Shown piece after piece: positions 1-64,000 of a stretch of 64,000 nt of DNA. Below the pieces are notes generated by a model, which did no database searches, was not told the origin of the DNA, and was given only the letters and a program-made list of their open reading frames with translations. Position 1 is the stretch's first letter. Every line of letters begins with the position of its first letter. The stretch lies in NCBI RefSeq assembly GCF_036568125.1, contig NZ_DATCTF010000014.1, forward strand, positions 62,001 to 126,000, in the 5' to 3' direction. Origin of the DNA: Magnetovibrio sp. GTDB lineage: Bacteria > Pseudomonadota > Alphaproteobacteria > Rhodospirillales > Magnetovibrionaceae. Position numbers and translations under genes: made by a program.

Positions 1-1378
1 CGCCGCTGTCGGCCAGTTGCAATACCAACGCCCGCAACCGATTGTGCAGACCGATTTCCCACAACAGGCTCGAGGCGCGTTTCAGCGGGTGTTTATTGAA
101 ACGTGCGGTTTCTTCGGCGCTTGGCACGCTCAAGGCGACGTGCGGCGCAATCGTTTGGCCCAACCGTGCGCGCGCCAATTGCCCGTAATAGGTTGTGGAA
201 TGCGCCGCCGCCATGTGCAGCATGCTGTTGGCCTTGGTCTTTTGCCCCAATTCACCAGCCGCACGGGCCGACCAATAGGCGCCACGCGCGATGCTGATGG
301 GATAACTCACTGCACTCAGCATATTTTCGAAGTGTTTCAGGGCACGGGCGGGATCTTTGAGAAAACGCAGCGCAATCCAGCCCGAAACCCATTCGGCCTC
401 GGAATACTCGGCGGCGTCGTCCTTGGTGAGGCCGTGGCGGCTGGTGATGTCGTAGGCTTGCTTGTGCTGACCGTCCTGCAACATGGAACGCGCCAAGATC
501 GCACGTTCCTGCCACCACTTGTCGGCGCGTTCGTGCACGCCGTCGAAGTCTTTCAGCAGGTCCGCCGCGTCGTCGGTGCGGCCGTGACGGCGGCGCCAGC
601 GCATGCGCTCGAATATCAAACCCGGATGATCGGTCAGTTCCGGGGCGGTCTTGGCCAAATCGGCGATGGCCTTGTCGACATTGCCTTCGCGTTTCATCAG
701 CCACAAGCGGGCCACCGCCAGCTTGCGGGTCTTGGCGTCGACCTTCCAGATTTGGCGGCGTGCAGGCCAAAAGCGTTCCTGCCAGATCAAGCGTTCCAGC
801 CGGTCCAGATTGTCCTGGTCGGTGATGGTTTTGCGATAGGCGCGATAAAACTGCTTTTCCTGGGTCTTGGTGAAGTTGCCGGTGATCCAAATATCGCGGA
901 TCGATTTCAACGCCACATCCTTGAGCCCGAGTTTCATCTGCGCTTCGGCCTTGCGCACCCGGCCAGAGGTCGATACCGGACCGCCCATGCGGTCGAACCA
1001 GGCCATGACCTCGGCTGGAGACATGGAACTCGGCATGGTTTCTTCGGCGCGCTTGAGCATTTGCTCGCGCTTGGGCCAACCGTTTTGGCTGTCCAAAAAG
1101 GCTTTGATGTCGGCGAATTTGGCCGGGGTGTTGGGGGCGGTCAGGTAGGTCCACACCAAGACCCGCACCAGGTCGGGATTTTTCACCCGCTGGGTGAGCC
1201 TCAAAGCATCCTTGAAACGGTTGCGGTCGATGGCCTTGAAAACCGCCTCGACGGCCTTGGCATCGGCGTTGGAGGACTGCTTGGCATGGGCCGCATGCAA
1301 CGGCGCGCCCACCAACAGGCAAAGCAACGCGAACACCGCCAAAAGGGTCGGTTTGAAGGTTTTGATGGAGAACCTCAC
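1..1378 (-). CDS. Soluble lytic murein transglycosylase, N-terminal part (runs off the window)
   Basis: The reading frame opens with a GTG at 1378 and stays open to the window edge, so the C-terminus is missing. Residues 1-32 form a classical signal peptide: VRFSIKTF, a hydrophobic core (LLAVFALLCLLVG), then AHA. About 430 residues of charged helical repeats follow, of the kind that build the superhelical U-domain of Slt70-type enzymes. The catalytic SLT domain would lie beyond position 1 and is not seen. Such enzymes cleave the MurNAc-GlcNAc bond of peptidoglycan in the periplasm. A second in-frame GTG at 1399 is possible, but it would place extra residues before the signal peptide. The gene is divergent from dapA, which is a common arrangement in Rhodospirillales. 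The family call rests on domain style and neighbourhood. Confidence 0.75.
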   Translation of the reverse strand, partial: MRFSIKTFKPTLLAVFALLCLLVGAPLHAAHAKQSSNADAKAVEAVFKAIDRNRFKDALRLTQRVKNPDLVRVLVWTYLTAPNTPAKFADIKAFLDSQNGWPKREQMLKRAEETMPSSMSPAEVMAWFDRMGGPVSTSGRVRKAEAQMKLGLKDVALKSIRDIWITGNFTKTQEKQFYRAYRKTITDQDNLDRLERLIWQERFWPARRQIWKVDAKTRKLAVARLWLMKREGNVDKAIADLAKTAPELTDHPGLIFERMRWRRRHGRTDDAADLLKDFDGVHERADKWWQERAILARSMLQDGQHKQAYDITSRHGLTKDDAAEYSEAEWVSGWIALRFLKDPARALKHFENMLSAVSYPISIARGAYWSARAAGELGQKTKANSMLHMAAAHSTTYYGQLARARLGQTIAPHVALSVPSAEETARFNKHPLKRASSLLWEIGLHNRLRALVLQLADSG

Positions 1379-1567
1379 AGGTGAGTTTTCAACGTGCACT
1401 TCTTGTCGGTTCTTGGTCTAAAAGGGCGCGATGGGGCAAATGGTACGCGCAATGCCGTCCGGGCTCAAGCACAGGCGTTTCCACCATGCGCAAGTGTCGC
1501 TTGCCCGCACCGAAGAGAGGCGCTAAGTTCGCCGCCTTGTAACATGACCTCACCCAGGAGACCTCAG

Positions 1568-2443
1568 ATGTACCAGGGATCTTTCGTTGCCCTCATCACG
1601 CCGTTCCAAAACGGAATTGTCGATGAAAAAGCCTTTCAATCGTTCGTCGATTGGCAGGTTAAACAGGGTACCGACGGTCTGGTTCCGTGCGGAACCACGG
1701 GCGAATCGCCGACGCTGACGCACGGCGAACACATGCGCGTGACCGAGTTGTGCATCGAAGTCGCCGCCGGTCGCGTGCCGGTGATGGCGGGCGCGGGGTC
1801 CAACTCGACCGCCGAGGCCATCGAATTGGCCCAGCACGCCGAACGCGCGGGCGCCGATTCCGTGCTGGTGGTGACGCCGTACTACAACAAGCCGACCCAG
1901 GCGGGCCTGTATGCGCACTACAAGGCGATCAACGATGCGGTGGGCATTCCCATCTTCATCTACAACATTCCCGGCCGTTCCGTGGTCGACATGACGCTCG
2001 ACACCTTCAAGCGCCTGGCGGAACTGCCCAACATCGCCGGCGTCAAGGACGCCACCGCCGATTTGAGCCGTCCGCTGGTTTATCGCAAGGCCCTGGGCCC
2101 CGATTTCTGCCAAATGTCGGGCGAAGACGCCACCGCCATTCCGTATCTGGCGGGGGGTGGCCACGGCTGCATTTCCGTCACCGCCAACATCGCACCGGCG
2201 CTGTGCGCCGAACAGCATGCGGCCTGGAATTCCGGCAACGTGGCGCGCGCGATGGAAATTCAGCAGATGCTGATCCCGGTGCACCAAGCCATGTTCTGCG
2301 AAAGCAGCCCCGGCCCGGTCAAGCACGCGGCCCAATTGATGGGGCTGAGCTCCGCCGAAATGCGTCTGCCGATGGTTGAAATCGCCGACAGCTCTAAGAT
2401 CGCGGTGGAAAGTGCCATTCGCACCCTCGGCCTGATCGACTGA
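1568..2443 (+). CDS. dapA: 4-hydroxy-tetrahydrodipicolinate synthase
   Basis: This enzyme condenses pyruvate with aspartate semialdehyde, the first committed step of lysine and diaminopimelate synthesis in the cytoplasm. The protein has 291 residues, the usual length. Visible motifs are the pyruvate-binding GTTGES (residues 42-47), Tyr106 in TPYYNKP, the catalytic Tyr132 in IYNIPGRS and the Schiff-base Lys160 in [10 protein letters not shown] 1568 is chosen because an AGGAG sits just upstream; the frame is open further 5' but that part lacks family resemblance. smpB follows 25 bases after the stop, so co-transcription is likely. Confidence 0.97.
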
Positions 2444-2468
2444 ACGGGTACGACGAAAGCGGGGTGTC

Positions 2469-2957
2469 ATGGCGAAAAAGAAGAAAAAGGGCGGTCCCGA
2501 CGGCGACATCGTCGCGCAAAACCGCAAGGCGCGCCACGACTACTTCATCGAGGAAACCTTCGAGGCCGGCATCATGCTGATGGGCTCTGAGGTCAAATCC
2601 TTGCGCAAGGGCTCCGCCACCATCGGTGATGCGTACGCCGTTGAAAAAGATGGTGAACTCTACCTCGTCAATGCCTATATCCCTGAGTACGCACCTGCGG
2701 CGGCCTACAACGGCCATACGCCCAAACGCGAACGCAAGCTGTTGATGCATCGCCGCGAGATCGATCGCTTGATGGCCAACATTCAGCGCGAAGGCTACAC
2801 CGTTGTACCGCTCAGCATCTATTTCAATCCGCGCGGCATGGCGAAGGTTGAACTGGGGCTCGGCAAGGGCAAACACAAAGCCGACAAGCGCCAGGCCACC
2901 AAGGATCGGGACTGGAAGCGCGACAAGGCCCGTTTGCTCAGCCACAGCAACCGTTAA
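2469..2957 (+). CDS. smpB: SsrA-binding protein
   Basis: SmpB binds tmRNA and delivers it to stalled ribosomes for trans-translation. The 162-residue protein shows the family core: a basic N-terminus (MAKKKKKGG), [27 protein letters not shown], the [11 protein letters not shown] segment and a basic C-terminal tail (KGKHKADKR...[10 protein letters not shown]) that enters the mRNA channel. It lies immediately downstream of dapA, an arrangement widely kept in alphaproteobacteria. Confidence 0.97.
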
Positions 2958-3014
2958 GATCCTGAGCGCGTAACCTTTGCCTCGGGTGCGCCGAATGGTT
3001 CCGTGGAGGCTTTC

Positions 3015-3728
3015 ATGACAGATCACGACGACGACCAATGGCCCGGCCTGACCGGCGATCAAGACGGCACCGTGCTCGGCACGATCAAGCAAAAGCTGAT
3101 CGACACCAAAGAGCAATGGGCCCGCGACGGCCGCGGCCAGAGCGGGGAGGCCGCACCGGCCAAAGGCCCCGACAAACCGCGCCTGCCGCCGGGTCAACGC
3201 CTGACCCAGGATTTCCCGGTTCTCGACCTGGGTATCCAGCCGCCCATCGCACCCGATGAATGGCGACTGACGGTGTCGGGTCTGGTCGACAATCCCATCG
3301 ACTGGGGCTGGGCGGATTTTCACGACCAGCCGCACGTCGACATCGTCACCGACATTCATTGCGTCACCACCTGGTCGCGCTACGACAACCGTTGGCAGGG
3401 CATATCCGGACCGCAGTTTCTGTCCGTGGTTCAGCCCCGTGCGGACGCCAAGTACATGGTCTTTCACGCTCACGACGGCTACACCACCAACGTGCCGGTG
3501 AAGGTCTTCAATGACGACGAGGTGATTCTCGCCCACACCTGGAACGGCGAACCCATCAGCCGCGCCCACGGTGGGCCGATCCGCCCGATCATTCCCAAGC
3601 TGTATCTGTGGAAAAGCGCCAAGTGGGTCAAGCACATCACATTTTTGGACAAGGACGCGCCCGGCTTTTGGGAAGTGCGCGGCTATCACAATGACGCCGA
3701 TCCGTGGAAGGAAGAACGTTATGGCTAA
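3015..3728 (+). CDS. Sulfite oxidase-like molybdopterin oxidoreductase (soluble, YuiH type)
   Basis: The 237-residue protein belongs to the oxidoreductase molybdopterin-binding family. The motif DIHCVTTWSRYDN (Cys116) supplies the cysteine ligand to molybdenum, followed by W.G, the DGYTTNVP segment, GGPIRPIIPKLYLWKSAKW and a WEVRGYHN.ADPW ending typical of this subgroup. ATG 3015 is chosen over an upstream GTG at 3003 because GGAGG ends six bases before it. No signal peptide is visible, so it probably works in the cytoplasm; the substrate is unknown. Its last 8 bases overlap the start of the glutathione peroxidase gene, which suggests translational coupling and a shared redox or repair role (inference). 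Confidence 0.88.
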   Translation: MTDHDDDQWPGLTGDQDGTVLGTIKQKLIDTKEQWARDGRGQSGEAAPAKGPDKPRLPPGQRLTQDFPVLDLGIQPPIAPDEWRLTVSGLVDNPIDWGWADFHDQPHVDIVTDIHCVTTWSRYDNRWQGISGPQFLSVVQPRADAKYMVFHAHDGYTTNVPVKVFNDDEVILAHTWNGEPISRAHGGPIRPIIPKLYLWKSAKWVKHITFLDKDAPGFWEVRGYHNDADPWKEERYG

Positions 3729-4269
3729 GGTTTTCGCCGCTTTACTGGCCTTGTTGGGCGCAACACCAGCGTTTGCGGCAGGCACGTCGGCATTCGATTT
3801 CAGCTTTACCGCCATCGAAGGCGAACCGCTGCCGCTCAGCCAGTACAAGGGCAAGGCCGTGTTGGTGGTCAACACCGCGTCGTTGTGCGGCTTCACCCCC
3901 CAGTACGAAGGCCTGCAAGCGTTGTGGGACAACTATCGCGACCGTGGCTTGGTGGTGCTGGGTGTTCCGTCCAACGATTTCGGCGGTCAGGAACCGGGCA
4001 CCAGTGGTGAAATCAAGGATTTCTGCGCGACCAATTACCAAGTGACGTTTCCGCTGGCGGAAAAGGAAGTGGTCAGCGGCGCAAGCGCGCACCCGTTCTA
4101 CAAATGGGCGCGCGAAGAACTGGGCGTGTTGGCCGCGCCGAAATGGAACTTCCACAAATACTTAGTGTCCCCCGACGGCCGTCTGGTCGACTGGTTTTCC
4201 ACCACCACCAAGCCCGGTAGCGACAAGGTCATTAAAGCCGTCGAGACGCTGTTACCTTACAAGCCCTAG
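3721..4269 (+). CDS. Glutathione peroxidase family protein, exported
   Basis: This is a 182-residue thiol peroxidase of the GPx family. The tetrad is visible: Cys56 in NTASLCGFTPQY (cysteine, not selenocysteine), Gln90 in SNDFGGQEPG, and Trp142-Asn143 in PKWNFHKYL. The first 20 residues (MAKVFAALLALLGATPAFAA) look like a cleavable signal peptide, so the protein should act in the periplasm, where such Cys-type enzymes usually depend on thioredoxin-like reductants. The start overlaps the upstream molybdoenzyme gene by 8 bases. The stop overlaps the convergent cysteine-rich gene by 4 bases. Confidence 0.92.
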   Translation: MAKVFAALLALLGATPAFAAGTSAFDFSFTAIEGEPLPLSQYKGKAVLVVNTASLCGFTPQYEGLQALWDNYRDRGLVVLGVPSNDFGGQEPGTSGEIKDFCATNYQVTFPLAEKEVVSGASAHPFYKWAREELGVLAAPKWNFHKYLVSPDGRLVDWFSTTTKPGSDKVIKAVETLLPYKP

Positions 4270-4814
4270 TCTTCGAACAGTTCGCACGTCACCACGCAGG
4301 CTTGGGGATCGCTGGCGCAGTCGAGCTTTTGGCCGCCTGCGGTTTTGCAGATGCCTTTAATGCGCAGGGTGAAGGCGATGTCGTGTTCGTAGCGGCACAG
4401 GGCATTGCAGCGCCCCGTCTGGGGATCGCATTTGGCTTCGACGCTGACGGCCTTGGCCGTTTTGACGCGATCGCTGGGCTGTGTGCACGACATGTAGGAG
4501 AGAAATTCCTCTTCGCCGCTGATCGCCGCCCATAGGGCTTTGTTTTTGGTCCGCGCAAAGACCTCGAACGGTTTGCATTCGCCGCGTTTTTCCATGAATT
4601 CAGGACAGGTCGTGCGGTACTGATCGCGCAACTCTTGTTCCGTGGGGCAGGTGCCCAACTGTTCGGCGCGGGTCAAGTCGGGACACGCCAAGTCGACGTC
4701 GGCAGCCGGTGCGCGCGTAGGTGCGGCGGTATAGATAGTCATGCATAACAATGCGATTGCCAGAGACTTGGTGATGCCAAGAAACTTGGATAAGAACGGA
4801 GCGTGAATTTTCAT
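4266..4814 (-). CDS. Cysteine-rich exported protein of unknown function
   Basis: I do not recognise a family. From ATG 4814 (GGGGA about eight bases upstream) the product has 182 residues. It has a basic N-terminus, a hydrophobic stretch (SLAIALLCMTIYTAA) and a likely Ala-X-Ala cleavage near residue 38. The mature part has twelve cysteines, an even number spaced mostly 5-15 residues apart, which fits a periplasmic disulfide-stabilised domain. The 3' end overlaps the convergent glutathione peroxidase gene by 4 bases. An in-frame ATG 13 codons upstream is possible but gives a poorer signal peptide. Confidence 0.7.
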   Translation of the reverse strand: MKIHAPFLSKFLGITKSLAIALLCMTIYTAAPTRAPAADVDLACPDLTRAEQLGTCPTEQELRDQYRTTCPEFMEKRGECKPFEVFARTKNKALWAAISGEEEFLSYMSCTQPSDRVKTAKAVSVEAKCDPQTGRCNALCRYEHDIAFTLRIKGICKTAGGQKLDCASDPQACVVTCELFED

Positions 4815-4998
4815 GGTGTTTTCCCCAAACACGTCGATGCCAACCGCTTTCATGCTTGCGTGCGGTACCGTGAAGCGCCTTGCGCGCGGTCAAGTACAGA
4901 CAAAAATATACAGGCCACTGTAAAGCGTTGGGATGATTCTAAGTTATATTATAAAATCGTATTGATCGATAAAAGTGCTGCGAGGAGTGGGGCGACAA

Positions 4999-5376
4999 AT
5001 GGTAAAAATTCTCGTCATCGATGACGACCAGGACATTTTGGATTTTGCCAAGGTATGCCTTGGCGATCGTCATGAGATCGCCACCGCCCTTGACGGCGAA
5101 GCGGGGCTTTATGCATGCGAAACCACCAAATTTGATCTCATCATCACCGATATCTTCATGCCGTTTCGCGACGGCTTGGACATCATCCGCGAAGCCCTCA
5201 AGCTATATCCCGACATCAAGATTATCGCCATGACCGCACGGTACGGTAAAGCCCACACGAATTACCTCAAAGCCGCCGAGGTCATCGGCGCAGCCGCGCA
5301 ACTGCGCAAGCCGTTTACGGCCGAAGATCTGATCTCGGCGGTGGATCAAGTTATGGATCAAACAGTTCAGGTCTAA
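4999..5376 (+). CDS. Single-domain response regulator (CheY-like)
   Basis: The 125-residue protein is a stand-alone receiver domain. It shows the acidic pocket (IDDDQD, residues 7-12), the phospho-acceptor Asp51 in IITDIFMP, the Thr of AMTAR and the conserved Lys in LRKPF. It has no output domain, so it must signal by protein-protein contact. ATG 4999 is used because the family begins with a short strand (MVKILVIDDD); GAGGAG lies 11 bases upstream. It converges on the cyclase gene with 9 bases between the stops. No histidine kinase is adjacent, so its partner is unknown. Confidence 0.9.
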   Translation: MVKILVIDDDQDILDFAKVCLGDRHEIATALDGEAGLYACETTKFDLIITDIFMPFRDGLDIIREALKLYPDIKIIAMTARYGKAHTNYLKAAEVIGAAAQLRKPFTAEDLISAVDQVMDQTVQV

Positions 5377-5385
5377 GGCATCAGG

Positions 5386-6930
5386 TTATGCCACGTCGAG
5401 CACTTCGGTGACCGGCAACACCGCGATGTCGCGGAATTTTTCGTACTTGGCGTTGTCCAAATCGACCAGATTGGCGATCCGCGAGAAGGTTTCAGGGATC
5501 AACATATCCGCGCCGTGCTCGTCCTTGCGGCGGATGCCGTAGCGGATCAAGCCGCGATCCTTGGCCGGAACTTGGCTGAGCATCGCCTTGGTCACCCAAA
5601 CGGATCCATCCTGGGCGAAATCCGACAGGCGTCCGGCCTGGTTGATGGTGTCGCCCAGCACGGTGAATTCGATGTGAGTCGGCGTCTGGTAGGTGCCGAA
5701 CCATTCCTGGCCTTCGACCAGACCGATGTTGAGCTGAAGATCGTTGAGCCAGTTTTTGCGCTTTTTCCACGTGCGCGAAATCTCTTTCATCACGTCCTTC
5801 ATTTCCTGGGCGCAACGCACCGCATTGAGCACGTAGTTGCAGTCCGGCTGGGGAAAGAAGTAATAGACCATGCCGTCGCCCACGTGCTTGCCGTGGGTAG
5901 CGTAATATTTGCGCAGCTTGGGTTCCATCGCGCCCCAGATGTCGTTGATCAGTTCGAAATATTCTTCGGGCGGCAATTCCGCGCAAATCTTCACCGATCC
6001 CTGCAAATCCGCCACCAACACCGCCAGCGGGGTGAGGTAGGGACGCCGCTTTTTCAACAGATCCTTGATCACGATGTCGCGGCGCGCCAACAGCGCCATC
6101 AGTTCGTCTTCGTGGCTTTCCATCGGTGAATAGGCGAAGAAGATGCCCTCGCGAAAGAATGATACGTAAACGTTGTACCAATTGTCCTTGATCCCCGCTT
6201 GGCCCAGATTGACCTGGGCGTGAACCACCCGGCCGGGCGTTTGCGGCACGGCGTCGTCGTACATGGACACCAAGGTATCGAGCTTTTCATCGTCCAGATC
6301 GGCATCGAGGCTCAGCAGTTGGCGTCGCGAAACGCGGTTTTTCGCCACCGAAAGGTGAAAGCTCAATACGTCGTCCATGCCGGCAGCACCCTGGATTGCG
6401 GCGTCGCCATCCATCAGAAGACCGAACAGGTTGCGTTCTTGAATGTCGCTGGACAGGTTGGTGCCGTGGCCCAGCACCAAATCGCGGGCGGCGTCGTTGT
6501 GCCATTCGAGTTCGAACATCGGATTGACCAGATAGGCCGGGTGCTGGATCTGATCCAACGTCAGGCGCATGCCATCAGCGCCCATCTGGATCGAGGTCAC
6601 GCCGCCCGGCAAAGCCGGCGAGGCATAATCGCTTTGCATGCTTTGTGTGGATTGTGGCGCATTCACGGTTTGGGCCGCAGTTGCGGCGGCGGAAGCGGTG
6701 GCCGACAGCTTGTCCGTAATCTCAGACATGGAAAATCCCTCGCGTTTGAGCGTGTTGATCTCTTCGATGATGTTGAGGACGGAGGAGGGGAAAAAGCCGA
6801 TGCGCGTGGCGCGCCCACCGGAAATAGTCGGTCGAACGTCCGGTTTGGGCAACAGCCCCTGCGCGATGTAGTTGTTCAACGTCGCACGGGACAGGCCGGT
6901 CAGGTCCAACAGATCCTTGCTGGTCAGCAT
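5386..6930 (-). CDS. MerR-type HTH fused to class III adenylate/guanylate cyclase
   Basis: The 514-residue protein has three parts. Residues 1-75 are a MerR-like winged helix (TGLSRATLNNYIAQGLLPKP ... FFPSSVLNIIEEINTLKREG). Residues 76-110 are a low-complexity Ala/Thr linker. A sensor-like region follows (about 115-290), perhaps PAS-like (ALPGG...HPAYLVNPMFELEWHN). The C-terminal cyclase domain (about 305-500) keeps the metal-binding Asp in VADLQGS and GDG, the purine-selecting Lys in GKHVGDG, and FTVLGDTINQAGRL with Asp, Asn and Arg. All key positions look intact, so activity is expected, with cAMP favoured over cGMP. There is no membrane segment. The upstream region holds palindromes and repeats that this HTH could bind. 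Confidence 0.85.
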   Translation of the reverse strand: MLTSKDLLDLTGLSRATLNNYIAQGLLPKPDVRPTISGGRATRIGFFPSSVLNIIEEINTLKREGFSMSEITDKLSATASAAATAAQTVNAPQSTQSMQSDYASPALPGGVTSIQMGADGMRLTLDQIQHPAYLVNPMFELEWHNDAARDLVLGHGTNLSSDIQERNLFGLLMDGDAAIQGAAGMDDVLSFHLSVAKNRVSRRQLLSLDADLDDEKLDTLVSMYDDAVPQTPGRVVHAQVNLGQAGIKDNWYNVYVSFFREGIFFAYSPMESHEDELMALLARRDIVIKDLLKKRRPYLTPLAVLVADLQGSVKICAELPPEEYFELINDIWGAMEPKLRKYYATHGKHVGDGMVYYFFPQPDCNYVLNAVRCAQEMKDVMKEISRTWKKRKNWLNDLQLNIGLVEGQEWFGTYQTPTHIEFTVLGDTINQAGRLSDFAQDGSVWVTKAMLSQVPAKDRGLIRYGIRRKDEHGADMLIPETFSRIANLVDLDNAKYEKFRDIAVLPVTEVLDVA

Positions 6931-6957
6931 GGTTGGTTTCCCCCAAAACCTCTCATT

Positions 6958-7149
6958 GTCTAATCAGAGTCTAATTACAGAGAGAATCACTGTCAAGACA
7001 GTCATTAAGACTGTCTTAATATATTCAACTCACGCCACCCACACACCACACGCGCCCGCTGACAGTCATCACGAGAGTCTAACTAGACACCAAACACATC
7101 AGAGTCTAGGCACACCACTGACTGACTAAGACACTGATTTGAGAGTCTA
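6958..7149. promoter_or_regulatory. Operator-like repeat cluster upstream of the HTH-cyclase gene
   Basis: Four exact AGAGTCTA copies lie at 6966-6973, 7074-7081, 7101-7108 and 7142-7149. GTCTAAT occurs twice, 11 bases apart (6958-6964 and 6969-6975). GTCTAACTAGAC (7077-7088) is a perfect palindrome, and GACAGTCAT occurs at 6997-7005 and 7061-7069. The repeats sit between the divergent cyclase and DUF4170 genes, a natural place for autoregulation by the MerR-like HTH. Regulator binding is inference; the repeats are directly seen. Confidence 0.6.
6995..7017. promoter_or_regulatory. Perfect inverted repeat AAGACAGTC-N5-GACTGTCTT
   Basis: The 9-base arms are perfect with a 5-base spacer (ATTAA). 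Nested within is TTAAGAC-T-GTCTTAA (7005-7019), also perfect, and CTGTC-AA-GACAG overlaps the left arm (6990-7001). It lies about 65-87 bases upstream of the cyclase start codon, where a promoter would be expected. There is no run of T, so an operator is more likely than a terminator. Confidence 0.55.
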
Positions 7150-7268
7150 TTTTACATATGAAGTTGAGTTTCCCTTGCGGGGTAAACATCGCGCTCGTAG
7201 AATTGCTGCGGCGCACAATGATGTGTCGGACCACGAACAAGACATTCCTCGAAAGGGCCAAATATCTC

Positions 7269-7511
7269 ATGAGCACTCGCGACAAGCAGCTTCTTCATCT
7301 GGTTTTCGGCGGTCACGTCAAAGACCCGCGCGGCCTGGAATTCGACGATCCGTCGAAGCTCGATATCGTCGGTATTTACCCCAACAACGCCGAAGCGCTC
7401 GATGCGTGGCGCGCCAAGTCCCATGCCAACGTCGACGACGCCAACGTCAAGTACGTCTTGGTGCATTTGCACCGTCTGTTGGAAGACCCCGAACACGAAA
7501 AGGACGATTGA
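7269..7511 (+). CDS. DUF4170 family small protein
   Basis: The 80-residue cytoplasmic protein carries the pattern LHLVFGG.V.DP..LEF.D...LDIVGI.P....ALDAWR ... VDDA..KYV.VHLHRLLEP, which I recognise as the alphaproteobacterial DUF4170 family; no function is known. The frame is open back to an ATG at 7158, but family members start close to the LHLVFGG strand, so ATG 7269 is used. The long untranslated stretch 7150-7268 would then be a leader. The gene is divergent from the cyclase and convergent with the DUF4169 gene. Confidence 0.75.
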   Translation: MSTRDKQLLHLVFGGHVKDPRGLEFDDPSKLDIVGIYPNNAEALDAWRAKSHANVDDANVKYVLVHLHRLLEDPEHEKDD

Positions 7512-7530
7512 GTCCGGCCGTTATCCGACC

Positions 7531-7725
7531 TCAGTCGGAGGTTTCATCCGTCTCGCGCAACTTCTTGGCGTCGAGGTCCTTATCGCGCAAAGCTTTCTTC
7601 GCCGCTTCAAGCTGTTTCAGCGCCTTGAGCGTGCCGTGCTTGATGCGGTTGGCTTCGGCGCGGCGTTCTTTGTCGCTGCGCGCCTTGGCCTTGCGGGCTT
7701 TGTTGAGGTTGACGATCTCGGCCAT
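7531..7725 (-). CDS. DUF4169 family small protein
   Basis: This 64-residue, highly charged protein begins MAEIVNLNKARKAKARSDKE, the hallmark of DUF4169, a short helical family of alphaproteobacteria without known function. It starts 12 bases after the thrH stop and is probably co-transcribed with it. Basic and acidic residues alternate through the sequence, suggesting one long helix or coiled coil. Confidence 0.8.
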   Translation of the reverse strand: MAEIVNLNKARKAKARSDKERRAEANRIKHGTLKALKQLEAAKKALRDKDLDAKKLRETDETSD

Positions 7726-7736
7726 GACGCGCGCGT

Positions 7737-8348
7737 TCAACCCTCGCGCGGTTCGGCCGTGAGCAGGAACTTCGCCGCGGCTTCGTAATCGGTGAAGTGC
7801 GGATAATCGGGAAAATCGTCCAGCACGTTTTGCGGGCTGCGGAAAAAGGCGCTCACGTGGGCGGCTTGGATCATGCCCGTGTCGTTGTAGCTGTCGCCCA
7901 TGGCGGCGGTGACGAAATTCAGCTCTTTCAATGCTTTGACAGACTTTGTTTTGTGATCGGTTGTGCGCAGACGGTAACCGGAAATGTGCCCGTCTTCGGC
8001 CACGTCGAGGTAATGGCAAAACAGCGTTGGCCGGTCGAGTTGTTCCATCAGCGGTTTGGCGAAACCGTAGAACGTGTCGGAGAGAATGATCACCTGGGCT
8101 TGGCTGCGCAACTCGGCAAGGAAGTCCTTGGCGCCGTCCATCGGCCCCATGGAGGCGATGACCTCTTGGATCAGATCGATCTTGATACCGTGCTGATCGA
8201 GGATCTTCAGGCGGTGGCGCATCAATTCGTCGTAATCGCGAATGTCGCGGGTGGTCAGGCGCAGTTCCTCAATTCCCGTTTCCGCAGCGACGCCGAGCCA
8301 AATTTCGGGAACCAGAACACCTTCCATATCCAGGCAAATAACGCGCAT
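7737..8348 (-). CDS. thrH: ThrH: phosphoserine phosphatase / homoserine phosphotransferase
   Basis: A HAD-superfamily enzyme of 203 residues, close to the length of Pseudomonas ThrH. It has the nucleophile motif DMEGVLVPEIW (variant of DxDGT), motif II LSDTFYGF, the conserved Lys region (TTDHKTKSVKAL) and motif III MGDSYNDTGM. ThrH dephosphorylates phosphoserine and can transfer the phosphate to homoserine, linking serine and threonine synthesis. It heads a short minus-strand unit with the DUF4169 gene. Confidence 0.92.
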   Translation of the reverse strand: MRVICLDMEGVLVPEIWLGVAAETGIEELRLTTRDIRDYDELMRHRLKILDQHGIKIDLIQEVIASMGPMDGAKDFLAELRSQAQVIILSDTFYGFAKPLMEQLDRPTLFCHYLDVAEDGHISGYRLRTTDHKTKSVKALKELNFVTAAMGDSYNDTGMIQAAHVSAFFRSPQNVLDDFPDYPHFTDYEAAAKFLLTAEPREG

Positions 8349-8397
8349 ATCATCCTCAATGTGTGAAATAAATTAACGAAGCGGCGGCACTGTAACA

Positions 8398-9021
8398 CTA
8401 TAGCGCGGCGCGGAAAACATCGTGAAACATGGCCTCGGTCAATCGCCCGGTGTTGGTGTTGTATCGCGAACAGTGATAGCTGTCCGTCAACACCAGACCA
8501 CCGCCCAAATCGTGCTGAGCGCAATGGGCGAATTTGAAAGCCGAGAGCTTGTGGCCCAAGGCTTTGAGAACCGCGCCATGTGCCACCGTGCCCAGGGCGA
8601 TCAGCGCCTTGAGATTGGGCATGGCCTTGATTTCGGCGCCAAGGTAGGGGTTGCACGCGGCGATTTCACCCCCGACCACCTTGTTTTGCGGTGGCGCGCA
8701 GCGCACCGCATTGGTGATCCGGCAGCGCGTCAGCTCAAGACCGTCATGGGCCTCGGCCCCATACGTTCCGCTGCCCAGGCCAAACGCCAGCAATGTCGGA
8801 TACAGCAGATCGCCGGCGTAATCGCCGGTGAACGGCCGACCGGTGCGGTTCGCGCCTTTAAGTCCGGGCGCGAGACCGACGACCAACAGTTCGGCCGTCA
8901 ACGGACCGAAACTCGGCACCGGTGCGTTGTGAAAATCCGCATAACTGGCTTGATTGTCGGTGCGATAGGCGACCAGCCGCGCGCACCGCTCACATCCAGG
9001 GTGGGGCTCGATATCCGTCAT
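8398..9021 (-). CDS. Type 5 uracil-DNA glycosylase (iron-sulfur)
   Basis: The 207-residue protein matches family 5 (UdgB-like) uracil-DNA glycosylases. It has GLAPGLKGANRTGRPFTGD, where family 4 enzymes have GEAPG, and a late HCSRYN.NTGR motif. Four cysteines are placed to bind a 4Fe-4S cluster: PGCERC near the N-terminus, then VRCAPP and AACNPY. It removes uracil and other deaminated bases from DNA. The start codon lies about 15 bases downstream of the NYN-domain gene stop, so the two are probably co-transcribed. Confidence 0.87.
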   Translation of the reverse strand: MTDIEPHPGCERCARLVAYRTDNQASYADFHNAPVPSFGPLTAELLVVGLAPGLKGANRTGRPFTGDYAGDLLYPTLLAFGLGSGTYGAEAHDGLELTRCRITNAVRCAPPQNKVVGGEIAACNPYLGAEIKAMPNLKALIALGTVAHGAVLKALGHKLSAFKFAHCAQHDLGGGLVLTDSYHCSRYNTNTGRLTEAMFHDVFRAAL

Positions 9022-9035
9022 GGCCGCTGGCGCGC

Positions 9036-9695
9036 TCAGATCAGTTCAGCGAAATCGCCGGGGGTCTTGGGCGCGGCCAAATCGTCGTCATCGGCGTCGG
9101 GCTGATCGTCGCGTTGGACGAAATCGTTACCTTGGCCATGTTCGCGAGGCGGACGGACGGGGCGATCGCCGCTGCGCCCGATGCTTTTTTGCAATTCGGC
9201 CAGTTCGATGAAATGGTCGGCCTGGCGGCGCAGTTCGTCGGCCACCATCGGCGGACACGACTTGACGGTGCTGACCACCGAACACCGCAGTCCCTTGCGC
9301 TGAATGGCTTCGATCAAGCGGCGGAAGTCGCCGTCGCCGGAAAACAGCACCACGTGATCGAGGTTGTCGGCCATTTCCATCACGTCGATGGCCAGCTCGA
9401 TGTCCATGTTGCCTTTGATTTTGCGCCGACCGGCGCTGTCGGTGAATTCCTTGGTCGGTTTGGTGACCATGGTATAGCCGTTATAATCCAGCCAATCGAC
9501 CAGCGGGCGTAGCGGGGAATATTCCGCATCGTCCATCAGCGCCGTGTAATACAACGCCCGGATCAAGTGCCCCTTGGCGGCAAAATGTTCCAGCAGACGT
9601 TTGTAGTCGATATCAAAATCAAGCGCCCGCGCCGCAGCGTACAGGTTGGAGCCGTCGATGAACAATCCGATCCGTTCTTGAGGGTAAAATATCAT
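9036..9695 (-). CDS. NYN domain (LabA/DUF88) putative ribonuclease
   Basis: The 219-residue protein has the PIN-like NYN fold. IGLFIDGSNLYAA supplies the first catalytic Asp, KGNMDIELAIDVM the second, and LFSGDGDFRRLI the third acidic cluster, followed by a VVST strand. Residues after about 170 are a polar, Asp-rich tail. Members are thought to cut RNA. An upstream TTG in frame is possible, but ATG 9695 has AAGGG at a suitable distance. The divergent folK gene lies 134 bases away. Confidence 0.88.
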   Translation of the reverse strand: MIFYPQERIGLFIDGSNLYAAARALDFDIDYKRLLEHFAAKGHLIRALYYTALMDDAEYSPLRPLVDWLDYNGYTMVTKPTKEFTDSAGRRKIKGNMDIELAIDVMEMADNLDHVVLFSGDGDFRRLIEAIQRKGLRCSVVSTVKSCPPMVADELRRQADHFIELAELQKSIGRSGDRPVRPPREHGQGNDFVQRDDQPDADDDDLAAPKTPGDFAELI

Positions 9696-9829
9696 ATTAA
9701 TCAATCCCTTATAAAATAATGAAAACGAAATATATCTGAAATTATGCAGATGGATTATAGGTAGGCGCTGTCATGAGGGCGTGCAAGGCATTTTGCACGC
9801 ATTTAAATTAGGGTGTCGTTGCTGCCAAC

Positions 9830-10390
9830 ATGTTGAAGTCCACGATCTTAATCGCTCTCGGCGCCAACCTGCCATCCGCGCGCTACGGCACCCCTGCCCA
9901 GACGATCGAGGCCGCCTTGGCGGCGCTTGACGCCCATCCGGCCGTGCGCGTGCGCCGCCGTTCGCGCTGGTTCGAAAGCGCGCCGGTTCCCATCAGCGAC
10001 CAGCCTTGGTACGTCAACGGCGTGTGCTTGGTGGACACGGACTTGAGCCCGCGTGCGCTTTTGGACGTTTTGCACGCCATCGAAGCGGATTTCGGCCGGG
10101 TCCGCAGTGAAAAGAACGCCCCGCGGGTGCTCGATTTGGATCTGTTGGCCTATGACGACTTCGTCACGGCGGACGATCAGGATTTCGACGTGCCGCACCC
10201 GCGTATGCACGAACGGGCGTTCGTGCTGCTGCCGTTGCGCGACGTGGTTCCGGGGTGGATTCATCCGCGCACCGGTGCGACCTTGGACGCATTGATCGCG
10301 GACTTAAGCGACGAACAGGTGATCCGCGCCATGGAGCCCGAGCACGGCGCGCAAGAGCCCTATTTCGACGACGATCTGGATGACGACTGA
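9830..10390 (+). CDS. folK: 2-amino-4-hydroxy-6-hydroxymethyldihydropteridine diphosphokinase
   Basis: HPPK transfers pyrophosphate from ATP to 6-hydroxymethyl-dihydropterin in folate synthesis. The 186-residue protein shows IALGANLP, the substrate-binding SAPVPISDQPWYVNGV stretch, RVLDLDLLAYDD with the two Mg-binding Asp residues, and PHPRMHERAFVLLPL. The C-terminal 20 residues are acidic (YFDDDLDDD) and not part of the fold. It is followed by the rpoZ promoter region. Confidence 0.95.
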   Translation: MLKSTILIALGANLPSARYGTPAQTIEAALAALDAHPAVRVRRRSRWFESAPVPISDQPWYVNGVCLVDTDLSPRALLDVLHAIEADFGRVRSEKNAPRVLDLDLLAYDDFVTADDQDFDVPHPRMHERAFVLLPLRDVVPGWIHPRTGATLDALIADLSDEQVIRAMEPEHGAQEPYFDDDLDDD

Positions 10391-10429
10391 AAATCCTTGA
10401 AAAAACGCGTAATTATATTTCGTTAAATG

Positions 10430-10460
10430 TTGCCTTCTGCCGACCAACACAATATATAAT
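10430..10460 (+). promoter_or_regulatory. Candidate sigma-70 promoter of rpoZ
   Basis: TTGCCT (10430-10435) and TATATA (10453-10458) are separated by 17 bases; an overlapping TATAAT lies at 10455-10460. The element stands about 40 bases before the rpoZ start, in an A+T-rich patch unlike the surrounding coding DNA. Confidence 0.55.
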
Positions 10461-10497
10461 CGGCTGATTCACACCCTGGTATTGGAGAAGCTGCACC

Positions 10498-10926
10498 ATG
10501 GCCCGCGTTACGGTCGAAGATTGCGTTACCAAAATTCCCAACCGCTTTGAGCTGGTGATGACCGCCGCGCAGCGTGCGCGCGACATTTCCGCCGGTGCGG
10601 AACTGACCATGGACCGCGACAACGATAAAAACCCCGTTGTCGCGCTTCGCGAAATCGCCGACGAAACCGTCGATTACGGCGTCTTGCAAGAAACCCTGGT
10701 CAAGAGCTTGCAGCGTTACGTGGAAAGCGACGAACCCATCGAAGAAGAGATGGACGTCCGCGCCCTGCAACAAGATGTCTCCGGCGAATATGGCGGTGAA
10801 GCCAACGAAGCCGAAGAGGTCGAGGAAGACGAATTGACGGTCCACGACGTGGCCGCCGAAGATGTTGCCGACGCCATGGCCGAAGCCGAAGCCATGATGG
10901 AAGGGGCAGAAATCGAGGGGTATTGA
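10498..10926 (+). CDS. rpoZ: RNA polymerase omega subunit
   Basis: The N-terminal 60 residues are typical omega: MARVTVEDC...[17 protein letters not shown], then [14 protein letters not shown]. Omega helps fold the beta-prime subunit and forms part of a ppGpp site, which fits its place just upstream of the (p)ppGpp synthetase gene. At 142 residues it is longer than the E. coli protein; the extra C-terminus is strongly acidic ([17 protein letters not shown]...), as in related alphaproteobacteria. Confidence 0.96.
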
Positions 10927-11071
10927 GGATGATCCGGCACGCAGACCGTCAACTTCAGGCGTGCCGAGCCTTCATCCCCGGGGCGTCTCTCCCCCAAATT
11001 TGCCTTGAGAACTGCCATGAAACGCCCTTTGCACACCGGTCTTCGACCGTCGTCGTGCGGAGGGCTTTTTC

Positions 11072-13249
11072 ATGATCCGGCAGTTCGAACTGGTTGAAAC
11101 CGTCAAATCCTACGATCCCGGCGCCGATGAGGACCTGATCAACCGCGCATACGTCTACGCCATGAAGGCGCACGGCTCGCAGATGCGCGCATCGGGCGAT
11201 CCGTATTTTTCCCACCCGCTGGAAGTCGCCGGCATTTTGACCGGCTATCGTCTGGATGCCGCGACCATCGCCACCGCGCTGCTGCACGACGTCGTTGAAG
11301 ACACCGGCGCGACCATCGAGCAGTTGGAAAAAATGTTCGGCGTCGAGGTCGCTAAACTGGTCGACGGCGTCACCAAGCTGACCCAGATCGAACTTCAGTC
11401 GGACCATTCCAAACAGGCCGAAAATTTCCGCAAGCTGCTGCTGGCGATGTCCGAAGACATCCGCGTGCTGTTGGTCAAACTGGCCGACCGCCTGCACAAC
11501 ATGCGTACGCTGCATTACATCAAGAAGCCTGAAAAACGCAAACGCATCGCCACCGAAACCATGGAAATCTTCTCTCCCTTGGCCGAACGCATCGGCATGC
11601 AGGAGCTGAAGAACGAACTCGACGACCTGTCGTTCGCCGAAATCAACCCGGAAGCCCGCGACAGCGTGCTCAAACGCTTGGATTACTTGCGCGACGAAGG
11701 CAAGACCTTGGTGCCGCGCATCATCGCCGAACTGTCCGAAACCCTAAAAAAATACGAGGTCGACGCCGACGTCACGGGACGGGAAAAAACCCCGTACTCG
11801 ATCTGGCGCAAAATGCAGAAAAAGGACGTGCCGTTCGAAGCCATGTCCGACATCATGGCGTTTCGCATCGCGGTCGACGACACCACGGAATGCTACAAGG
11901 CATTGGGCGTAATCCACCATGCCTATCGGGTGGTTCCGGGGCGCTTCAAGGACTACATCTCGGTGCCAAAACCCAACGGCTATCAGTCGCTGCACACCGG
12001 CGTGATCGGACCGCAAAAGCACCGCATCGAAATTCAAATCCGCACCCGCTCCATGCACGAAGTGGCGGAAAACGGCGTGGCTGCACACTGGCGCTACAAA
12101 TCCGATGACGGCGTCAGCGGCAAGCCCACCGACGGCAAACAATACCGCTGGCTGCGCGAACTGCTGGAAATTCTCGAAACGGCGGCGGAACCGGAAGAAT
12201 TCCTCGAACACACCAAGTTGGAGATGTTCCAGGACCAAGTGTTCTGCTTCACGCCCAAGGGCGACCTGATCAATCTGCCGCAAGACGCCACACCGGTGGA
12301 TTTCGCCTACGCGGTGCACACCGAAGTGGGCGATCGCTGCGTCGGCGCGAAAATCAACGGGCGCATGATGCCGTTGCGCACGCGGCTGAAAAACGGCGAC
12401 CAGGTCGATATCGTCACGTCGAAAACCCACACCCCATCGCCGACGTGGGAAAACTTCGTCGTCACCGGCAAGGCTCGAGCGCGTATTCGCCGCTATGTCC
12501 GCCTGAAAGAACGCGATCAGTATATTGCGCTGGGCAACGCCATGCTGGAACGGGTGTTCGTCGAGGAGGATTATCCGCTCACCGAAAAAGGCCTCAAGGG
12601 CGTGGTGAAGATCTTCCAAAAAGACAGCGTGGACGACCTGGTCGCCGAGGTCGGCATGGGCCATACCACGGCGCGCGAGGTCTTGGAAGCGGTCTATCCC
12701 GGCACCAAAAAGGAAAGCGTCGCCCACAAACTGGGTAAAATCGTTCCGATCGGCAACGCGCGCGCCAAAAAGGCCAAGCAAAAGGGCGATTTCGCCGGCA
12801 TTCCCATCCGCGGCCTGATTCCCGGCATGGCGGTCCATTACGCCGGGTGCTGCCATCCGCTGCCGGGCGATCGCATCGTCGGCATCATCACCACCGGCAA
12901 GGGCGTGACCATTCACACCATCGACTGCGACGGCCTGCACCAATACGAAGACCAGACCGAACGCTGGATCGACGTGTCGTGGGAACAATCCGAGTCTCAG
13001 AGCGACGACAATCACGTCAGCCGCATTCACCTGACGCTGCTCAACGTGCCCGGCGCCCTGGGCGCGCTTTCGAACGTGGTCGCGCGCGGCGAGGGCAACA
13101 TTTCCAATCTCAAGATCATCTCTCGCTCGGTGGATTTCTACGACATGCTGGTCGATGTCGAGGTCCGTGACGTCAAGCATTTGTCCGAGATCATCGCCGC
13201 CTTGCGCGCGACCCCAGAAATCAACTCCATCGAACGCGCCCGCGGTTGA
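11072..13249 (+). CDS. Bifunctional (p)ppGpp synthetase/hydrolase (RSH)
   Basis: The 725-residue stringent-response enzyme has an N-terminal HD hydrolase domain (SHPLEVAG, then HDVVEDT, intact metal site, and LADRLHNMRTL). A synthetase domain follows (SIWRKMQ...DIMAFRI, then FKDYISVPKPNGYQSLHT), then a TGS domain (about 385-445, VFCFTPKGDLINLP), a conserved Cys-His region (YAGCCHPLPGD) and a C-terminal ACT domain. Both catalytic halves appear intact, so it should make and degrade (p)ppGpp, as the single Rel/SpoT-type protein of alphaproteobacteria does. It is 145 bases downstream of rpoZ. Confidence 0.96.
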   Translation: MIRQFELVETVKSYDPGADEDLINRAYVYAMKAHGSQMRASGDPYFSHPLEVAGILTGYRLDAATIATALLHDVVEDTGATIEQLEKMFGVEVAKLVDGVTKLTQIELQSDHSKQAENFRKLLLAMSEDIRVLLVKLADRLHNMRTLHYIKKPEKRKRIATETMEIFSPLAERIGMQELKNELDDLSFAEINPEARDSVLKRLDYLRDEGKTLVPRIIAELSETLKKYEVDADVTGREKTPYSIWRKMQKKDVPFEAMSDIMAFRIAVDDTTECYKALGVIHHAYRVVPGRFKDYISVPKPNGYQSLHTGVIGPQKHRIEIQIRTRSMHEVAENGVAAHWRYKSDDGVSGKPTDGKQYRWLRELLEILETAAEPEEFLEHTKLEMFQDQVFCFTPKGDLINLPQDATPVDFAYAVHTEVGDRCVGAKINGRMMPLRTRLKNGDQVDIVTSKTHTPSPTWENFVVTGKARARIRRYVRLKERDQYIALGNAMLERVFVEEDYPLTEKGLKGVVKIFQKDSVDDLVAEVGMGHTTAREVLEAVYPGTKKESVAHKLGKIVPIGNARAKKAKQKGDFAGIPIRGLIPGMAVHYAGCCHPLPGDRIVGIITTGKGVTIHTIDCDGLHQYEDQTERWIDVSWEQSESQSDDNHVSRIHLTLLNVPGALGALSNVVARGEGNISNLKIISRSVDFYDMLVDVEVRDVKHLSEIIAALRATPEINSIERARG

Positions 13250-13325
13250 GATGTGCTCCTAAATAACTCAAGATTTCATATATTTTGACTACAGTTTGCC
13301 GACCGCTTTGACCTATAGTGCGCTC

Positions 13326-13916
13326 ATGTTTCAACGACGCGAAAAACCATCGATTCTCAGCCGTGTGCGCCAGTTCGTGTGGCCCACGTCCGGCTGGCAC
13401 CGTTCGACCCGATACGTGTTTCATCGGGTCGCGCGCATTCCCGGCTCAGCCTATTCGCTGGCAGCGGGGTTTGCGTGCGGCGCGGCGATTTCGTTCACTC
13501 CGTTCATCGGTTTGCATTTTGTGCTGTCGGCGTTGCTGGCCCTGGCGATCCGCGCCAACGTGTTGGCCAGCGCGATCGGCACGGCGGTGGGCAATCCGTG
13601 GACCTTTCCGTTCATCTGGATCGGCGTCTACAACGTCGGCACGTGGATCTTGCGCGCCGATGGCGTGGACGCCCAACAGGTCGACTTTCTCGACGTGCTG
13701 ACCGAAAGCATGGAAGCCATGCACCGTTTGGATTTCGAATTCCTGGCAGAGACCTCGGGACCTGTGCTGTGGCCAATGCTGGTCGGCTGCGTGCCGGTGG
13801 CGATTGCGGTGTGGTTTATCTTCTATTTCCCGTTGCTGCCGATGATTTCCAAATATCAGGCCGCACGCCATCACCGCCGCACCCGCAAATTCCGCAACCG
13901 CCAAGAGAATTCTTGA
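13326..13916 (+). CDS. DUF2062 inner-membrane protein
   Basis: The 196-residue protein begins with a basic, Trp-containing region ([19 protein letters not shown]). It then has the DUF2062 core [20 protein letters not shown] and [21 protein letters not shown], the [13 protein letters not shown] motif and a C-terminal transmembrane segment ([19 protein letters not shown]). The function is unknown. It sits between rsh and pdxJ, as in many Rhodospirillales; its stop is separated from the pdxJ start by one base. Confidence 0.88.
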
Positions 13917-13917
13917 T

Positions 13918-14682
13918 ATGACCTCCCCAAATATCAATGCCTCCAAACTGAGATTGGGCGTGAACATCGATCACGTCGCCACCATCCGCAACGCCCGGGG
14001 CGGGGATTACCCAGACCCTTTGCGCGCCGCTAAAATGGCCGCGGACGCCGGTGCGGATGGCATCACCGCGCACCTGCGTGAAGACCGCCGCCACATCACC
14101 GACACCGATATTTTGCGCCTGTGCGACGAGATCGACCTGCCGTTGAACTTGGAAATGGCCGCGACCGAGGAAATGCTCGCCATCGCTTTGCGCCACAAGC
14201 CGCACGCGGCGTGCCTAGTGCCGGAAAAACGCGAAGAACGCACCACCGAAGGCGGCCTGGACGTGGTCGGCGCGTTCGACAAGCTCAAACCCTATATCGC
14301 GCGATTGAGCGATGCGGGCACCCGTGTGTCGCTGTTCATCGAACCCGACCCGACCGCCTTGGACGCCGCCAAGGCGCTGGGCGCGCCGGTTGTCGAATTG
14401 CACACCGGGGCATATTGTGATTTTGGACCTGGCGCGCAGCGCGACGCCGAATTCGAACGCATCGTCACAGCCGCCGCGCACGCCGAACAGCTGGGCCTGG
14501 AATGCCACGCCGGGCACGGCTTGACCTACGACACCGTCAAGCCCATCGCCGCGATCTCGACCATTAAAGAACTCAACATCGGCCACTTCCTGGTCGGCGA
14601 GGCGATCTTCGTCGGTTTTGACGCCACCATCCGCGAAATGCGCCGCTTGATGGACGAAGCCCGCCAAGGGGTGAGGGCGTAA
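13918..14682 (+). CDS. pdxJ: Pyridoxine 5'-phosphate synthase
   Basis: PdxJ condenses 1-deoxyxylulose 5-phosphate with 3-amino-2-oxopropyl phosphate to make pyridoxine phosphate. The 254-residue TIM-barrel protein shows [33 protein letters not shown], the catalytic Glu in [24 protein letters not shown], and VVELHTGAY and [10 protein letters not shown] near the end. The stop codon overlaps the acpS start (TAATG). Confidence 0.97.
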
Positions 14683-15086
14683 TGATCCTGGGCGTCGGCA
14701 CGGACCTTTGTGACATACGGCGCATCGAAAAGACGCTGGCGCGGTTCGAAAGCCGCTTTGTCGCACGTGTCTACACCGATCAGGAACGTCAAAAGGCGGA
14801 AAAACGCGGCGCCGCGCGGGCCAATCGCTACGCCATGTTTTACGCCGCCAAGGAAGCCTGCGCCAAGGCGCTGGGTACCGGATTTCGCGACGGCGTGTTC
14901 TGGCGCGACCTGAAAGTCGACAACCTCGCCAGCGGGCAACCCATCATGACCCTTTCCAACGGGGCCCTGGAAAGGCTACAAAGCCTCACACCCGAAGGAT
15001 ATGAAGCAAAAATCGACATTTCCCTTACGGACGAATATCCTCTGGCCCACGCCATGGTGATCATTTCGGCCACCCCACAGCGCTGA
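14682..15086 (+). CDS. acpS: Holo-[acyl-carrier-protein] synthase
   Basis: AcpS moves 4'-phosphopantetheine from CoA to acyl carrier protein. The 134-residue protein has the two family motifs, GTDLCDIRRIE (Mg-binding Asp) and the FYAAKEACAKALGTG segment, plus SLTDEYPLAHA near the C-terminus. It overlaps pdxJ by one base and is followed by lepB after 34 bases, making one operon. Confidence 0.97.
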   Translation: MILGVGTDLCDIRRIEKTLARFESRFVARVYTDQERQKAEKRGAARANRYAMFYAAKEACAKALGTGFRDGVFWRDLKVDNLASGQPIMTLSNGALERLQSLTPEGYEAKIDISLTDEYPLAHAMVIISATPQR

Positions 15087-15120
15087 AGCGCTTGCGCAAA
15101 CAGACCAAACAGGACATCGA

Positions 15121-15897
15121 ATGACCGACAATCCCCTCGACGTTGAAGACCTGATGGATGCCGCCACCGGAAACAGTGGGGAAAGCCTGTGGGATACCGT
15201 CAAAACGATCGTTTATGCGGTGTTGATCGCTGTTTTGGTGCGCACATTCGCGTTTGAACCGTTCTCCATTCCATCTGGTTCTATGATTCCGACCTTGCTG
15301 GTGGGCGACTATCTGTTTGTGTCCAAATCGTCGTACGGCTATTCGAAACATTCGCTGCCGTTCAGCCTGCCGCTGATCCCGGGCCGGATCATGTACGATT
15401 TGCCCAAGCGCGGCGACGTGGTGGTTTTCAAACTGCCGACCGATAACAAAACCGATTACATCAAGCGCATCGTCGGTTTGCCCGGCGACACCATCCAGGT
15501 GCGCGGCGGCATTTTGCACATCAACGGCGAAGCGGTGAAGCGCGAGCGAATGGGCGAGTTCGTTTACCAAGACACCCGCGGTATTTTTCACAACACGGTG
15601 CGCTACAAAGAAACCCTGCCGAACGGGGTGAGCCACGAAATCCTCGAAGAATCCGATACCTATCCGGCCGACAACACGCCGCTCTATCGCGTGCCGGACG
15701 GGCATTTCTTCGGCATGGGCGACAACCGCGACAATTCGCGCGATTCCCGCTTTTTGATGGATGTCGGCTATATCCCCAAGGAAAATCTGGTGGGCCGGGC
15801 GGAGATGATGTTCTTCTCCAACGACGGTTCGTTCTGGGAAGTGTGGTCGTGGCCGTGGACCTTGCGGTTCGAACGCTTCTTTAAAAGCGTGGACTGA
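15121..15897 (+). CDS. lepB: Signal peptidase I
   Basis: LepB removes signal peptides of secreted proteins at the outer face of the inner membrane. The 258-residue protein has one N-terminal transmembrane segment (about 30-45), then the catalytic Ser in SIPSGSMIPTLLVGD, the Lys general base in YIKRIVGLPGD and the GDNRDNSRDSRF box. Five bases separate its stop from the rnc start. Confidence 0.97.
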   Translation: MTDNPLDVEDLMDAATGNSGESLWDTVKTIVYAVLIAVLVRTFAFEPFSIPSGSMIPTLLVGDYLFVSKSSYGYSKHSLPFSLPLIPGRIMYDLPKRGDVVVFKLPTDNKTDYIKRIVGLPGDTIQVRGGILHINGEAVKRERMGEFVYQDTRGIFHNTVRYKETLPNGVSHEILEESDTYPADNTPLYRVPDGHFFGMGDNRDNSRDSRFLMDVGYIPKENLVGRAEMMFFSNDGSFWEVWSWPWTLRFERFFKSVD

Positions 15898-15902
15898 GCA
15901 AA

Positions 15903-16574
15903 GTGCTGAAAAAGCTGCAAGAGATTCTCGGCCATACCTTCACGGACGAAGCCCTGCTGAACCAAGCGCTGCGCCACGCCTCGACCACCGAACAGCGCAC
16001 CAAATCCAACGAACGGTTGGAGTTTTTGGGCGATCGGGTGCTCGGCATCGTGATCGCGCAAACCCTGTACAGGGAATTTCCGCATGAAGACGAGGGCGAA
16101 TTGGCGCGGCGTTTCGCCGGGCTGACATCACGCGAAGCCTTGACGCGAATCGCCGACGGCATCCACTTGGCCGATTTCGCGCAAACCCAGCCGGTCGATG
16201 CCAAAACCGCCGCGCGCAGCCATGCCTCGGTGGTGTCCGACACCCTGGAGGCTATTTTGGGCGCGCTGTATCTCGACGGCGGTCTGCAGGCGGCGGCGGC
16301 ATTTATCGAACGCCAGTGGAGCGGCCTGATCGGCGAAGACCTGAGCCCGCCCAAAGACGCCAAAACGGCACTGCAGGAATGGGCGCAAGCGCGCTCGTTG
16401 GGATTGCCGAGCTATGAAATTCTCAGCCGCGAAGGCCCCGACCACGCCCCGATCTTCACCATACGCGTCAGCGTCAAGGATCACGGCGCTCAAGACGGGC
16501 GCGGGGCGTCGCGACGCAGCGCCGAACAAGACGCGGCAGCCGCGTTGCTGAGCAAATTGGAGAACGCGAAATGA
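15903..16574 (+). CDS. rnc: Ribonuclease III
   Basis: RNase III cuts double-stranded RNA, including rRNA precursors and sRNA-mRNA duplexes. The 223-residue protein has the signature ERLEFLGDRVLG, a second metal site at SDTLEAILGALYLDGG, and a C-terminal double-stranded RNA-binding domain (DAKTALQEWAQ ... GRGASRRSAEQDAAAALL). The start is GTG 15903. The stop overlaps era by four bases (ATGA), indicating coupling. Confidence 0.96.
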   Translation: MLKKLQEILGHTFTDEALLNQALRHASTTEQRTKSNERLEFLGDRVLGIVIAQTLYREFPHEDEGELARRFAGLTSREALTRIADGIHLADFAQTQPVDAKTAARSHASVVSDTLEAILGALYLDGGLQAAAAFIERQWSGLIGEDLSPPKDAKTALQEWAQARSLGLPSYEILSREGPDHAPIFTIRVSVKDHGAQDGRGASRRSAEQDAAAALLSKLENAK

Positions 16575-17485
16575 CTACTGACACCGCCAACGCCACTGAA
16601 CGCTGCGGCTTCATTGCCGTTCTTGGCGCGCCCAATGCCGGAAAATCGACCCTGGTGAACCGCGTCGTCGGCACCAAGGTTTCGATCGTTTCGCCCAAGG
16701 TGCAGACGACCCGCGCGCGGGTCATGGGCATCGCCGTGCACGGCCGCGCCCAGTTGGTGTTCATCGACACGCCGGGTATTTTCGAACCGCGCCGCCGCCT
16801 GGATCGCGCCATGGTCGCCGCCGCATGGGGCGGGGCGGGGGACGCCGATGTGTCGCTGCTGTTGATCGATGCCGAACGCGGCATCGACCGCGACACCCGC
16901 GCCATCATCGAGCGCATGAAAACCGAGAGCAAGCGCGCCCACCTGGTGCTCAACAAGGTCGACAAGATCAAGAAGCCGCAACTGCTTGAACTGGCGACCC
17001 AGCTCAACGAAGAGGGCATTTTCGACGAAATCTTCATGGTTTCGGCCCTCAATGGCGACGGCGTCGACGATCTGGTGGCGTTTTTGGCCGGTCATATGCC
17101 CGAAGGGCCGTGGCATTTCCCCGAAGACCAAGTCTCGGACATGACCGAACGCCTGTTGGCGGCGGAAATTACCCGCGAAAAGCTCTATCTGCAATTGCGC
17201 CAGGAATTGCCGTACGCGACCACCGTGGAAACCGAAACCTGGGAAGAGTTCGAAAACGGCTCGGTCAAGATCGAACAGGTCATTTTCGTCGAACGCGACA
17301 GCCAAAAGTCCATCATCTTGGGCAAGGGCGGTCAGCAGATCAAAACCATCGGCGCCGAGGCGCGCAAGGACCTGGAAGAAATCTTGGACCGCCGCGTGCA
17401 TCTGTTCCTGTTCGTCAAGGTGCGCGAAAAGTGGGGCGACGATCCCGACCGCTACCGCGATTGGGGCCTTGATTTCGACGCCTGA
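16571..17485 (+). CDS. era: GTPase Era
   Basis: Era is an essential GTPase for 30S ribosome maturation. In the 304-residue protein the G1 loop is GAPNAGKST, G3 DTPGIFEPRRRLD, G4 NKVDKI, and the C-terminal KH domain carries the ILGKGGQQIKTIG RNA-binding loop. It ends the pdxJ-acpS-lepB-rnc-era operon. recO, often next in alphaproteobacteria, is displaced about 2.3 kb downstream by two other genes. Confidence 0.97.
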   Translation: MTTDTANATERCGFIAVLGAPNAGKSTLVNRVVGTKVSIVSPKVQTTRARVMGIAVHGRAQLVFIDTPGIFEPRRRLDRAMVAAAWGGAGDADVSLLLIDAERGIDRDTRAIIERMKTESKRAHLVLNKVDKIKKPQLLELATQLNEEGIFDEIFMVSALNGDGVDDLVAFLAGHMPEGPWHFPEDQVSDMTERLLAAEITREKLYLQLRQELPYATTVETETWEEFENGSVKIEQVIFVERDSQKSIILGKGGQQIKTIGAEARKDLEEILDRRVHLFLFVKVREKWGDDPDRYRDWGLDFDA

Positions 17486-17580
17486 TCTTTGTCCATGATT
17501 TTGCCGCATAAGTGCGCTTTTATGACGGTTCGCGTTATGGTTTACTCCGTAACCGTCGCTGCATAAAGGAGATGTGCCTG

Positions 17581-18426
17581 ATGCGATCCGCCGTTCTACT
17601 GTCCATGGCCGCCGTCGTTTTGGTTCTGTCCGGTTGTGACGAACCCAGCCGCGATGTGCCGCCTCAGCCGCTGACGAAAAACGCGCCGACGGCAATCATG
17701 GGCATGACCGCCCCGCAACGCCTCATGAGCGCCGAAATGGCGGTCGATACCAGTCCCGGTCCGCGCATGCAGATCGGGCGCACCTATGCGATCGAGGTTG
17801 CCGAAGGCCCGGTTTCCGAGGCGATGGAGGCGGACCGCGAGTTTTGCCTCAAGCTCGGCTGTAGCGTCACGGCGGTGAACAGCGCCACCAGTTTCGCCCG
17901 ACCGACCGCATCGCTGAGCGCCCTGGTGCCCCAAGACAAAGCGGCTGAATTTCACGCCCATGTGATGAACGCCAAGGGACGCGCCGTGACGGCGTTCCAT
18001 GAAACCGCACAAAACCGTGATGAGCACTATCAAGATATCCAGGCACGGCTGGAACGTTTGGCCTACATGCGCACCCGGCTCTATGCGCTGGCGGACCAGA
18101 AATCGTCGAACATCGGCGAATTGCTGCAGGTCGAACGCGAACTGATGCGCGTCGAAACCGAAATCGAGCGTTTCACCCGCGACCGCAAGGGGGTGGAAAA
18201 AGTCACCGATAACGTGGCCTTCGACCTCAACTACAGCGAACGCCCGCCCAAGGCCGGGGACGTGGATTTTTCACCGTTTACCGGGCTGGTGTCGGATGTC
18301 GCCAACACCGTCATTTACGCCGTGCGCGTCACGATCTTGTGGCTGGCGCGATGGCTGCCCGCCGCCGTGCTGGTGCTGGGCGGTGCCTACCTGGTGCGCC
18401 GTCGATTGCGCCGCAAGCCTGAATGA
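17581..18426 (+). CDS. DUF4349 lipoprotein with C-terminal membrane anchor
   Basis: The 281-residue protein starts with a lipoprotein signal whose lipobox VLSGC gives Cys19 as the lipidation site. The middle (about 60-230) matches DUF4349, with a long helical, probably coiled-coil part (ARLERLAYMRTRLYALADQK ... ELLQVERELMRVETEIERF). A transmembrane helix (VTILWLARWLPAAVLVLGGA) and a basic tail (RRRLRRKPE) end the protein. ATG 17581 is chosen because AAGGAG lies 9 bases before it; an ATG at 17572 is too close to that site. The function is unknown; an envelope role is inferred. Confidence 0.82.
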   Translation: MRSAVLLSMAAVVLVLSGCDEPSRDVPPQPLTKNAPTAIMGMTAPQRLMSAEMAVDTSPGPRMQIGRTYAIEVAEGPVSEAMEADREFCLKLGCSVTAVNSATSFARPTASLSALVPQDKAAEFHAHVMNAKGRAVTAFHETAQNRDEHYQDIQARLERLAYMRTRLYALADQKSSNIGELLQVERELMRVETEIERFTRDRKGVEKVTDNVAFDLNYSERPPKAGDVDFSPFTGLVSDVANTVIYAVRVTILWLARWLPAAVLVLGGAYLVRRRLRRKPE

Positions 18427-18433
18427 GACAAAA

Positions 18434-18466
18434 AAACCGGCAATCTCAATAAGATTGCCGGTTTTT
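18434..18466. terminator. Bidirectional intrinsic terminator between the DUF4349 and aminotransferase genes
   Basis: A perfect 13-base-pair stem (AAACCGGCAATCT / AGATTGCCGGTTT) with a 5-base loop has T on the plus strand and A on the other side, so it can end both convergent transcripts. Confidence 0.9.
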
Positions 18467-18489
18467 CTAATTTTATATGTGATGGAAGG

Positions 18490-19674
18490 TTAGGCCAACA
18501 GGACCTTTTGCGCAGCCGCTGCCGCGCCGCCTTGGCCGGTGGACACGCCCATGTCGGTGAGCACCGCTTCCAACGCCGACAACGCCAACGTGACGTGACG
18601 CGGGCTGGAACTTTGCCCCATCAGGCCGATGCGCCACACCTTACCGGCCAACGCGCCGAGGCCCGCGCCGATTTCGATGCCGTATTCCGACAGCAGACGA
18701 CGGCGCACCAAGGCTTCGTCGACGCTGTCGGGAACTTGAACTGCGTTCAATTGCGGCAAGCGGTGCGCTTCGTCGACGATCAGCTTGAGGCCCAGTGCGT
18801 CCAACCCGGCTTTCAACGCCAGGTGATTGCGGCGGTGGCGCTTCCAGGCGTTTTCAATGCCTTCTTCCTTCAGCATTACCAAGCTTTCATGCAACGCGTA
18901 GAGCGTGTTGACCGGGGCGGTATGGTGGTAGGAGCGGGTGGCGCCTTCGCTGCTCCAATAGCCCATGATCAGGTTCATGTCCAAAAACCAGCTTTGAACT
19001 TTGTGATTGCGCCCGCGAATGGTGTCCAGGGCGCGATCGGAAAACGTCACGGGGGAGATACCGGGCACGCAGCTCAAGCATTTCTGGGTGCCGGAATAAC
19101 ACGCGTCGATCTTCCATTCGTCGACCATCACCGGGGTGCCGCCCAGCGACGTCACCGCGTCCATGATGACCAGCGCACCGTGTTCATGGGCCAGCGCGGA
19201 AATCGCCGCCGCATCCGATTGCACGCCCGTGGACGTTTCGGCATGGACAAACGCCACCGCTTTGACGCCGGGATTGGCTTTGAGGGTGTCTTCCAGCTTG
19301 TTCAAATTGACCGGCGTGCCCCAGTCGTCTTCGACCTTGATCGCGGTTGCGCCGCAGCGTTCGACGTTTTCGACCATGCGGCCGCCGAACACGCCGTTGA
19401 CGCACACCACGACGCTGTCGCCCGGTTCGACCAAATTGACGAAACAGCTTTCCATGCCCGCAGAACCCGGCGCACTGATCGGCAGGGTCATCTGATTGGT
19501 GGTCTGAAAGGCGTAATGCAGCAAGCCCTTGACCTCGTCCATCATCAAGATGAATTCGGGGTCCAAATGGCCGATGACGGGACGCCCCAGCGCCTGCAAC
19601 ACACGGGAATCGATATCGGAAGGGCCCGGCCCCATGAGCATGCGGCGGGGCGGATGAAAGGATGAAACGGTCAT
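18490..19674 (-). CDS. Class V aminotransferase (alanine/serine-glyoxylate type)
   Basis: The 394-residue PLP enzyme fits the alanine-glyoxylate / serine-pyruvate aminotransferase group. It has MGPGPSDIDSRVLQALGRP, HLDPEF, SAPGSAGMESCFVN, a PLP-binding Asp in VIMDAVTSLGG, the Schiff-base Lys in YSGTQKCLSCVPG, and Arg in the late KVWRIGLMGQSS. It likely moves amino groups between glyoxylate or pyruvate and small amino acids in the cytoplasm; the exact substrate cannot be told. ATG 19674 fits the family start, although the frame stays open to 19848. It is divergent from recO. Confidence 0.88.
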   Translation of the reverse strand: MTVSSFHPPRRMLMGPGPSDIDSRVLQALGRPVIGHLDPEFILMMDEVKGLLHYAFQTTNQMTLPISAPGSAGMESCFVNLVEPGDSVVVCVNGVFGGRMVENVERCGATAIKVEDDWGTPVNLNKLEDTLKANPGVKAVAFVHAETSTGVQSDAAAISALAHEHGALVIMDAVTSLGGTPVMVDEWKIDACYSGTQKCLSCVPGISPVTFSDRALDTIRGRNHKVQSWFLDMNLIMGYWSSEGATRSYHHTAPVNTLYALHESLVMLKEEGIENAWKRHRRNHLALKAGLDALGLKLIVDEAHRLPQLNAVQVPDSVDEALVRRRLLSEYGIEIGAGLGALAGKVWRIGLMGQSSSPRHVTLALSALEAVLTDMGVSTGQGGAAAAAQKVLLA

Positions 19675-19793
19675 AGCGGCGATGAGTTCCCAGTCCGGGG
19701 TTGGCGGGGAGGCCGCCAAATACCTAAGACACTCGGAACGGTTTTTCAACATCCGTGCTTCCCGTGGGCGACGCTGCAGGTACAATGCCGCCC

Positions 19794-20540
19794 ATGGACT
19801 GGCAAGACGACGGCATCGTTCTTTCGGCGCGCAGGCACGGTGAAACATCGGCCATCGTGACCCTTTTGACGCGCGAACGCGGTGCCCATGCGGGCTTGGT
19901 CAAAGGCGGTTTTGCCAAGCGCACGCGCGCGCTGATCGAACCCGGCAACCGCGTGCGCGCCACCTGGCGGGCGCGGTTGAGCGAACATCTCGGCAATTTT
20001 CAGCTCGAATCGGTGCACAGCTACGCCGCCGGACTGCTCGACAGTCCAGACCGGCTGGCGGCCATGGCGGCGGCATTGGCCGTGAGCGCGGCGGCGCTGC
20101 CCGAACGCGAGGCCCATCCGGCGCTATACGAGGTGCTGGGCGCGTTTCTCGACGCGTTGGAACACGGCGACATTTCCGAACACGTCGAAGGCTGGGGCAG
20201 CCTTTACGTCAAATGGGAACTGGGTTTGTTGCAAGAACTGGGCTTTCGCCTCGATCTCGACCATTGCGCCGCCACAGGGGTCACCGAAGACCTGGTTTGG
20301 GTCTCACCCAAATCGGCGCGGGCGGTGTCGCGCGAAGCCGGTGAGCCTTACAAAGCGCAACTGTTGCCGTTGCCCGCGTTCGTGCGCGCAACGGGCGGCA
20401 TCGCCGACACCCTCAATGAGGTCCTACAAGGCTTGAAGCTGACCGGATATTTCCTCGAACGCCACATCTTCGCCCCGCATCAAAAGCAGGTGCCCCAAGC
20501 CCGCGCCCGGCTTGTGGAGCGGTTAGGGGCGCAGACTTGA
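19794..20540 (+). CDS. recO: DNA repair protein RecO
   Basis: RecO helps load RecA on gapped DNA with RecF and RecR. The 248-residue protein starts MDWQDDGIVLSARRHGETS, the standard OB-fold opening, then TRERGAHAGLVKGG and a helical C-terminal part. The zinc-finger cysteines of some RecO proteins are mostly absent. ATG 19794 is preferred over ATG 19785 because the family begins with the M-(D/E)-W sequence. Confidence 0.94.
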   Translation: MDWQDDGIVLSARRHGETSAIVTLLTRERGAHAGLVKGGFAKRTRALIEPGNRVRATWRARLSEHLGNFQLESVHSYAAGLLDSPDRLAAMAAALAVSAAALPEREAHPALYEVLGAFLDALEHGDISEHVEGWGSLYVKWELGLLQELGFRLDLDHCAATGVTEDLVWVSPKSARAVSREAGEPYKAQLLPLPAFVRATGGIADTLNEVLQGLKLTGYFLERHIFAPHQKQVPQARARLVERLGAQT

Positions 20541-20598
20541 GCCAAACTCGGGTATAATCTCGACCACAACCGATTCTTAGAACAACGAGCCACAATCC

Positions 20599-22842
20599 AT
20601 GTCCGAACCGGCCCTCAAAGGCGAAATCCGCGATACCCGTCTCGCCGACGCACTATCCGAGCGTTATCTGTCGTATGCCATGTCGACCATCATGTCGCGC
20701 TCGTTGCCCGATGTGCGCGACGGCCTCAAACCGGTGCACCGGCGCTTGCTCTACGCCATGCAGCAATTGAAGCTGGATCCCAAGTCGGGGTTCAAGAAAT
20801 GCGCCCGCGTGGTCGGCGACGTGATGGGTAAGTATCACCCCCACGGCGACATGTCGATTTACGACGCCATGGTGCGCCTGTCGCAAGATTTCGCGGTGCG
20901 TTACCCGCTGATCGACGGCCAGGGCAATTTCGGCAACATTGACGGCGATAACGCCGCCGCCATGCGCTACACCGAAGCCCGCATGACCGCGGTGGCGATG
21001 GCCATTTTGGACGGCATCGACCAAGATACGGTCGATTTCCGCCCCACCTACGACGGCGAGGAAGACGAACCGACGGTGATGCCGTCGAACTTTCCCAACC
21101 TGCTGGCCAATGGCGCGGCGGGCATCGCGGTGGGCATGGCGACGTCGATCCCGCCGCACAACGTCGGCGAGCTGTGTGATGCGTTCAAGCACCTGATCAA
21201 GTACCCCAATGCGACCATCGACAAACTGGTGGAATTCATCCAAGGCCCCGATTTCCCCACCGGCGGCGAGGTTGCGGAAACCCGCGACGCCATCGTGCAA
21301 GCCTACAAGACCGGGCGCGGCGGGTTTCGCGTGCGCGCCAAGTGGGTAAAGGAAGACCTTGGGCGCGGCACCTATCAGATCGTCATCACCGAAATTCCCT
21401 ATCAGGTTCAGAAATCCAAGCTGATCGAAAAGATCGCCGAACTGATCACCAACAAAAAGCTGCCGATCCTCACCGACATCCGCGACGAAAGCGCAGAGGA
21501 CATCCGCGTGGTGCTGGAACCGCGCACCGGCAAGGTCGAGCCCGAGATGCTGATGGAACAGCTCTACCGTCTGACCGACCTGGAAAGCCGCTTTTCGCTC
21601 AACATGAACGTGCTCGACGCCGACAACACGCCGCGCGTGATGAACCTGCGCGAAGTGCTGCGGGCGTTCTTGGATCACCGCATGGTGGTTTTGCAGCGCC
21701 GTTCAAACTATCGCTTGGGCCAGATCGCGCACCGCCTGGAAGTCTTGGGCGGCATGCTTGTGGCGTATCTCAATCTCGACGAGGTGATCCGCATCATCCG
21801 CGAGGAAGACAACGCCAAAGCCGCGCTGATCGAAGCCTTCAAGCTCACCGACGTGCAGGTGGAAGCCATCTTGAACATGCGCTTGCGGCAATTGCGCAAG
21901 CTCGAAGAAATGGAAATCCGCACCGAAAACGACGCCTTGGTCGGTGAACAGGCGGAACTGACCGCGCTGCTCGGCGATGAAGACAAGCGCTGGGCCACGA
22001 TCACCGCGGAAATCAACACCATCAAGGAAAACTTCGGCCCCAAGACCGAACTGGGCAAACGCCGCACCGTGATCGGCGACGCGCCAACCGCCGTGGTGGT
22101 GCCGTTGGAAGCGATGATCGAGCGCGAACCGATCACCGTGGTGAGCTCTGAAAAAGGCTGGATCCGCGCCATCAAGGGCCATCTGACCGAAGAGCAGATC
22201 AAGGATCTGAAATACAAGGAAGGCGACAAGGGCCGTTTCGCCATCACCGCGCAAACCACCGACAAGCTGTTGGTGTTCGCCACCAACGGGCGCTTTTACA
22301 CCATCGGCTGCGACAAGCTGCCGGGCGGGCGCGGCCATGGCGAACCGCTGCGCCTGATGGTCGATCTGCCCAACGATGCCGACGTGACCACCATGTTGGT
22401 CCACGTGCCGGGCCGCAAGCTGATCGTGGCGTCCGATTCCGGACACGGTTTCATCGTCCCCGAAGACGAAGTGTTGGCGCAAACCAAGAACGGCAAGGTG
22501 GTTCTGAACGTCGGCGCGGGGGCGGAGGCGACGGCCTGCACCATCCTGCCCGAAGGCGCGGATTCCATTGCCGCCATCGGCTCGAACCGCAAAATCGTCA
22601 TTTTCCCCATCGATGAGATGCCTGAAATGACCCGAGGCAAGGGCGTGATCTTGCAACGCTACAAAAAAGGCGGCGGCGCGGTGTTGCGCGACGTCAAGGC
22701 GTTCAAGCTCGAAGACGGGCTGTCGTTTCCGTTCGGCAGCGGCTGGCGCACTGAAACCGAGCTGATCCGATGGCAAGGTAAACGGGCCGGTGCGGGGGCG
22801 TTGGCACCGCGCGGGTTCCCGACATCGAACAAGTTTTCGTAA
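20599..22842 (+). CDS. parC: DNA topoisomerase IV subunit A
   Basis: ParC cuts and rejoins DNA to decatenate daughter chromosomes. The 747-residue protein has the GyrA/ParC breakage domain ([20 protein letters not shown], then [20 protein letters not shown]). The active-site Tyr is in [10 protein letters not shown], and [14 protein letters not shown] and [14 protein letters not shown] follow. The C-terminal beta-propeller repeats are short and there is no GyrA box, which separates it from GyrA. Confidence 0.96.
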
Positions 22843-22956
22843 GATCAAGCTCGCTTGAGGTGCCGGGGCTTTTGGGCCATAATCCAAAAAGATCATTCCC
22901 AGGCTTTAAACATTTTGATGATCACCCAATTTGGGTTCTAGGGGAGTAGGGCATAC

Positions 22957-23592
22957 ATGATGCACGCATCGCAGGTTCACAACACGCTGGTTGGCACGCT
23001 GTGGCCTTCGTCGGTACAATCCAACACAATGTCCAGCGCATTCATGCGCAAAGCCGTTCTGGCCATCGCCGGAACGCTGTTTTTGGCGCTGGCGTCCAAA
23101 ATCCAGGTGCCGCTGTGGCCCGTGCCGATGACCTTCGGCACCTTCGCCGTTTTGATGTTGGGCATGGCGTACGGCTGGCGACTGGCCGGCGCGACGCTGT
23201 TGCTGTACATGGCCGAAGGCGCGGTTGGATTACCGGTGTTTGCAGGCACCCCGGAAAAAGGCATCGGCCTCGCTTACATGATGAGTGGAACCGGCGGTTA
23301 CCTTCTGGGCTACGTCATCGCGGCCATGGCCGTCGGTTGGCTGGCTGAAAGAGGCTGGGACCGCACCGTTTTGGGCACCGCGCTGGCGATGTTGATCGGC
23401 AACGCCCTCATTTATGTACCCGGCGTTCTGTGGTTGGGCGTATTGCTCGGTTGGGATAAGCCGATCTTGGAATGGGGCTTTACGCCGTTCATCCTCGGCG
23501 ACGTGCTGAAACTGGCTTTGGCGATGTTCTTGTTGCCCATGGCCTGGCATGCCCTCGGCAAACGCAATCGTGACCTGGATGCAGGTACATGA
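22957..23592 (+). CDS. bioY: Biotin transporter BioY
   Basis: The 211-residue protein is the substrate-binding S-component of a biotin ECF transporter. About six transmembrane helices are visible, with the family segments KIQVPLWPVPMTFGTFAVLM, YMAEGAVGLPVFAG and MSGTGGYLLGYVIAAMAVGW. Some alphaproteobacterial BioY proteins work without the energising BioMN partners, and none is nearby. GGGGAG precedes ATG 22957. The stop overlaps the next start (ATGA). Confidence 0.93.
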   Translation: MMHASQVHNTLVGTLWPSSVQSNTMSSAFMRKAVLAIAGTLFLALASKIQVPLWPVPMTFGTFAVLMLGMAYGWRLAGATLLLYMAEGAVGLPVFAGTPEKGIGLAYMMSGTGGYLLGYVIAAMAVGWLAERGWDRTVLGTALAMLIGNALIYVPGVLWLGVLLGWDKPILEWGFTPFILGDVLKLALAMFLLPMAWHALGKRNRDLDAGT

Positions 23593-24077
23593 ACGGTCCT
23601 GAAGATCGTGGCATTCATTCGGGGCGGTCCTCTGCGACCGCCCCGTTTCGCGTCGAAGACCTGTTCGGCTACCTCGAAGGCACGTGGCAATTCGAACGCA
23701 AGGTCCACGATGCCCTATTGGACCAAGAGGGCGATTGCATTGGTGTGGCGCAGTTTTATGCCGACGGCGACAATCTGAACTACCGCGAAGAGGGCGAGCT
23801 CAAGATGGGCGAGATCCAAACCTCGACCGAGCGTGAGTACCTCTACACCTTTCCCGCGCCGTCGATCGCCGAGGTGCGCTTTCCCGACGGGCGTTTTTTC
23901 CACGTCCTGGATTTGACCAAGGGCATCGTGCGCGTCGAGCATAAATGCGGCGACGACATCTACCACGGCCTGTACCGGGTACTCGCACCCAACGGCTGGT
24001 TGGCGGTGTGGCGCATCATGGGGCCGCGCAAGTCCCAGGTCATCACCACACGCTATATCCGCGTCACGCCGACCTAA
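23589..24077 (+). CDS. DUF6314 family protein
   Basis: The 162-residue cytoplasmic protein has the DUF6314 pattern: LFGYLEGTWQFERKVHD, YREEG.L, a Y.Y.FP strand, FPDGRFFHVLDL, VEHKCGDDIYHGLY, then W.VWRIMGPRKSQVI. This looks like a small beta-barrel, possibly lipocalin-like; the function is unknown. The first 18 residues are polar and probably disordered. It overlaps bioY by four bases, so it is translated with it. Confidence 0.75.
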   Translation: MNGPEDRGIHSGRSSATAPFRVEDLFGYLEGTWQFERKVHDALLDQEGDCIGVAQFYADGDNLNYREEGELKMGEIQTSTEREYLYTFPAPSIAEVRFPDGRFFHVLDLTKGIVRVEHKCGDDIYHGLYRVLAPNGWLAVWRIMGPRKSQVITTRYIRVTPT

Positions 24078-24090
24078 ATCCCGAAATCAC

Positions 24091-25683
24091 TTAGTTGAAG
24101 ATCACGTGCGGCAACCACGTCGCCAGCGCCGGGAACATCGCCAGCAACATCAGGCCGATGAGCTGGATGGCGACGAACGGCATCACACCGCGATAGATGT
24201 GCCCGGTGGTGACCGATTCAGGCGCAACCCCGCGCAGATAAAACAACGCAAAACCGAACGGCGGGGTCAGGAACGAGGTCTGCAGGTTCATCGCCATCAT
24301 GATGCCCAACCACACCGGATCGATGTCCATGCGCAACAGCACCGGGGCGACGATCGGCACCACCACGAAGGTGATCTCGATAAAGTCGAGGATGAAGCCC
24401 AGGAAGAACATCACCGCCATCACCACCAAGATCGCGCCCCATTTTCCGCCCGGCAGATTGGCGAGGATTTCGTGCACCAAGTCGTCGCCGCCGAGGCCGC
24501 GAAACACCAGTGAAAACACCCCCGCACCGATCAAGATGACGAACACCATGGCGCTGATTTCCATGGTCGTGCGCATGACTTCGTACAAAATCGGGTCGCG
24601 GCTGCCGTCCATGGTGGTTTCCAACACGCGTTTGAGGCTGGTGCCCAGCCCCCACAGCAGTAAGCCGACGCAGCCGAACGCGGCGACGATGGCGATCATG
24701 TCGGTGGTGGGAATTTCGTCGCGGCTCATGCGCAGATCGAAGCTGTTGGCGAGAATCAGCATGATCACCAGACCGATGCCGCCGACGATGATGGCTTGGC
24801 CACGGCCTTCGTTAAAGCGCAAACCCGCCAGCATCAACGAACCGACCGCACCGACGCCCGCGGCTTCGGTCGGCGTGGCGACACCGGCCAAAATCGAGCC
24901 GAGCACCGAGACGATCAACACGATCGGCGGAACCAACGCGTGTAAAATACGCCCCATCAAACCGTCGGCCTGGAGTTCCTCGGCCGGAATGGCGGGGGAG
25001 CTTTCGGGCTTCACAATGGCCATGAGCACTTGATAGCCGATGTACATCAACACCAACATCATGCCCGGAATCAAGGCGCCGGCAAACAGATCGCCGACCG
25101 AAATCGGTTCCGGCGACCAATTGCCAATGGCGCGCTGTGCGTCGATGTAGGCATTGGAAATCTGATCGCCCAGCAACACCAAGACGATGGACGGCGGGAT
25201 GATCTGGCCCAAGGTGCCCGCCGCGCAGATCGAGCCGCACGACAGAGAAGGCGAATAGCCGCGTTTGAGCATGGTCGGCAGGCTGAGCAAGCCCATGGTC
25301 ACCACGGTGGCGCCAACGATGCCGGTACTTGCGGCCAGCAACGCGCCAACCACCGCAACCGAAATACCCAAACCACCGCGCAACGAGCCGAACAGCATGC
25401 CCATGGCGTCGAGAAGCTCTTCCGCCACCTTGGAGCGTTCCAGCATCACCCCCATGAACACGAACAAAGGCACCGCGACCAACACGTCGTTGGTCATGGC
25501 GGTGCCGAATATGCGCGACGGCATGGCGCCGAACATCGAGAAATTGAAGACATCGAGCGACCAGCCAATGACCGCGAACACCAACGCCGTGCCGGCCAGC
25601 GAAAAGGCCACCGGAAAACCGCCCAACAGGGCCACGCACACGGTAACGAACATGATGACGGCGAGAATTTCATTGAGCGGCAT
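24091..25683 (-). CDS. TRAP transporter large permease (DctM/TakM type)
   Basis: The 530-residue membrane protein is the translocation subunit of a TRAP transporter, with family motifs GGFPVAFSLAG, FVFMGVMLERS, GIVGATVVTMGLLSLP, CGSICAAGTLGQIIPPSIVL and, near the end, FFLGFILDFIEITFVVVPI. It is about 100 residues longer than the common form: around 305-370 there is an added polar-plus-membrane segment. It shares one base with the small permease gene (TGATG), so the two are translationally coupled. Confidence 0.93.
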   Translation of the reverse strand: MPLNEILAVIMFVTVCVALLGGFPVAFSLAGTALVFAVIGWSLDVFNFSMFGAMPSRIFGTAMTNDVLVAVPLFVFMGVMLERSKVAEELLDAMGMLFGSLRGGLGISVAVVGALLAASTGIVGATVVTMGLLSLPTMLKRGYSPSLSCGSICAAGTLGQIIPPSIVLVLLGDQISNAYIDAQRAIGNWSPEPISVGDLFAGALIPGMMLVLMYIGYQVLMAIVKPESSPAIPAEELQADGLMGRILHALVPPIVLIVSVLGSILAGVATPTEAAGVGAVGSLMLAGLRFNEGRGQAIIVGGIGLVIMLILANSFDLRMSRDEIPTTDMIAIVAAFGCVGLLLWGLGTSLKRVLETTMDGSRDPILYEVMRTTMEISAMVFVILIGAGVFSLVFRGLGGDDLVHEILANLPGGKWGAILVVMAVMFFLGFILDFIEITFVVVPIVAPVLLRMDIDPVWLGIMMAMNLQTSFLTPPFGFALFYLRGVAPESVTTGHIYRGVMPFVAIQLIGLMLLAMFPALATWLPHVIFN

Positions 25684-26225
25684 CAGACGTGGGCTCCATC
25701 TTCACGGGCATGTTCGGTTATGTGCCCGGTGAGGGTCAGCATCGATCTCAACATCATCGACACGCCTTGTACCGCGATCAGCGCGGCAAACATCAAAATC
25801 AGGGTTTTGAGTATGTACACGGCTTGAATGCCGCTGGTTTCGCGCGACCCTTCACCGATCGCCCAAGATTGCGCCACATACGGCCACGACCACCACCACA
25901 ACAACACGCACACCGGCAGCAAAAACACGATCGAACCGATGAAGTCGACCACCGCTTTGCCGCGTTCGCCATGTTCGCGGTAGAAGATGTCAACCCGCAC
26001 GTGACCTTCGTGCAGCAAAGTGTAGCCCGCACCGAGCATGAACAGGATCGAATGCAGATAGAGCACCGATTCCTGCATCCAGATGAATCCGAGACTGAAG
26101 ATATAGCGCATCACCACAACCAGGAACTGGACCAAGACCATAATGATCGCAGTCCACGAAATAATCCGTCCAATGCGATTGTTGAAGGAATCGATGGCTA
26201 AATACAGCTTCTCAAGAAACCCCAT
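25683..26225 (-). CDS. TRAP transporter small permease (DctQ/TakQ type)
   Basis: The 180-residue protein has four predicted transmembrane helices and the DctQ features WTAIIMVLVQFLVVVMRY, FIWMQESVLYLHSILFMLGA, and HVRVDIFY after GYTLLHEG. ATG 26225 is preferred over an upstream start, since the first helix follows in the usual place. It lies downstream of the intrinsic terminator in the operon and overlaps dctM. Confidence 0.9.
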   Translation of the reverse strand: MGFLEKLYLAIDSFNNRIGRIISWTAIIMVLVQFLVVVMRYIFSLGFIWMQESVLYLHSILFMLGAGYTLLHEGHVRVDIFYREHGERGKAVVDFIGSIVFLLPVCVLLWWWSWPYVAQSWAIGEGSRETSGIQAVYILKTLILMFAALIAVQGVSMMLRSMLTLTGHITEHAREDGAHV

Positions 26226-26270
26226 GCCCGCCTGCTTTTGTTGACTGTTTGTGTGAGCGCATGAATTACA

Positions 26271-26305
26271 CAAAAACGGGACGGGGGAGAGTTCCCACCG
26301 TCCCG
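26271..26305 (-). terminator. Intrinsic terminator/attenuator between the TRAP binding-protein and permease genes
   Basis: On the minus strand a GGGACGG ... CCGTCCC stem (26278-26284 with 26298-26304, closed by one more C-G pair) is followed by TTTTTG. It lies just after the binding-protein stop, so most transcripts would end here and a fraction read through into the permease genes. That would give more binding protein than permease. Confidence 0.8.
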
Positions 26306-26326
26306 ATCATGTCGTGGCCACCCCGA

Positions 26327-27484
26327 TCAGGCGCCGTATTTGTAGTCGAGGGCGCGCGCCGCGGTGTACGCGGTTTCAGACAACGAGGTCCAGCCCATGG
26401 CCTTTTTACGGAACGACAGGAAGTTGTCGTAAATTTTCTGCGACAACGGATCCGAGGCCGCAACCGCCGCCATGACGTCGCCAGACGCATCGCCGATGGC
26501 TTTGAGGATGTCGTCGGACTGGCGGCGCAACTGAACGCCGTGTTCGTTGATCAAAGTGTCAAGCGAGTCGCCGTTCTTGGCGTTGAATTCGCCGAACATA
26601 CGGTTGTTTTCCGCAGCGCAGGCGAACTGAACGACGGCCTTGTCTTCCGCGCTCAGGCTGTTCCACACACCGGCGTTGACGCCGCAACTCAGCGTCGAGC
26701 CGGGCTCGTGGAAGCCCGGATAGTAGTAGTACTTGGTAACTTTATAGAAGCCCATGGCGAGATCGTTCCAAGGACCGACCCATTCGGTCGCGTCGATGGC
26801 GCCCGACTGCAACGACGGGAAGATTTCGCCGCCCGGAAGGGTGATCGACTGACCGCCGATCTGGCGCAGAACTTCGCCGCCCAGGCCGGGCATACGCATC
26901 TTCAGGCCTTTGTAATCCTCGACAGTGTTCATTTCCTTGTTGAACCAGCCGCCCATCTGCACGCCGGTGTTGCCCGCGGCGAACGGTTTGACGTTGAAAC
27001 CGGCCGACAGTTCGTCCCACAGCTCTTGACCACCGCCGTAATAGAGCCAGGCGTCCATTTCGTTGGCCGTCAGACCAAACGGAACTGCGGTGAAGAAGTT
27101 GAACGCCTTGGACTTGCCTTGCCAGTAGTAATCGGCGCCGTGGTACATGTCTGCGGTGCCGTTGGACACTGCGTCGAACGATTCCAGAGCCGGAACCAAC
27201 TCGCCGCCGCCGAACAATTTCACGGTGATGCGGCCATCGGTCATTGCGGTGATGGAATCGGCCAATCGCTGTGCACCGGTGCCCAGGCCCGGGAAGCCCT
27301 TTGGCCAAGTCGTGACCATTTTCAATTCGCGCATTTGTTTGGAGATGGCCGGCGCAGGCGGCATCGCGGGCGCTGGCGCAGCATCCTTGGGTGCGGCGGC
27401 TTGTTCTTCTTTTTGCCCGCACGCGGCGAGGGCGACTGCACCGGCGGCCAGGGCCGCGCCTTTAACAAAATCACGACGTTTCAT
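26327..27484 (-). CDS. TRAP transporter substrate-binding protein (TakP-like, 2-oxoacid)
   Basis: The 385-residue protein starts with MKRRDFVKGAALAAGAVALA and then AACG: a twin-arginine motif followed by a lipobox Cys, so it may be exported folded and lipid-anchored. An Ala/Pro-rich linker leads to the DctP-type domain. KMRMPGLGGEVLRQIGG (substrate Arg), GAIDATEWVGPWND and the YYYPGFHEPG stretch are those of the TakP group, which binds pyruvate and other 2-oxoacids. ATG 27484 has GGGAGG upstream. It is the first gene of the TRAP operon. Confidence 0.92.
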   Translation of the reverse strand: MKRRDFVKGAALAAGAVALAACGQKEEQAAAPKDAAPAPAMPPAPAISKQMRELKMVTTWPKGFPGLGTGAQRLADSITAMTDGRITVKLFGGGELVPALESFDAVSNGTADMYHGADYYWQGKSKAFNFFTAVPFGLTANEMDAWLYYGGGQELWDELSAGFNVKPFAAGNTGVQMGGWFNKEMNTVEDYKGLKMRMPGLGGEVLRQIGGQSITLPGGEIFPSLQSGAIDATEWVGPWNDLAMGFYKVTKYYYYPGFHEPGSTLSCGVNAGVWNSLSAEDKAVVQFACAAENNRMFGEFNAKNGDSLDTLINEHGVQLRRQSDDILKAIGDASGDVMAAVAASDPLSQKIYDNFLSFRKKAMGWTSLSETAYTAARALDYKYGA

Positions 27485-27660
27485 ATTGGAATGATCCTCC
27501 CGAATTTTTGTCCACATCGTCCTCAACGAGACGCTGCATTCAAATGCCGATCCCCCAGGACTGGCTTGATTTCATTGCGAAGACTATCTTGGAAAGAGAT
27601 CCCTTCGCAATGCATTATTGAACAGATGTATCAATTTCACGCGTGATGCGTCCATTTGTA

Positions 27661-28410
27661 TTATGTGTTTGAAGGCTTTCGATTTTGCGCCGCTGGCAAG
27701 CGCTTCCATCCATTTGGCGTGTAGGCTTCCAACGGACGGAAGTTGCGTTTGTAATCCATCTTCGGGCTGCCTTGCACCCAATAGCCGAGATAGACGAAGT
27801 CCAACCCCAGATCGCGGGCGCGTTGGATCAACCACATGACGACATAGGTGCCCAAGCTGCGCTTGGCGTCGGACGTGTCGAAAAAGCTGTAAACCGCGCT
27901 CAACCCGTCACCGAGGCGGTCCGTCAGGCAACCCGCAAGCAATTGACCGTCGGCATCGCGGAATTCCACCAAATTCGAGCGCACAGGCGTCTCTTCGACC
28001 AAGGCACGGTAATCGGAATGGCCCATCAAGGCCATGTCGCCGTCGCCGTGACGGGTGTCAATGTAGCGTTTGAACAGCTCATATTGTTCGCGCGTGGCGA
28101 TGGCCGCGCGTTCACCCACCACCAAATCGGCGTTGCGCGACCAAATGCGGCGCTGGGTGCGGTTGGCGGCGAAATCGCGCACGGGGACACGCACGGATAC
28201 GCATGCCGAACAGCCGTCACAGACGGGGGCGTAGGCAATGGTGTGACTGCGGCGAAATCCGGCCAGGGACAGCTTGTCGTTCAACACCGTGGCGTCGGGG
28301 CCCATCAATTCGGTGACCATGCGACGTTCAAGGCGGTCTTCAAGATACGGACAAGGCAAAGGGGTGGTGGTGAAAAAGAAATGCGTGTTGGACGTAAGAT
28401 TATGGCGCAT
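27661..28410 (-). CDS. bpt: Aspartate/glutamate leucyltransferase (bacterial N-end rule)
   Basis: The 249-residue protein is an ATE/Bpt-type aminoacyl-tRNA-protein transferase that adds Leu to N-terminal Asp or Glu, marking proteins for ClpS-ClpAP. Motifs seen are CPYLEDRLERRMVTEL, the cysteine cluster CDGCSACVSVRVPV, AVYSFFDTSDAKRSLGTYV and YLGYWVQGSPKMDYKRNFRP. ATG 28410 is preceded by GAGGTGA. It follows motB after 13 bases, so it is likely transcribed with motAB. Confidence 0.95.
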   Translation of the reverse strand: MRHNLTSNTHFFFTTTPLPCPYLEDRLERRMVTELMGPDATVLNDKLSLAGFRRSHTIAYAPVCDGCSACVSVRVPVRDFAANRTQRRIWSRNADLVVGERAAIATREQYELFKRYIDTRHGDGDMALMGHSDYRALVEETPVRSNLVEFRDADGQLLAGCLTDRLGDGLSAVYSFFDTSDAKRSLGTYVVMWLIQRARDLGLDFVYLGYWVQGSPKMDYKRNFRPLEAYTPNGWKRLPAAQNRKPSNT

Positions 28411-28423
28411 CAATCACCTCACA

Positions 28424-29350
28424 TCATTCATCGGGCCTGATGATGCTTGGCGGTGGGGTGCGGGGTGCTGGCGTGGGCTGCTCACCGGTGCCGCGCATCA
28501 ACACGATGGACAAACGGCGGTTCTTGGCATCCGTGGGGGCGTCGGGCAACAGTGGTTCCGTCGCGGCCTTGCCGACCACGCGGGCAATGCGCTTTTCCGG
28601 AACGCCCAAACGCAACAATGCGCGGCGCGCCGAATTGGCGCGATCCGACGACAGTTCCCAGTTGGTGTAAGTGCCGTCGCCGCCCATGGGAACAGCGTCG
28701 GTATGACCGCTGATGGCGATGTCTTGCGGCATCTTCTTGATGATTTCGGTCACTAGCCCCAGAACCCGTTCGGTGTGCTCGTACATGGACGCGCTGCCGG
28801 ACGGAAACATCGACAAGCCGTCTTGATCGACGATTTGAATGCGCATGCCTTCGGGCGTGTTGTCGATCATCAGGCTTTGCGCCATTTGCTGGAATTCCGG
28901 CAAGGTTTCGAGCGCTTCCTTGAGGTCTTTTTCCGCTTTGTCGAACTGGTCCTGTTCGGCCTTTTTCTTGGCTTCTTCGGCATCGACTTCGGCTTGAACA
29001 GGCTCGTCCTGCATGGCTTCACCGCCCGAACCGGCCGAAGGCGGGGGCAGGTCCATGGTTACCGTCGGGCGGCTGACGGTGTCTTCCAGGGCGCCGTCGA
29101 CGGCCACCGTGGTGCCGCCGAGAATTTCACCGGAACCGCTTTGCGACGTCGATGACACCGTCGGCGCGAAGTAATCCGCAATACCTTCAAGCTGTTCTTG
29201 CGACACCGCATTGAGCAACCACAAAAGCAAGAAGAACGCCATCATCGCGGTGACGAAGTCGGCATACGCGATCTTCCACGCGCCGCCATGATGGCCGCCG
29301 CCGCTTTTTTTGATCTTCTTAATGATGATCGGTTGCTGATCCATTGCCAT
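28424..29350 (-). CDS. motB: Flagellar motor protein MotB
   Basis: The 308-residue stator subunit anchors MotA to peptidoglycan. Near the N-terminus is GGAWKIAYADFVTAMMAFFLLLW, whose Asp (YADF) carries the driving protons, in the single transmembrane helix. A charged helical linker (about 115-160) leads to the OmpA-like peptidoglycan-binding domain (ISGHTDAVPMG, then NWELSSDRANSARR and NRRLSIVLM). A Pro-rich tail ends the protein. GGAGA precedes ATG 29350. Confidence 0.96.
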   Translation of the reverse strand: MAMDQQPIIIKKIKKSGGGHHGGAWKIAYADFVTAMMAFFLLLWLLNAVSQEQLEGIADYFAPTVSSTSQSGSGEILGGTTVAVDGALEDTVSRPTVTMDLPPPSAGSGGEAMQDEPVQAEVDAEEAKKKAEQDQFDKAEKDLKEALETLPEFQQMAQSLMIDNTPEGMRIQIVDQDGLSMFPSGSASMYEHTERVLGLVTEIIKKMPQDIAISGHTDAVPMGGDGTYTNWELSSDRANSARRALLRLGVPEKRIARVVGKAATEPLLPDAPTDAKNRRLSIVLMRGTGEQPTPAPRTPPPSIIRPDE

Positions 29351-29396
29351 CAGGCGTCTCCGGATGCGTGGCGCTGATTACGTCGCGGCGGGGCGC

Positions 29397-30260
29397 CTAT
29401 TCGACTTTACCAACGTTTTGCAAGGCCTCTTCAAGGTCTTTAAAAGTTGGACGCAGATGAGCGGGCACCGTCTTGCGCGAGAATTCAACCGACACCTGAG
29501 GTGCATAACCTTGCATATGGGCAATGATGCCGGCCTTGATGCAGGTGAAATAGCTGGATTCTTCGTTCATGGTCGCGCCCATGGATGCCGCCATTGGGCC
29601 GACGAAACCGTACGAAAACAAAATACCGCTGAAGGTACCGACCAGCGCCGCGCCGATCAGGTGACCGAGGATTTCCGGCGGTTCCGTGATCGAGCCCATG
29701 GTGTGAATGATACCCAACACGGCCGCGACGATACCCAGGGCGGGCAGGCCGTCGGCCAAAGTGTTCATGGCGCTGTGAATGGCATGGTCGGCTTCGTGGT
29801 GGCTTTCCAACTCGATATCCATGATGTTTTCGACTTCATGGGGATTGGACGTGCCCAATGTCAACAAGCGCAGATAATCACACATGAATTCCAACGCATG
29901 ATGATCTGATGCAAAACCCGGATATTGATTGAAAAGACTGCTTTCATGCGGATTTTCAATATGGCTTTCCAAAGCCAGATCGCCCTTGCTCTTGGCCAGC
30001 TTAAAAATCGCGTACAGAACGCTGAGAAGTTCCAGGTAACTGTTTTGATTGTATTTCGATCCCTTGATCAATTTTCCCAGGGTGCCGAGCACGCCCTTGA
30101 TCACCGAACCAGGGTTCGAAATGATGAACGCACCGATACCGGCGCCGAAGATGATCAAGAATTCAAGAGGTTGCCATAGAACTTCCAAATGCCCATCGGC
30201 CAACACATAGCCACCGATGACAGAGCCAATAACAACCACAAAGCCAATTATAAACTTCAT
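29397..30260 (-). CDS. motA: Flagellar motor protein MotA
   Basis: MotA forms the ion channel and torque generator of the flagellar motor. The 287-residue protein shows four membrane helices (FIIGFVVVIGSVIGGYVLA at the N-terminus), AFIISNPG, and the cytoplasmic loop with a GFASDHHALEFM segment. The C-terminal pair carries LPALGIVAAVLGIIHTMG and LVGTFSGILFSYGFVGPMA. The motA-motB gap is 46 bases. Confidence 0.96.
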   Translation of the reverse strand: MKFIIGFVVVIGSVIGGYVLADGHLEVLWQPLEFLIIFGAGIGAFIISNPGSVIKGVLGTLGKLIKGSKYNQNSYLELLSVLYAIFKLAKSKGDLALESHIENPHESSLFNQYPGFASDHHALEFMCDYLRLLTLGTSNPHEVENIMDIELESHHEADHAIHSAMNTLADGLPALGIVAAVLGIIHTMGSITEPPEILGHLIGAALVGTFSGILFSYGFVGPMAASMGATMNEESSYFTCIKAGIIAHMQGYAPQVSVEFSRKTVPAHLRPTFKDLEEALQNVGKVE

Positions 30261-30372
30261 TCAGGAATGTGCCTCAAAGGATCGAATTCTTATGTCTGGG
30301 CGCAATTCGCAGGGTATCTTCTGGGTAACGTCTTGATCAAGCGAATTCCGGATAAAGATATGATTTTTCATA

Positions 30373-30402
30373 CCATATGAGTACATATAGCGGGTCATAT
30401 GG
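30373..30402. promoter_or_regulatory. Inverted repeat CCATATGA-N14-TCATATGG
   Basis: Perfect 8-base arms lie in the 243-base A+T-rich interval between motA and the flavin reductase gene, about 115 bases from the motA start codon. The sequence has no T-run and could be an operator. The rest of the interval shows no gene; no convincing sigma-54 element was found. Confidence 0.4.
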
Positions 30403-30503
30403 CGGATATGTTGAAATAATCACAATCTTGCTTGTATGGTCATGATATAGACAGCCAAATAAAATGTAATATTGCTTTTGGCGCAAGACACCACAATTCC
30501 CAC

Positions 30504-31079
30504 ATGAAAATCAACGGCCACCTTAAAGAGCCTGAAATCAAGCCCCCACATTATGGAGACGAAGCCCCCGTGACTTCACAAGCGACTTCCCCTAATCCCT
30601 TCACAGACCGCGCGTTTCGCGACGCCATGGGCCGGTTCCCCACCGGCGTGTGCGTGGTCACCGCCAAGAACGCCTATGGCGAATCCATCGGCATGACCGT
30701 GAATTCGTTTTCGTCCGTATCCTTAAACCCGCCTTTGGTGTTGGTGTGCCTGGGCGAAGAATCACCGCGTGCGCGCGCCATCATCAACGCCGGACAATTC
30801 AACGTCTCGATCTTGAACCAAGAACAGGTCGACGTGTCGAACCACTTTGCCCAACCCGGTCAAGGCTTGGCGGGCGAGGGTATGGTCGTTGCCGGGCGCA
30901 ATGCCAGCCCGGTGGTGCCCGGCGCCAGCGCGATCGTGGAATGCAATGTGCAAGCCCAATATCCTGGCGGCGATCATGTAATTTTGATCGGTGCGGTAAC
31001 CCATCTCAGCACCGACATGAGCGTCGAACCGCTGTTGTATTATGCCGGCGGGTACAAAAAACTGGGCGGCGAAGCCTGA
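30504..31079 (+). CDS. Flavin reductase-like (FMN-binding split barrel) protein
   Basis: The protein matches the flavin reductase family of two-component monooxygenases: FRDAMGRFPTGVCVVTA, GMTVNSFSSVSLNPPLVLVCL, FNVSILNQEQ, and a GGDHVILIGAV strand near the end. It probably reduces FMN or FAD with NAD(P)H in the cytoplasm. With ATG 30504 it has 191 residues. A GTG at 30570 preceded by GGAG would give a shorter, more typical N-terminus, so the start is uncertain. The next gene begins 17 bases after the stop. Confidence 0.85.
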   Translation: MKINGHLKEPEIKPPHYGDEAPVTSQATSPNPFTDRAFRDAMGRFPTGVCVVTAKNAYGESIGMTVNSFSSVSLNPPLVLVCLGEESPRARAIINAGQFNVSILNQEQVDVSNHFAQPGQGLAGEGMVVAGRNASPVVPGASAIVECNVQAQYPGGDHVILIGAVTHLSTDMSVEPLLYYAGGYKKLGGEA

Positions 31080-31096
31080 ATGACGAGGGCGGCGTG

Positions 31097-31906
31097 ATGG
31101 TGCAAAGTCCACGCCGTGAACGTTTGCGCGCCACAGGTCCTTTGGTTCGCGTTTTGTCCGCGCAAATTCTGGCTTTTGGTGTGAGCCTTGCTGCAGGTTT
31201 TGCCGCAAGCTTGATTTTCGGCACAAGGCCGCCGCTGGTGGCGATGATCGGTACGCAGTGCATCGGCGCCAGTGTCTTGAGCTATCTGTTCGGTCTGCGT
31301 GGATGGTGGCTGGGCGTTCAGTTCGTCCTGCCGATCGTGGCCTGGGCGTTTCTCGCCTTGTCGCTGCCGTCATGGCCGTTTTTGTTGGCGTTCACGGGGT
31401 TGTGGCTGGTCTACAGCAACGTGTCCAGCGAACGGGTTCCTCTGTATCTCAGCAACCGCACCACCTGGGCGGCTTTGTCGCAGATGATCGCAAGCGAAGC
31501 ACAACAAGCTGACGCGCCTGGCGACACGAAACCGAATTTCATCGATTTGGGCTGCGGCGTGGGGGGAACCCTTGCGTATTTGTCCAAGGCGCATCCCGAT
31601 TGGCGGTTCGTCGGCGTGGAAAACGCCCCAGGACCGTTTCTAGTGAGTTGGCTGCGGTTGCATGGGCGGAACAATGCGCGGGTCGAATTCAAAAGCCTCT
31701 GGGATGTCAGCCTCGGCGATTACGATATCGCGTACGCTTTTTTGTCACCGGCGCCCATGCCGCGCCTGATCGCACGCGCGCAAGCCGACATGAAGCCCGG
31801 CGCGTTGCTGGTCAGCAATTCCTTTTGGGCCCCCGATTTGCCTTACGATGGGATTGCCGAAGTCAACGACGAGCGGGCTACCGCATTGTTTTTCAAGCGC
31901 ATATGA
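31097..31906 (+). CDS. Membrane-anchored class I SAM-dependent methyltransferase
   Basis: The 269-residue protein has two parts. Residues about 15-115 contain three or four hydrophobic helices (SAQILAFGVSLAAGFAASLI, then WWLGVQFVLPIVAWAFLALS). Residues about 145-269 are a Rossmann domain with the SAM-binding motif FIDLGCGVGGTLAYLS, an acidic end of strand 2 (FVGVENA) and a strand-4 region DIAYAFLSP. The family seen is a class I methyltransferase; the substrate is unknown and may be a lipid or a membrane protein. The gene is probably transcribed with the flavin reductase. Confidence 0.72.
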   Translation: MVQSPRRERLRATGPLVRVLSAQILAFGVSLAAGFAASLIFGTRPPLVAMIGTQCIGASVLSYLFGLRGWWLGVQFVLPIVAWAFLALSLPSWPFLLAFTGLWLVYSNVSSERVPLYLSNRTTWAALSQMIASEAQQADAPGDTKPNFIDLGCGVGGTLAYLSKAHPDWRFVGVENAPGPFLVSWLRLHGRNNARVEFKSLWDVSLGDYDIAYAFLSPAPMPRLIARAQADMKPGALLVSNSFWAPDLPYDGIAEVNDERATALFFKRI

Positions 31907-32009
31907 CAGCGTGCGATATTTTTTATAAAAATTTGAATGAAAAGTGCCGGTTAAGGCGTTGTCGTGTTGAAGCCCAATCAACGACCTGGATGACGATAAG
32001 GATCTCGCC

Positions 32010-32222
32010 ATGAGCCTGTGGAAATATCATCACAACATGGATCACCTGCGCCGCCGTGCGGAATACCTCATCGGTAAGGGAACCAAGCGCGCGCGGCCAA
32101 GTGCTGCTTCCAGCGGCCACAAGAGGATCATGGCGGATGCGCGCTCGACGGACATTCGTGACGGCTTGAACGCGACCCCATCGCTCAGCGATATGAGCGG
32201 TTCGCTCGGGCTGAAAAAATAG
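32010..32222 (+). CDS. Small protein, paralogue 1 (WK..H-MDHLRRRA motif)
   Basis: The 70-residue protein matches no family I know. A strong Shine-Dalgarno (AAGGAT, eight bases upstream) supports translation. The N-terminal 17 residues (MSLWKYHHNMDHLRRRA) resemble the start of the next small gene: Trp4, a His, MDHL and RRA are shared. The rest is basic and Ser-rich and appears disordered. It could be a nucleic-acid-binding peptide, but this is only a guess. Confidence 0.5.
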   Translation: MSLWKYHHNMDHLRRRAEYLIGKGTKRARPSAASSGHKRIMADARSTDIRDGLNATPSLSDMSGSLGLKK

Positions 32223-32309
32223 ACGCCCACCAGAATTTGCAACCGATTGTTGATTTCGTTAAGATCCGACGGAAATCACGACCATTCGATCACGTATATG
32301 AGCAGTCAA

Positions 32310-32516
32310 ATGAAAGTATGGGGCGACCACACCAAAGACATGGATCACTTGCAGCGCCGGGCCGCACGCCACCTTGCGGCCGCACGGCCGCAAAAATCTT
32401 CCGAGGTGTCGAAAATGTCACCTCTGTCGGCGGTCGAGCAGCGTAAGGTCGCGTACGAACAGCGCGCCAAACGTAAATTTCACACCAACACCAATCCATA
32501 CAAAGTCGAACGCTAA
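32310..32516 (+). CDS. Small protein, paralogue 2 (VW-H-MDHLQRRA motif)
   Basis: From ATG 32310 the product has 68 residues and begins MKVWGDHTKDMDHLQRRAA, aligning with the upstream small protein from Trp4 onward. ATG 32298 is also possible, but the Trp position and a GAGCAG just upstream favour 32310. The C-terminus is very basic (QRKVAYEQRAKRKFHTN). The pair looks like a tandem duplication followed by strong divergence. Confidence 0.45.
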   Translation: MKVWGDHTKDMDHLQRRAARHLAAARPQKSSEVSKMSPLSAVEQRKVAYEQRAKRKFHTNTNPYKVER

Positions 32517-32556
32517 AGCCGACTCTGTTCCGTCACGGGGCATTTCAGGACAGGAT

Positions 32557-33777
32557 TTATTCCGACGTGCCGCTCAGCACCCGCGTTTCGAAGCCGGCCT
32601 TGCACAAAATCTCGACCAAGTGTTTCACGTGCTTTTGATCCAGCGTTTCGACCGCCACATCCATTTCCGTCTGTTTCAAAGGAACGTCTGAAAACAGCCG
32701 CTGGTGATGCACTTCGATGATGTTCGCCCCGGTGTTGCCGATGATTTCCGACACTTTCGACAGTACCCCCGGCATATCCATGATTTTGATGCGCAGGCTG
32801 ACCAAGCGGCCTTCGCGCGCCAGACCGCGCATCAAGATCGTCGACAGCATGCGCGAATCGATGTTGCCGCCCGAAACCACCAATCCGACCGTGCGTCCCT
32901 TGAAGTGCTCGCGGTTACGCAGCAAAGCCGCCAGCGGGGCCGCGCCCGCGCCCTCGGTCACAATCCGTTTCAGCTCAAGATAAGCTTGCAGCGCTTTTTC
33001 AATCTCGATTTCGTTGACCAGGAAGATATCATCGACCACTTTTTCAATGATCGCCTGGGTGTTGGGCGAGGGGGTTTTGACCGCGATGCCGTCGGCGATG
33101 GTTTGTCCGTACAGCGCATCGGTGGTGCAGTGGTGATAGGCGTCGTACATAGACGGGAAGGTGTCCGCCTGCACGCCGAAAATCTCGATCTCGGGGTTGA
33201 GGTGTTTGGCGGCGATCGCCACGCCGGAAACCAGCCCGCCACCGCCGATGGCGACGATGATGGAATCAAGTTGCGGCTGATCTTGAACCATTTCCAAGCC
33301 GATCGTGCCTTGCCCGGCGATAACCTTTTCGTCGTCATAGGGGTGAACGAACGTATAGCCTTCGCGATCGGCCAATTCATAGGCATGATCGCGTGCCTGG
33401 ATGAAACCTTCGCCATGCAGCACCACATGCGCACCGAGTGCCTCGGTGCGGGCGATTTTGGTGAACGGGGTGTTGGTCGGCATCACGATGGTGGCCGGGA
33501 TATTCAGCTGGCGGGCGAAATAGCCGACCCCCTGGGCGTGGTTGCCCGCAGACGCGGCGATCACACCGGCTTTGCGCTCGTCGTCGCTGAGCGACAAGAG
33601 CTTGACCAAAGCGCCCCGGACCTTGAAAGCCCCAGTATGTTGCAGATTTTCCAGCTTCAACACCACGTTCGCACCGGTCAGTTCCGACAACCGCGCAGCG
33701 GGAAAACAGGGCGTGCGCAAAACGCGGTCTTCGATCAATGCGGCGGCGGTCTGGATGTCTTCAAACGAAACGTTCAT
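32557..33777 (-). CDS. Threonine ammonia-lyase with ACT domain
   Basis: This PLP enzyme deaminates threonine to 2-oxobutyrate. The 406-residue protein has LKLENLQHTGAFKVRGA with the PLP Lys, SAGNHAQGVG, the glycine-rich GGGGLVSG phosphate loop and SGGNID. The last about 75 residues are one ACT domain (IKIMDMPGVLSKVSEIIGNT), the form found in catabolic-type or alphaproteobacterial IlvA/TdcB proteins. A single ACT domain suggests regulation different from E. coli IlvA. Confidence 0.93.
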   Translation of the reverse strand: MNVSFEDIQTAAALIEDRVLRTPCFPAARLSELTGANVVLKLENLQHTGAFKVRGALVKLLSLSDDERKAGVIAASAGNHAQGVGYFARQLNIPATIVMPTNTPFTKIARTEALGAHVVLHGEGFIQARDHAYELADREGYTFVHPYDDEKVIAGQGTIGLEMVQDQPQLDSIIVAIGGGGLVSGVAIAAKHLNPEIEIFGVQADTFPSMYDAYHHCTTDALYGQTIADGIAVKTPSPNTQAIIEKVVDDIFLVNEIEIEKALQAYLELKRIVTEGAGAAPLAALLRNREHFKGRTVGLVVSGGNIDSRMLSTILMRGLAREGRLVSLRIKIMDMPGVLSKVSEIIGNTGANIIEVHHQRLFSDVPLKQTEMDVAVETLDQKHVKHLVEILCKAGFETRVLSGTSE

Positions 33778-34126
33778 GGTGTGACGACCGCATGTGCACT
33801 GCGAAGCGCAAACGGCCTGTGCCCCTTTATGGTTATGGTTTGGGACGAAAACAAAGACGTTTTGCCCAGGGTGTTGGCGTTGTGGTCGGCGAGTTTACAG
33901 CACCCGCGCGGCCAAACAACTGCTTTAAAGTGTAGGTTGGGGGATGCGAAAAGAACACCGCAACGGTGATTGCCGCTTGTGAGTCAATCGATTACACTAT
34001 TCGTAATCGATACAGGGCATTTTTTTTCAGTTGCGCTTGGGGCCGTTGGCCCCCCATATGTGATTGATCGTATTTTAGAGCACCGCCAGTCAGCATGGCG
34101 GGAAAACGAGAGGGAGTTGGGCTTCA
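33778..34126 (+). promoter_or_regulatory. Structured intergenic region and cheW leader
   Basis: No gene is seen in these 349 bases. Three inverted repeats lie in the half nearer cheW: ATCGATTAC-N7-GTAATCGAT (33987-34011, perfect), GGGGCC-GTT-GGCCCC (34039-34053) and CCGCCA-N7-TGGCGG (34083-34101). A run of T (ATTTTTTTTC) follows the first. The first could be an operator; the other two would form hairpins in a 5' leader. The part 33778-33980 shows nothing I can name. Confidence 0.45.
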
Positions 34127-34735
34127 ATGGCAGGACAGGCACTCGTGAAAGCCGGATCCACCGATGTCGACGCAGTCGGGCGCGAAAATCTGGAAGAATT
34201 CGTCACGTTCAACATCGCGGGACAACTGTTCGGCATTCCGGTTTTGATCGTTCAAGACATCTTGGTTCCCGAAAACATCGCTTCGATCCCGCTGGCCCCG
34301 CCCGAAGTTCGCGGCTCCATCAACCTGCGTGGACGCATCGTCACCGTGGTTGATGTGCGCGTGCGTTTGGGCCTGGAACGACGTGAAATCAATGATGAAA
34401 CCGCCTTGGCCGACAAAAAGACGGATCTCGAACTGATCGAAGGCGGCGAAGACGAAGGCGCGGACGAAAAGGCTGAAAGCGCGGTCGAAAACGTCAAGCG
34501 TCAAAAGCGCCAGCACATGATGGGCGTCACCGTCGAACAGCAGAACGAGCTCTACACCCTGTTGGTCGACAGTGTCGGCGACGTCATCAGCCTCAGCAAA
34601 AGCAGCTACGAAGGCAACCCCAGCACCTTGGACCCGCTGTGGCGCGAATTCGCCAGCGGCGTCTATCGCCTCGATCACCAGTTGATGGTGGTTCTCGACG
34701 TCGAACGGCTGCTGGACTTCAAAGCCAAGATCTAA
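34127..34735 (+). CDS. cheW: CheW-like chemotaxis coupling protein with acidic insertion
   Basis: CheW links chemoreceptors to CheA. The 202-residue protein has the CheW core: EFVTFNIAGQLFGIPVLIVQ, IPLAPPEVRGSINLRGRIV (the receptor/CheA contact) and, at the end, LVDSVGDVISL plus a VYRLDHQLMVVLDVERLL strand. A charged insertion (about residues 88-130, rich in Glu, Asp and Lys) splits the core and makes the protein about 45 residues longer than usual. No other che gene is nearby. A strong terminator follows. Confidence 0.9.
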   Translation: MAGQALVKAGSTDVDAVGRENLEEFVTFNIAGQLFGIPVLIVQDILVPENIASIPLAPPEVRGSINLRGRIVTVVDVRVRLGLERREINDETALADKKTDLELIEGGEDEGADEKAESAVENVKRQKRQHMMGVTVEQQNELYTLLVDSVGDVISLSKSSYEGNPSTLDPLWREFASGVYRLDHQLMVVLDVERLLDFKAKI

Positions 34736-34750
34736 GTTCCCCATTTCATA

Positions 34751-34785
34751 AAAAAACGGCGCTTCATCCCAAGCGCCGTTTTTTT
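34751..34785. terminator. Intrinsic terminator between cheW and hemB
   Basis: The stem CGGCGCTT / AAGCGCCG with loop CATCCC is flanked by A-run and T-run, so it works for both convergent genes. Confidence 0.92.
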
Positions 34786-34803
34786 GTGTTTATCGCAAAC
34801 GTC

Positions 34804-35829
<1,026 letters not shown>

Positions 35830-35925
35830 TTAGTGAAGCGTGAATAAAAAGCGTGCGCCTAAGATATCGCCAGCTTAACAGAAACCAACAGAAATCTTTT
35901 CTAAACGCTGAAGAAGGGATATTTA

Positions 35926-36159
35926 ATGCCAATGGTCACGAAGCGCGCAGGTGGCGGTCAACCGCCGTTGTTGGGTGAGGTGTTGTTTGAATTTCAACGC
36001 CACGGCAACATTTTGCGCGTGGTCGCCATCGACCCGAAGTCAGGCACCGAAGTCATTATGGTCGCCGACCCACGCCAAAGCAAAACCGTGATTCAACGCT
36101 TGGCGGCACGAAAACTTGCGTACGTGTTGGCGAAAAACCAAGCCAAAACCCAGCGCTGA
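35926..36159 (+). CDS. DUF6898 family small protein
   Basis: The 77-residue protein contains GEVLFEFQRHGNILRVVAID, P.SGTEV..VADPR, and RLAARKLAYVL, which I associate with the alphaproteobacterial family DUF6898 of unknown function. AAGAAGGG precedes ATG 35926. It is divergent from hemB. Confidence 0.65.
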   Translation: MPMVTKRAGGGQPPLLGEVLFEFQRHGNILRVVAIDPKSGTEVIMVADPRQSKTVIQRLAARKLAYVLAKNQAKTQR

Positions 36160-36306
36160 AGCGCTCTCCACCTCTATCTTGTGTGCATTGCAAAATGATG
36201 AAGGTTTCGGTTTGCATGCCTTTGCGAATTGGCTACCATCGCGCCCCTAGAGGGTTTCATTGCGAATTGACGGTGCACAACCGCATTCAATCAAGGGGAA
36301 AGCATA

Positions 36307-37275
36307 ATGTTTGCAAAACGCATGGGTTTCGCAGCACTGGCGGCAGCGGTTTCGTTAGGGTTTTCGTCGCTGTCGGTGGCTGCCGACGCGCACGTCGCGA
36401 TCACCCAGATCGTCGAGCATCCGGCACTGGACGCCGTCCGCAAGGGCGTCAAGGACGTCCTCGCGGAATCCGGCTATGAAGAAGGCAAAGGTCTGAAATG
36501 GTCGTTCGAAAGCGCCCAAGGCAATGCCGCAACGGCGGCCCAGATCGCCAAGAAGTTCGCCGGCGACGCGCCGGACGTGATCGTCGCCATTGCGACGCCG
36601 TCGGCGCAAACGGTTTCGGCCAGCACCAAAACCATTCCCGTGGTGTTCAGTGCGGTGACCGACCCGGTGGGTGCGAAGCTGGTCGATAACATGACCCAGC
36701 CTGGCGCCAACATCACCGGCGTGACCGACATGACCCCGATCGCTGCGCATATGGCATTGGTCAAGCGGGTGGTGCCGAACGCAAAGCGCTTGGGGATCAT
36801 CTCCAACCCTGGCGAGGCCAATTCGGTATCCTTGGTCACCTTGATCGAAGCCGAAGCCCCTAAGGCGGGTATGAGCGTAACCGTCGCCTCGGCGACCAAA
36901 TCGGGCGAAGTCCTGGCGGCGGCCCGTTCTTTGGTGGGCAAAGTCGATGCAATCTACATCCCCACCGACAACACCGTCGTTTCGGCGTTCGAAGCGGTGG
37001 TCAAGGTCGGCAACGAAGCGCGCATTCCGGTGCTCGCAGGCGACACCGATTCGGTCAAGCGCGGCGCGGTCGCGGCAGCGGGCTTCAACTACTACGACAT
37101 CGGCCGTCAAACCGGACACATGGTGGTGAAGATCTTGAAAGGCGCCAAGCCCGGTGATATGGCCGTCGAGGGCGTCGCCAAAACGGATCTGTACCTGAAC
37201 ATGAAATCGGCGGAAACACAGGGCGTGACGCTGTCTCAAGACCTCATCGGCGAAGCCAAAGAGGTCATCCGCTAA
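36307..37275 (+). CDS. ABC transporter substrate-binding protein (TrpX/PF04392 type)
   Basis: The 322-residue protein has a signal peptide (MFAKRMGFAALAAAVSLGF, cleavage near AADA). It then shows the fold of ABC substrate-binding proteins close to TrpX: QIVEHPALDAVRKGVKDVL, a DVIVAIATPSAQ strand, PVVFSAVTDPVGAKLV and VDAIYIPTDNTVVSAFEAVV. The family includes aromatic amino-acid binders; the real ligand is unknown. AAGGGGA precedes the start. The permease and ATPase genes follow directly. Confidence 0.9.
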   Translation: MFAKRMGFAALAAAVSLGFSSLSVAADAHVAITQIVEHPALDAVRKGVKDVLAESGYEEGKGLKWSFESAQGNAATAAQIAKKFAGDAPDVIVAIATPSAQTVSASTKTIPVVFSAVTDPVGAKLVDNMTQPGANITGVTDMTPIAAHMALVKRVVPNAKRLGIISNPGEANSVSLVTLIEAEAPKAGMSVTVASATKSGEVLAAARSLVGKVDAIYIPTDNTVVSAFEAVVKVGNEARIPVLAGDTDSVKRGAVAAAGFNYYDIGRQTGHMVVKILKGAKPGDMAVEGVAKTDLYLNMKSAETQGVTLSQDLIGEAKEVIR

Positions 37276-37289
37276 GCTTGGACTAAAAT

Positions 37290-38192
37290 ATGAGCCAAAT
37301 TGCCTTTCTCGGCGCGATCGAGGTCGGACTGCTGTTCGCCTTGGTCGCGCTCGGGGTTTATTTATCCTTTCGCGTACTGCAATTCCCCGATTTGACGGTG
37401 GACGGCAGTTTTCCGCTTGGTGCTGCCGTGTGCGCCAGCCTGATCGTCGCCGGATCGGATCCGTATCTGGCGACGTTTGCCGCAGCGCTGGCCGGGGCGG
37501 TCGCTGGCATGGTCACGGCGTGGCTCAATGTCCGCTTGAAGATTTTGCACCTGTTGGCTTCGATCCTCACCATGATCGCGCTGTATTCCATCAACCTGCG
37601 CATTATGGGGCGTCCCAACATCGCGCTTTTGGGTGAAACCACCGTGTTCACGCCGTTGGATGGTCTGGGCCTGCCAACCTATGTTGCGCTGCCTATTGCT
37701 TTGTTCGTGTTGGTAATTGTGGTCAAGCTGGCTCTGGATTGGTTTTTGAACTCCGAAGTCGGGCTGGCGATGCGCGCCACAGGCGTCAATCCGCGCATGG
37801 CGCGCGCCCAGGGCATCCACACCAACCGTTATATCTTGGGCGGCATGGCGCTAAGCAACGCGCTGGTGGCGTTGGCGGGCGCACTATTCGCGCAAAGCCA
37901 GGGCGCAGCGGACGTAACGCTGGGTGTCGGCGTGATCGTGGTCGGTTTGGCTGCGGTGATCGGCGGCGAGGCCGTGATCAGCACCGCGACCGTGTTTCGC
38001 GCCACGTTGGCGTGCGTGATCGGTTCAATTATCTACCGCTTGGCCGTGGCGGGCGCGCTCAATGCCGATTTGCTGGGCCTTAAAGCACAAGACTTGAACT
38101 TGATCACCGCCGTTTTGGTGACGCTGGCGATGGTTTTGCCAGGTGTGCGCATGCCGTTTCGCGCCAAACGCAAAGGAGGGCAGGAGACATGA
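37290..38192 (+). CDS. ABC transporter permease (branched-chain/TrpY type)
   Basis: The 300-residue inner-membrane protein has eight or more hydrophobic helices and the features of the BPD_transp_2 family: LGVYLSFRVLQFPDLTVDG, GAVAGMVTAWLN, the cytoplasmic loop GLAMRATGVNPRMARAQG and IGGEAVIS. It starts 14 bases after the binding-protein gene and overlaps the ATPase gene by four bases. Confidence 0.92.
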   Translation: MSQIAFLGAIEVGLLFALVALGVYLSFRVLQFPDLTVDGSFPLGAAVCASLIVAGSDPYLATFAAALAGAVAGMVTAWLNVRLKILHLLASILTMIALYSINLRIMGRPNIALLGETTVFTPLDGLGLPTYVALPIALFVLVIVVKLALDWFLNSEVGLAMRATGVNPRMARAQGIHTNRYILGGMALSNALVALAGALFAQSQGAADVTLGVGVIVVGLAAVIGGEAVISTATVFRATLACVIGSIIYRLAVAGALNADLLGLKAQDLNLITAVLVTLAMVLPGVRMPFRAKRKGGQET

Positions 38193-38983
38193 TCGAAGCC
38201 CGTCAACTGGCCGTCACCTTCAATGCCGGCACACCGATGGAAACCCCCGCCATGCGCGGCATCGACCTGACGATCCCCGAAGGCGACTTCGTCACCGTGA
38301 TCGGTTCCAACGGCGCGGGTAAAAGTACGTTCCTCAATGCCTTGGCCGGGGAACTGCGTCCCGACAGCGGGCAAATCCTGATCAACGACCTCGACGTCAC
38401 CGCCTGGCCGACCGCCAAGCGCGCCGGGTTGGTGGCACGGGTCTTTCAAGACCCGCTGGGCGGCAGTTGCGCCAATCTGACCATCGAAGAAAACCTCGCC
38501 CTGGCCAACGCGCGCGGCAAACGGCGCGGTTTCGGCGCGTCGGTCGGCGCGCATCTGCGCGATGATTTCCGCACCCAGATCGCACGGCTCAACCTCGGTT
38601 TGGAAAATCGCCTCGGCGACCGCATGGAACTGCTTTCGGGCGGCCAGCGCCAAGCCGTGAGCTTGCTGATGGCGGCGATGCAACCGATGAAGATCTTGCT
38701 GCTCGACGAACACACCGCCGCCCTGGACCCCAAGACGGCGGCGTTCGTGCTGGAATTGACCCGCGAGATCGTCGCCGAGCGCAACCTCACCACCTTGATG
38801 GTCACCCATTCCATGCGCCAAGCCCTGTCGATCGGCAATCGTACCGTGATGTTGCACGAAGGTCGCGTGGTGCTGGACGTGCGCGATAAGGAACGCGAAG
38901 GCCTCAAGGTCGAAGACTTGCTGCATATGTTCGAAAAGGTGCGCGGCTCGGAATTGGACGATGACGCGCTGTTGCTCAGTTGA
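38189..38983 (+). CDS. ABC transporter ATP-binding protein (TrpZ type)
   Basis: The 264-residue ATPase carries Walker A IGSNGAGKST, Q-loop RVFQDPLGG, the signature LLSGGQRQAVSLLMA, Walker B LLLDEHTAALDP and the H-loop MVTHSM. It powers the importer formed with the two preceding genes. Confidence 0.95.
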   Translation: MIEARQLAVTFNAGTPMETPAMRGIDLTIPEGDFVTVIGSNGAGKSTFLNALAGELRPDSGQILINDLDVTAWPTAKRAGLVARVFQDPLGGSCANLTIEENLALANARGKRRGFGASVGAHLRDDFRTQIARLNLGLENRLGDRMELLSGGQRQAVSLLMAAMQPMKILLLDEHTAALDPKTAAFVLELTREIVAERNLTTLMVTHSMRQALSIGNRTVMLHEGRVVLDVRDKEREGLKVEDLLHMFEKVRGSELDDDALLLS

Positions 38984-39101
38984 GATTATGGCCACGAGCG
39001 CTTGTGCCCGCTTGGCAGGGGGGGGCGACATATGGTAACTAGGCGCACGTTTGGACCTTCCCCAGGTAATAGCTCAAAATCTGGAAATGGATGACACACA
39101 C

Positions 39102-39551
39102 ATGTCGAATGACACCATCGCCATTGCTAGCGACCATGGGGCAGTTACGCTCAAGCAACACCTTGTCGCGTTCCTTGAAGCCAAAGGGTTGAAAGTTCTC
39201 GATCTCGGCACGAACGGTACGGAATCTGTGGACTATCCCGAATACGGCTATGCCATGGCTCAAGCCATCAAAGACGGCAAGGCATCGCGCGGCATCTTGA
39301 TGTGCGGCAGCGGCATCGGCATTTCCATCGCCGCAAACCGCTTTCCTGAAATCCGCGCCGCATTGGTGACTGACGTGACATGCGCGCGTTTAGCGCGGGA
39401 ACACAATAACGCCAACGTGCTCTGCATGGGCGGCCGCATGATCGGCCCCGACCTTGCCGAAGAGTGCGTCGATACATTCTTGAACACGGCCTTCGACCAA
39501 GGTGAACGTCATCTGCGCCGCGTCGCGATGCTGTCCAACCCACCAGGCTGA
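39102..39551 (+). CDS. rpiB: Ribose 5-phosphate isomerase B
   Basis: RpiB interconverts ribose and ribulose 5-phosphate. The 149-residue protein has IASDHGAVTLKQHL, the DYPEYG motif, the catalytic Cys in LMCGSGIGISIAANR and REHNNANVLCMGGR. ATG 39087 is an alternative start. It is 36 bases upstream of glyA, a pairing common in alphaproteobacteria. Confidence 0.95.
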   Translation: MSNDTIAIASDHGAVTLKQHLVAFLEAKGLKVLDLGTNGTESVDYPEYGYAMAQAIKDGKASRGILMCGSGIGISIAANRFPEIRAALVTDVTCARLAREHNNANVLCMGGRMIGPDLAEECVDTFLNTAFDQGERHLRRVAMLSNPPG

Positions 39552-39587
39552 CAACTTACATCTCAACTAGGACAAAGTGCTGAACCC

Positions 39588-40883
39588 ATGACCAGCTATC
39601 CCAACGACGAACTCGCCCAGTTCTTTTCCAAGACCTTGGCCGAAACCGATCCGGCGCTCAAAGCCTCCATCGACGACGAGCTGGGCCGCCAGCAAAATCA
39701 GATCGAGTTGATCGCGTCGGAAAACATCGTCTCCAAGGCGGTTTTGGAAGCCCAAGGCAGCGTGCTGACCAACAAGTACGCCGAAGGCTACCCCGGTCGT
39801 CGTTACTATGGCGGTTGCGAATACGTCGACGTCTCGGAAAAGCTGGCTCAGGACCGCGCGAAAGAGCTGTTCGGTTGCCAGTTCGTCAACGTTCAGCCCC
39901 ATTCCGGCGCACAAGCCAACGGCGGTGTGTTCATGGCGCTGCTGCAGCCCGGCGATACCATTTTGGGCATGAGCCTGGCCGCTGGTGGTCACCTGACCCA
40001 CGGCGCCCCGCCGGCGCAATCGGGCAAATGGTTCAACGCGGTTCAGTACGGCGTCAATGAAAGCGATCTGCGCATCAACTTCGATGAAGTCGAGGCCCTG
40101 GCCCGTGAACACAAGCCGAAACTGATCATCGCCGGCGGTTCGGCCTATCCGCGTCACATCGATTTCGCGCGTTTCCGCGCCATTGCCGATGAAGTGGGCG
40201 CCTACATGATGGTCGACATGGCGCATTTCGCCGGTTTGGTCGCGGCAGGCGTGCACCCGAGCCCGGTGGGCATCGCCGACGTCACCACCACCACCACCCA
40301 CAAGACCCTGCGCGGCCCGCGCGGCGGCATGATCCTGACCAATTCCGAGGAAATCTCGAAAAAGGTCAACTCGGCCATTTTCCCGGGTCTGCAAGGCGGT
40401 CCGCTGATGCACGTCATCGCCGCCAAGGCTGTAGCCTTCGGCGAAGCCTTGCAGCCGAGCTTCAAAGCCTATGCCCAGCGCGTCATCGACAATGCCCAGG
40501 CCCTGGCCCAGACCATGGTCGACGGGGGTTACGCCATTTCCACCGGCGGCACCGACACGCACCTGATGCTGGTCGACCTGCGCCCCAAGGGTGTCAAAGG
40601 CAACGCCGCCGAACACGCACTGGACCGAGCCGGCATCACCTGCAACAAAAACGGCATTCCGTTCGATACCGAAAAGCCGATGGTCACGTCGGGCGTGCGG
40701 TTCGGCACCCCGGCAGGCACCACGCGCGGCTTCGGCACCGAGGAATTCAAGCAAATTGGCTTGATGGCGTGCGAAGTGCTCGATGGCTTGGCCGCCAACG
40801 GCGAAGAGGGCAACGGCGCTGTCGAAGCGTCTGTGCGCACCAAAGTCGAAGCGCTGTGCGCACGCTTCCCGATTTACGGATAA
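39588..40883 (+). CDS. glyA: Serine hydroxymethyltransferase
   Basis: GlyA converts serine and tetrahydrofolate to glycine and methylene-tetrahydrofolate. The 431-residue PLP enzyme shows [38 protein letters not shown], the Schiff-base Lys in [16 protein letters not shown] and FNAVQYGVN. It heads the run glyA-nrdR-ribD-ribE-ribB-ribH-nusB-thiL. Confidence 0.98.
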
Positions 40884-40910
40884 TCGAGAAGCCTTAAGGG
40901 GAGGGATCAC

Positions 40911-41366
40911 ATGCGCTGTCCGTTTTGCGGCAACAACGACACCCAGGTTAAAGATTCGCGTCCCAGCGAAGACAATGCCACCATTCGCCGACGGCGCTAT
41001 TGCCCGTCGTGCGGGTCGCGCTTCACCACCTTTGAACGGGTGCACCTGCGTGAGCTGACGGTGATCAAGACCGATGGCGAGAAGGTGCCGTTCGACCGTG
41101 AAAAAGTGAAGCGGTCGATGGAAATCGCCTTGCGCAAACGTCCCGCAACCGACGATCAGATCGAACGCATCGTCAACGGTATCCAGCGTCGCCTGGAAAC
41201 CTCGGGCGAGACGGAAATTCCGTCCAAGGCCATTGGCGAACTGATCATGGAACGGCTCATGGAGTTCGACAAAGTGGCCTATGTGCGGTTCGCTTCCGTC
41301 TACAAAGATTTCCACGAAATCAAAGACTTCGATGATTTTATTGGAAACTTGGGTGAGCAAGACTAA
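40911..41366 (+). CDS. nrdR: Transcriptional repressor NrdR
   Basis: NrdR senses ATP/dATP and represses ribonucleotide reductase genes. The 151-residue protein has the N-terminal zinc ribbon ([20 protein letters not shown], then [11 protein letters not shown]) and an ATP-cone from about residue 49 ([20 protein letters not shown]). Its end overlaps the ribD start by 14 bases. Confidence 0.97.
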
Positions 41367-42462
41367 CCCCCCAGCCTTAAACCGGGATGAAGACTTCCTG
41401 CGCGCCGCGCTGAGACTGGCGCGGCGCGGCCTGGGCAACACCGCACCAAACCCCGCGGTCGGTTGCATTCTTGTCAAAGACGCCATCGTCGTCGGCCGCG
41501 GCTGGACCCAGCCGGGCGGGCGCCCGCATGCCGAGGCCATGGCGCTGGCGCAAGCCGGCGACGCGGCGCGTGGCGCAACCGCCTATGTGACGCTTGAACC
41601 CTGTGCCCATCACGGCCAAACGCCGCCGTGCGCCAACGCTTTGGTGGATGCCGGCGTGGCGCGGGTGGTTGTGGCGATTTCCGATCCTGACGAACGGGTC
41701 GCGGGTAAAGGTCTGAAAATCTTGAAAGACGCCGGGATCGAGGTTGTCGAAGGGATACTGCGCGACGAAGCTTGGCGCGCCAATCTGGGCTTTTTCAAAC
41801 GCATCACCGAAAACCGCCCGGCCTTCACCCTGAAGCTCGCCACCAGCCATGACGGACGTATCCCGCCGCGCGGCGCCCAAGGGGATGCCAAATGGATCAC
41901 GTCACCCGAAGCGCGCGCGCGCGGCCATCTGCTGCGCGCCCAGCACGATGCGGTGTTGTTCGGCATCGGCACGGTGCTCGACGACGACCCGACCTATACC
42001 TGTCGCCTTCAGGGGCTCGAAGACCAAAGCCCGGTTCGCATCCTGTTGGACAGCAAGCTGGCGCTGCCCGACGACGCCAAGTTGTTAAGCAGCCTAAATG
42101 ACGCACCGTTGTGGATCGTTTGCGGCGCAGAGGCGGATTCGGCGCGTATGTCAGCCCTTGAACACAAGGGCGCAACCGTCATCCAATCCCCCGATGCGCG
42201 CCCCGATCCGGTGTGGGTTGCGCATGAACTGGCGCAGCGCGGCCTGAACCGCGTTTTGATCGAAGCCGGGCCGGGGGTGGTTTCGTCGTTTCTGAAAGCC
42301 GGATTGGTCGATGAAATCGACTGGTTTCGCGCCGAAAAGGTCCTGGGTGCACATGGCGTGCCCGCATTTCACGATTTTGAACTGGAAAAACTGGCCTTGG
42401 CACCGCAAGCCGTGCTACAGGCAGGGCCGGACAAATTGGAAATCTACGCATTGGGGGACTGA
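41353..42462 (+). CDS. ribD: Bifunctional diaminohydroxyphosphoribosylaminopyrimidine deaminase / reductase
   Basis: RibD performs the second and third steps of riboflavin synthesis. The 369-residue protein has an N-terminal deaminase domain ([21 protein letters not shown], then [12 protein letters not shown] with zinc Cys residues) and a C-terminal reductase domain (SHDGRI..., [25 protein letters not shown]). GTG 41353 is chosen: it lies inside nrdR, has a GGAAA-like element before it and gives the usual length. An ATG at 41332 is an alternative. Confidence 0.93.
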
Positions 42463-42465
42463 TCT

Positions 42466-43080
42466 GTGTTCACGGGCATCGTAACCGACATCGGCCGCAT
42501 CCGCGCCCTAAAGAAAACAGGCACCGAAAACGGCGCAACCGAAGGGGAGGGCCGTCGTTTCGAAGTTGAAACGCGTTTCGACGTGAACGACATCGACATC
42601 GGCGCGTCCATCGCCCATGCGGGGGCGTGCATGACGGTGGTGGACAAAGGTGACACTTGGTACGCCATCGAAGTTTCCGCCGAAAGCCTGTCCAAAACCA
42701 CGCTGGGCTCTTGGGACGTCGGCACCAAAGTGAACCTGGAACGCGCCATGCGCCTGGGCGATGAGTTGGGCGGTCACATGGTGTCCGGCCATGTCGACGG
42801 CGTGGGCGAGGTGACACGCCGCGAAAACGACGGCGACAGCGTGCGCTTTACCTTTCGCGCGCCCGGCGATCTGGCCAAATACCTGGCGCCCAAAGGTTCC
42901 ATCACCATCGACGGCGTATCGTTGACGGTCAACGAGGTCGACGGCGACCAATTCGGCATCAACGTCATTCCCCACACGCAAGAGGTCACCACCATCGGCG
43001 CGTTGCAGGTGGGCGATAAGGTGAACCTGGAAATCGATATGCTGGCGCGCTATGTTGCGCGACTGATTGGCAAAGAATAA
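42466..43080 (+). CDS. ribE: Riboflavin synthase alpha chain
   Basis: RibE dismutates two lumazine molecules to riboflavin. The 204-residue protein has two lumazine-binding repeats, beginning MFTGIVTDIGRI and GGHMVSGHVDGVGEV, with GASIAHAGACMTV and GVSLTVNEVDG at matching places. The first cysteine of the usual GVCLTV is replaced in position (AGACMTV). It starts with GTG three bases after the ribD stop. Confidence 0.96.
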   Translation: MFTGIVTDIGRIRALKKTGTENGATEGEGRRFEVETRFDVNDIDIGASIAHAGACMTVVDKGDTWYAIEVSAESLSKTTLGSWDVGTKVNLERAMRLGDELGGHMVSGHVDGVGEVTRRENDGDSVRFTFRAPGDLAKYLAPKGSITIDGVSLTVNEVDGDQFGINVIPHTQEVTTIGALQVGDKVNLEIDMLARYVARLIGKE

Positions 43081-43110
43081 CAACACACACACGCGGGTAG
43101 GATTAGAGAC

Positions 43111-44232
43111 GTGCCGTTCAAAGACAAATTATCACCCATCGAAGACATCATCGAAGACGCGCGCAATGGCCGCATGTTCATCCTGGTCGACGATGAAGAC
43201 CGCGAAAACGAAGGCGATCTGGTGATCCCGGCGCAAATGGCGACTCCCGAAGCGATCAATTTCATGGCCACATACGGCCGCGGCCTAATTTGCCTGACTC
43301 TGACCCGCGCGCGCGTCGAACAGCTGGAAATTCCGCACATGGTGCAGTCCAACGTGTCGCGCCACTCGACCGCGTTCACGGTGTCGATCGAAGCGCGCGA
43401 AGGGGTCACGACGGGCATTTCCGCATCCGATCGCGCCCGTACCATCGCGGTCGCCATCGACCAGACCAAAGGCAAAGCCGACATCACCACGCCGGGGCAC
43501 ATTTTCCCACTGGAAGCGCGTGACGGCGGCGTTTTGGTGCGCGCCGGCCACACCGAAGCGGCGGTGGACATTTCCCGCCTCGCGGGCCTCAACCCCTCGG
43601 GCGTGATCTGCGAGATCATGAACGAAGACGGCACCATGGCGCGTCTGGGCGATTTGATTCCCTACGCCGAAAAGCACAAGCTGAAAATCGCCACCATCGC
43701 CGATCTGATCGCCTACCGCTTGAAAAACGATCATGTGGTCGAACGGGTCCTTAGCCAGCCGTTTACCTCCATCTACGGCGGCGCTTTCGACATGACCATT
43801 TACCGCAGCGAACTGGACGGCACCGAACACGTGGCGCTGACGTGCGGCGACGTCGCTTCCGGCGGGCCGGTTTTGGTGCGCATGCACGCCATGGACATCC
43901 TCACCGACGCCTTGGGCGACAACGGCGCGGGCAAAGCGGATGTGTTGCAGCGCTCGCTCAAAGCCATTTCCGATGAAGGGCGCGGCGCAGTGGTGGTGAT
44001 CCGCAATCCGCGCCTCAATGCGCTGTCCGAACGCAAGGCCGTGCCCGTCGAGGCCGAGCCCGGCGACGCCGGCGGAGTCAGCGCACAACTGCGCAATTAC
44101 GGTGTCGGCGCGCAAATTCTGCTCGATCTGGGCATCAAGGAAATGACCTTGCTGTCCAACACATCGCGCACCATCGTCGGACTCGAAGGCTACGGCCTGA
44201 CGGTCGCCGGTCAAAAACCGATCCCCAACTAA
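43111..44232 (+). CDS. ribB: 3,4-dihydroxy-2-butanone 4-phosphate synthase with degenerate GTP cyclohydrolase II domain (RibBX type)
   Basis: The 373-residue protein begins with a full DHBP synthase domain (about 1-200: DDEDRENEGDL, then RHSTAFTVSIEA and HTEAAVDISRLAGL). The C-terminal domain (about 205-373) has the cyclohydrolase II outline (EHVALTCGDV, then YGVGAQILLDLGIKEM and RTIVGLEGYGL). It lacks the three zinc cysteines (the region reads HAMDILTDALGDNGAG) and the catalytic RQEGRGIGL segment (RNPRLNAL instead). It therefore should not hydrolyse GTP. The start is GTG 43111. The cell needs a cyclohydrolase II elsewhere. Confidence 0.9.
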   Translation: MPFKDKLSPIEDIIEDARNGRMFILVDDEDRENEGDLVIPAQMATPEAINFMATYGRGLICLTLTRARVEQLEIPHMVQSNVSRHSTAFTVSIEAREGVTTGISASDRARTIAVAIDQTKGKADITTPGHIFPLEARDGGVLVRAGHTEAAVDISRLAGLNPSGVICEIMNEDGTMARLGDLIPYAEKHKLKIATIADLIAYRLKNDHVVERVLSQPFTSIYGGAFDMTIYRSELDGTEHVALTCGDVASGGPVLVRMHAMDILTDALGDNGAGKADVLQRSLKAISDEGRGAVVVIRNPRLNALSERKAVPVEAEPGDAGGVSAQLRNYGVGAQILLDLGIKEMTLLSNTSRTIVGLEGYGLTVAGQKPIPN

Positions 44233-44244
44233 GGAAACAACAAG

Positions 44245-44706
44245 ATGGCCTCCAAGGTTCTCATCATCGAAGCTCCGTTTTACCAGCACATCACCGACCA
44301 ACTGGTCGCGGGCGCCATCGCCACGTTGGAAGAGGCGGGCGTCGATTATGACCGCATCACGGTTCCCGGTGCGTTCGAAATTCCCGGCGTCATCACCTTT
44401 GCCGAATTGGCCCAGGAAGACCATCCGGTCGCGGCCAAGCACTACGAAGGCTATATCGCTCTGGGCTGCGTCATTCGCGGCGAAACCAGCCACTACGACT
44501 ATGTCGCGGGCGAAAGCTGCCGCGCCTTGATGGACCTGTCGCTGGAAGGCGTGGCCATCGGCAACGGCATCTTGACGGTCGAAAACGAAGCGCAAGCCTT
44601 GGTGCGCGCCGGCGTCGATCAGAAAAACAAAGGCGGCGACGCGGCCGAAGCCTGCTTGCGCATGATCGAAGTGCGCTCCGCCCTGATGCACGGAAAAACC
44701 CAATGA
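44245..44706 (+). CDS. ribH: 6,7-dimethyl-8-ribityllumazine synthase
   Basis: RibH makes lumazine, the last intermediate before riboflavin. The 153-residue protein has the [14 protein letters not shown] motif, [16 protein letters not shown] with the active-site His, and [12 protein letters not shown]. The stop overlaps nusB by four bases. Confidence 0.97.
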
Positions 44707-45203
44707 GCGACGGCGCGGCCGATAAATTCAACGCCAAAAACCGTAGCGCCGCACGCATGGCTGCGGTCCAATCCCTGTACGAGTTGGACATGGTCGACGG
44801 CGACGCCGATCCGGTGTTGCGCACCTTCATCGAAAAACGCTGGACCGTTCCGGTGGAAGACGAAGACGGCGACGAAGTGGGGGAGGCCGAATTCCTCGAC
44901 CCCGATAAAACCTTTCTGATCGAGCTTGTGCGCGGCGTGATCGCGCGCCAAGGCGAAATCGACGAAATTCTCAACGGCGCGTTGGGCGACAAGTGGACGG
45001 TCGAGCGCTTGGAAGTGCTGTTGCGCGCCATTTTGCGCGTCGGCGTGTTCGAGCTTCTGGCCCGCACCGACATCCCCGCCAAGGTCATCATCAACGAATA
45101 CATGGATGTCGCCAACGCGTTCTTCAGCGAAGGCGAACCGAAAATGGTCAACGGGGTGCTGGATAAGCTGGCCCACGTTCTGCGTGATGGCACGATGAGC
45201 TAA
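44703..45203 (+). CDS. nusB: Transcription antitermination factor NusB
   Basis: NusB with NusE binds the boxA of rRNA operons. The 166-residue helical protein has [52 protein letters not shown] and the [17 protein letters not shown] segment. An acidic insertion ([18 protein letters not shown]) appears at about 55-72. It is translationally coupled to ribH. Confidence 0.95.
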
Positions 45204-45230
45204 CCGCTTCAACTGGTAAAAGACGGCCCC

Positions 45231-46241
45231 ATGGCTGATCATCCCTCCGGCAGCGAATTCGATATCATTTCCAAGTACTTTCGTCCCTTAAGCGAGGGAT
45301 CGGATGAAGCTTTGGGGCTGACCGACGACGCAGCGCTGCTAAGCGTTCCCGAAGGACATCAGTTGGTCGTCACCACCGACGCGATCGTCGCGGGGGTGCA
45401 TTTCCTCGAAACCCTTAGTCCCGAAGACATCGCCTACAAAGTCGTCGGCGTAAACCTATCCGACCTCGCCGCAATGGGGGCAAGGCCGCACGCGGTGTTT
45501 CTTGCTGCGCAGTTTTCACCGGGTGTCGCCGAAGACTGGATCGCATCCTTCGCCGCCGGGCTTAAATCCGCATTGGCGCCGTCGGGCGCAAAGCTATTGG
45601 GCGGTGACACGGTCTCCACCCCCGGTCCTATGGCTTTCACCATCACCGCTTTGGGCTTTGTCCGCGCCGGGCGGGCATTGACCCGCGCCGGAGCCCGGGA
45701 AGGCGACTTGGTACTGGCAACCGGTACCATCGGCGACGGGGCTTTGGGCTTGGCGGTATTGCAAGGCGACTTCGATGGCCTGGACGCCGCGGCACGCGAT
45801 CATCTGGCTCGGCGCTATGCACGCCCGGAACCGCGCTGGGAATTCGCCCAAGAACTGGTCAAGCGTGGTCTGGCCCACGCCGCCGTGGACGTTTCCGACG
45901 GTTTGGTCGCCGATTTGGGCCACATATGCGAAGCATCCGGCGTGAGCGCCATCATCGAAGCCGAACAGGTTCAACTGTCCGCCGCCGCCCGCGCCGTTTT
46001 GATGCAAGCGCCAGAACGCCTGGGTGACGTGCTCACCGGCGGGGACGACTACGAACTGGTGTTCACCGCCGCCGAGAGCGCATTGAGCGAATTGGAGGAC
46101 TTGGCCGCGACGATGTCTCTACCGCTCAGCGTGATCGGTCGCATAGAGCCCATGAATCCGTGCAACGGTCCACGCGTTCAGGTGCTCGACACCAACGGCC
46201 TACCTATGCGCTTGAGAGCCAGCGGATATCGCCATCTCTGA
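45231..46241 (+). CDS. thiL: Thiamine-monophosphate kinase
   Basis: ThiL phosphorylates thiamine phosphate to the diphosphate cofactor. The 336-residue protein has LTDDAALLSVPEGHQLVVTT, NLSDLAAMGARP, LLGGDTVSTPGP, AAVDVSDGLVADLGHI and GGDDYELVFT. It closes the riboflavin operon, as in many alphaproteobacteria. Confidence 0.96.
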   Translation: MADHPSGSEFDIISKYFRPLSEGSDEALGLTDDAALLSVPEGHQLVVTTDAIVAGVHFLETLSPEDIAYKVVGVNLSDLAAMGARPHAVFLAAQFSPGVAEDWIASFAAGLKSALAPSGAKLLGGDTVSTPGPMAFTITALGFVRAGRALTRAGAREGDLVLATGTIGDGALGLAVLQGDFDGLDAAARDHLARRYARPEPRWEFAQELVKRGLAHAAVDVSDGLVADLGHICEASGVSAIIEAEQVQLSAAARAVLMQAPERLGDVLTGGDDYELVFTAAESALSELEDLAATMSLPLSVIGRIEPMNPCNGPRVQVLDTNGLPMRLRASGYRHL

Positions 46242-46327
46242 GTTTTGAGGCTTTTTCACATACTGACGCATGTCTATAATCGGCACCGCCCAGACAAATC
46301 AATCGCTTCGACACGAGACTTGAACAC

Positions 46328-46816
46328 ATGAAAAAACTGATCCTCGCCTTTGCCTTTTTGATCATGCTTGCGGGCGGCACCGTCAGCCTGCTGAAATACA
46401 TGTCTCTGGGACCGTTTGAGATAACCCCTGAAGAACTCGCCGCACAGCAAGCGGAAGAGGCAACAAAGGAAAAAACCAAAGCCCTGTTCGAGTCGCGGCC
46501 ACGCTACATCGAAATGGATCCGATCCAGGTGCCGGTTTTCCAGGACAACGATGTCGCGGCGACCATCATGATTCACTACAAGTTGGAAGTTCTCAACGTC
46601 GACAACGAGCGTCTCGTCGCGAAATCCCAACGCCGCCTGGGCGACGCCTTGCTCAAGGATTTCTCGTTTTATATCCCGCGCACGCTACGCAACAACAAGA
46701 CCCTCGATGTCACTTTGGTCAAATACCGTATCTTGATGACGGCCAATAAGATGCTCGGCAAGGACGTCGTCAACGACGCGCTGATTCAGGCGATGACCAG
46801 CACAGCCGACAATTAA
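46328..46816 (+). CDS. Membrane-anchored protein, FliL-like in outline
   Basis: I do not recognise a firm family. The 162-residue protein starts with one transmembrane helix (MKKLILAFAFLIMLAGGTV). A Glu/Ala-rich helical linker follows (PEELAAQQAEEATKEKT), then a domain beginning YIEMDPIQVPVFQDNDVAAT. This topology and the strand pattern resemble FliL-type periplasmic proteins, but the match is weak. It stands alone between thiL and the pyrophosphatase gene. Confidence 0.65.
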   Translation: MKKLILAFAFLIMLAGGTVSLLKYMSLGPFEITPEELAAQQAEEATKEKTKALFESRPRYIEMDPIQVPVFQDNDVAATIMIHYKLEVLNVDNERLVAKSQRRLGDALLKDFSFYIPRTLRNNKTLDVTLVKYRILMTANKMLGKDVVNDALIQAMTSTADN

Positions 46817-46915
46817 GCGGTATTTTGGGCGGTTTCAGAAGCAACCGGCCTGGAACCGTTCCGAGCTATCGACGAACCAATTCATATATAAGATAAGAAT
46901 AATATACGCCCACTG

Positions 46916-46943
46916 GTTGCCATCAACCGTTTGATCTGGCAAC
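46916..46943. promoter_or_regulatory. Inverted repeat GTTGCCA-N14-TGGCAAC upstream of hppA
   Basis: Perfect 7-base arms lie about 95-120 bases before the pyrophosphatase start, with partial pairing continuing inward (TCAA ... TTGA). The surrounding 220 bases hold no gene. It may be an operator or a leader hairpin. Confidence 0.35.
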
Positions 46944-47037
46944 ATTTGCCCCGGGGTTGGGTAAGGTGACGGGAGTCGCTTCCTCAGACCCTGATGACAG
47001 GGAATATTCTGGGAAACCCAGTGGGGAGACGTTATTC

Positions 47038-49146
47038 ATGTCGACTACATACTATCTAGTGCTTGCCTGTGGCCTGCTTGCCGTTCTGTACGGCGCTTAC
47101 GCCATCCGCGCGGTTCTCGCCAAACCCGCCGGCAACGAAAAAATGCAAGAAATAGCCGCTGCGATCCAAGAGGGTGCAGCGGCTTATTTGAATCGACAAT
47201 ACACCACAGTGGCTGTCGTCGGTGTCGTCATCGGCGTTCTGCTGGGCATGCGTCTGGGGTTGTCCGTGGCCATCGGCTACTTCCTCGGTGCAATTTTGTC
47301 CGGCTTGGCTGGATATATCGGCATGAACGTTTCCGTCCGCGCCAATGTGCGCACGGCTGAAGCAGCGCGCTCCGAAGGACTGGCCGGCGGTCTCAACGTC
47401 GCGTTCACCTCCGGCGCCATCACAGGCATGCTGGTGGTTGGTTTGGCGCTGTTGGGCGTGGCGGGCTACTACATTGTGCTGCGCAACCTGTTCGATCCGT
47501 CGAGCACCGAGGGCATGCGCAGCATTCTCGAAGCGTTGGTGGCCTTGGGCTTCGGTGCATCTTTGATCTCCATCTTCGCCCGTTTGGGCGGTGGCATCTT
47601 CACCAAGGGCGCCGACGTCGGCGCCGATTTGGTGGGCAAGATCGAAGCGGGCATTCCCGAAGACGATCCCCGCAACCCCGGCGTGATCGCCGACAACGTC
47701 GGCGACAACGTCGGCGACTGCGCGGGCATGGCCGCGGATTTGTTCGAAACCTATGCGGTGACCGTGGTGGCGACGATGTTGCTGGCCGCGATCTTCTTCA
47801 CCAAAGCGGATCAAGAACTGATGATGCTGTTCCCGCTGGCCGTCGGCGGGGCGTGTATCATCGCATCCGTGATTGCAACGTTCTTCGTCAAGCTGGGCTC
47901 GAACCAGTCGGTGATGGGGGCCTTGTATAAAGGCTTCATCGCTTCGGCCATCATCTCGGCGGGTCTGATCGCGGTGCTGATGTATGTCATGCTCGGCGGT
48001 TTCGACAACATGTACTCGATGAACGACGCCAAAGTCGTTTCGGTTGGACAGCTGTATATCGCCTCTCTGACCGGCCTGGTCGTCACCGGCCTGATCGTGT
48101 GGATCACCGAATATTACACCGGCACCGAACATCGCCCGGTGAAATCGGTGGCCTTGGCCTCGACCACCGGCCATGGCACCAACGTGATCCAAGGTCTGGC
48201 GGTATCGATGGAATCGACCGCTATGCCGGTGTTGGTGATTTGCGGTGGCATCATCGTCAGCTACACCGTCGCGGGCCTGTTCGGCCTAGCGATTTCGGCC
48301 ACCACCATGTTGGCGCTGGCCGGTATCGTGGTGGCGCTGGACGCATTCGGTCCGGTCACCGACAACGCCGGCGGCATCGCCGAAATGGCGGACCTGCCCG
48401 CCGACGTGCGCAACACCACCGACACCTTGGATGCGGTCGGCAACACCACCAAGGCCGTGACCAAGGGTTACGCCATCGGTTCGGCCGGTCTGGCCGCATT
48501 GGTGCTGTTCGCAGCGTACACCGAGGATTTGGTGCACTATTTCCCGACCGTCTACGAACAGGTCAACTTCAGCCTACAGAACCCGTTTGTGGTGATCGGC
48601 CTGTTCGTCGGCGGTTTGCTGCCGTTCCTGTTCGGTTCCATGGGCATGATGGCCGTGGGGCGTGCGGGCGGTCAGGTTGTGATCGAAGTGCGGCGCCAGT
48701 TCAAGGAGATGCCGGGCATCATGGAAGGCACGCAAAAGCCTGACTACGCGCGTTGCGTGGACATGCTGACCAAGACCGCCATCAAGGAAATGGTGGTGCC
48801 GTCGTTGCTGCCGGTTCTGGCGCCGATCATGATGTATTTCATCATCCTCGGCCTCGCGGACCAAGCGGCGGCGTTCTCGGCGCTCGGCGCGATGCTGATG
48901 GGCACCATCGTCACCGGCCTGTTCGTCGCCATTTCGATGACGTCGGGCGGCGGCGCGTGGGACAATGCCAAAAAGTACATCGAAGACGGCCACTATGGCG
49001 GCAAGGGCTCTGACGCCCACCACGCCGCGGTCACCGGCGACACCGTTGGCGATCCTTACAAGGACACCGCGGGACCGGCGATCAACCCGATGATCAAGAT
49101 CATCAACATCGTGGCGATTTTGCTGTTGGCGGTTTTGGCCGGATAA
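47038..49146 (+). CDS. hppA: Proton-translocating membrane pyrophosphatase, K+-independent type
   Basis: The 702-residue protein couples pyrophosphate hydrolysis to proton export. It has about 16 membrane helices. The pyrophosphate site is seen in [20 protein letters not shown], then [20 protein letters not shown] and, later, [13 protein letters not shown]. The K+-dependence position reads [10 protein letters not shown], the Lys form linked to K+-independent enzymes such as that of Rhodospirillum rubrum. ATG 47038 follows GGGGAG; earlier in-frame codons lack family similarity. Confidence 0.96.
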
Positions 49147-49166
49147 ACGCAACACAACGCTCAATG

Positions 49167-49199
49167 AAAACCCCCGAAGGCGCGGCCTTCGGGGGTTTT
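49167..49199. terminator. Intrinsic terminator between hppA and bamE
   Basis: CCCCCGAAGGC / GCCTTCGGGGG is a perfect 11-base-pair stem with a 3-base loop, flanked by AAAA and TTTT. It serves both convergent genes. Confidence 0.93.
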
Positions 49200-49260
49200 C
49201 ATTGTCTGACGGACACGGGATCTGGTGAGCACCGAGCCGAACGGAAAGTCGAGCAGGGGG

Positions 49261-49746
49261 CTATTTCTTCTTGTTGAAACGGCCCAGGTTGCTCAGGAAC
49301 TGCTCGATCATACCCAAGGAGTTGCCCGCCGTGGGCGTCACCCGGTCCACCGGCTCGACCAGTTCCGCGCTGTTTTTGTCGAATACATCGACAGATTTCA
49401 CCACGCCATGTTCGTCGAAAACGATCGCCACGATTTGGCGATCAATCACTTCGGGTGCGAGAAAGGCCAAAGTTTCGGTGCGTTCGGAGATGTAATACCA
49501 AACGTCATTGCCGAAGTTCGCGGTGCTTGAAGGCGATCCCAGCTTGCTCAGAACGTGATCTTGGGTGAACACGCCCGGTTCGACCGCAGCGATGTCGTCC
49601 ATGTGAATGGCGTTGCCGCGAGTGTCGACGCGCGGCGAACATGCGGTCGTCGCGCCCAGCACGATCAAGGAGGCCACCCAAAGCGCGCGGCGACGGGTAC
49701 TTTTGCGGGGTCTATTGTCAGCGGGGGCTTTTTTAATTGTCTTCAT
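49261..49746 (-). CDS. bamE: Outer-membrane assembly lipoprotein BamE
   Basis: BamE is part of the BAM complex that inserts outer-membrane proteins. From ATG 49746 the 161-residue protein has a basic start and a lipoprotein signal (VASLIVLGATTACS, Cys36). The SmpA/OmlA domain follows: PGVFTQDHVLSKLGSPSSTA, WYYISER and VVAIVFDEHG-like strands. It is divergent from the CBP3-like gene, the usual arrangement in alphaproteobacteria. Confidence 0.92.
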   Translation of the reverse strand: MKTIKKAPADNRPRKSTRRRALWVASLIVLGATTACSPRVDTRGNAIHMDDIAAVEPGVFTQDHVLSKLGSPSSTANFGNDVWYYISERTETLAFLAPEVIDRQIVAIVFDEHGVVKSVDVFDKNSAELVEPVDRVTPTAGNSLGMIEQFLSNLGRFNKKK

Positions 49747-49916
49747 TGCCCTACATTCTGCCCAGTGTCTGAGAACCTCGGTTCCTGAGAACACGGCCCT
49801 GATTGAAAAGAGCCCCGAAAATCGCACCTGACGCGGTGCGTGTCAATGCGGGGCGATGCATTTGAGGCCGCAGCATACCCCGAAAACTGAACCAATTGAG
49901 AAAAGTCGATCCCGCC

Positions 49917-50489
49917 ATGAAGGCCTTGCTGAAAAAATTGGGCTTTAGCCGCCCCGATCCCATCGCCGTCGCATGGTACGCGACCGCCGTCAAAGCCGCC
50001 CGGCAAGTCGAATACTTCACCGATTTGGGTGTGCCCGACACCGTGGACGGACGTTTCGACATGATCTCGTTGACCGCCGCCTTGATCAATCGCCGCATCG
50101 GGCTGGTCGACAGCCAACACGCCGCACGCATCCAGGAATTGGCCCAGGAACTATTCGACGTGATGTTCGCCGACATGGACATCAACCTCCGCGAATTGGG
50201 GGTTTCCGACGAGGGCATGAAGCACCGCATCAAACCCATGGCCAGCGCGCATTTGGGACGGGTCAAGGCGTACACCGACGCGCTCAGTGCCGCCAGCGCC
50301 GAAGCCCGGCTGGTGGAATTCACCGACGTCGTGAAACGCAACATTTACCGTGCGGTCGAAGACGACAGCGGCGCACAGACGTTGGCCGCGCGCATGATCG
50401 CACTTTCCGAAGAACTGGACCGTGCCAGCGACGACGACATCCTCAACGCGCGATTCGCGTTTTCCACCCAGGCGGGCGAGGGGCAGTAA
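49917..50489 (+). CDS. Ubiquinol-cytochrome c chaperone (CBP3/UQCC) family protein
   Basis: The 190-residue protein is of the CBP3-like family that helps assemble cytochrome b of complex III in mitochondria. It shows AVAWYATAVKAARQVEYFTD, GVPDTVDGRFDMISLTAAL, LFDVMFADMDINLRELGV and a late HLGRVKAYTDAL segment. A TTG at 49896 is a possible but poorer start. The DUF177 gene begins one base after the stop. Confidence 0.88.
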   Translation: MKALLKKLGFSRPDPIAVAWYATAVKAARQVEYFTDLGVPDTVDGRFDMISLTAALINRRIGLVDSQHAARIQELAQELFDVMFADMDINLRELGVSDEGMKHRIKPMASAHLGRVKAYTDALSAASAEARLVEFTDVVKRNIYRAVEDDSGAQTLAARMIALSEELDRASDDDILNARFAFSTQAGEGQ

Positions 50490-50490
50490 G

Positions 50491-51069
50491 ATGACGCAAG
50501 CTATCACGCCGCCCAAACCCGAACTGTCCCGGATCGTGAGGGTCGAAAAGCTGGGCCTGCAGGAATACGCGCAAGATATCGAGGCCAGCGACCACGAACG
50601 CCAGGCCTTGGCCGAACGTTTCAAGATCGACAGCCTCGATGCGCTTACGGCGCAGGTTTCTTTGCAATTGCTGGCCAACGACGACGTGCTCATGACGGCG
50701 CACTTCGAGGCCCGCGTCACGCAGACCTGCGTGGTCACGCTGGACCCGGTCGAAAGCGAAATATCTGCAAATTTTACAATGACTTATTCACATTCTCCGG
50801 ATGAAGAGGGCGGTCACGACGAAGAGGAATTCGCCGATTTGGACGACGATATCGAGCTGTCCGAGCCGATCATTGACGGAAAAATCGACATCGGTGAAGC
50901 GGTTGCGGAGCAATTGGCACTTGAAATCGACCCCTTTCCCCGCGTAAAAGGCGCTAAGTTCGATGGCTATTCGATCGGGAACAATGGTAAAGATGAACCG
51001 GTTCCCGAGAAAAAGAACCCGTTCGCGGTTCTCTCGAAACTAAAGGTCTCACCGGAAACCTCTGAATAA
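50491..51069 (+). CDS. DUF177 (YceD) family protein
   Basis: The 192-residue protein carries the YceD pattern: two strands, then VTQTCVVTLDPVESEI with the conserved Cys, an acidic middle (DEEEFADLDDDIELSEPI), GKIDIGEAVAEQLALEIDPF and a basic end. YceD is linked to 23S rRNA or ribosome maturation in bacteria and plastids, and its place before rpmF is near universal. Confidence 0.9.
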   Translation: MTQAITPPKPELSRIVRVEKLGLQEYAQDIEASDHERQALAERFKIDSLDALTAQVSLQLLANDDVLMTAHFEARVTQTCVVTLDPVESEISANFTMTYSHSPDEEGGHDEEEFADLDDDIELSEPIIDGKIDIGEAVAEQLALEIDPFPRVKGAKFDGYSIGNNGKDEPVPEKKNPFAVLSKLKVSPETSE

Positions 51070-51179
51070 GAGGGGCGAAACGCTTGCCCCGGCGTCCTTT
51101 TTTGGTTAAGTAAGCACCCCTTGGCACCGTGCCGAGGGCACACCCTGTTGGGGTGTTTGTAATTTTAAGGAATGTTAAG

Positions 51180-51365
51180 ATGGCTGTTCCCAAGCATAAA
51201 GTCACGACCTCCAAGCGCAACATGCGCCGTTCGCACGACGCGCTGAAGGGCAACACCTACGAAGAATGCCCGTCGTGTGGCGAACTGAAGCGTCCGCACC
51301 ACGTGTGCGAAGCTTGCGGTCAGTACAACAACCGCGAAGTCGTCACCGCCGAAGACGCCGCCTGA
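51180..51365 (+). CDS. rpmF: 50S ribosomal protein L32
   Basis: The 61-residue protein starts [20 protein letters not shown] and has the zinc ribbon [24 protein letters not shown] precedes the start. A CACCC-TGTTG-GGGTG hairpin with T-rich tail at 51141-51165 lies in its leader and might be regulatory. Confidence 0.97.
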
Positions 51366-51413
51366 TTTCGTTTCAGGCGTTCTGCCCCTTTGGCCCTGAG
51401 GACTTAGCGCATC

Positions 51414-52466
51414 GTGTCGCAACACATTACCCTCTCTATTGACGCCATGGGCGGCGACAACGCGCCGGCCATGGTCGTTGAGGGCATGGACATGGCCCTT
51501 CGGGACCTGCCCGGCACGAAGTTTATCGTCTACGGTCGCTCCGAGCAGTTGGTCCCGTTGCTGGAAAAGTTTCCGAAACTGTCCGCAAACGTAGATCTGC
51601 GCCACACCGACGACGTTGTCAGCAACGATGAAAAGCCCGGTATCGCTTTGCGGTCCGGGCGTCAGTCGTCTATGCGCAAAGCCATCGACGCGGTCGGCCA
51701 ACACGAGGCCGACGGCGTCGTGTCCGCGGGTAACACCGGCGCGCTGATGGCGATGGCCAAATTCGTGCTGAAAACGCTGCCCGGCATCGACCGTCCGGCG
51801 ATCGCGTCGCTGTTGCCGACCATGCGCGGCGAAAGCGTGATGCTCGATCTCGGCGCGAATATCCAGTGCGATGCGGAAAACTTGGTGCAGTTCGCGGTGA
51901 TGGGCGAGGTGTTCGCGCGCAACGTGCTGCACATCGAAAAACCCTCGATCGGCATCCTCAACGTCGGCACCGAGGTGCTCAAGGGCAATGATTCGGTCAA
52001 GCAGGCGGCCGCGATCTTGAGCGAGACCAAACTGCCGATCGACTTTTACGGCTTCGTCGAAGGCGACGACATCGGCAAAGGCACGGTCGATGTGGTGGTC
52101 ACCGACGGCTTTACCGGCAACGTCGCGCTGAAAACCGTCGAGGGCACGGCCAAACTGTTCGCCGGCGCGCTGAAGCAGGAATTGATGAAGTCGCTCCCCG
52201 GCAAGATCGGCGCACTGGTGGCCAAGCCGGCGATTGATTCCTTTCGCGAGCGATTCGATCCACGCCGCTACAACGGCGCGATGTTTCTTGGCCTTGGCGG
52301 CATCTGCGTGAAAAGCCACGGCGGCACGGATGCCCTTGGTTTCTGCTATGCAATCAAAGTTGCGCACGAACTGGTCACGGATCAGTTGAATGAGGGCATC
52401 AAGGAGGACTATGCTCGGTTCAGTTCCGAACACCACTCCATCCCCCTCATAGCTGCGGAAGATTGA
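51414..52466 (+). CDS. plsX: Phosphate acyltransferase PlsX
   Basis: PlsX makes acyl-phosphate from acyl-ACP for phospholipid synthesis. The 350-residue protein has [51 protein letters not shown], and [18 protein letters not shown]. It starts with GTG 51414 and overlaps fabH at its stop (TGATG). Confidence 0.96.
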
Positions 52467-53437
52467 TGGCCTATTGTTCCCGTATCATCGGCACCGGCTC
52501 GCATTTGCCGGACCAAATCATGACCAACGCTCAGTTGGTCGAAAAACTCGACACCTCCGACGAGTGGATCGTTGAGCGTACCGGCATCCGCGAACGGCGC
52601 ATTGCGCGTGTCGGGGAAAGCACCTCGGCGCTGGCGTTCCAGGCTGCTGAAAACGCGCTCGAAGCGGCTGAAATCAGTGCCCAGGACCTCGATCTGGTGA
52701 TCGTCGCCACGACCACACCCGACAACACCTTTCCGTCCACCGCAACCAAGGTTCAAGCCATGCTCGGCATGGATCACGGCGCGGCGTTCGACGTTCAGGC
52801 GGTGTGTTCGGGCTTCATCTACGCTCTTTCGGTCGCCGACAATTTCATCCGCGCGGGGCAGGCGAAAAACGTCCTGGTCATCGGCGCCGAAGTGATGACG
52901 CGCATTTTGGATTGGGAAGACCGCGCGACCTGCGTGCTGTTCGGCGACGGCGCGGGCGCGGTGGTCTTGCAAGCGCAAGAAATTGAAGCGGGCGAGCAAA
53001 TCGGCATTCTGTCAACCCACCTGCATTCCGACGGCAAGCTGCGCGATCTGCTGTACGTCGACGGCGGTCCCGGCACCGACGGCAACGTCGGCAAGCTGCG
53101 CATGTTGGGCCGCGAAGTGTTCCGCCATGCCGTCACCAACCTGGCCGCCGTGGTCGGGGAGGCTCTGGAAGCCAACGGCCTCAGCCAAACCGACATCGAC
53201 TGGTTGGTACCGCATCAGGCCAATAAGCGCATTCTCGACGGCACCGCCCGCAAGCTGGGCCTGAGCGCCGAACAAGTGGTGGTCACCGTGGATCGCCACG
53301 CCAACACCTCCGCCGCGTCGGTGCCCCTGGCGCTGGACGAAGCGGTGCGCGACGGGCGCATTCAACCGGGCCAATTGGTGTTGATGGAAGCCATGGGCGG
53401 CGGTTTGACTTGGGGCGCGGCCCTGGTGCGCTGGTAG
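52466..53437 (+). CDS. fabH: 3-oxoacyl-[acyl-carrier-protein] synthase III
   Basis: FabH starts fatty-acid chains from acetyl-CoA and malonyl-ACP. The 323-residue protein has [18 protein letters not shown], the catalytic Cys in [12 protein letters not shown], His in [10 protein letters not shown] and Asn in [14 protein letters not shown]. The start is ATG 52466, one base into the plsX stop. Confidence 0.97.
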
Positions 53438-53534
53438 AATCCACCACCGTCACCTTCTTCAAACACGCATGGTTTGCACTGCACCATGAGGGGCCTGCGA
53501 AGCAGATTCATATCGCTGCCCCATCCCTTTGATA

Positions 53535-53563
53535 TTGACGGCTTTTGTTCGTCGCGATAGGCT
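53535..53563 (+). promoter_or_regulatory. Candidate sigma-70 promoter of ihfA
   Basis: TTGACG (53535-53540) and TAGGCT (53558-53563) are 17 bases apart, about 30 bases before the ihfA start codon. Confidence 0.55.
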
Positions 53564-53594
53564 CTGTATATCAACCTTTGAAAGGGGTGGGTGG

Positions 53595-53906
53595 ATGTCC
53601 AACCGTACCATTACCCGCGCACAGCTGAGCGAAGCCGTTTATCAGGAAGTCGGCCTGTCCCGCAACGAGTCTGCGGACTTGCTGGAAGCGGTCTTGTCGA
53701 TGATGTCGGATGCGCTCGCAGCCGACGAAACGGTGAAGATTTCCTCGTTTGGGAGCTTCTCGGTTCGTCAGAAGGGCCAACGTATCGGCCGCAACCCGAA
53801 AACCGGCGAAGAGGTTCCGATCCTCCCGCGCAAGGTTTTGGTGTTCCGTCCTTCGCAGGTCATGAAGGCCCGCATCAACGCCAAGCGTGCACCGAAGGCT
53901 TCTTGA
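53595..53906 (+). CDS. ihfA: Integration host factor subunit alpha
   Basis: IhfA with IhfB bends DNA. The 103-residue protein has [39 protein letters not shown] and [20 protein letters not shown]; the intercalating Pro lies in [16 protein letters not shown] precedes ATG 53595. Confidence 0.97.
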
Positions 53907-53913
53907 GCCGCGC

Positions 53914-54426
53914 ATGGCCGAGACGCCCGAAACGCCTGAGAAACCTGTGAAGCACAACGACACCGGCGCAAAGTCCCGAAGCGCACAAAAGTCAGATCAA
54001 GCTTTTCGCACCATCAGTGAGGTGGCCGATGAGCTTGACTTGCCGCAACACGTGTTGCGCTTTTGGGAAACCAAATTCAATCAAATTTCACCGATGAAAC
54101 GTGGCGGCGGGCGACGTTATTACCGCCCCGAAGACGTCGAACTGCTGCGCACCATCAAGGCGCTGCTGCACTATGATGGCTACACCATCAAAGGCGTGCA
54201 AAAGCTGCTCAGCGCGGGCGGCGTCAAAAATCTCCCCACGACGAACACGGCAGCGCACGCCGGCGATTCCTCACACCATGACCTCCAAACGCCATCGAAA
54301 CATGAGGAAGCGGCGCAAACACCGGTTTTGAGCGATACGGAACACGGTCTCGATGCCACGAAATTGGCGGTTTTGGTCCGCGAATTGGAAGAAATCCGCG
54401 ATCATCTGAAAAAAACCGCATCTTGA
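53914..54426 (+). CDS. MerR family transcriptional regulator
   Basis: The 170-residue protein has a polar N-terminal tail, then a MerR HTH (about 40-110: [40 protein letters not shown]). The C-terminus is polar (Ser/His/Thr-rich) and ends in a short helix ([15 protein letters not shown]). It lacks metal-binding cysteines. It follows ihfA after 7 bases, the common alphaproteobacterial ihfA-merR pair upstream of tRNA-Pro. Confidence 0.92.
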
Positions 54427-54437
54427 TGCTTGAGCCG

Positions 54438-54466
54438 TTGCAACGGGCGAGACCAGCGCGTATATT
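54438..54466 (+). promoter_or_regulatory. Candidate sigma-70 promoter of tRNA-Pro
   Basis: TTGCAA (54438-54443) and TATATT (54461-54466) are separated by exactly 17 bases. The predicted start is about 40 bases before the mature tRNA. Confidence 0.7.
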
Positions 54467-54513
54467 CGCGCCGATTCCAGTCCCCGCAAGGACTTAAGTA
54501 ATCACCATACTGT

Positions 54514-54590
<77 letters not shown>

Positions 54591-54596
54591 AAATAC

Positions 54597-54628
54597 GGGG
54601 TTGAGCCTTACGGCTCAGCCCCTTATTT
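54597..54628 (+). terminator. Intrinsic terminator after tRNA-Pro
   Basis: The stem GGGGTTGAGCC / GGCTCAGCCCC (one T-G wobble) with loop TTAC is followed by TTATTTGT. Confidence 0.85.
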
Positions 54629-54740
54629 GTGCCCGAACGGGGCGTACGTTTGCCAATATGGTATGGGCTGGCGCATGCCTTCACTGTTTTGTATGATCAT
54701 TTCGGCAGAGCGCCCATCCGTTCTGGATGGCGTGCAACAA

Positions 54741-54820
54741 AGAAAAAGGCCGGTTGTTCAACAACCGACCAAAGTTTAAGTGCTCTTGAGGGTAGGGAAG
54801 AGCTCAAAGGAGCCCGCCTG
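54741..54820 (-). ncRNA. Candidate small RNA, tandem copy 1
   Basis: Read on the minus strand: a 5' hairpin GGGCTC-CTTT-GAGCTC (54815-54800), a single-stranded segment TTCCCTACCCTCAAGAGCAC then TTAAACTTT (54799-54771), and a terminator hairpin GGTCGGTTG...CAACCGGCC (54770-54748) with TTTTTC. The non-Watson-Crick pair in each stem is G-U on this strand but A-C on the plus strand, which supports minus transcription. The middle segment matches copy 2 at 26 of 27 aligned bases. The exact 5' end is inferred; no clear -10 box was seen. Confidence 0.65.
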
Positions 54821-54853
54821 CAAATAACCTTCACACGTGCCCCCATGCGGTGC

Positions 54854-54869
54854 TGTGACGTTGATCACA
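54854..54869. promoter_or_regulatory. CRP-type site TGTGA-N6-TCACA upstream of sRNA copy 1
   Basis: Both half-sites match the CRP/GlxR consensus exactly. The centre is 46.5 bases before the first base of the copy 1 hairpin, a position suited to activation at the promoter. Confidence 0.6.
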
Positions 54870-54875
54870 CCAGCC

Positions 54876-54958
54876 CCCAAAAAAAGCCGACTGCAACAGC
54901 AGTCGGCTAAAGTTTGTGCTCTTGAGGGAAGGGAAGGGTTCGACATGAACCCATCCAC
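54876..54958 (-). ncRNA. Candidate small RNA, tandem copy 2
   Basis: Read on the minus strand: hairpin GGGTTC-ATGTC-GAACCC (54952-54936), segment TTCCCTTCCCTCAAGAGCAC then AAACTTT (54935-54909), and a perfect 10-base-pair terminator AGCCGACTGC-TGTT-GCAGTCGGCT (54908-54885) with a T-run to about 54878. Order, spacing and the middle segment copy the first RNA, while the stems differ in sequence but still pair. The C/U-rich part (CCCTTCCCT) could bind Shine-Dalgarno sequences. The 5' end is inferred. Confidence 0.68.
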
Positions 54959-54991
54959 ACACACACTTTGACTCTTTTGCGCGCCGCCGGC

Positions 54992-55007
54992 TGTGACGAC
55001 TGTCACA
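54992..55007. promoter_or_regulatory. CRP-type site TGTGA-N6-TCACA upstream of sRNA copy 2
   Basis: Perfect half-sites, centred 47.5 bases before the copy 2 hairpin, nearly the same spacing as at copy 1. On the minus strand both sites are followed by GC after TCACA. Confidence 0.6.
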
Positions 55008-55075
55008 GGTAGATATTTTTGTGCGAAAACAATGACCTGTAATACACAACATAAGTGCGTTATATTTATATGCAG

Positions 55076-55099
55076 TGGTTCCGACTATAATTAGAACCA
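55076..55099 (+). promoter_or_regulatory. Operator-like repeat TGGTTC-N12-GAACCA enclosing a TATAAT
   Basis: Perfect 6-base arms enclose TATAAT (55086-55091), a consensus -10 box about 43 bases before the next start codon. No good -35 box is visible. A repressor bound here would block the promoter, though this is inference. Confidence 0.5.
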
Positions 55100-55133
55100 T
55101 ATGATCAGTTGGCTACGTATGGGAGCTACGTCC

Positions 55134-55487
55134 ATGAGCGAAGCACACACAGACGACTACAAAAAAATGATGAACCAAAAGCGGTTTCTCAACGAAATCG
55201 AACAAGGTATTCGGATCGCCAACCGCGAAATCATCCACAAACGCATTCCCACACTGAGCAAAGACACCGTTTTGTCGTTCGCGGTCGCCATCGCACGTCT
55301 GCGCACGCGGTATCTGGAAGCCTCGTTCCGCGCTGCCGATGCCGATCACGGCGAAGCGCTGACGCCAGACGAAATCGAAGAGCTGCGTATGCACCGCGAA
55401 GCCTATGAAGAGACCAAAAAAGCTTTCGAGGCCCTGCGTTACGCCATCGAGCAAGGTTATGTCGATGTCGAAATGAGTGAAGAGTAA
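55134..55487 (+). CDS. Small helical protein of unknown function
   Basis: The 117-residue cytoplasmic protein is almost entirely helical and charged, with MMNQKRFLNEIEQGIRIANR, LSFAVAIARLRTRYLEASFR and EAYEETKKAFEALRYAIEQG segments that could form a helical bundle. I know no matching family. GGGAG eight bases upstream fixes ATG 55134 over in-frame ATGs at 55101 and 55119. Confidence 0.72.
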   Translation: MSEAHTDDYKKMMNQKRFLNEIEQGIRIANREIIHKRIPTLSKDTVLSFAVAIARLRTRYLEASFRAADADHGEALTPDEIEELRMHREAYEETKKAFEALRYAIEQGYVDVEMSEE

Positions 55488-55599
55488 ATCGTACATTCCG
55501 TTGCCACGATGCAACAAATGGACTGCGTACGAAGTTATTAGGTTTCAATCCGTTCAAGTAATTGTGAATGGCATTTCGGATTTCAGTCTCTAAATCTAA

Positions 55600-55721
55600 T
55601 TGAAGACGTCCGCTTTCGGCTCAACTCCTCCTTCCCCCCACATCACCGCTGAGCCGGAGCGGACGGAAAATCCAAACGACAAACTCTCCCCGTAGATCTT
55701 TCTACGGGGCGTTTTGTTTTT
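55600..55721 (+). ncRNA. Candidate small RNA with anti-Shine-Dalgarno loop and terminator
   Basis: A 15-pair stem, GTCCGCTTTCGGCTCA (55608-55623) with TGAGCCGGAGCGGAC (55650-55664), encloses a 26-base loop beginning ACTCCTCCTTCCCCCC. A second perfect stem CCCCGTAGA-TCTT-TCTACGGGG (55688-55709) followed by CGTTTTGTTTTT is an intrinsic terminator. The one wobble is T-G on this strand. The CUCCUCC loop recalls alphaproteobacterial sRNAs with anti-SD loops. The 5' end and promoter are not defined. Confidence 0.6.
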
Positions 55722-55755
55722 AGGGGGATTTTCAGGTGTTGGTGAGAGCTGGGCG

Positions 55756-56037
55756 TTAGGCCACAGCCGCGCGGCCGTCGTCGGTCAATTTGCAGACGAT
55801 CCAATCGGGTTTGAGCGGATTGGAAAACCACGGTTCCGCCCAACCTTTTTCAATGCAACTGCGCACCGTGCGCTCGCTGACCTGCTGACCGTCGCCGTCG
55901 AACAGCGGCAGCTTGCCGCCGGGCTGGTCGAGACCGCGCACCAGCCAGGCGTGCTGGGCCTGGGTCGGCGTGGCTTTAGTGCCGTGCCCCGTCGGCTTGG
56001 TCTTTTTGTCTTGAGCGGTTTCACTGAGCGCTGGCAT
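55756..56037 (-). CDS. Small protein with winged-helix-like C-terminus
   Basis: The 93-residue protein has a polar, Lys/Thr-rich first 25 residues. A domain follows with WLVRGLDQPGGKLPLFD, VSERTVRSCIEKGWAEPW and ending VCKLTDDGRAAV, a pattern typical of a short winged helix. AGGAG lies about ten bases before the ATG. I cannot give a function. Confidence 0.6.
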   Translation of the reverse strand: MPALSETAQDKKTKPTGHGTKATPTQAQHAWLVRGLDQPGGKLPLFDGDGQQVSERTVRSCIEKGWAEPWFSNPLKPDWIVCKLTDDGRAAVA

Positions 56038-56128
56038 TGGCGCGGGGCTCCTGTGGCGATAGAGTGAGGTGGCGCATATTTTACGATTATGTGGATCGCT
56101 TCACAACCATCGCAAACTGGGGATAACT

Positions 56129-56461
56129 ATGCACGACGCCGCCGTTCAGATTGTCTATGTCACCGCCGCCAACCGCGACGAGGCGCTGGCCATCGCCAAA
56201 GCCGTGGTCGGCGAACATTTGGCCGCCTGCGCAAATATCGTGGAGCGCGTTACCTCTGTGTACTGGTGGCAGGGTGCGGTGCAGGAAGATAGCGAATGCG
56301 TCCTGATCCTCAAAACGCGCCGCGCCTTGGTTGACGATCTCAGCGTCCGCGTCAAAGCGCTGCACAGTTATGAGTGCCCTTGTGTGGTGGCCCTGAGCAT
56401 CGACGGCGGAAGCCAGGAGTATCTCAATTGGATTGTCAACGAAACGTCACAAACCACTTAA
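56129..56461 (+). CDS. cutA: CutA divalent-cation tolerance protein
   Basis: The 110-residue trimeric protein shows IVYVTAANRDEALAIAKAVV, ACANIVERVTSVYWWQGAVQ and ECPCVVALSIDGGSQEYLNW, all typical of CutA. The physiological role is not settled; a copper link was reported in E. coli. GGGGA precedes ATG 56129, and earlier in-frame codons lack similarity. Confidence 0.95.
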   Translation: MHDAAVQIVYVTAANRDEALAIAKAVVGEHLAACANIVERVTSVYWWQGAVQEDSECVLILKTRRALVDDLSVRVKALHSYECPCVVALSIDGGSQEYLNWIVNETSQTT

Positions 56462-56469
56462 TTTTCAGA

Positions 56470-57408
56470 CTAACGGGAAACCGTATCCGAAATTTCACGT
56501 GCGGTGCGCGCGGCTTCTTCATCGCTTTCGTCGAACCCGCGCTGAATCGATTGCGCCAGCGGTTTCAAGAGATCGATATCTTTGTGCGCGGGAAAATCAC
56601 CGGCATCGAGAATGCGCTGGGTCACGTTGATCAGCGATTTACACAGCTCGCCGACATGTTCGAACTTGGTTCCGACCATCCGTCGCGAAATATCTTCGCC
56701 AACGAACAATAGCCGTTCCAACGATTTCGTCGTCGCCTCATCCGGCGCGCCGAAGGTCATAGCCGGAACGATGCGTTCGACCAGCCACGTGATCTGATGC
56801 GAATGGCGATCGAGTTTTTCCAGATTGACCTTTTTAATGCAGGCATCGATTTGCGCCTGGATTTGGTTGATGTCCGTACTGCCTTCGCCCAGCGCCTTGG
56901 CGCGCAACGTGTTGGGAACCTCGATGGGGTCGATTTTCACGCCGCGGTCATGGTCCGCACCCGGCTTGCGCCGATCGGGTCCGATATAGCCACTGGTCAC
57001 CACAAAGGGTTTGCGAGATTTGATCAGTGCCTTGATGCGCTGCAACAACTGCCCAGCCGAAAGCGGCTTGGTGATCATGTCGTCCGCCCCCGACTGCACG
57101 ATTGCACGCACATCTTCAGTGGTGGGCGACCATGTGGTGACGATCACCGGCAAAAACGGATTGGAGCCAACATCGTGATGGCGCAGGCCGTAAATGAAGG
57201 CGTTGAGGTTTCCGTCTTCGAGCTTAAGGTCGGAAATCAACAAATCGGGCATGCCGATGCGCATCTTCGTCTCGATATCAGCCATACCGCTGCCCACGGT
57301 GACGTGACGAAAACCGTTATCAATCAGAATATTACGCATGGTGGTTCGCACCACCCGGTCTGGATCGATAAGCAAAATATCGATCCGATCAAAAGACAAT
57401 TTTTCCAT
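56470..57408 (-). CDS. Response regulator with uncharacterised helical C-terminal domain
   Basis: The 312-residue protein begins with a receiver domain: acidic residues in LLIDPDRVVR, phospho-acceptor Asp60 in LLISDLKLEDG, Thr in VIVTTWSP and Lys114 in MITKPLS. A short link with GYIGPDRRKPG (140-150) follows, a motif often seen after alphaproteobacterial receivers. The last about 145 residues are helical (LEKLDRHSHQITWLVERIVP, EHVGELCKSLINVTQRIL) and match no output domain I know. The partner kinase is unknown. It converges on cutA. Confidence 0.85.
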   Translation of the reverse strand: MEKLSFDRIDILLIDPDRVVRTTMRNILIDNGFRHVTVGSGMADIETKMRIGMPDLLISDLKLEDGNLNAFIYGLRHHDVGSNPFLPVIVTTWSPTTEDVRAIVQSGADDMITKPLSAGQLLQRIKALIKSRKPFVVTSGYIGPDRRKPGADHDRGVKIDPIEVPNTLRAKALGEGSTDINQIQAQIDACIKKVNLEKLDRHSHQITWLVERIVPAMTFGAPDEATTKSLERLLFVGEDISRRMVGTKFEHVGELCKSLINVTQRILDAGDFPAHKDIDLLKPLAQSIQRGFDESDEEAARTAREISDTVSR

Positions 57409-57559
57409 CTCAAGCCCAGTTCGTCTTTTTATTGGGCCCTCAAAGCACTTTCGGTTTCATCGCTCTAAGGCGCTGTTTTCCCCGACCCCGATTCTTATAG
57501 TAAATCAACTGGCTAAGTCACGCCAGCCCGCCGATATGCGTCGTCATACTAAAGTAAAT

Positions 57560-58711
57560 CTAAACTGCCAGTCGCACGCTCGCCAGTGCCTGTGCGGCGA
57601 TACCTTCGCCACGCCCGGTGAACCCCAAACCTTCCGTGGTGGTGGCTTTTACCGAAACGCGATCCTCGTCAACGTTCAAGATATCGGCCACTTTCGTAAC
57701 CATAGCTGTGCGGTGGGGGCCGATTTTCGGCGCTTCGCAAATCAACGTGATGTCGACATTGACGATCTCGCCGCCCCGTTCACGAATCAATCGGGCCGCA
57801 TGGCTTGCGAATTGATCCGACGACGCGCCTTTCCACTGTGCATCGGAAGGCGGGAAATGCTGGCCGATATCGCCCGCGCCAACGGTCCCCAGCAAGGCGT
57901 CCGTCAAGGCATGCAGGGCAACGTCGGCGTCGGAATGACCGACCAAGCCCTGGCTGTGCGGAATTTCGATCCCACACAAGGTGACAAACGTGCCGTCACC
58001 CAAACGGTGCACATCGAAGCCTTGGGCGGTGCGGGTTTCGCCGTGGGCGGCGAGTAAGCGTTCTGCGCGCATCAGGTCCTCTTGGGTGGTGATTTTGAAA
58101 TTGTCTTCTGCCCCCGGCGTCAAGGCAATGTCGAGACCGATGCGTTCCAGCAACTGGGTGTCGTCGGTAAGTTCTTGGCCGGCGAATTGTTCGTGGGCTT
58201 TGAGGATATCTTCAAACCGAAAGCCCTGCGGTGTTTGCGCCCGGTACAAGCCTTCGCGCGGAACGGTATCTTCGATCAGCCCGTCGCGGCCGCGTTTCAG
58301 GGTATCGGCCACGACAACACAGGGCAAGGCGCCGGGTTGCGTGTCGAGCGCGGCGATCACGCCGTCGATCAGCGCCGCACTGGCGAACGGGCGGGCGGCG
58401 TCGTGGATCAGGACCTTGTCGGGCTTAGCATCACAAAGACTTTGAAGCCCCAGGCGTACCGAGTCTTGGCGGGTCGCACCGCCGTTCACAGGGGCGAGCA
58501 GGGGCAACCCCTGTACTGCGTCCTCATACAAATCACGGTCATCGGGGTGAATGACGCAGCCGACCGCATCCACGGCGGGATGGGATATCAAACGCATGAG
58601 CGTGTGGCGCAGCACCGTGCGCGCGCCCAACTTGGCGTATTGTTTGGGCAGATCCCCGCCAAAGCGCCGTCCACGCCCCGCGGCGACCACCAGCGCTACC
58701 GTCTTGACCAT
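57560..58711 (-). CDS. ispDF: Bifunctional IspD/IspF of the MEP isoprenoid pathway
   Basis: The 383-residue fusion carries the third and fifth MEP-pathway enzymes. The N-terminal IspD cytidylyltransferase (about 1-225) has [30 protein letters not shown] and [10 protein letters not shown]. The C-terminal IspF cyclodiphosphate synthase (about 228-383) has [10 protein letters not shown] with zinc ligands, [31 protein letters not shown] and [10 protein letters not shown]. Such fusions are typical of alphaproteobacteria. Confidence 0.96.
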
Positions 58712-58834
58712 ATCGATACGACCTCAAAACCTTTCATTCCGGGCGCTTAAGCTAACACCACAACAATCGCGGCGGTATCATTTTCCCAACCATTTCACTT
58801 GCATCTTAACCTCTTTAAGGCAAACAATGCGGCC

Positions 58835-59635
58835 ATGTCACAAACCGTCGCCTACAACCTGATCGCCATTTTCTCGCTGCTGCCCGCGGCCCTGGTCGTG
58901 CACCGCAAGGATGCCAGCGCCGATCACGCCCATTGGGCCGCCATCATCTTAGGCGTCATGGGCACCGGCGTGTGGGCCTTGGCGCAAACGTCCGGACAAT
59001 GGCAGGCGGGGCTCAGCGCCGCGTTATGGGTCACCGTCGCCGTGACCATGGCGTTGTTCGCCATGCTGTCGTGGTCGGTCAAGGAATCGTGGCGCCTGAC
59101 ACCGTTGATCGCCCCCTACATGATGGCCATTGGCGCGTTCGGTCTGATTTGGACCCACGCCACGCAGCACGGCTTGCAGACCGGTAAAATGGACGGCTGG
59201 GTTGTTTTGCACATCGGCGTTTCTGTGGTCACCTACGGTTTGGTGACCATAGCCGCCGTGGCCGCGCTGGCGGCTTTTTTGCAGGAACGCGCGTTGAAGT
59301 CCAAGCGCCCGACCAAACTCACCCACAAACTGCCTTCGGTGGCCGATTGCGAATTTCTCACCGTGCGGCTGTTGGGCTGGGGCGAAGGTATCTTGGGGCT
59401 CGGACTGGTCACTGGCATGGCGGCAGAATACCAAGCCAATGGTCAGTTTTTGGTGTTCGATCACAAGACCGTGCTAAGCGTCTCGACCTTTGTGGTCATC
59501 GGCGCCTTGTTATATGCGCATCACAAAACCGGCATGCGCGGGCGTAAAGCGGCGCGCATCGTGCTGCTGGCTTATCTGCTGCTGACGTTGGGGTATCTCG
59601 GCGTCAAAGTGGTCACCGACGTGTTGCTGGCCTGA
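58835..59635 (+). CDS. Cytochrome c assembly family membrane protein (CcsA/YpjD-like)
   Basis: The 266-residue protein has about eight transmembrane helices. It shows WVVLHIGVSVVTYGLVTIAA with a conserved His, an FDHKTVLS loop, LLYAHHKTGMRGRKAARIVL and LLTLGYLGVKVVTDVLL at the end. This is the CcsA/CcmC-like fold that handles haem or haem-like ligands; YpjD-type members have no proven role. It is divergent from ispDF. Confidence 0.85.
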   Translation: MSQTVAYNLIAIFSLLPAALVVHRKDASADHAHWAAIILGVMGTGVWALAQTSGQWQAGLSAALWVTVAVTMALFAMLSWSVKESWRLTPLIAPYMMAIGAFGLIWTHATQHGLQTGKMDGWVVLHIGVSVVTYGLVTIAAVAALAAFLQERALKSKRPTKLTHKLPSVADCEFLTVRLLGWGEGILGLGLVTGMAAEYQANGQFLVFDHKTVLSVSTFVVIGALLYAHHKTGMRGRKAARIVLLAYLLLTLGYLGVKVVTDVLLA

Positions 59636-59759
59636 TTCCATCCCATTCGCCCATATTTTCTACACTCTCGCTGTACAACAGCTTGCATTTTTGCGCGTTT
59701 TGCACAATAAATGGGCACCAATCGCCCGACATTCACATAAACGTAAGACACCCCGAATT

Positions 59760-60770
59760 ATGAGCTATTCCATCGGCCCCGTCGAACTGAGCAGCAACGT
59801 CATGCTGGCCCCCATGGCCGGCGTCACCGACATGCCGTATCGCCGTCTGGTCAAATCGTTCGGTGTGGGCTTGGTGGTATCGGAAATGATCGCCTCCAAG
59901 GCGATGATTTACGCCAACAAAAAGACTTTGCGCATGTCGAGCGCCTGCGCCGACGAATACCCGATGTCGGTGCAACTGGCGGGCACCAACCCCGAGGACG
60001 TCGCCGAAGCGGCGAAGCTCAATGAAGACCGCGGCGCGGCGATCATCGACCTCAACATGGGTTGTCCGGCGAAAAAAGTGGTCAATCACTATTCGGGCTC
60101 GGCGTTGATGAGGGACGAACTGCTGGCCGGGCGGATCATGGAGGCCGCCGTCAAGGCCGTGAGCCTGCCGGTGACCTTGAAAATGCGCACCGGCTGGGAC
60201 GACGACAACCGCAACGCCCCCAATTTGGCCCGGATCGCCCAAGAGTGCGGCATTCAATCGCTTGTGGTCCACGGTCGCACCCGCTGTCAGATGTATCGCG
60301 GCCATGCCGATTGGGACTTCATCGGCGAGGTCAAGAACGCCGTCAAGATCCCGGTGACCGGCAACGGCGACGTCAACACCTTGGACGACGCAGCCGAGCT
60401 GCTCGAACGTTCCGGCGCGGACGGGGTGATGATCGGGCGCGGCACTTACGGCCGACCGTGGTTTCCGTCGCAAGTCGCGCACTTTCTCAAGACCGGCGAG
60501 CGGTTGCCCGATCCGAGCTTGGAAGAACAGATGAACATCATCCTGGGCCATTACGACGCGATGCAGTCGCATTACGGCACCGATCTGGGTATTCGCAACA
60601 TGCGCAAGCATATTGCTTGGTATTCCAAAGGCTTGCCGGGTTCGGCTGAATTCCGCGCGTCCATCTTCACCTGCACGAATAGTGAAAGCGTGGTGAATTA
60701 TGTGCGCGCCTTTTTCGAGCCGCTGATCGAACGCGGATTTACACCCGAACCCAAAAGCAAGGCGGCGTAA
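59760..60770 (+). CDS. dusB: tRNA-dihydrouridine synthase B
   Basis: DusB reduces uridines in the tRNA D-loop using FMN. The 336-residue protein has MLAPMAGVTDMPYRRLVKSF, VQLAGTNPEDVAEAA, the catalytic Cys in DLNMGCPAKKV, LVVHGRTRCQMYRG and GNGDV. The stop is directly followed by the ntrB ATG. The dusB-ntrBC order is standard in alphaproteobacteria and parallels dusB-fis in enterics. Confidence 0.95.
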   Translation: MSYSIGPVELSSNVMLAPMAGVTDMPYRRLVKSFGVGLVVSEMIASKAMIYANKKTLRMSSACADEYPMSVQLAGTNPEDVAEAAKLNEDRGAAIIDLNMGCPAKKVVNHYSGSALMRDELLAGRIMEAAVKAVSLPVTLKMRTGWDDDNRNAPNLARIAQECGIQSLVVHGRTRCQMYRGHADWDFIGEVKNAVKIPVTGNGDVNTLDDAAELLERSGADGVMIGRGTYGRPWFPSQVAHFLKTGERLPDPSLEEQMNIILGHYDAMQSHYGTDLGIRNMRKHIAWYSKGLPGSAEFRASIFTCTNSESVVNYVRAFFEPLIERGFTPEPKSKAA

Positions 60771-61949
60771 ATGGGCAAACCCGCCCTCAAAAAAAATCCT
60801 TTTAGCGGCGCGGGGGTGAACATCGAACCCGGCGCGATCCTCAATGCGCTGGGCACGGCGGTGATGGTGATTTCTGCTGATGACCGGCTGTTGTACGCCA
60901 ACGCGGCGGCGGAACAGCTGTTCGCCCGTAGCCGTTCCAGTCTGGCGCGGGCGTCGATTAACACGTTGTTGCCCACCAGCAGTCCCATTTTTGAACTGAT
61001 CCATCAAGTGCGCGGCGGCATGAGCGCCATTACCGAACACGGTGTGGTGCTCGACACGCCGAAAACCGGACAGCGGCTGGTCAACGTCCAGGCCGCGCCC
61101 ATGGTCGAGGTTCCGGATGCCGTGGTGTTGACGTTTCAAGAACGCTCCATCGCCGATCAGATCGATCATCGCTTGACCCACCGCGACGCCACCCGGACCA
61201 TAGCCGCGATGTCGGCAATGATGGCCCACGAGGTCAAAAACCCCTTATCCGGCATCCGTGGCGCGGCGCAATTGTTGGAAACCGGCGCCAACGAAGCCGA
61301 CCAGGAACTCACCCGCCTGATCCAGGACGAAGTCGACCGCATTAAGGAGTTGGTCGAACGCATGGAGGTGTTCTCCGAAAGTGCGCCGATCAAGGCCGGG
61401 CCGGTGAACATTCACCAAGTGCTCGACCGGGTGCGCCGCATCGCCGAAAACGGCTTTGGCCGTCATGTTCACTTCATCGCCGAATACGATCCGTCGTTGC
61501 CGCCGGTGTCGGGCAACCGGGACCAACTGATCCAAGTGTTCTTGAACTTGATCAAAAACGCCTGTGAGGCGGTGCCTCATGAAAACGGCGTTGTGCACAT
61601 GAAAACCGCCTACCAGCACGGTGTGCGCTTCGCCATGCCGGGCTCGCAAAGCCGCGTCCACCTGCCGCTGGCCATCACCATTTGCGACAATGGCCCAGGT
61701 GTTGCTCCTGAAATGCAAGACCACATGTTCGACCCGTTCGTCACCACCAAGGCGAAGGGCAGTGGCCTTGGATTGGCGTTGGTGTCCAAAATTGTCGGCG
61801 ACAACGGCGGCGTGATCGATTTCAAAAGCGATCCGGGCCGCACCGAATTCCGCATTCTTTTGCCCATGTCCAAAGAACCGTTGCCACTCGAAGACATGAA
61901 CGGCGCCCCCGGCGCCAACCCGGCACCGTCTCACGGCGATATTGTGTAA
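60771..61949 (+). CDS. ntrB: Nitrogen regulation sensor kinase NtrB
   Basis: NtrB phosphorylates NtrC under nitrogen limitation and is controlled by PII. The 392-residue soluble kinase has an N-terminal PAS domain (about 22-130), the H-box [20 protein letters not shown] with His153, an N-box [10 protein letters not shown] and G-boxes ([17 protein letters not shown]). No membrane segment is seen. It starts immediately after dusB and is 13 bases upstream of ntrC. Confidence 0.96.
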
Positions 61950-61962
61950 GGAACACCGACGC

Positions 61963-63402
61963 ATGACCGCAGGCTCAACCATTCTCATCGCCGACGACGA
62001 TGCATCCATTCGCACCGTGCTCGAACAGGCCCTGACCCGGGCGGGTTATGAAGTGCGCACCACTTCCAACGCTGCGACGTTGTGGAAATGGGTTTCCGAC
62101 GGCTTGGGCGATTTGGTGATCACGGATGTGGTGATGCCGGATGAAAACGGCCTCGACTTGGTGCCGCGCATTCTGAAAATCAGGCCCAACCTGCGCATCA
62201 TCGTCATGAGCGCGCAAACGACAATTTTGACGGCGGTGAAAGCGACCGAACGCGGCGCGTTTGAATATCTACCAAAACCTTTTGATATCAAAGAATTGGT
62301 GTCTGTTGTTCAGCGTGGACTTGAAGCCTCTAAACCATCAAGGCAGACCAGCATACACCCCGACGACGAAGAAGAATTGCCATTGATCGGGCGTTCCACG
62401 GCGATGCAGGCGATCTACCGCTCCATCGCCCGGCTGATGCAGACCGACTTATCGGTGATCATCAGTGGCGAGTCCGGTACCGGCAAGGAACTGGTGGCCC
62501 GAGCGCTGCACGATTACGGCGCGCGGCGCAACAAACCGTTCGTCGCCGTCAACATGGCCGCCATTCCGCGCGACTTGATCGAATCTGAGCTGTTCGGCCA
62601 CGAAAAGGGCTCGTTCACTGGCGCCACCAACCGCAGCGCAGGGCGCTTCGAACAAGCCCAGGGTGGCACGCTGTTTTTGGACGAAATCGGCGACATGCCG
62701 TTGGAAGCGCAAACCCGTTTGCTGCGCGTTCTGCAAGAAGGCGAGTACACCACGGTGGGTGGACGCACCCCGATCAAAACCAACGTGCGCATCATCGCCG
62801 CCACCCACCGCGACCTAAAGCAATTGATTCGTCAGGGCGTTTTCCGCGAGGATTTGTATTTCCGCCTGAACGTCGCACCGGTGCGCCTGCCGCCGTTGCG
62901 CGAACGGTCCGAAGACGTGCCCGAATTGATCCGCCATTTCCTGGCCCAAGCGGCATCGGAAGGACTGCCGTGGAAAACCATCGCGCCGGCTGCCATGGAG
63001 CGTCTCAAGCGCCACACCTGGCCAGGCAACGTGCGCGAGTTGGAGAATATGGTCAAACGCCTGGCGGCGCTGTGCGCCGAAGAAGAGGTTGGCCTCGACA
63101 CCATCGAGATGGAATTGGCCGAAGCCCCGGCCAGCATGCCCGAAAACGACGGCGGCGGCTTGGCCCAATCGGTCGAACGCCATATGAAGTCATACTTCGC
63201 CGCCCACGGCGACAGCCTGCCGTCGCCGGGCCTGTATGACCGCATCCTGCGCGAAGTGGAACGCCCGTTGCTGCAATTGACCTTGGATGCCACGCGCGGC
63301 AACCAGGTGCGCGCCGCCGACCTATTGGGCTTGAACCGCAACACCTTACGCAAGAAAATCCGCGAACTCGATATCCCCGTTGTCCGGGGCGGGGCGAAAT
63401 AG
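61963..63402 (+). CDS. ntrC: Nitrogen regulation response regulator NtrC
   Basis: NtrC activates sigma-54 promoters. The 479-residue protein has a receiver domain (IADDDAS, Asp55 in [12 protein letters not shown], Lys in LPKPFD). The AAA+ domain has Walker A GESGTGKE, the sigma-54 contact loop GSFTGA, and Walker [14 protein letters not shown]. The C-terminal Fis-type HTH includes [23 protein letters not shown] 61963 is chosen because the family starts shortly before the first beta strand. Confidence 0.97.
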
Positions 63403-63432
63403 GGCCCGATCCATGCCGCCGAAAGGGCGAAT

Positions 63433-64000
63433 ATGAACGAGAAGTCCGCAAATTCGATGGGCGCATTTTCCGTTGCTGTGCGTAAAAAGCTGTCGCAACT
63501 GCTCGTCAGCCGTCGCTTGGCGTTCTTGCTGGCCGCCAGCGCGATCGTATCGGGTATCGCCACGTTCGGTCTGCTGACGGGCACCTCGACGGGGACCGGC
63601 ACGCCCGATCCGCAAAAATTGCAGGCTTTGTTGGCGGCCGACTTGGTGATTTTGCTGTCCTTGGCCTTGGTCATCACCCAGCGCACGGTGGGCATGTGGG
63701 TGCAGCGCCGTCGCGGCATGGCGGGATCGGCCCTGCATGTGCGTATGGTGGTGATGTTTTCGCTGCTGGCGGTCACCCCGGCCATCTTGGTAACCATCTT
63801 TGCCGCGCTGTTTCTCAATTTCGGCTTCAATTCGTGGTTTTCCGAGCGTGTGCGCACGGCGGTCGACGCCTCCCAAGCGGTGGCCGGCGCCTATTTCGAC
63901 GAACACATTCAAAACATTCGCGCCGACGTGCTGGCGATGGCCAACGATCTCAACCGTGATCAGGCCTTGCTCACCGCCAATCCGCGCCTGTTGGCGCGCG
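63433..64000 (+). CDS. ntrY: Nitrogen regulation sensor kinase NtrY, N-terminal part (runs off the window)
   Basis: The frame from ATG 63433 (AAAGGG upstream) is open to the window end, giving 189 residues. It shows the NtrY membrane region: RRLAFLLAASAIVSGIATFG, a second helix (LLAADLVILLSLALVI), the conserved GSALHVRMVVMFSLLAVTPA and a WFSERVRTAVDASQAVA segment leading into the periplasmic part. The kinase domains lie beyond the window. NtrY-NtrX follow NtrBC in most alphaproteobacteria. Confidence 0.92.
   Translation, partial: MNEKSANSMGAFSVAVRKKLSQLLVSRRLAFLLAASAIVSGIATFGLLTGTSTGTGTPDPQKLQALLAADLVILLSLALVITQRTVGMWVQRRRGMAGSALHVRMVVMFSLLAVTPAILVTIFAALFLNFGFNSWFSERVRTAVDASQAVAGAYFDEHIQNIRADVLAMANDLNRDQALLTANPRLLAR

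Follow-up and report, generated by a model that had tools for sequence, protein, structure and literature searches.

Background and overall reading

CRP centred at -41.5 occupies the class II position, and the recognition helix of Escherichia coli CRP has the form R-E-x-x-x-R. Spot 42 of enterobacteria is a metabolism-tuning sRNA that is repressed by cAMP-CRP. A CRP homologue of Rhodospirillum centenum, CgrA, protects TGTGA-N6-TCACA in footprints and uses cGMP as its ligand, according to the accessible part of its report (PMC4681086). Pairing at ribosome-binding sites has been reported for the AbcR and NmsR RNAs in the accessible parts of two further papers (PMC3712013, PMC5362039).

A locus of Magnetovibrio sp. 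is described here from the window, i.e., the whole 64-kb stretch of DNA analysed. The best explanation of the locus, with a probability of roughly 75%, is that it contains two sibling CRP-activated sRNAs with an anti-Shine-Dalgarno core, which belong to a family that appears to have descended vertically in the Rhodospirillales.

The two units in the window

Two homologous sRNA units had been proposed on the minus strand in an initial annotation, and both are present where they were placed (~54743-54820 and ~54878-54958). The common plan given for them was borne out: a 5' hairpin is followed by a C/U-rich core that is unpaired (CUUCCCUCAAGAGCAC..AAACUU) and then by a terminator. Each unit was said to lie behind a perfect TGTGA-N6-TCACA, and the only two perfect sites of the window are indeed these two. 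The features of the locus are as follows.

54992..55007, minus strand: CRP-type palindrome of copy 2, TGTGACAGTCGTCACA on the minus strand; spacing kept in homologues
54965..54970, minus strand: predicted -10 hexamer of copy 2 (CAAAGT); predicted start ~54958
54878..54958, minus strand: putative sRNA copy 2, ~80 nt; ends predicted
54932..54956, minus strand: 5' hairpin of copy 2 (folds, covariation)
54909..54931, minus strand: unpaired core of copy 2, CTTCCCTCAAGAGCACAAACTTT (folds, alignment)
54885..54908, minus strand: intrinsic terminator stem-loop of copy 2, then T-run (fold and terminator call)
54854..54869, minus strand: CRP-type palindrome of copy 1, TGTGATCAACGTCACA on the minus strand
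54827..54832, minus strand: predicted, poor -10 hexamer of copy 1 (GAAGGT); predicted start ~54820
54743..54820, minus strand: putative sRNA copy 1, ~78 nt; ends predicted
54794..54819, minus strand: 5' hairpin of copy 1 (folds)
54771..54793, minus strand: unpaired core of copy 1, ACCCTCAAGAGCACTTAAACTTT (folds)
54748..54770, minus strand: intrinsic terminator stem-loop of copy 1, then T-run (fold and terminator call)
54514..54590, plus strand: tRNA-Pro (GGG), convergent neighbour
55134..55487, plus strand: divergent neighbour gene of 117 aa, given as context outside the RNA genes; no Pfam or NCBIfam match

The sequence CCCTCAAGAGCAC is found at 54780-54792 in copy 1 and at 54916-54928 in copy 2, and terminator-like hairpins with T-runs occupy 54770-54748 and 54908-54885 of the minus strand. 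Four terminator-like sites (both strands counted) were called in a 551-base stretch, compared with a mean of 0.6 in shuffles. The fold of copy 2 gave a z of -6.0 against its own shuffles (0 of 200), whereas the fold of copy 1 is weaker and marginal (z -1.9, 8 of 200 shuffles; -1.65 with more flank). An E. coli-type sigma-70 promoter scan of the locus found no promoter and hence lends no independent support to one; such a result would be expected of a promoter in which an activator stands in for the -35 element. The arrangement exceeds chance, as the same layout recurs in dozens of genomes.

Distribution of the family

BLAST with the sRNA pair gave matches in 17 of 60 genomes, including the window's own. 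The exact pattern CCCTCAAGAGCAC..AACTTT, searched over the order, is too strict and was found in only three of 199 genomes. An exact scan of named genomes yielded 25 stretches, which are labelled Rhodospirillales or Rhodospirillaceae (15), Magnetovibrio (3), Alphaproteobacteria (3), Proteobacteria (3) and Rhodobacterales (1); the sole Rhodobacterales-labelled stretch is counted within the Rhodospirillales here (as G023). Magnetovibrio blakemorei MV-1, which belongs to the same genus as the window, is among the 25 with one copy.

The covariance-model search of the Rhodospirillales that had been proposed as a check yielded family members at E<=0.01 in 78 of 297 genomes. The model (R1) comprises 48 positions from hairpin 1 and the core and was built from 17 sequences; it was confined to these parts because alignment of the whole unit misplaced the terminators. 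Its seed alignment (A3) leaves out G008a, G008b, G043 and G074, which were misaligned in the preceding alignment (A2), as well as G021, and the first four were regained through the model. Matches of at least 29.5 bits come from 59 genomes in ten families of the order by our own count. The strong set used below consists of 62 hits of at least 28 bits and does not include G063, G120, G209 and G234, which are among the 59 genomes. When 385 genomes of the class were searched, 10 matched R1; only the match in the window's own genome is strong, the other nine have E-values of 4e-4 or worse, and nothing convincing was found outside the order in this set.

The matches of 19-28 bits form a mixed group: some have the palindrome and a terminator and others neither. 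The match in G021 (23.5 bits) falls outside the 62-hit set, yet it has both. This locus (L023, 1303-1560) contains ~80 extra nucleotides between the palindrome and the core and would represent a longer RNA variant, in which the first hairpin directly follows the predicted start and a crp-like gene lies just upstream.

Neither in the window nor in 20 homologous loci did any Rfam family other than tRNA attain its gathering score. Neither a CRP-controlled sRNA of Rhodospirillales in the open-access literature nor any description of such an sRNA family was met, most subscription papers being outside the scope of the search. Judged from sequence comparison, the sRNA family is real and apparently new, with no Rfam model, of a known kind, and with unusually clear conserved CRP-type control.

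Stem conservation and strand

Homologues with unconserved stems had been named as the observation that would speak against the units, and the opposite was found, since hairpin 1 covaries across homologues. In the seed alignment, six of the 11 pairs of hairpin 1 are changed on both sides, and the covariation score was reached by none of 500 shuffles. Among the 62 hits (57 distinct rows), nine of the 11 pairs are changed on both sides and again 0 of 500 shuffles reach the score, but these 57 rows were aligned to the model and are therefore biased toward it. Shifting the partners by one column lowers their covariation score from 0.335 to 0.171 or 0.101, although 8 and 5 pairs remain changed on both sides after such shifts. 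Columns 4/51 of the hairpin are unpaired in most rows. The segment CCCTCAAGAGCA is invariant in 22 of 22 rows, while the stems vary. A conserved peptide within the RNA was considered and dropped on reading of the alignment, in which no start codon is conserved.

As had been stated, the two wobble positions claimed for copy 1 (54814/54801 and 54768/54750) read G-U on the minus strand, whereas the plus strand has A/C there. Hairpin 1 contains 76 G-U pairs compared with 16 A-C cells. Folds of 60 terminator regions contain 65 G-U pairs for the RNA strand compared with 14 for the opposite strand, and the better fold is that of the RNA strand in 39 regions and that of the opposite strand in 20. The minus strand is considered settled because of the G-U excess and the T-runs, with the caveat that the rows were fitted to the model. 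The family, its strand, its structure and its promoter geometry are all established by comparison among homologues.

Gene surroundings and copy history

In the window's family, the sRNA gene is located between tRNA-Pro and the 55134-like gene. Other families share blocks of genes around the sRNA gene, although not all of them do (e.g., G115 differs). One side of the blocks carries genes that we take, by reading, to be ihfA- and merR-like. The other side carries a small conserved gene and what are presumably cutA-, response-regulator- and ispDF-like genes, sometimes with a STAS or ferredoxin-like gene. Because blocks of gene order are common across families, the sRNA family appears to have been inherited vertically within the Rhodospirillales. 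The small conserved genes 55756-56037 (minus strand) and 55134-55487 (plus strand) adjoin the locus and have no Pfam match; relatives of the former also occur close to the sRNA gene in other families. In several families a STAS (anti-sigma antagonist) paralogue likewise lies near the sRNA gene (L328, L330, L335, L343, L346 and L329), which says little on targets because the stretch is one of conserved gene order.

The tandem pair of the initial annotation holds for five of ten genomes of the window's family, where copies lie side by side (G000, G003, G008, G013 and G017), but not for most homologues, which are single hits. In G003, G013 and G017 each copy has the other as its nearest relative (identity 0.80, 0.93 and 0.84, respectively); there is a tie in G008 (0.76), and in the window the copies are not each other's closest relatives (0.71). 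The closeness of sister copies in the first three genomes suggests repeated duplication or gene conversion of the sRNA copies. The two hits of G127 lie at contig ends, on two contigs, and may be a split pair or one copy found twice.

Promoter geometry and candidate regulator

Upstream DNA was excluded from the covariance model, and at least 70 nt of it is available for 61 of the 62 strong hits (L095 was lost at a contig end). A palindrome with at most one mismatch lies within 100 nt in 58 of these 61 hits (48 perfect), compared with 3 of 2601 background windows elsewhere in the same loci. The three hits that have no palindrome within one mismatch are L087, which has two mismatches, and L091 and L093 (G176, second copy), which have none within two mismatches. 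Alignment of 58 distinct promoters on the palindrome centre gave the consensus TGTGAYG..CRTCACA and a second block, roughly CATAAT, at offsets 29-34 (A at 30 in 52 promoters and T at 34 in 55); conservation is low where a -35 element would be expected. With the last T counted as -7, the start is at offset 41, and the palindrome is thereby centred at -41.5. The class II layout of a palindrome at -41.5, a -10 hexamer and no -35 element is thus seen in the 58 aligned promoters, with the start placed from the -10 block.

The CRP-type control suggested at the outset is supported, as a prediction, by the conservation of the palindrome and the -10 across homologues. The distance of 46.5 or 47.5 bases reported with it is true of the hairpin; relative to the start predicted from the conserved -10, the palindrome lies at -41.5 instead. 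Copy 1 may be the weaker gene because it has only GAAGGT at -10, compared with CAAAGT in copy 2.

Perfect TGTGA-N6-TCACA sites are rare in the genome of the window (assembly of 3.39 Mb), occurring in four places, two of which are the sRNA genes. The remaining two adjoin a hemerythrin-domain gene and a periplasmic-binding-protein-like gene (the latter named by reading only). The hemerythrin-domain gene is likely a second member of the regulon. A perfect palindrome is found upstream of this gene in both Magnetovibrio genomes (L288 1501 = C10:575623; L290 = G004 C10:24197).

Four proteins of the window's genome score over the Crp-type HTH cut-off. One of them, L170, contains a cyclic-nucleotide-binding domain and the helix TTRETVARV, and its best PDB relatives include CRP/FNR-family structures. 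The orthologue of L170 in G021 (62% identical) ends ~45 bp before the palindrome of the sRNA gene. Orthologues of L170 (E<=1e-60) were detected in all 30 RNA-positive genomes of a chosen set and in 23 of its 30 RNA-negative ones (own count), which is consistency rather than proof because the sampled genomes are related. As CgrA uses cGMP, the signal at the Magnetovibrio sRNA genes may be cAMP or cGMP. Control of the cAMP/CRP type, as first suggested, therefore stands as to the CRP-type site and the homologue, with either cAMP or cGMP as the possible signal.

The core and its possible targets

The core is C/U-rich, unpaired in the folds and complementary to GAGGGAAG-type Shine-Dalgarno sequences (GAGGGAA type), and by analogy with known sRNAs it would likely repress translation by anti-Shine-Dalgarno pairing. 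No convincing conserved mRNA target was found among the leaders and genomes compared, and none recurred across families. A search for GAGGGAA-N-ATG in seven genomes gave at least three recurring genes among the matches listed (STAS, MlaD-like and RecJ-like). Conservation of the MlaD-like site proves little because the site lies inside an upstream reading frame. The pattern CTCTTGAGG-N-ATG occurs at 75 sites in 34 genomes compared with 27 for the reversed pattern (own sums), an excess that includes some of the sRNA genes themselves and that ribosome-binding sites alone may give. One of these sites (G001:C379) immediately follows the STAS gene. In G006 the leader of the crp homologue contains GAGGGAAG, and in G000 it has nothing comparable.

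The best lead is the leader of the anti-sigma-antagonist (STAS) gene, which lies upstream of further transport-like genes, presumably of the Mla type. This leader pairs with the core over 10-11 nt in four of ten genomes; it reads CTTGAGGGAA in G000 and G002, CTTGAGGGAAG in G001 and, with a change that preserves a G-U pair, CTTGGGGGAA in G004. Shorter pairing was found in G003 and G017 (8 nt), G007 and G013 (7 nt) and G005 and G008 (6 nt). Only two of 41 unselected leaders have at least 10 nt paired. The duplex energies of the STAS leaders rank 4 to 106 of 212 leaders, many of which come from loci picked by the same pattern. In our judgement the STAS leader is a possible target, although the odds are against it.

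Alternative explanations

The palindromes and stem-loops could belong to the neighbouring genes, the former serving the divergent gene 55134, whose start is ~134 bp from the palindrome centre of copy 2, and the latter being terminators or leaders of the flanking genes. This is scarcely credible, as the flanking genes vary across families while the spacing of palindrome, -10, hairpin, core and terminator is constant; moreover, with a terminator of its own at the end and a tRNA gene on the plus strand facing it, a unit has no gene to lead into. The palindromes could also be bound by a CRP/FNR-family protein of the genome other than the cyclic-nucleotide-binding one, given that three further Crp-type HTH proteins are present and two of them, L171 and L169, also carry the R-E pair in the helix. 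However, the helix of L170 contains R-E-x-x-x-R in full and the L170 orthologue is next to the sRNA gene in G021, and another regulator is regarded as quite improbable.

A different reading accepts the sRNA genes and their CRP control and has the core sponge another sRNA or bind a protein. The invariant CCCTCAAGAGCA extends well past the anti-Shine-Dalgarno element, no target is shared across families, and Caulobacter CrfA, once thought to pair with mRNAs, sponges the alpha-r8 siblings SisA-D according to the accessible part of the report (PMC12559287). On the other hand, a C/U-rich, unpaired core that is complementary to GAGGGAA-type sites resembles what the accessible parts of the papers on AbcR and NmsR describe, and a sponge or protein-binding role is considered unlikely. 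It is very improbable that the units are divergent members of alpha-r8 (MmgR/SisA-D, RF00519), a candidate family that was rejected on score, motif and the presence of separate copies. RF00519 is the best sub-threshold Rfam match of both units and has the same plan of hairpin, C-rich segment, ACUUU and terminator, but the scores are 30.0 and 21.2 bits against a gathering score of 41 bits, and another place in the window's genome scores 30.8 bits. The alpha-r8 10-mer UUUCCUCCC is missing in both units and present in seven of eight RF00519 loci examined (all except L277). Six genomes (G021, G026, G043, G068, G106 and G115) carry the new sRNA together with a motif-bearing alpha-r8 copy elsewhere, and these six copies have no CAAGAGC core and no palindrome within one mismatch in the 150 nt upstream.

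Proposed mechanism and significance

In the preferred reading, that of two CRP-activated anti-Shine-Dalgarno sRNAs, the locus would encode two sibling trans-acting RNAs of ~80 nt each. A cyclic-nucleotide-bound CRP homologue on the palindrome would activate in the class II manner and substitute for a -35 element, and transcription would start 41-42 bp downstream of the palindrome centre. The RNA is predicted to fold into the 5' hairpin and the terminator hairpin, exposing ~20 unpaired nucleotides (CUUCCCUCAAGAGCACAAACU), which probably pair with GAGGGAA-type Shine-Dalgarno regions of several mRNAs and would thereby block translation. A rise in cAMP or cGMP would thus turn selected genes off after transcription. 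That an L170-type CRP homologue binds the palindromes, that the RNA is made and that anti-Shine-Dalgarno pairing acts is what we infer.

A wider reading, in which the sRNA is an ancient and principal output of the cyclic-nucleotide receptor in Rhodospirillales, is put forward because two of the four perfect sites in the window's genome belong to the sRNA genes; it is doubtful. If it is true, cAMP or cGMP would act mainly via one RNA core on translation and not via a large transcriptional regulon. The present reading would add to the Rhodospirillales an sRNA family with a probable regulator and promoter, and would provide a direct handle on cyclic-nucleotide action in this order. Magnetovibrio blakemorei MV-1, as a named strain with one copy, makes it experimentally testable.

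Comparison with known sRNA systems

CRP acts on an sRNA gene both in Spot 42 and, by prediction, in Magnetovibrio, repressing the former and occupying an activating class II position in the latter. The CgrA regulon of R. centenum shares the same palindrome, and the accessible main text of its report does not contain the word sRNA (PMC4681086).

The alpha-r8 RNAs, as described in the accessible part of the source, resemble the units in being short alphaproteobacterial sRNAs with a 5' hairpin, an unpaired C-rich motif and a terminator, sometimes with several siblings per genome (PMC12559287). They differ in the core, in their location at other loci of the same genomes and in having no CRP-type palindrome. 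Upstream of several alpha-r8 RNAs (L255, L256, L258, L260 and L261), a common box around TGCAGTGCAGCA or similar is found at ~40-60 nt, perhaps the site of another regulator.

AbcR1 and AbcR2 (alpha-r15) of Rhizobiales are likewise tandem homologous sRNAs that form independent units and have an anti-Shine-Dalgarno motif. The accessible part of their description places UCCUCCC in the 5' loop of a three-hairpin RNA (PMC3712013), whereas UCCUCCC is missing from the units of the window and the core lies between two hairpins. Alpha-r15 is not among the seven Rfam matches obtained up to E 10. NmsRA and NmsRB of Neisseria differ in being betaproteobacterial, in having three stem-loops and in their link to RelA and the stringent response; the likeness, drawn by description only from the accessible part of the report, is that of two tandem siblings that expose a UC-rich anti-Shine-Dalgarno sequence (PMC5362039).
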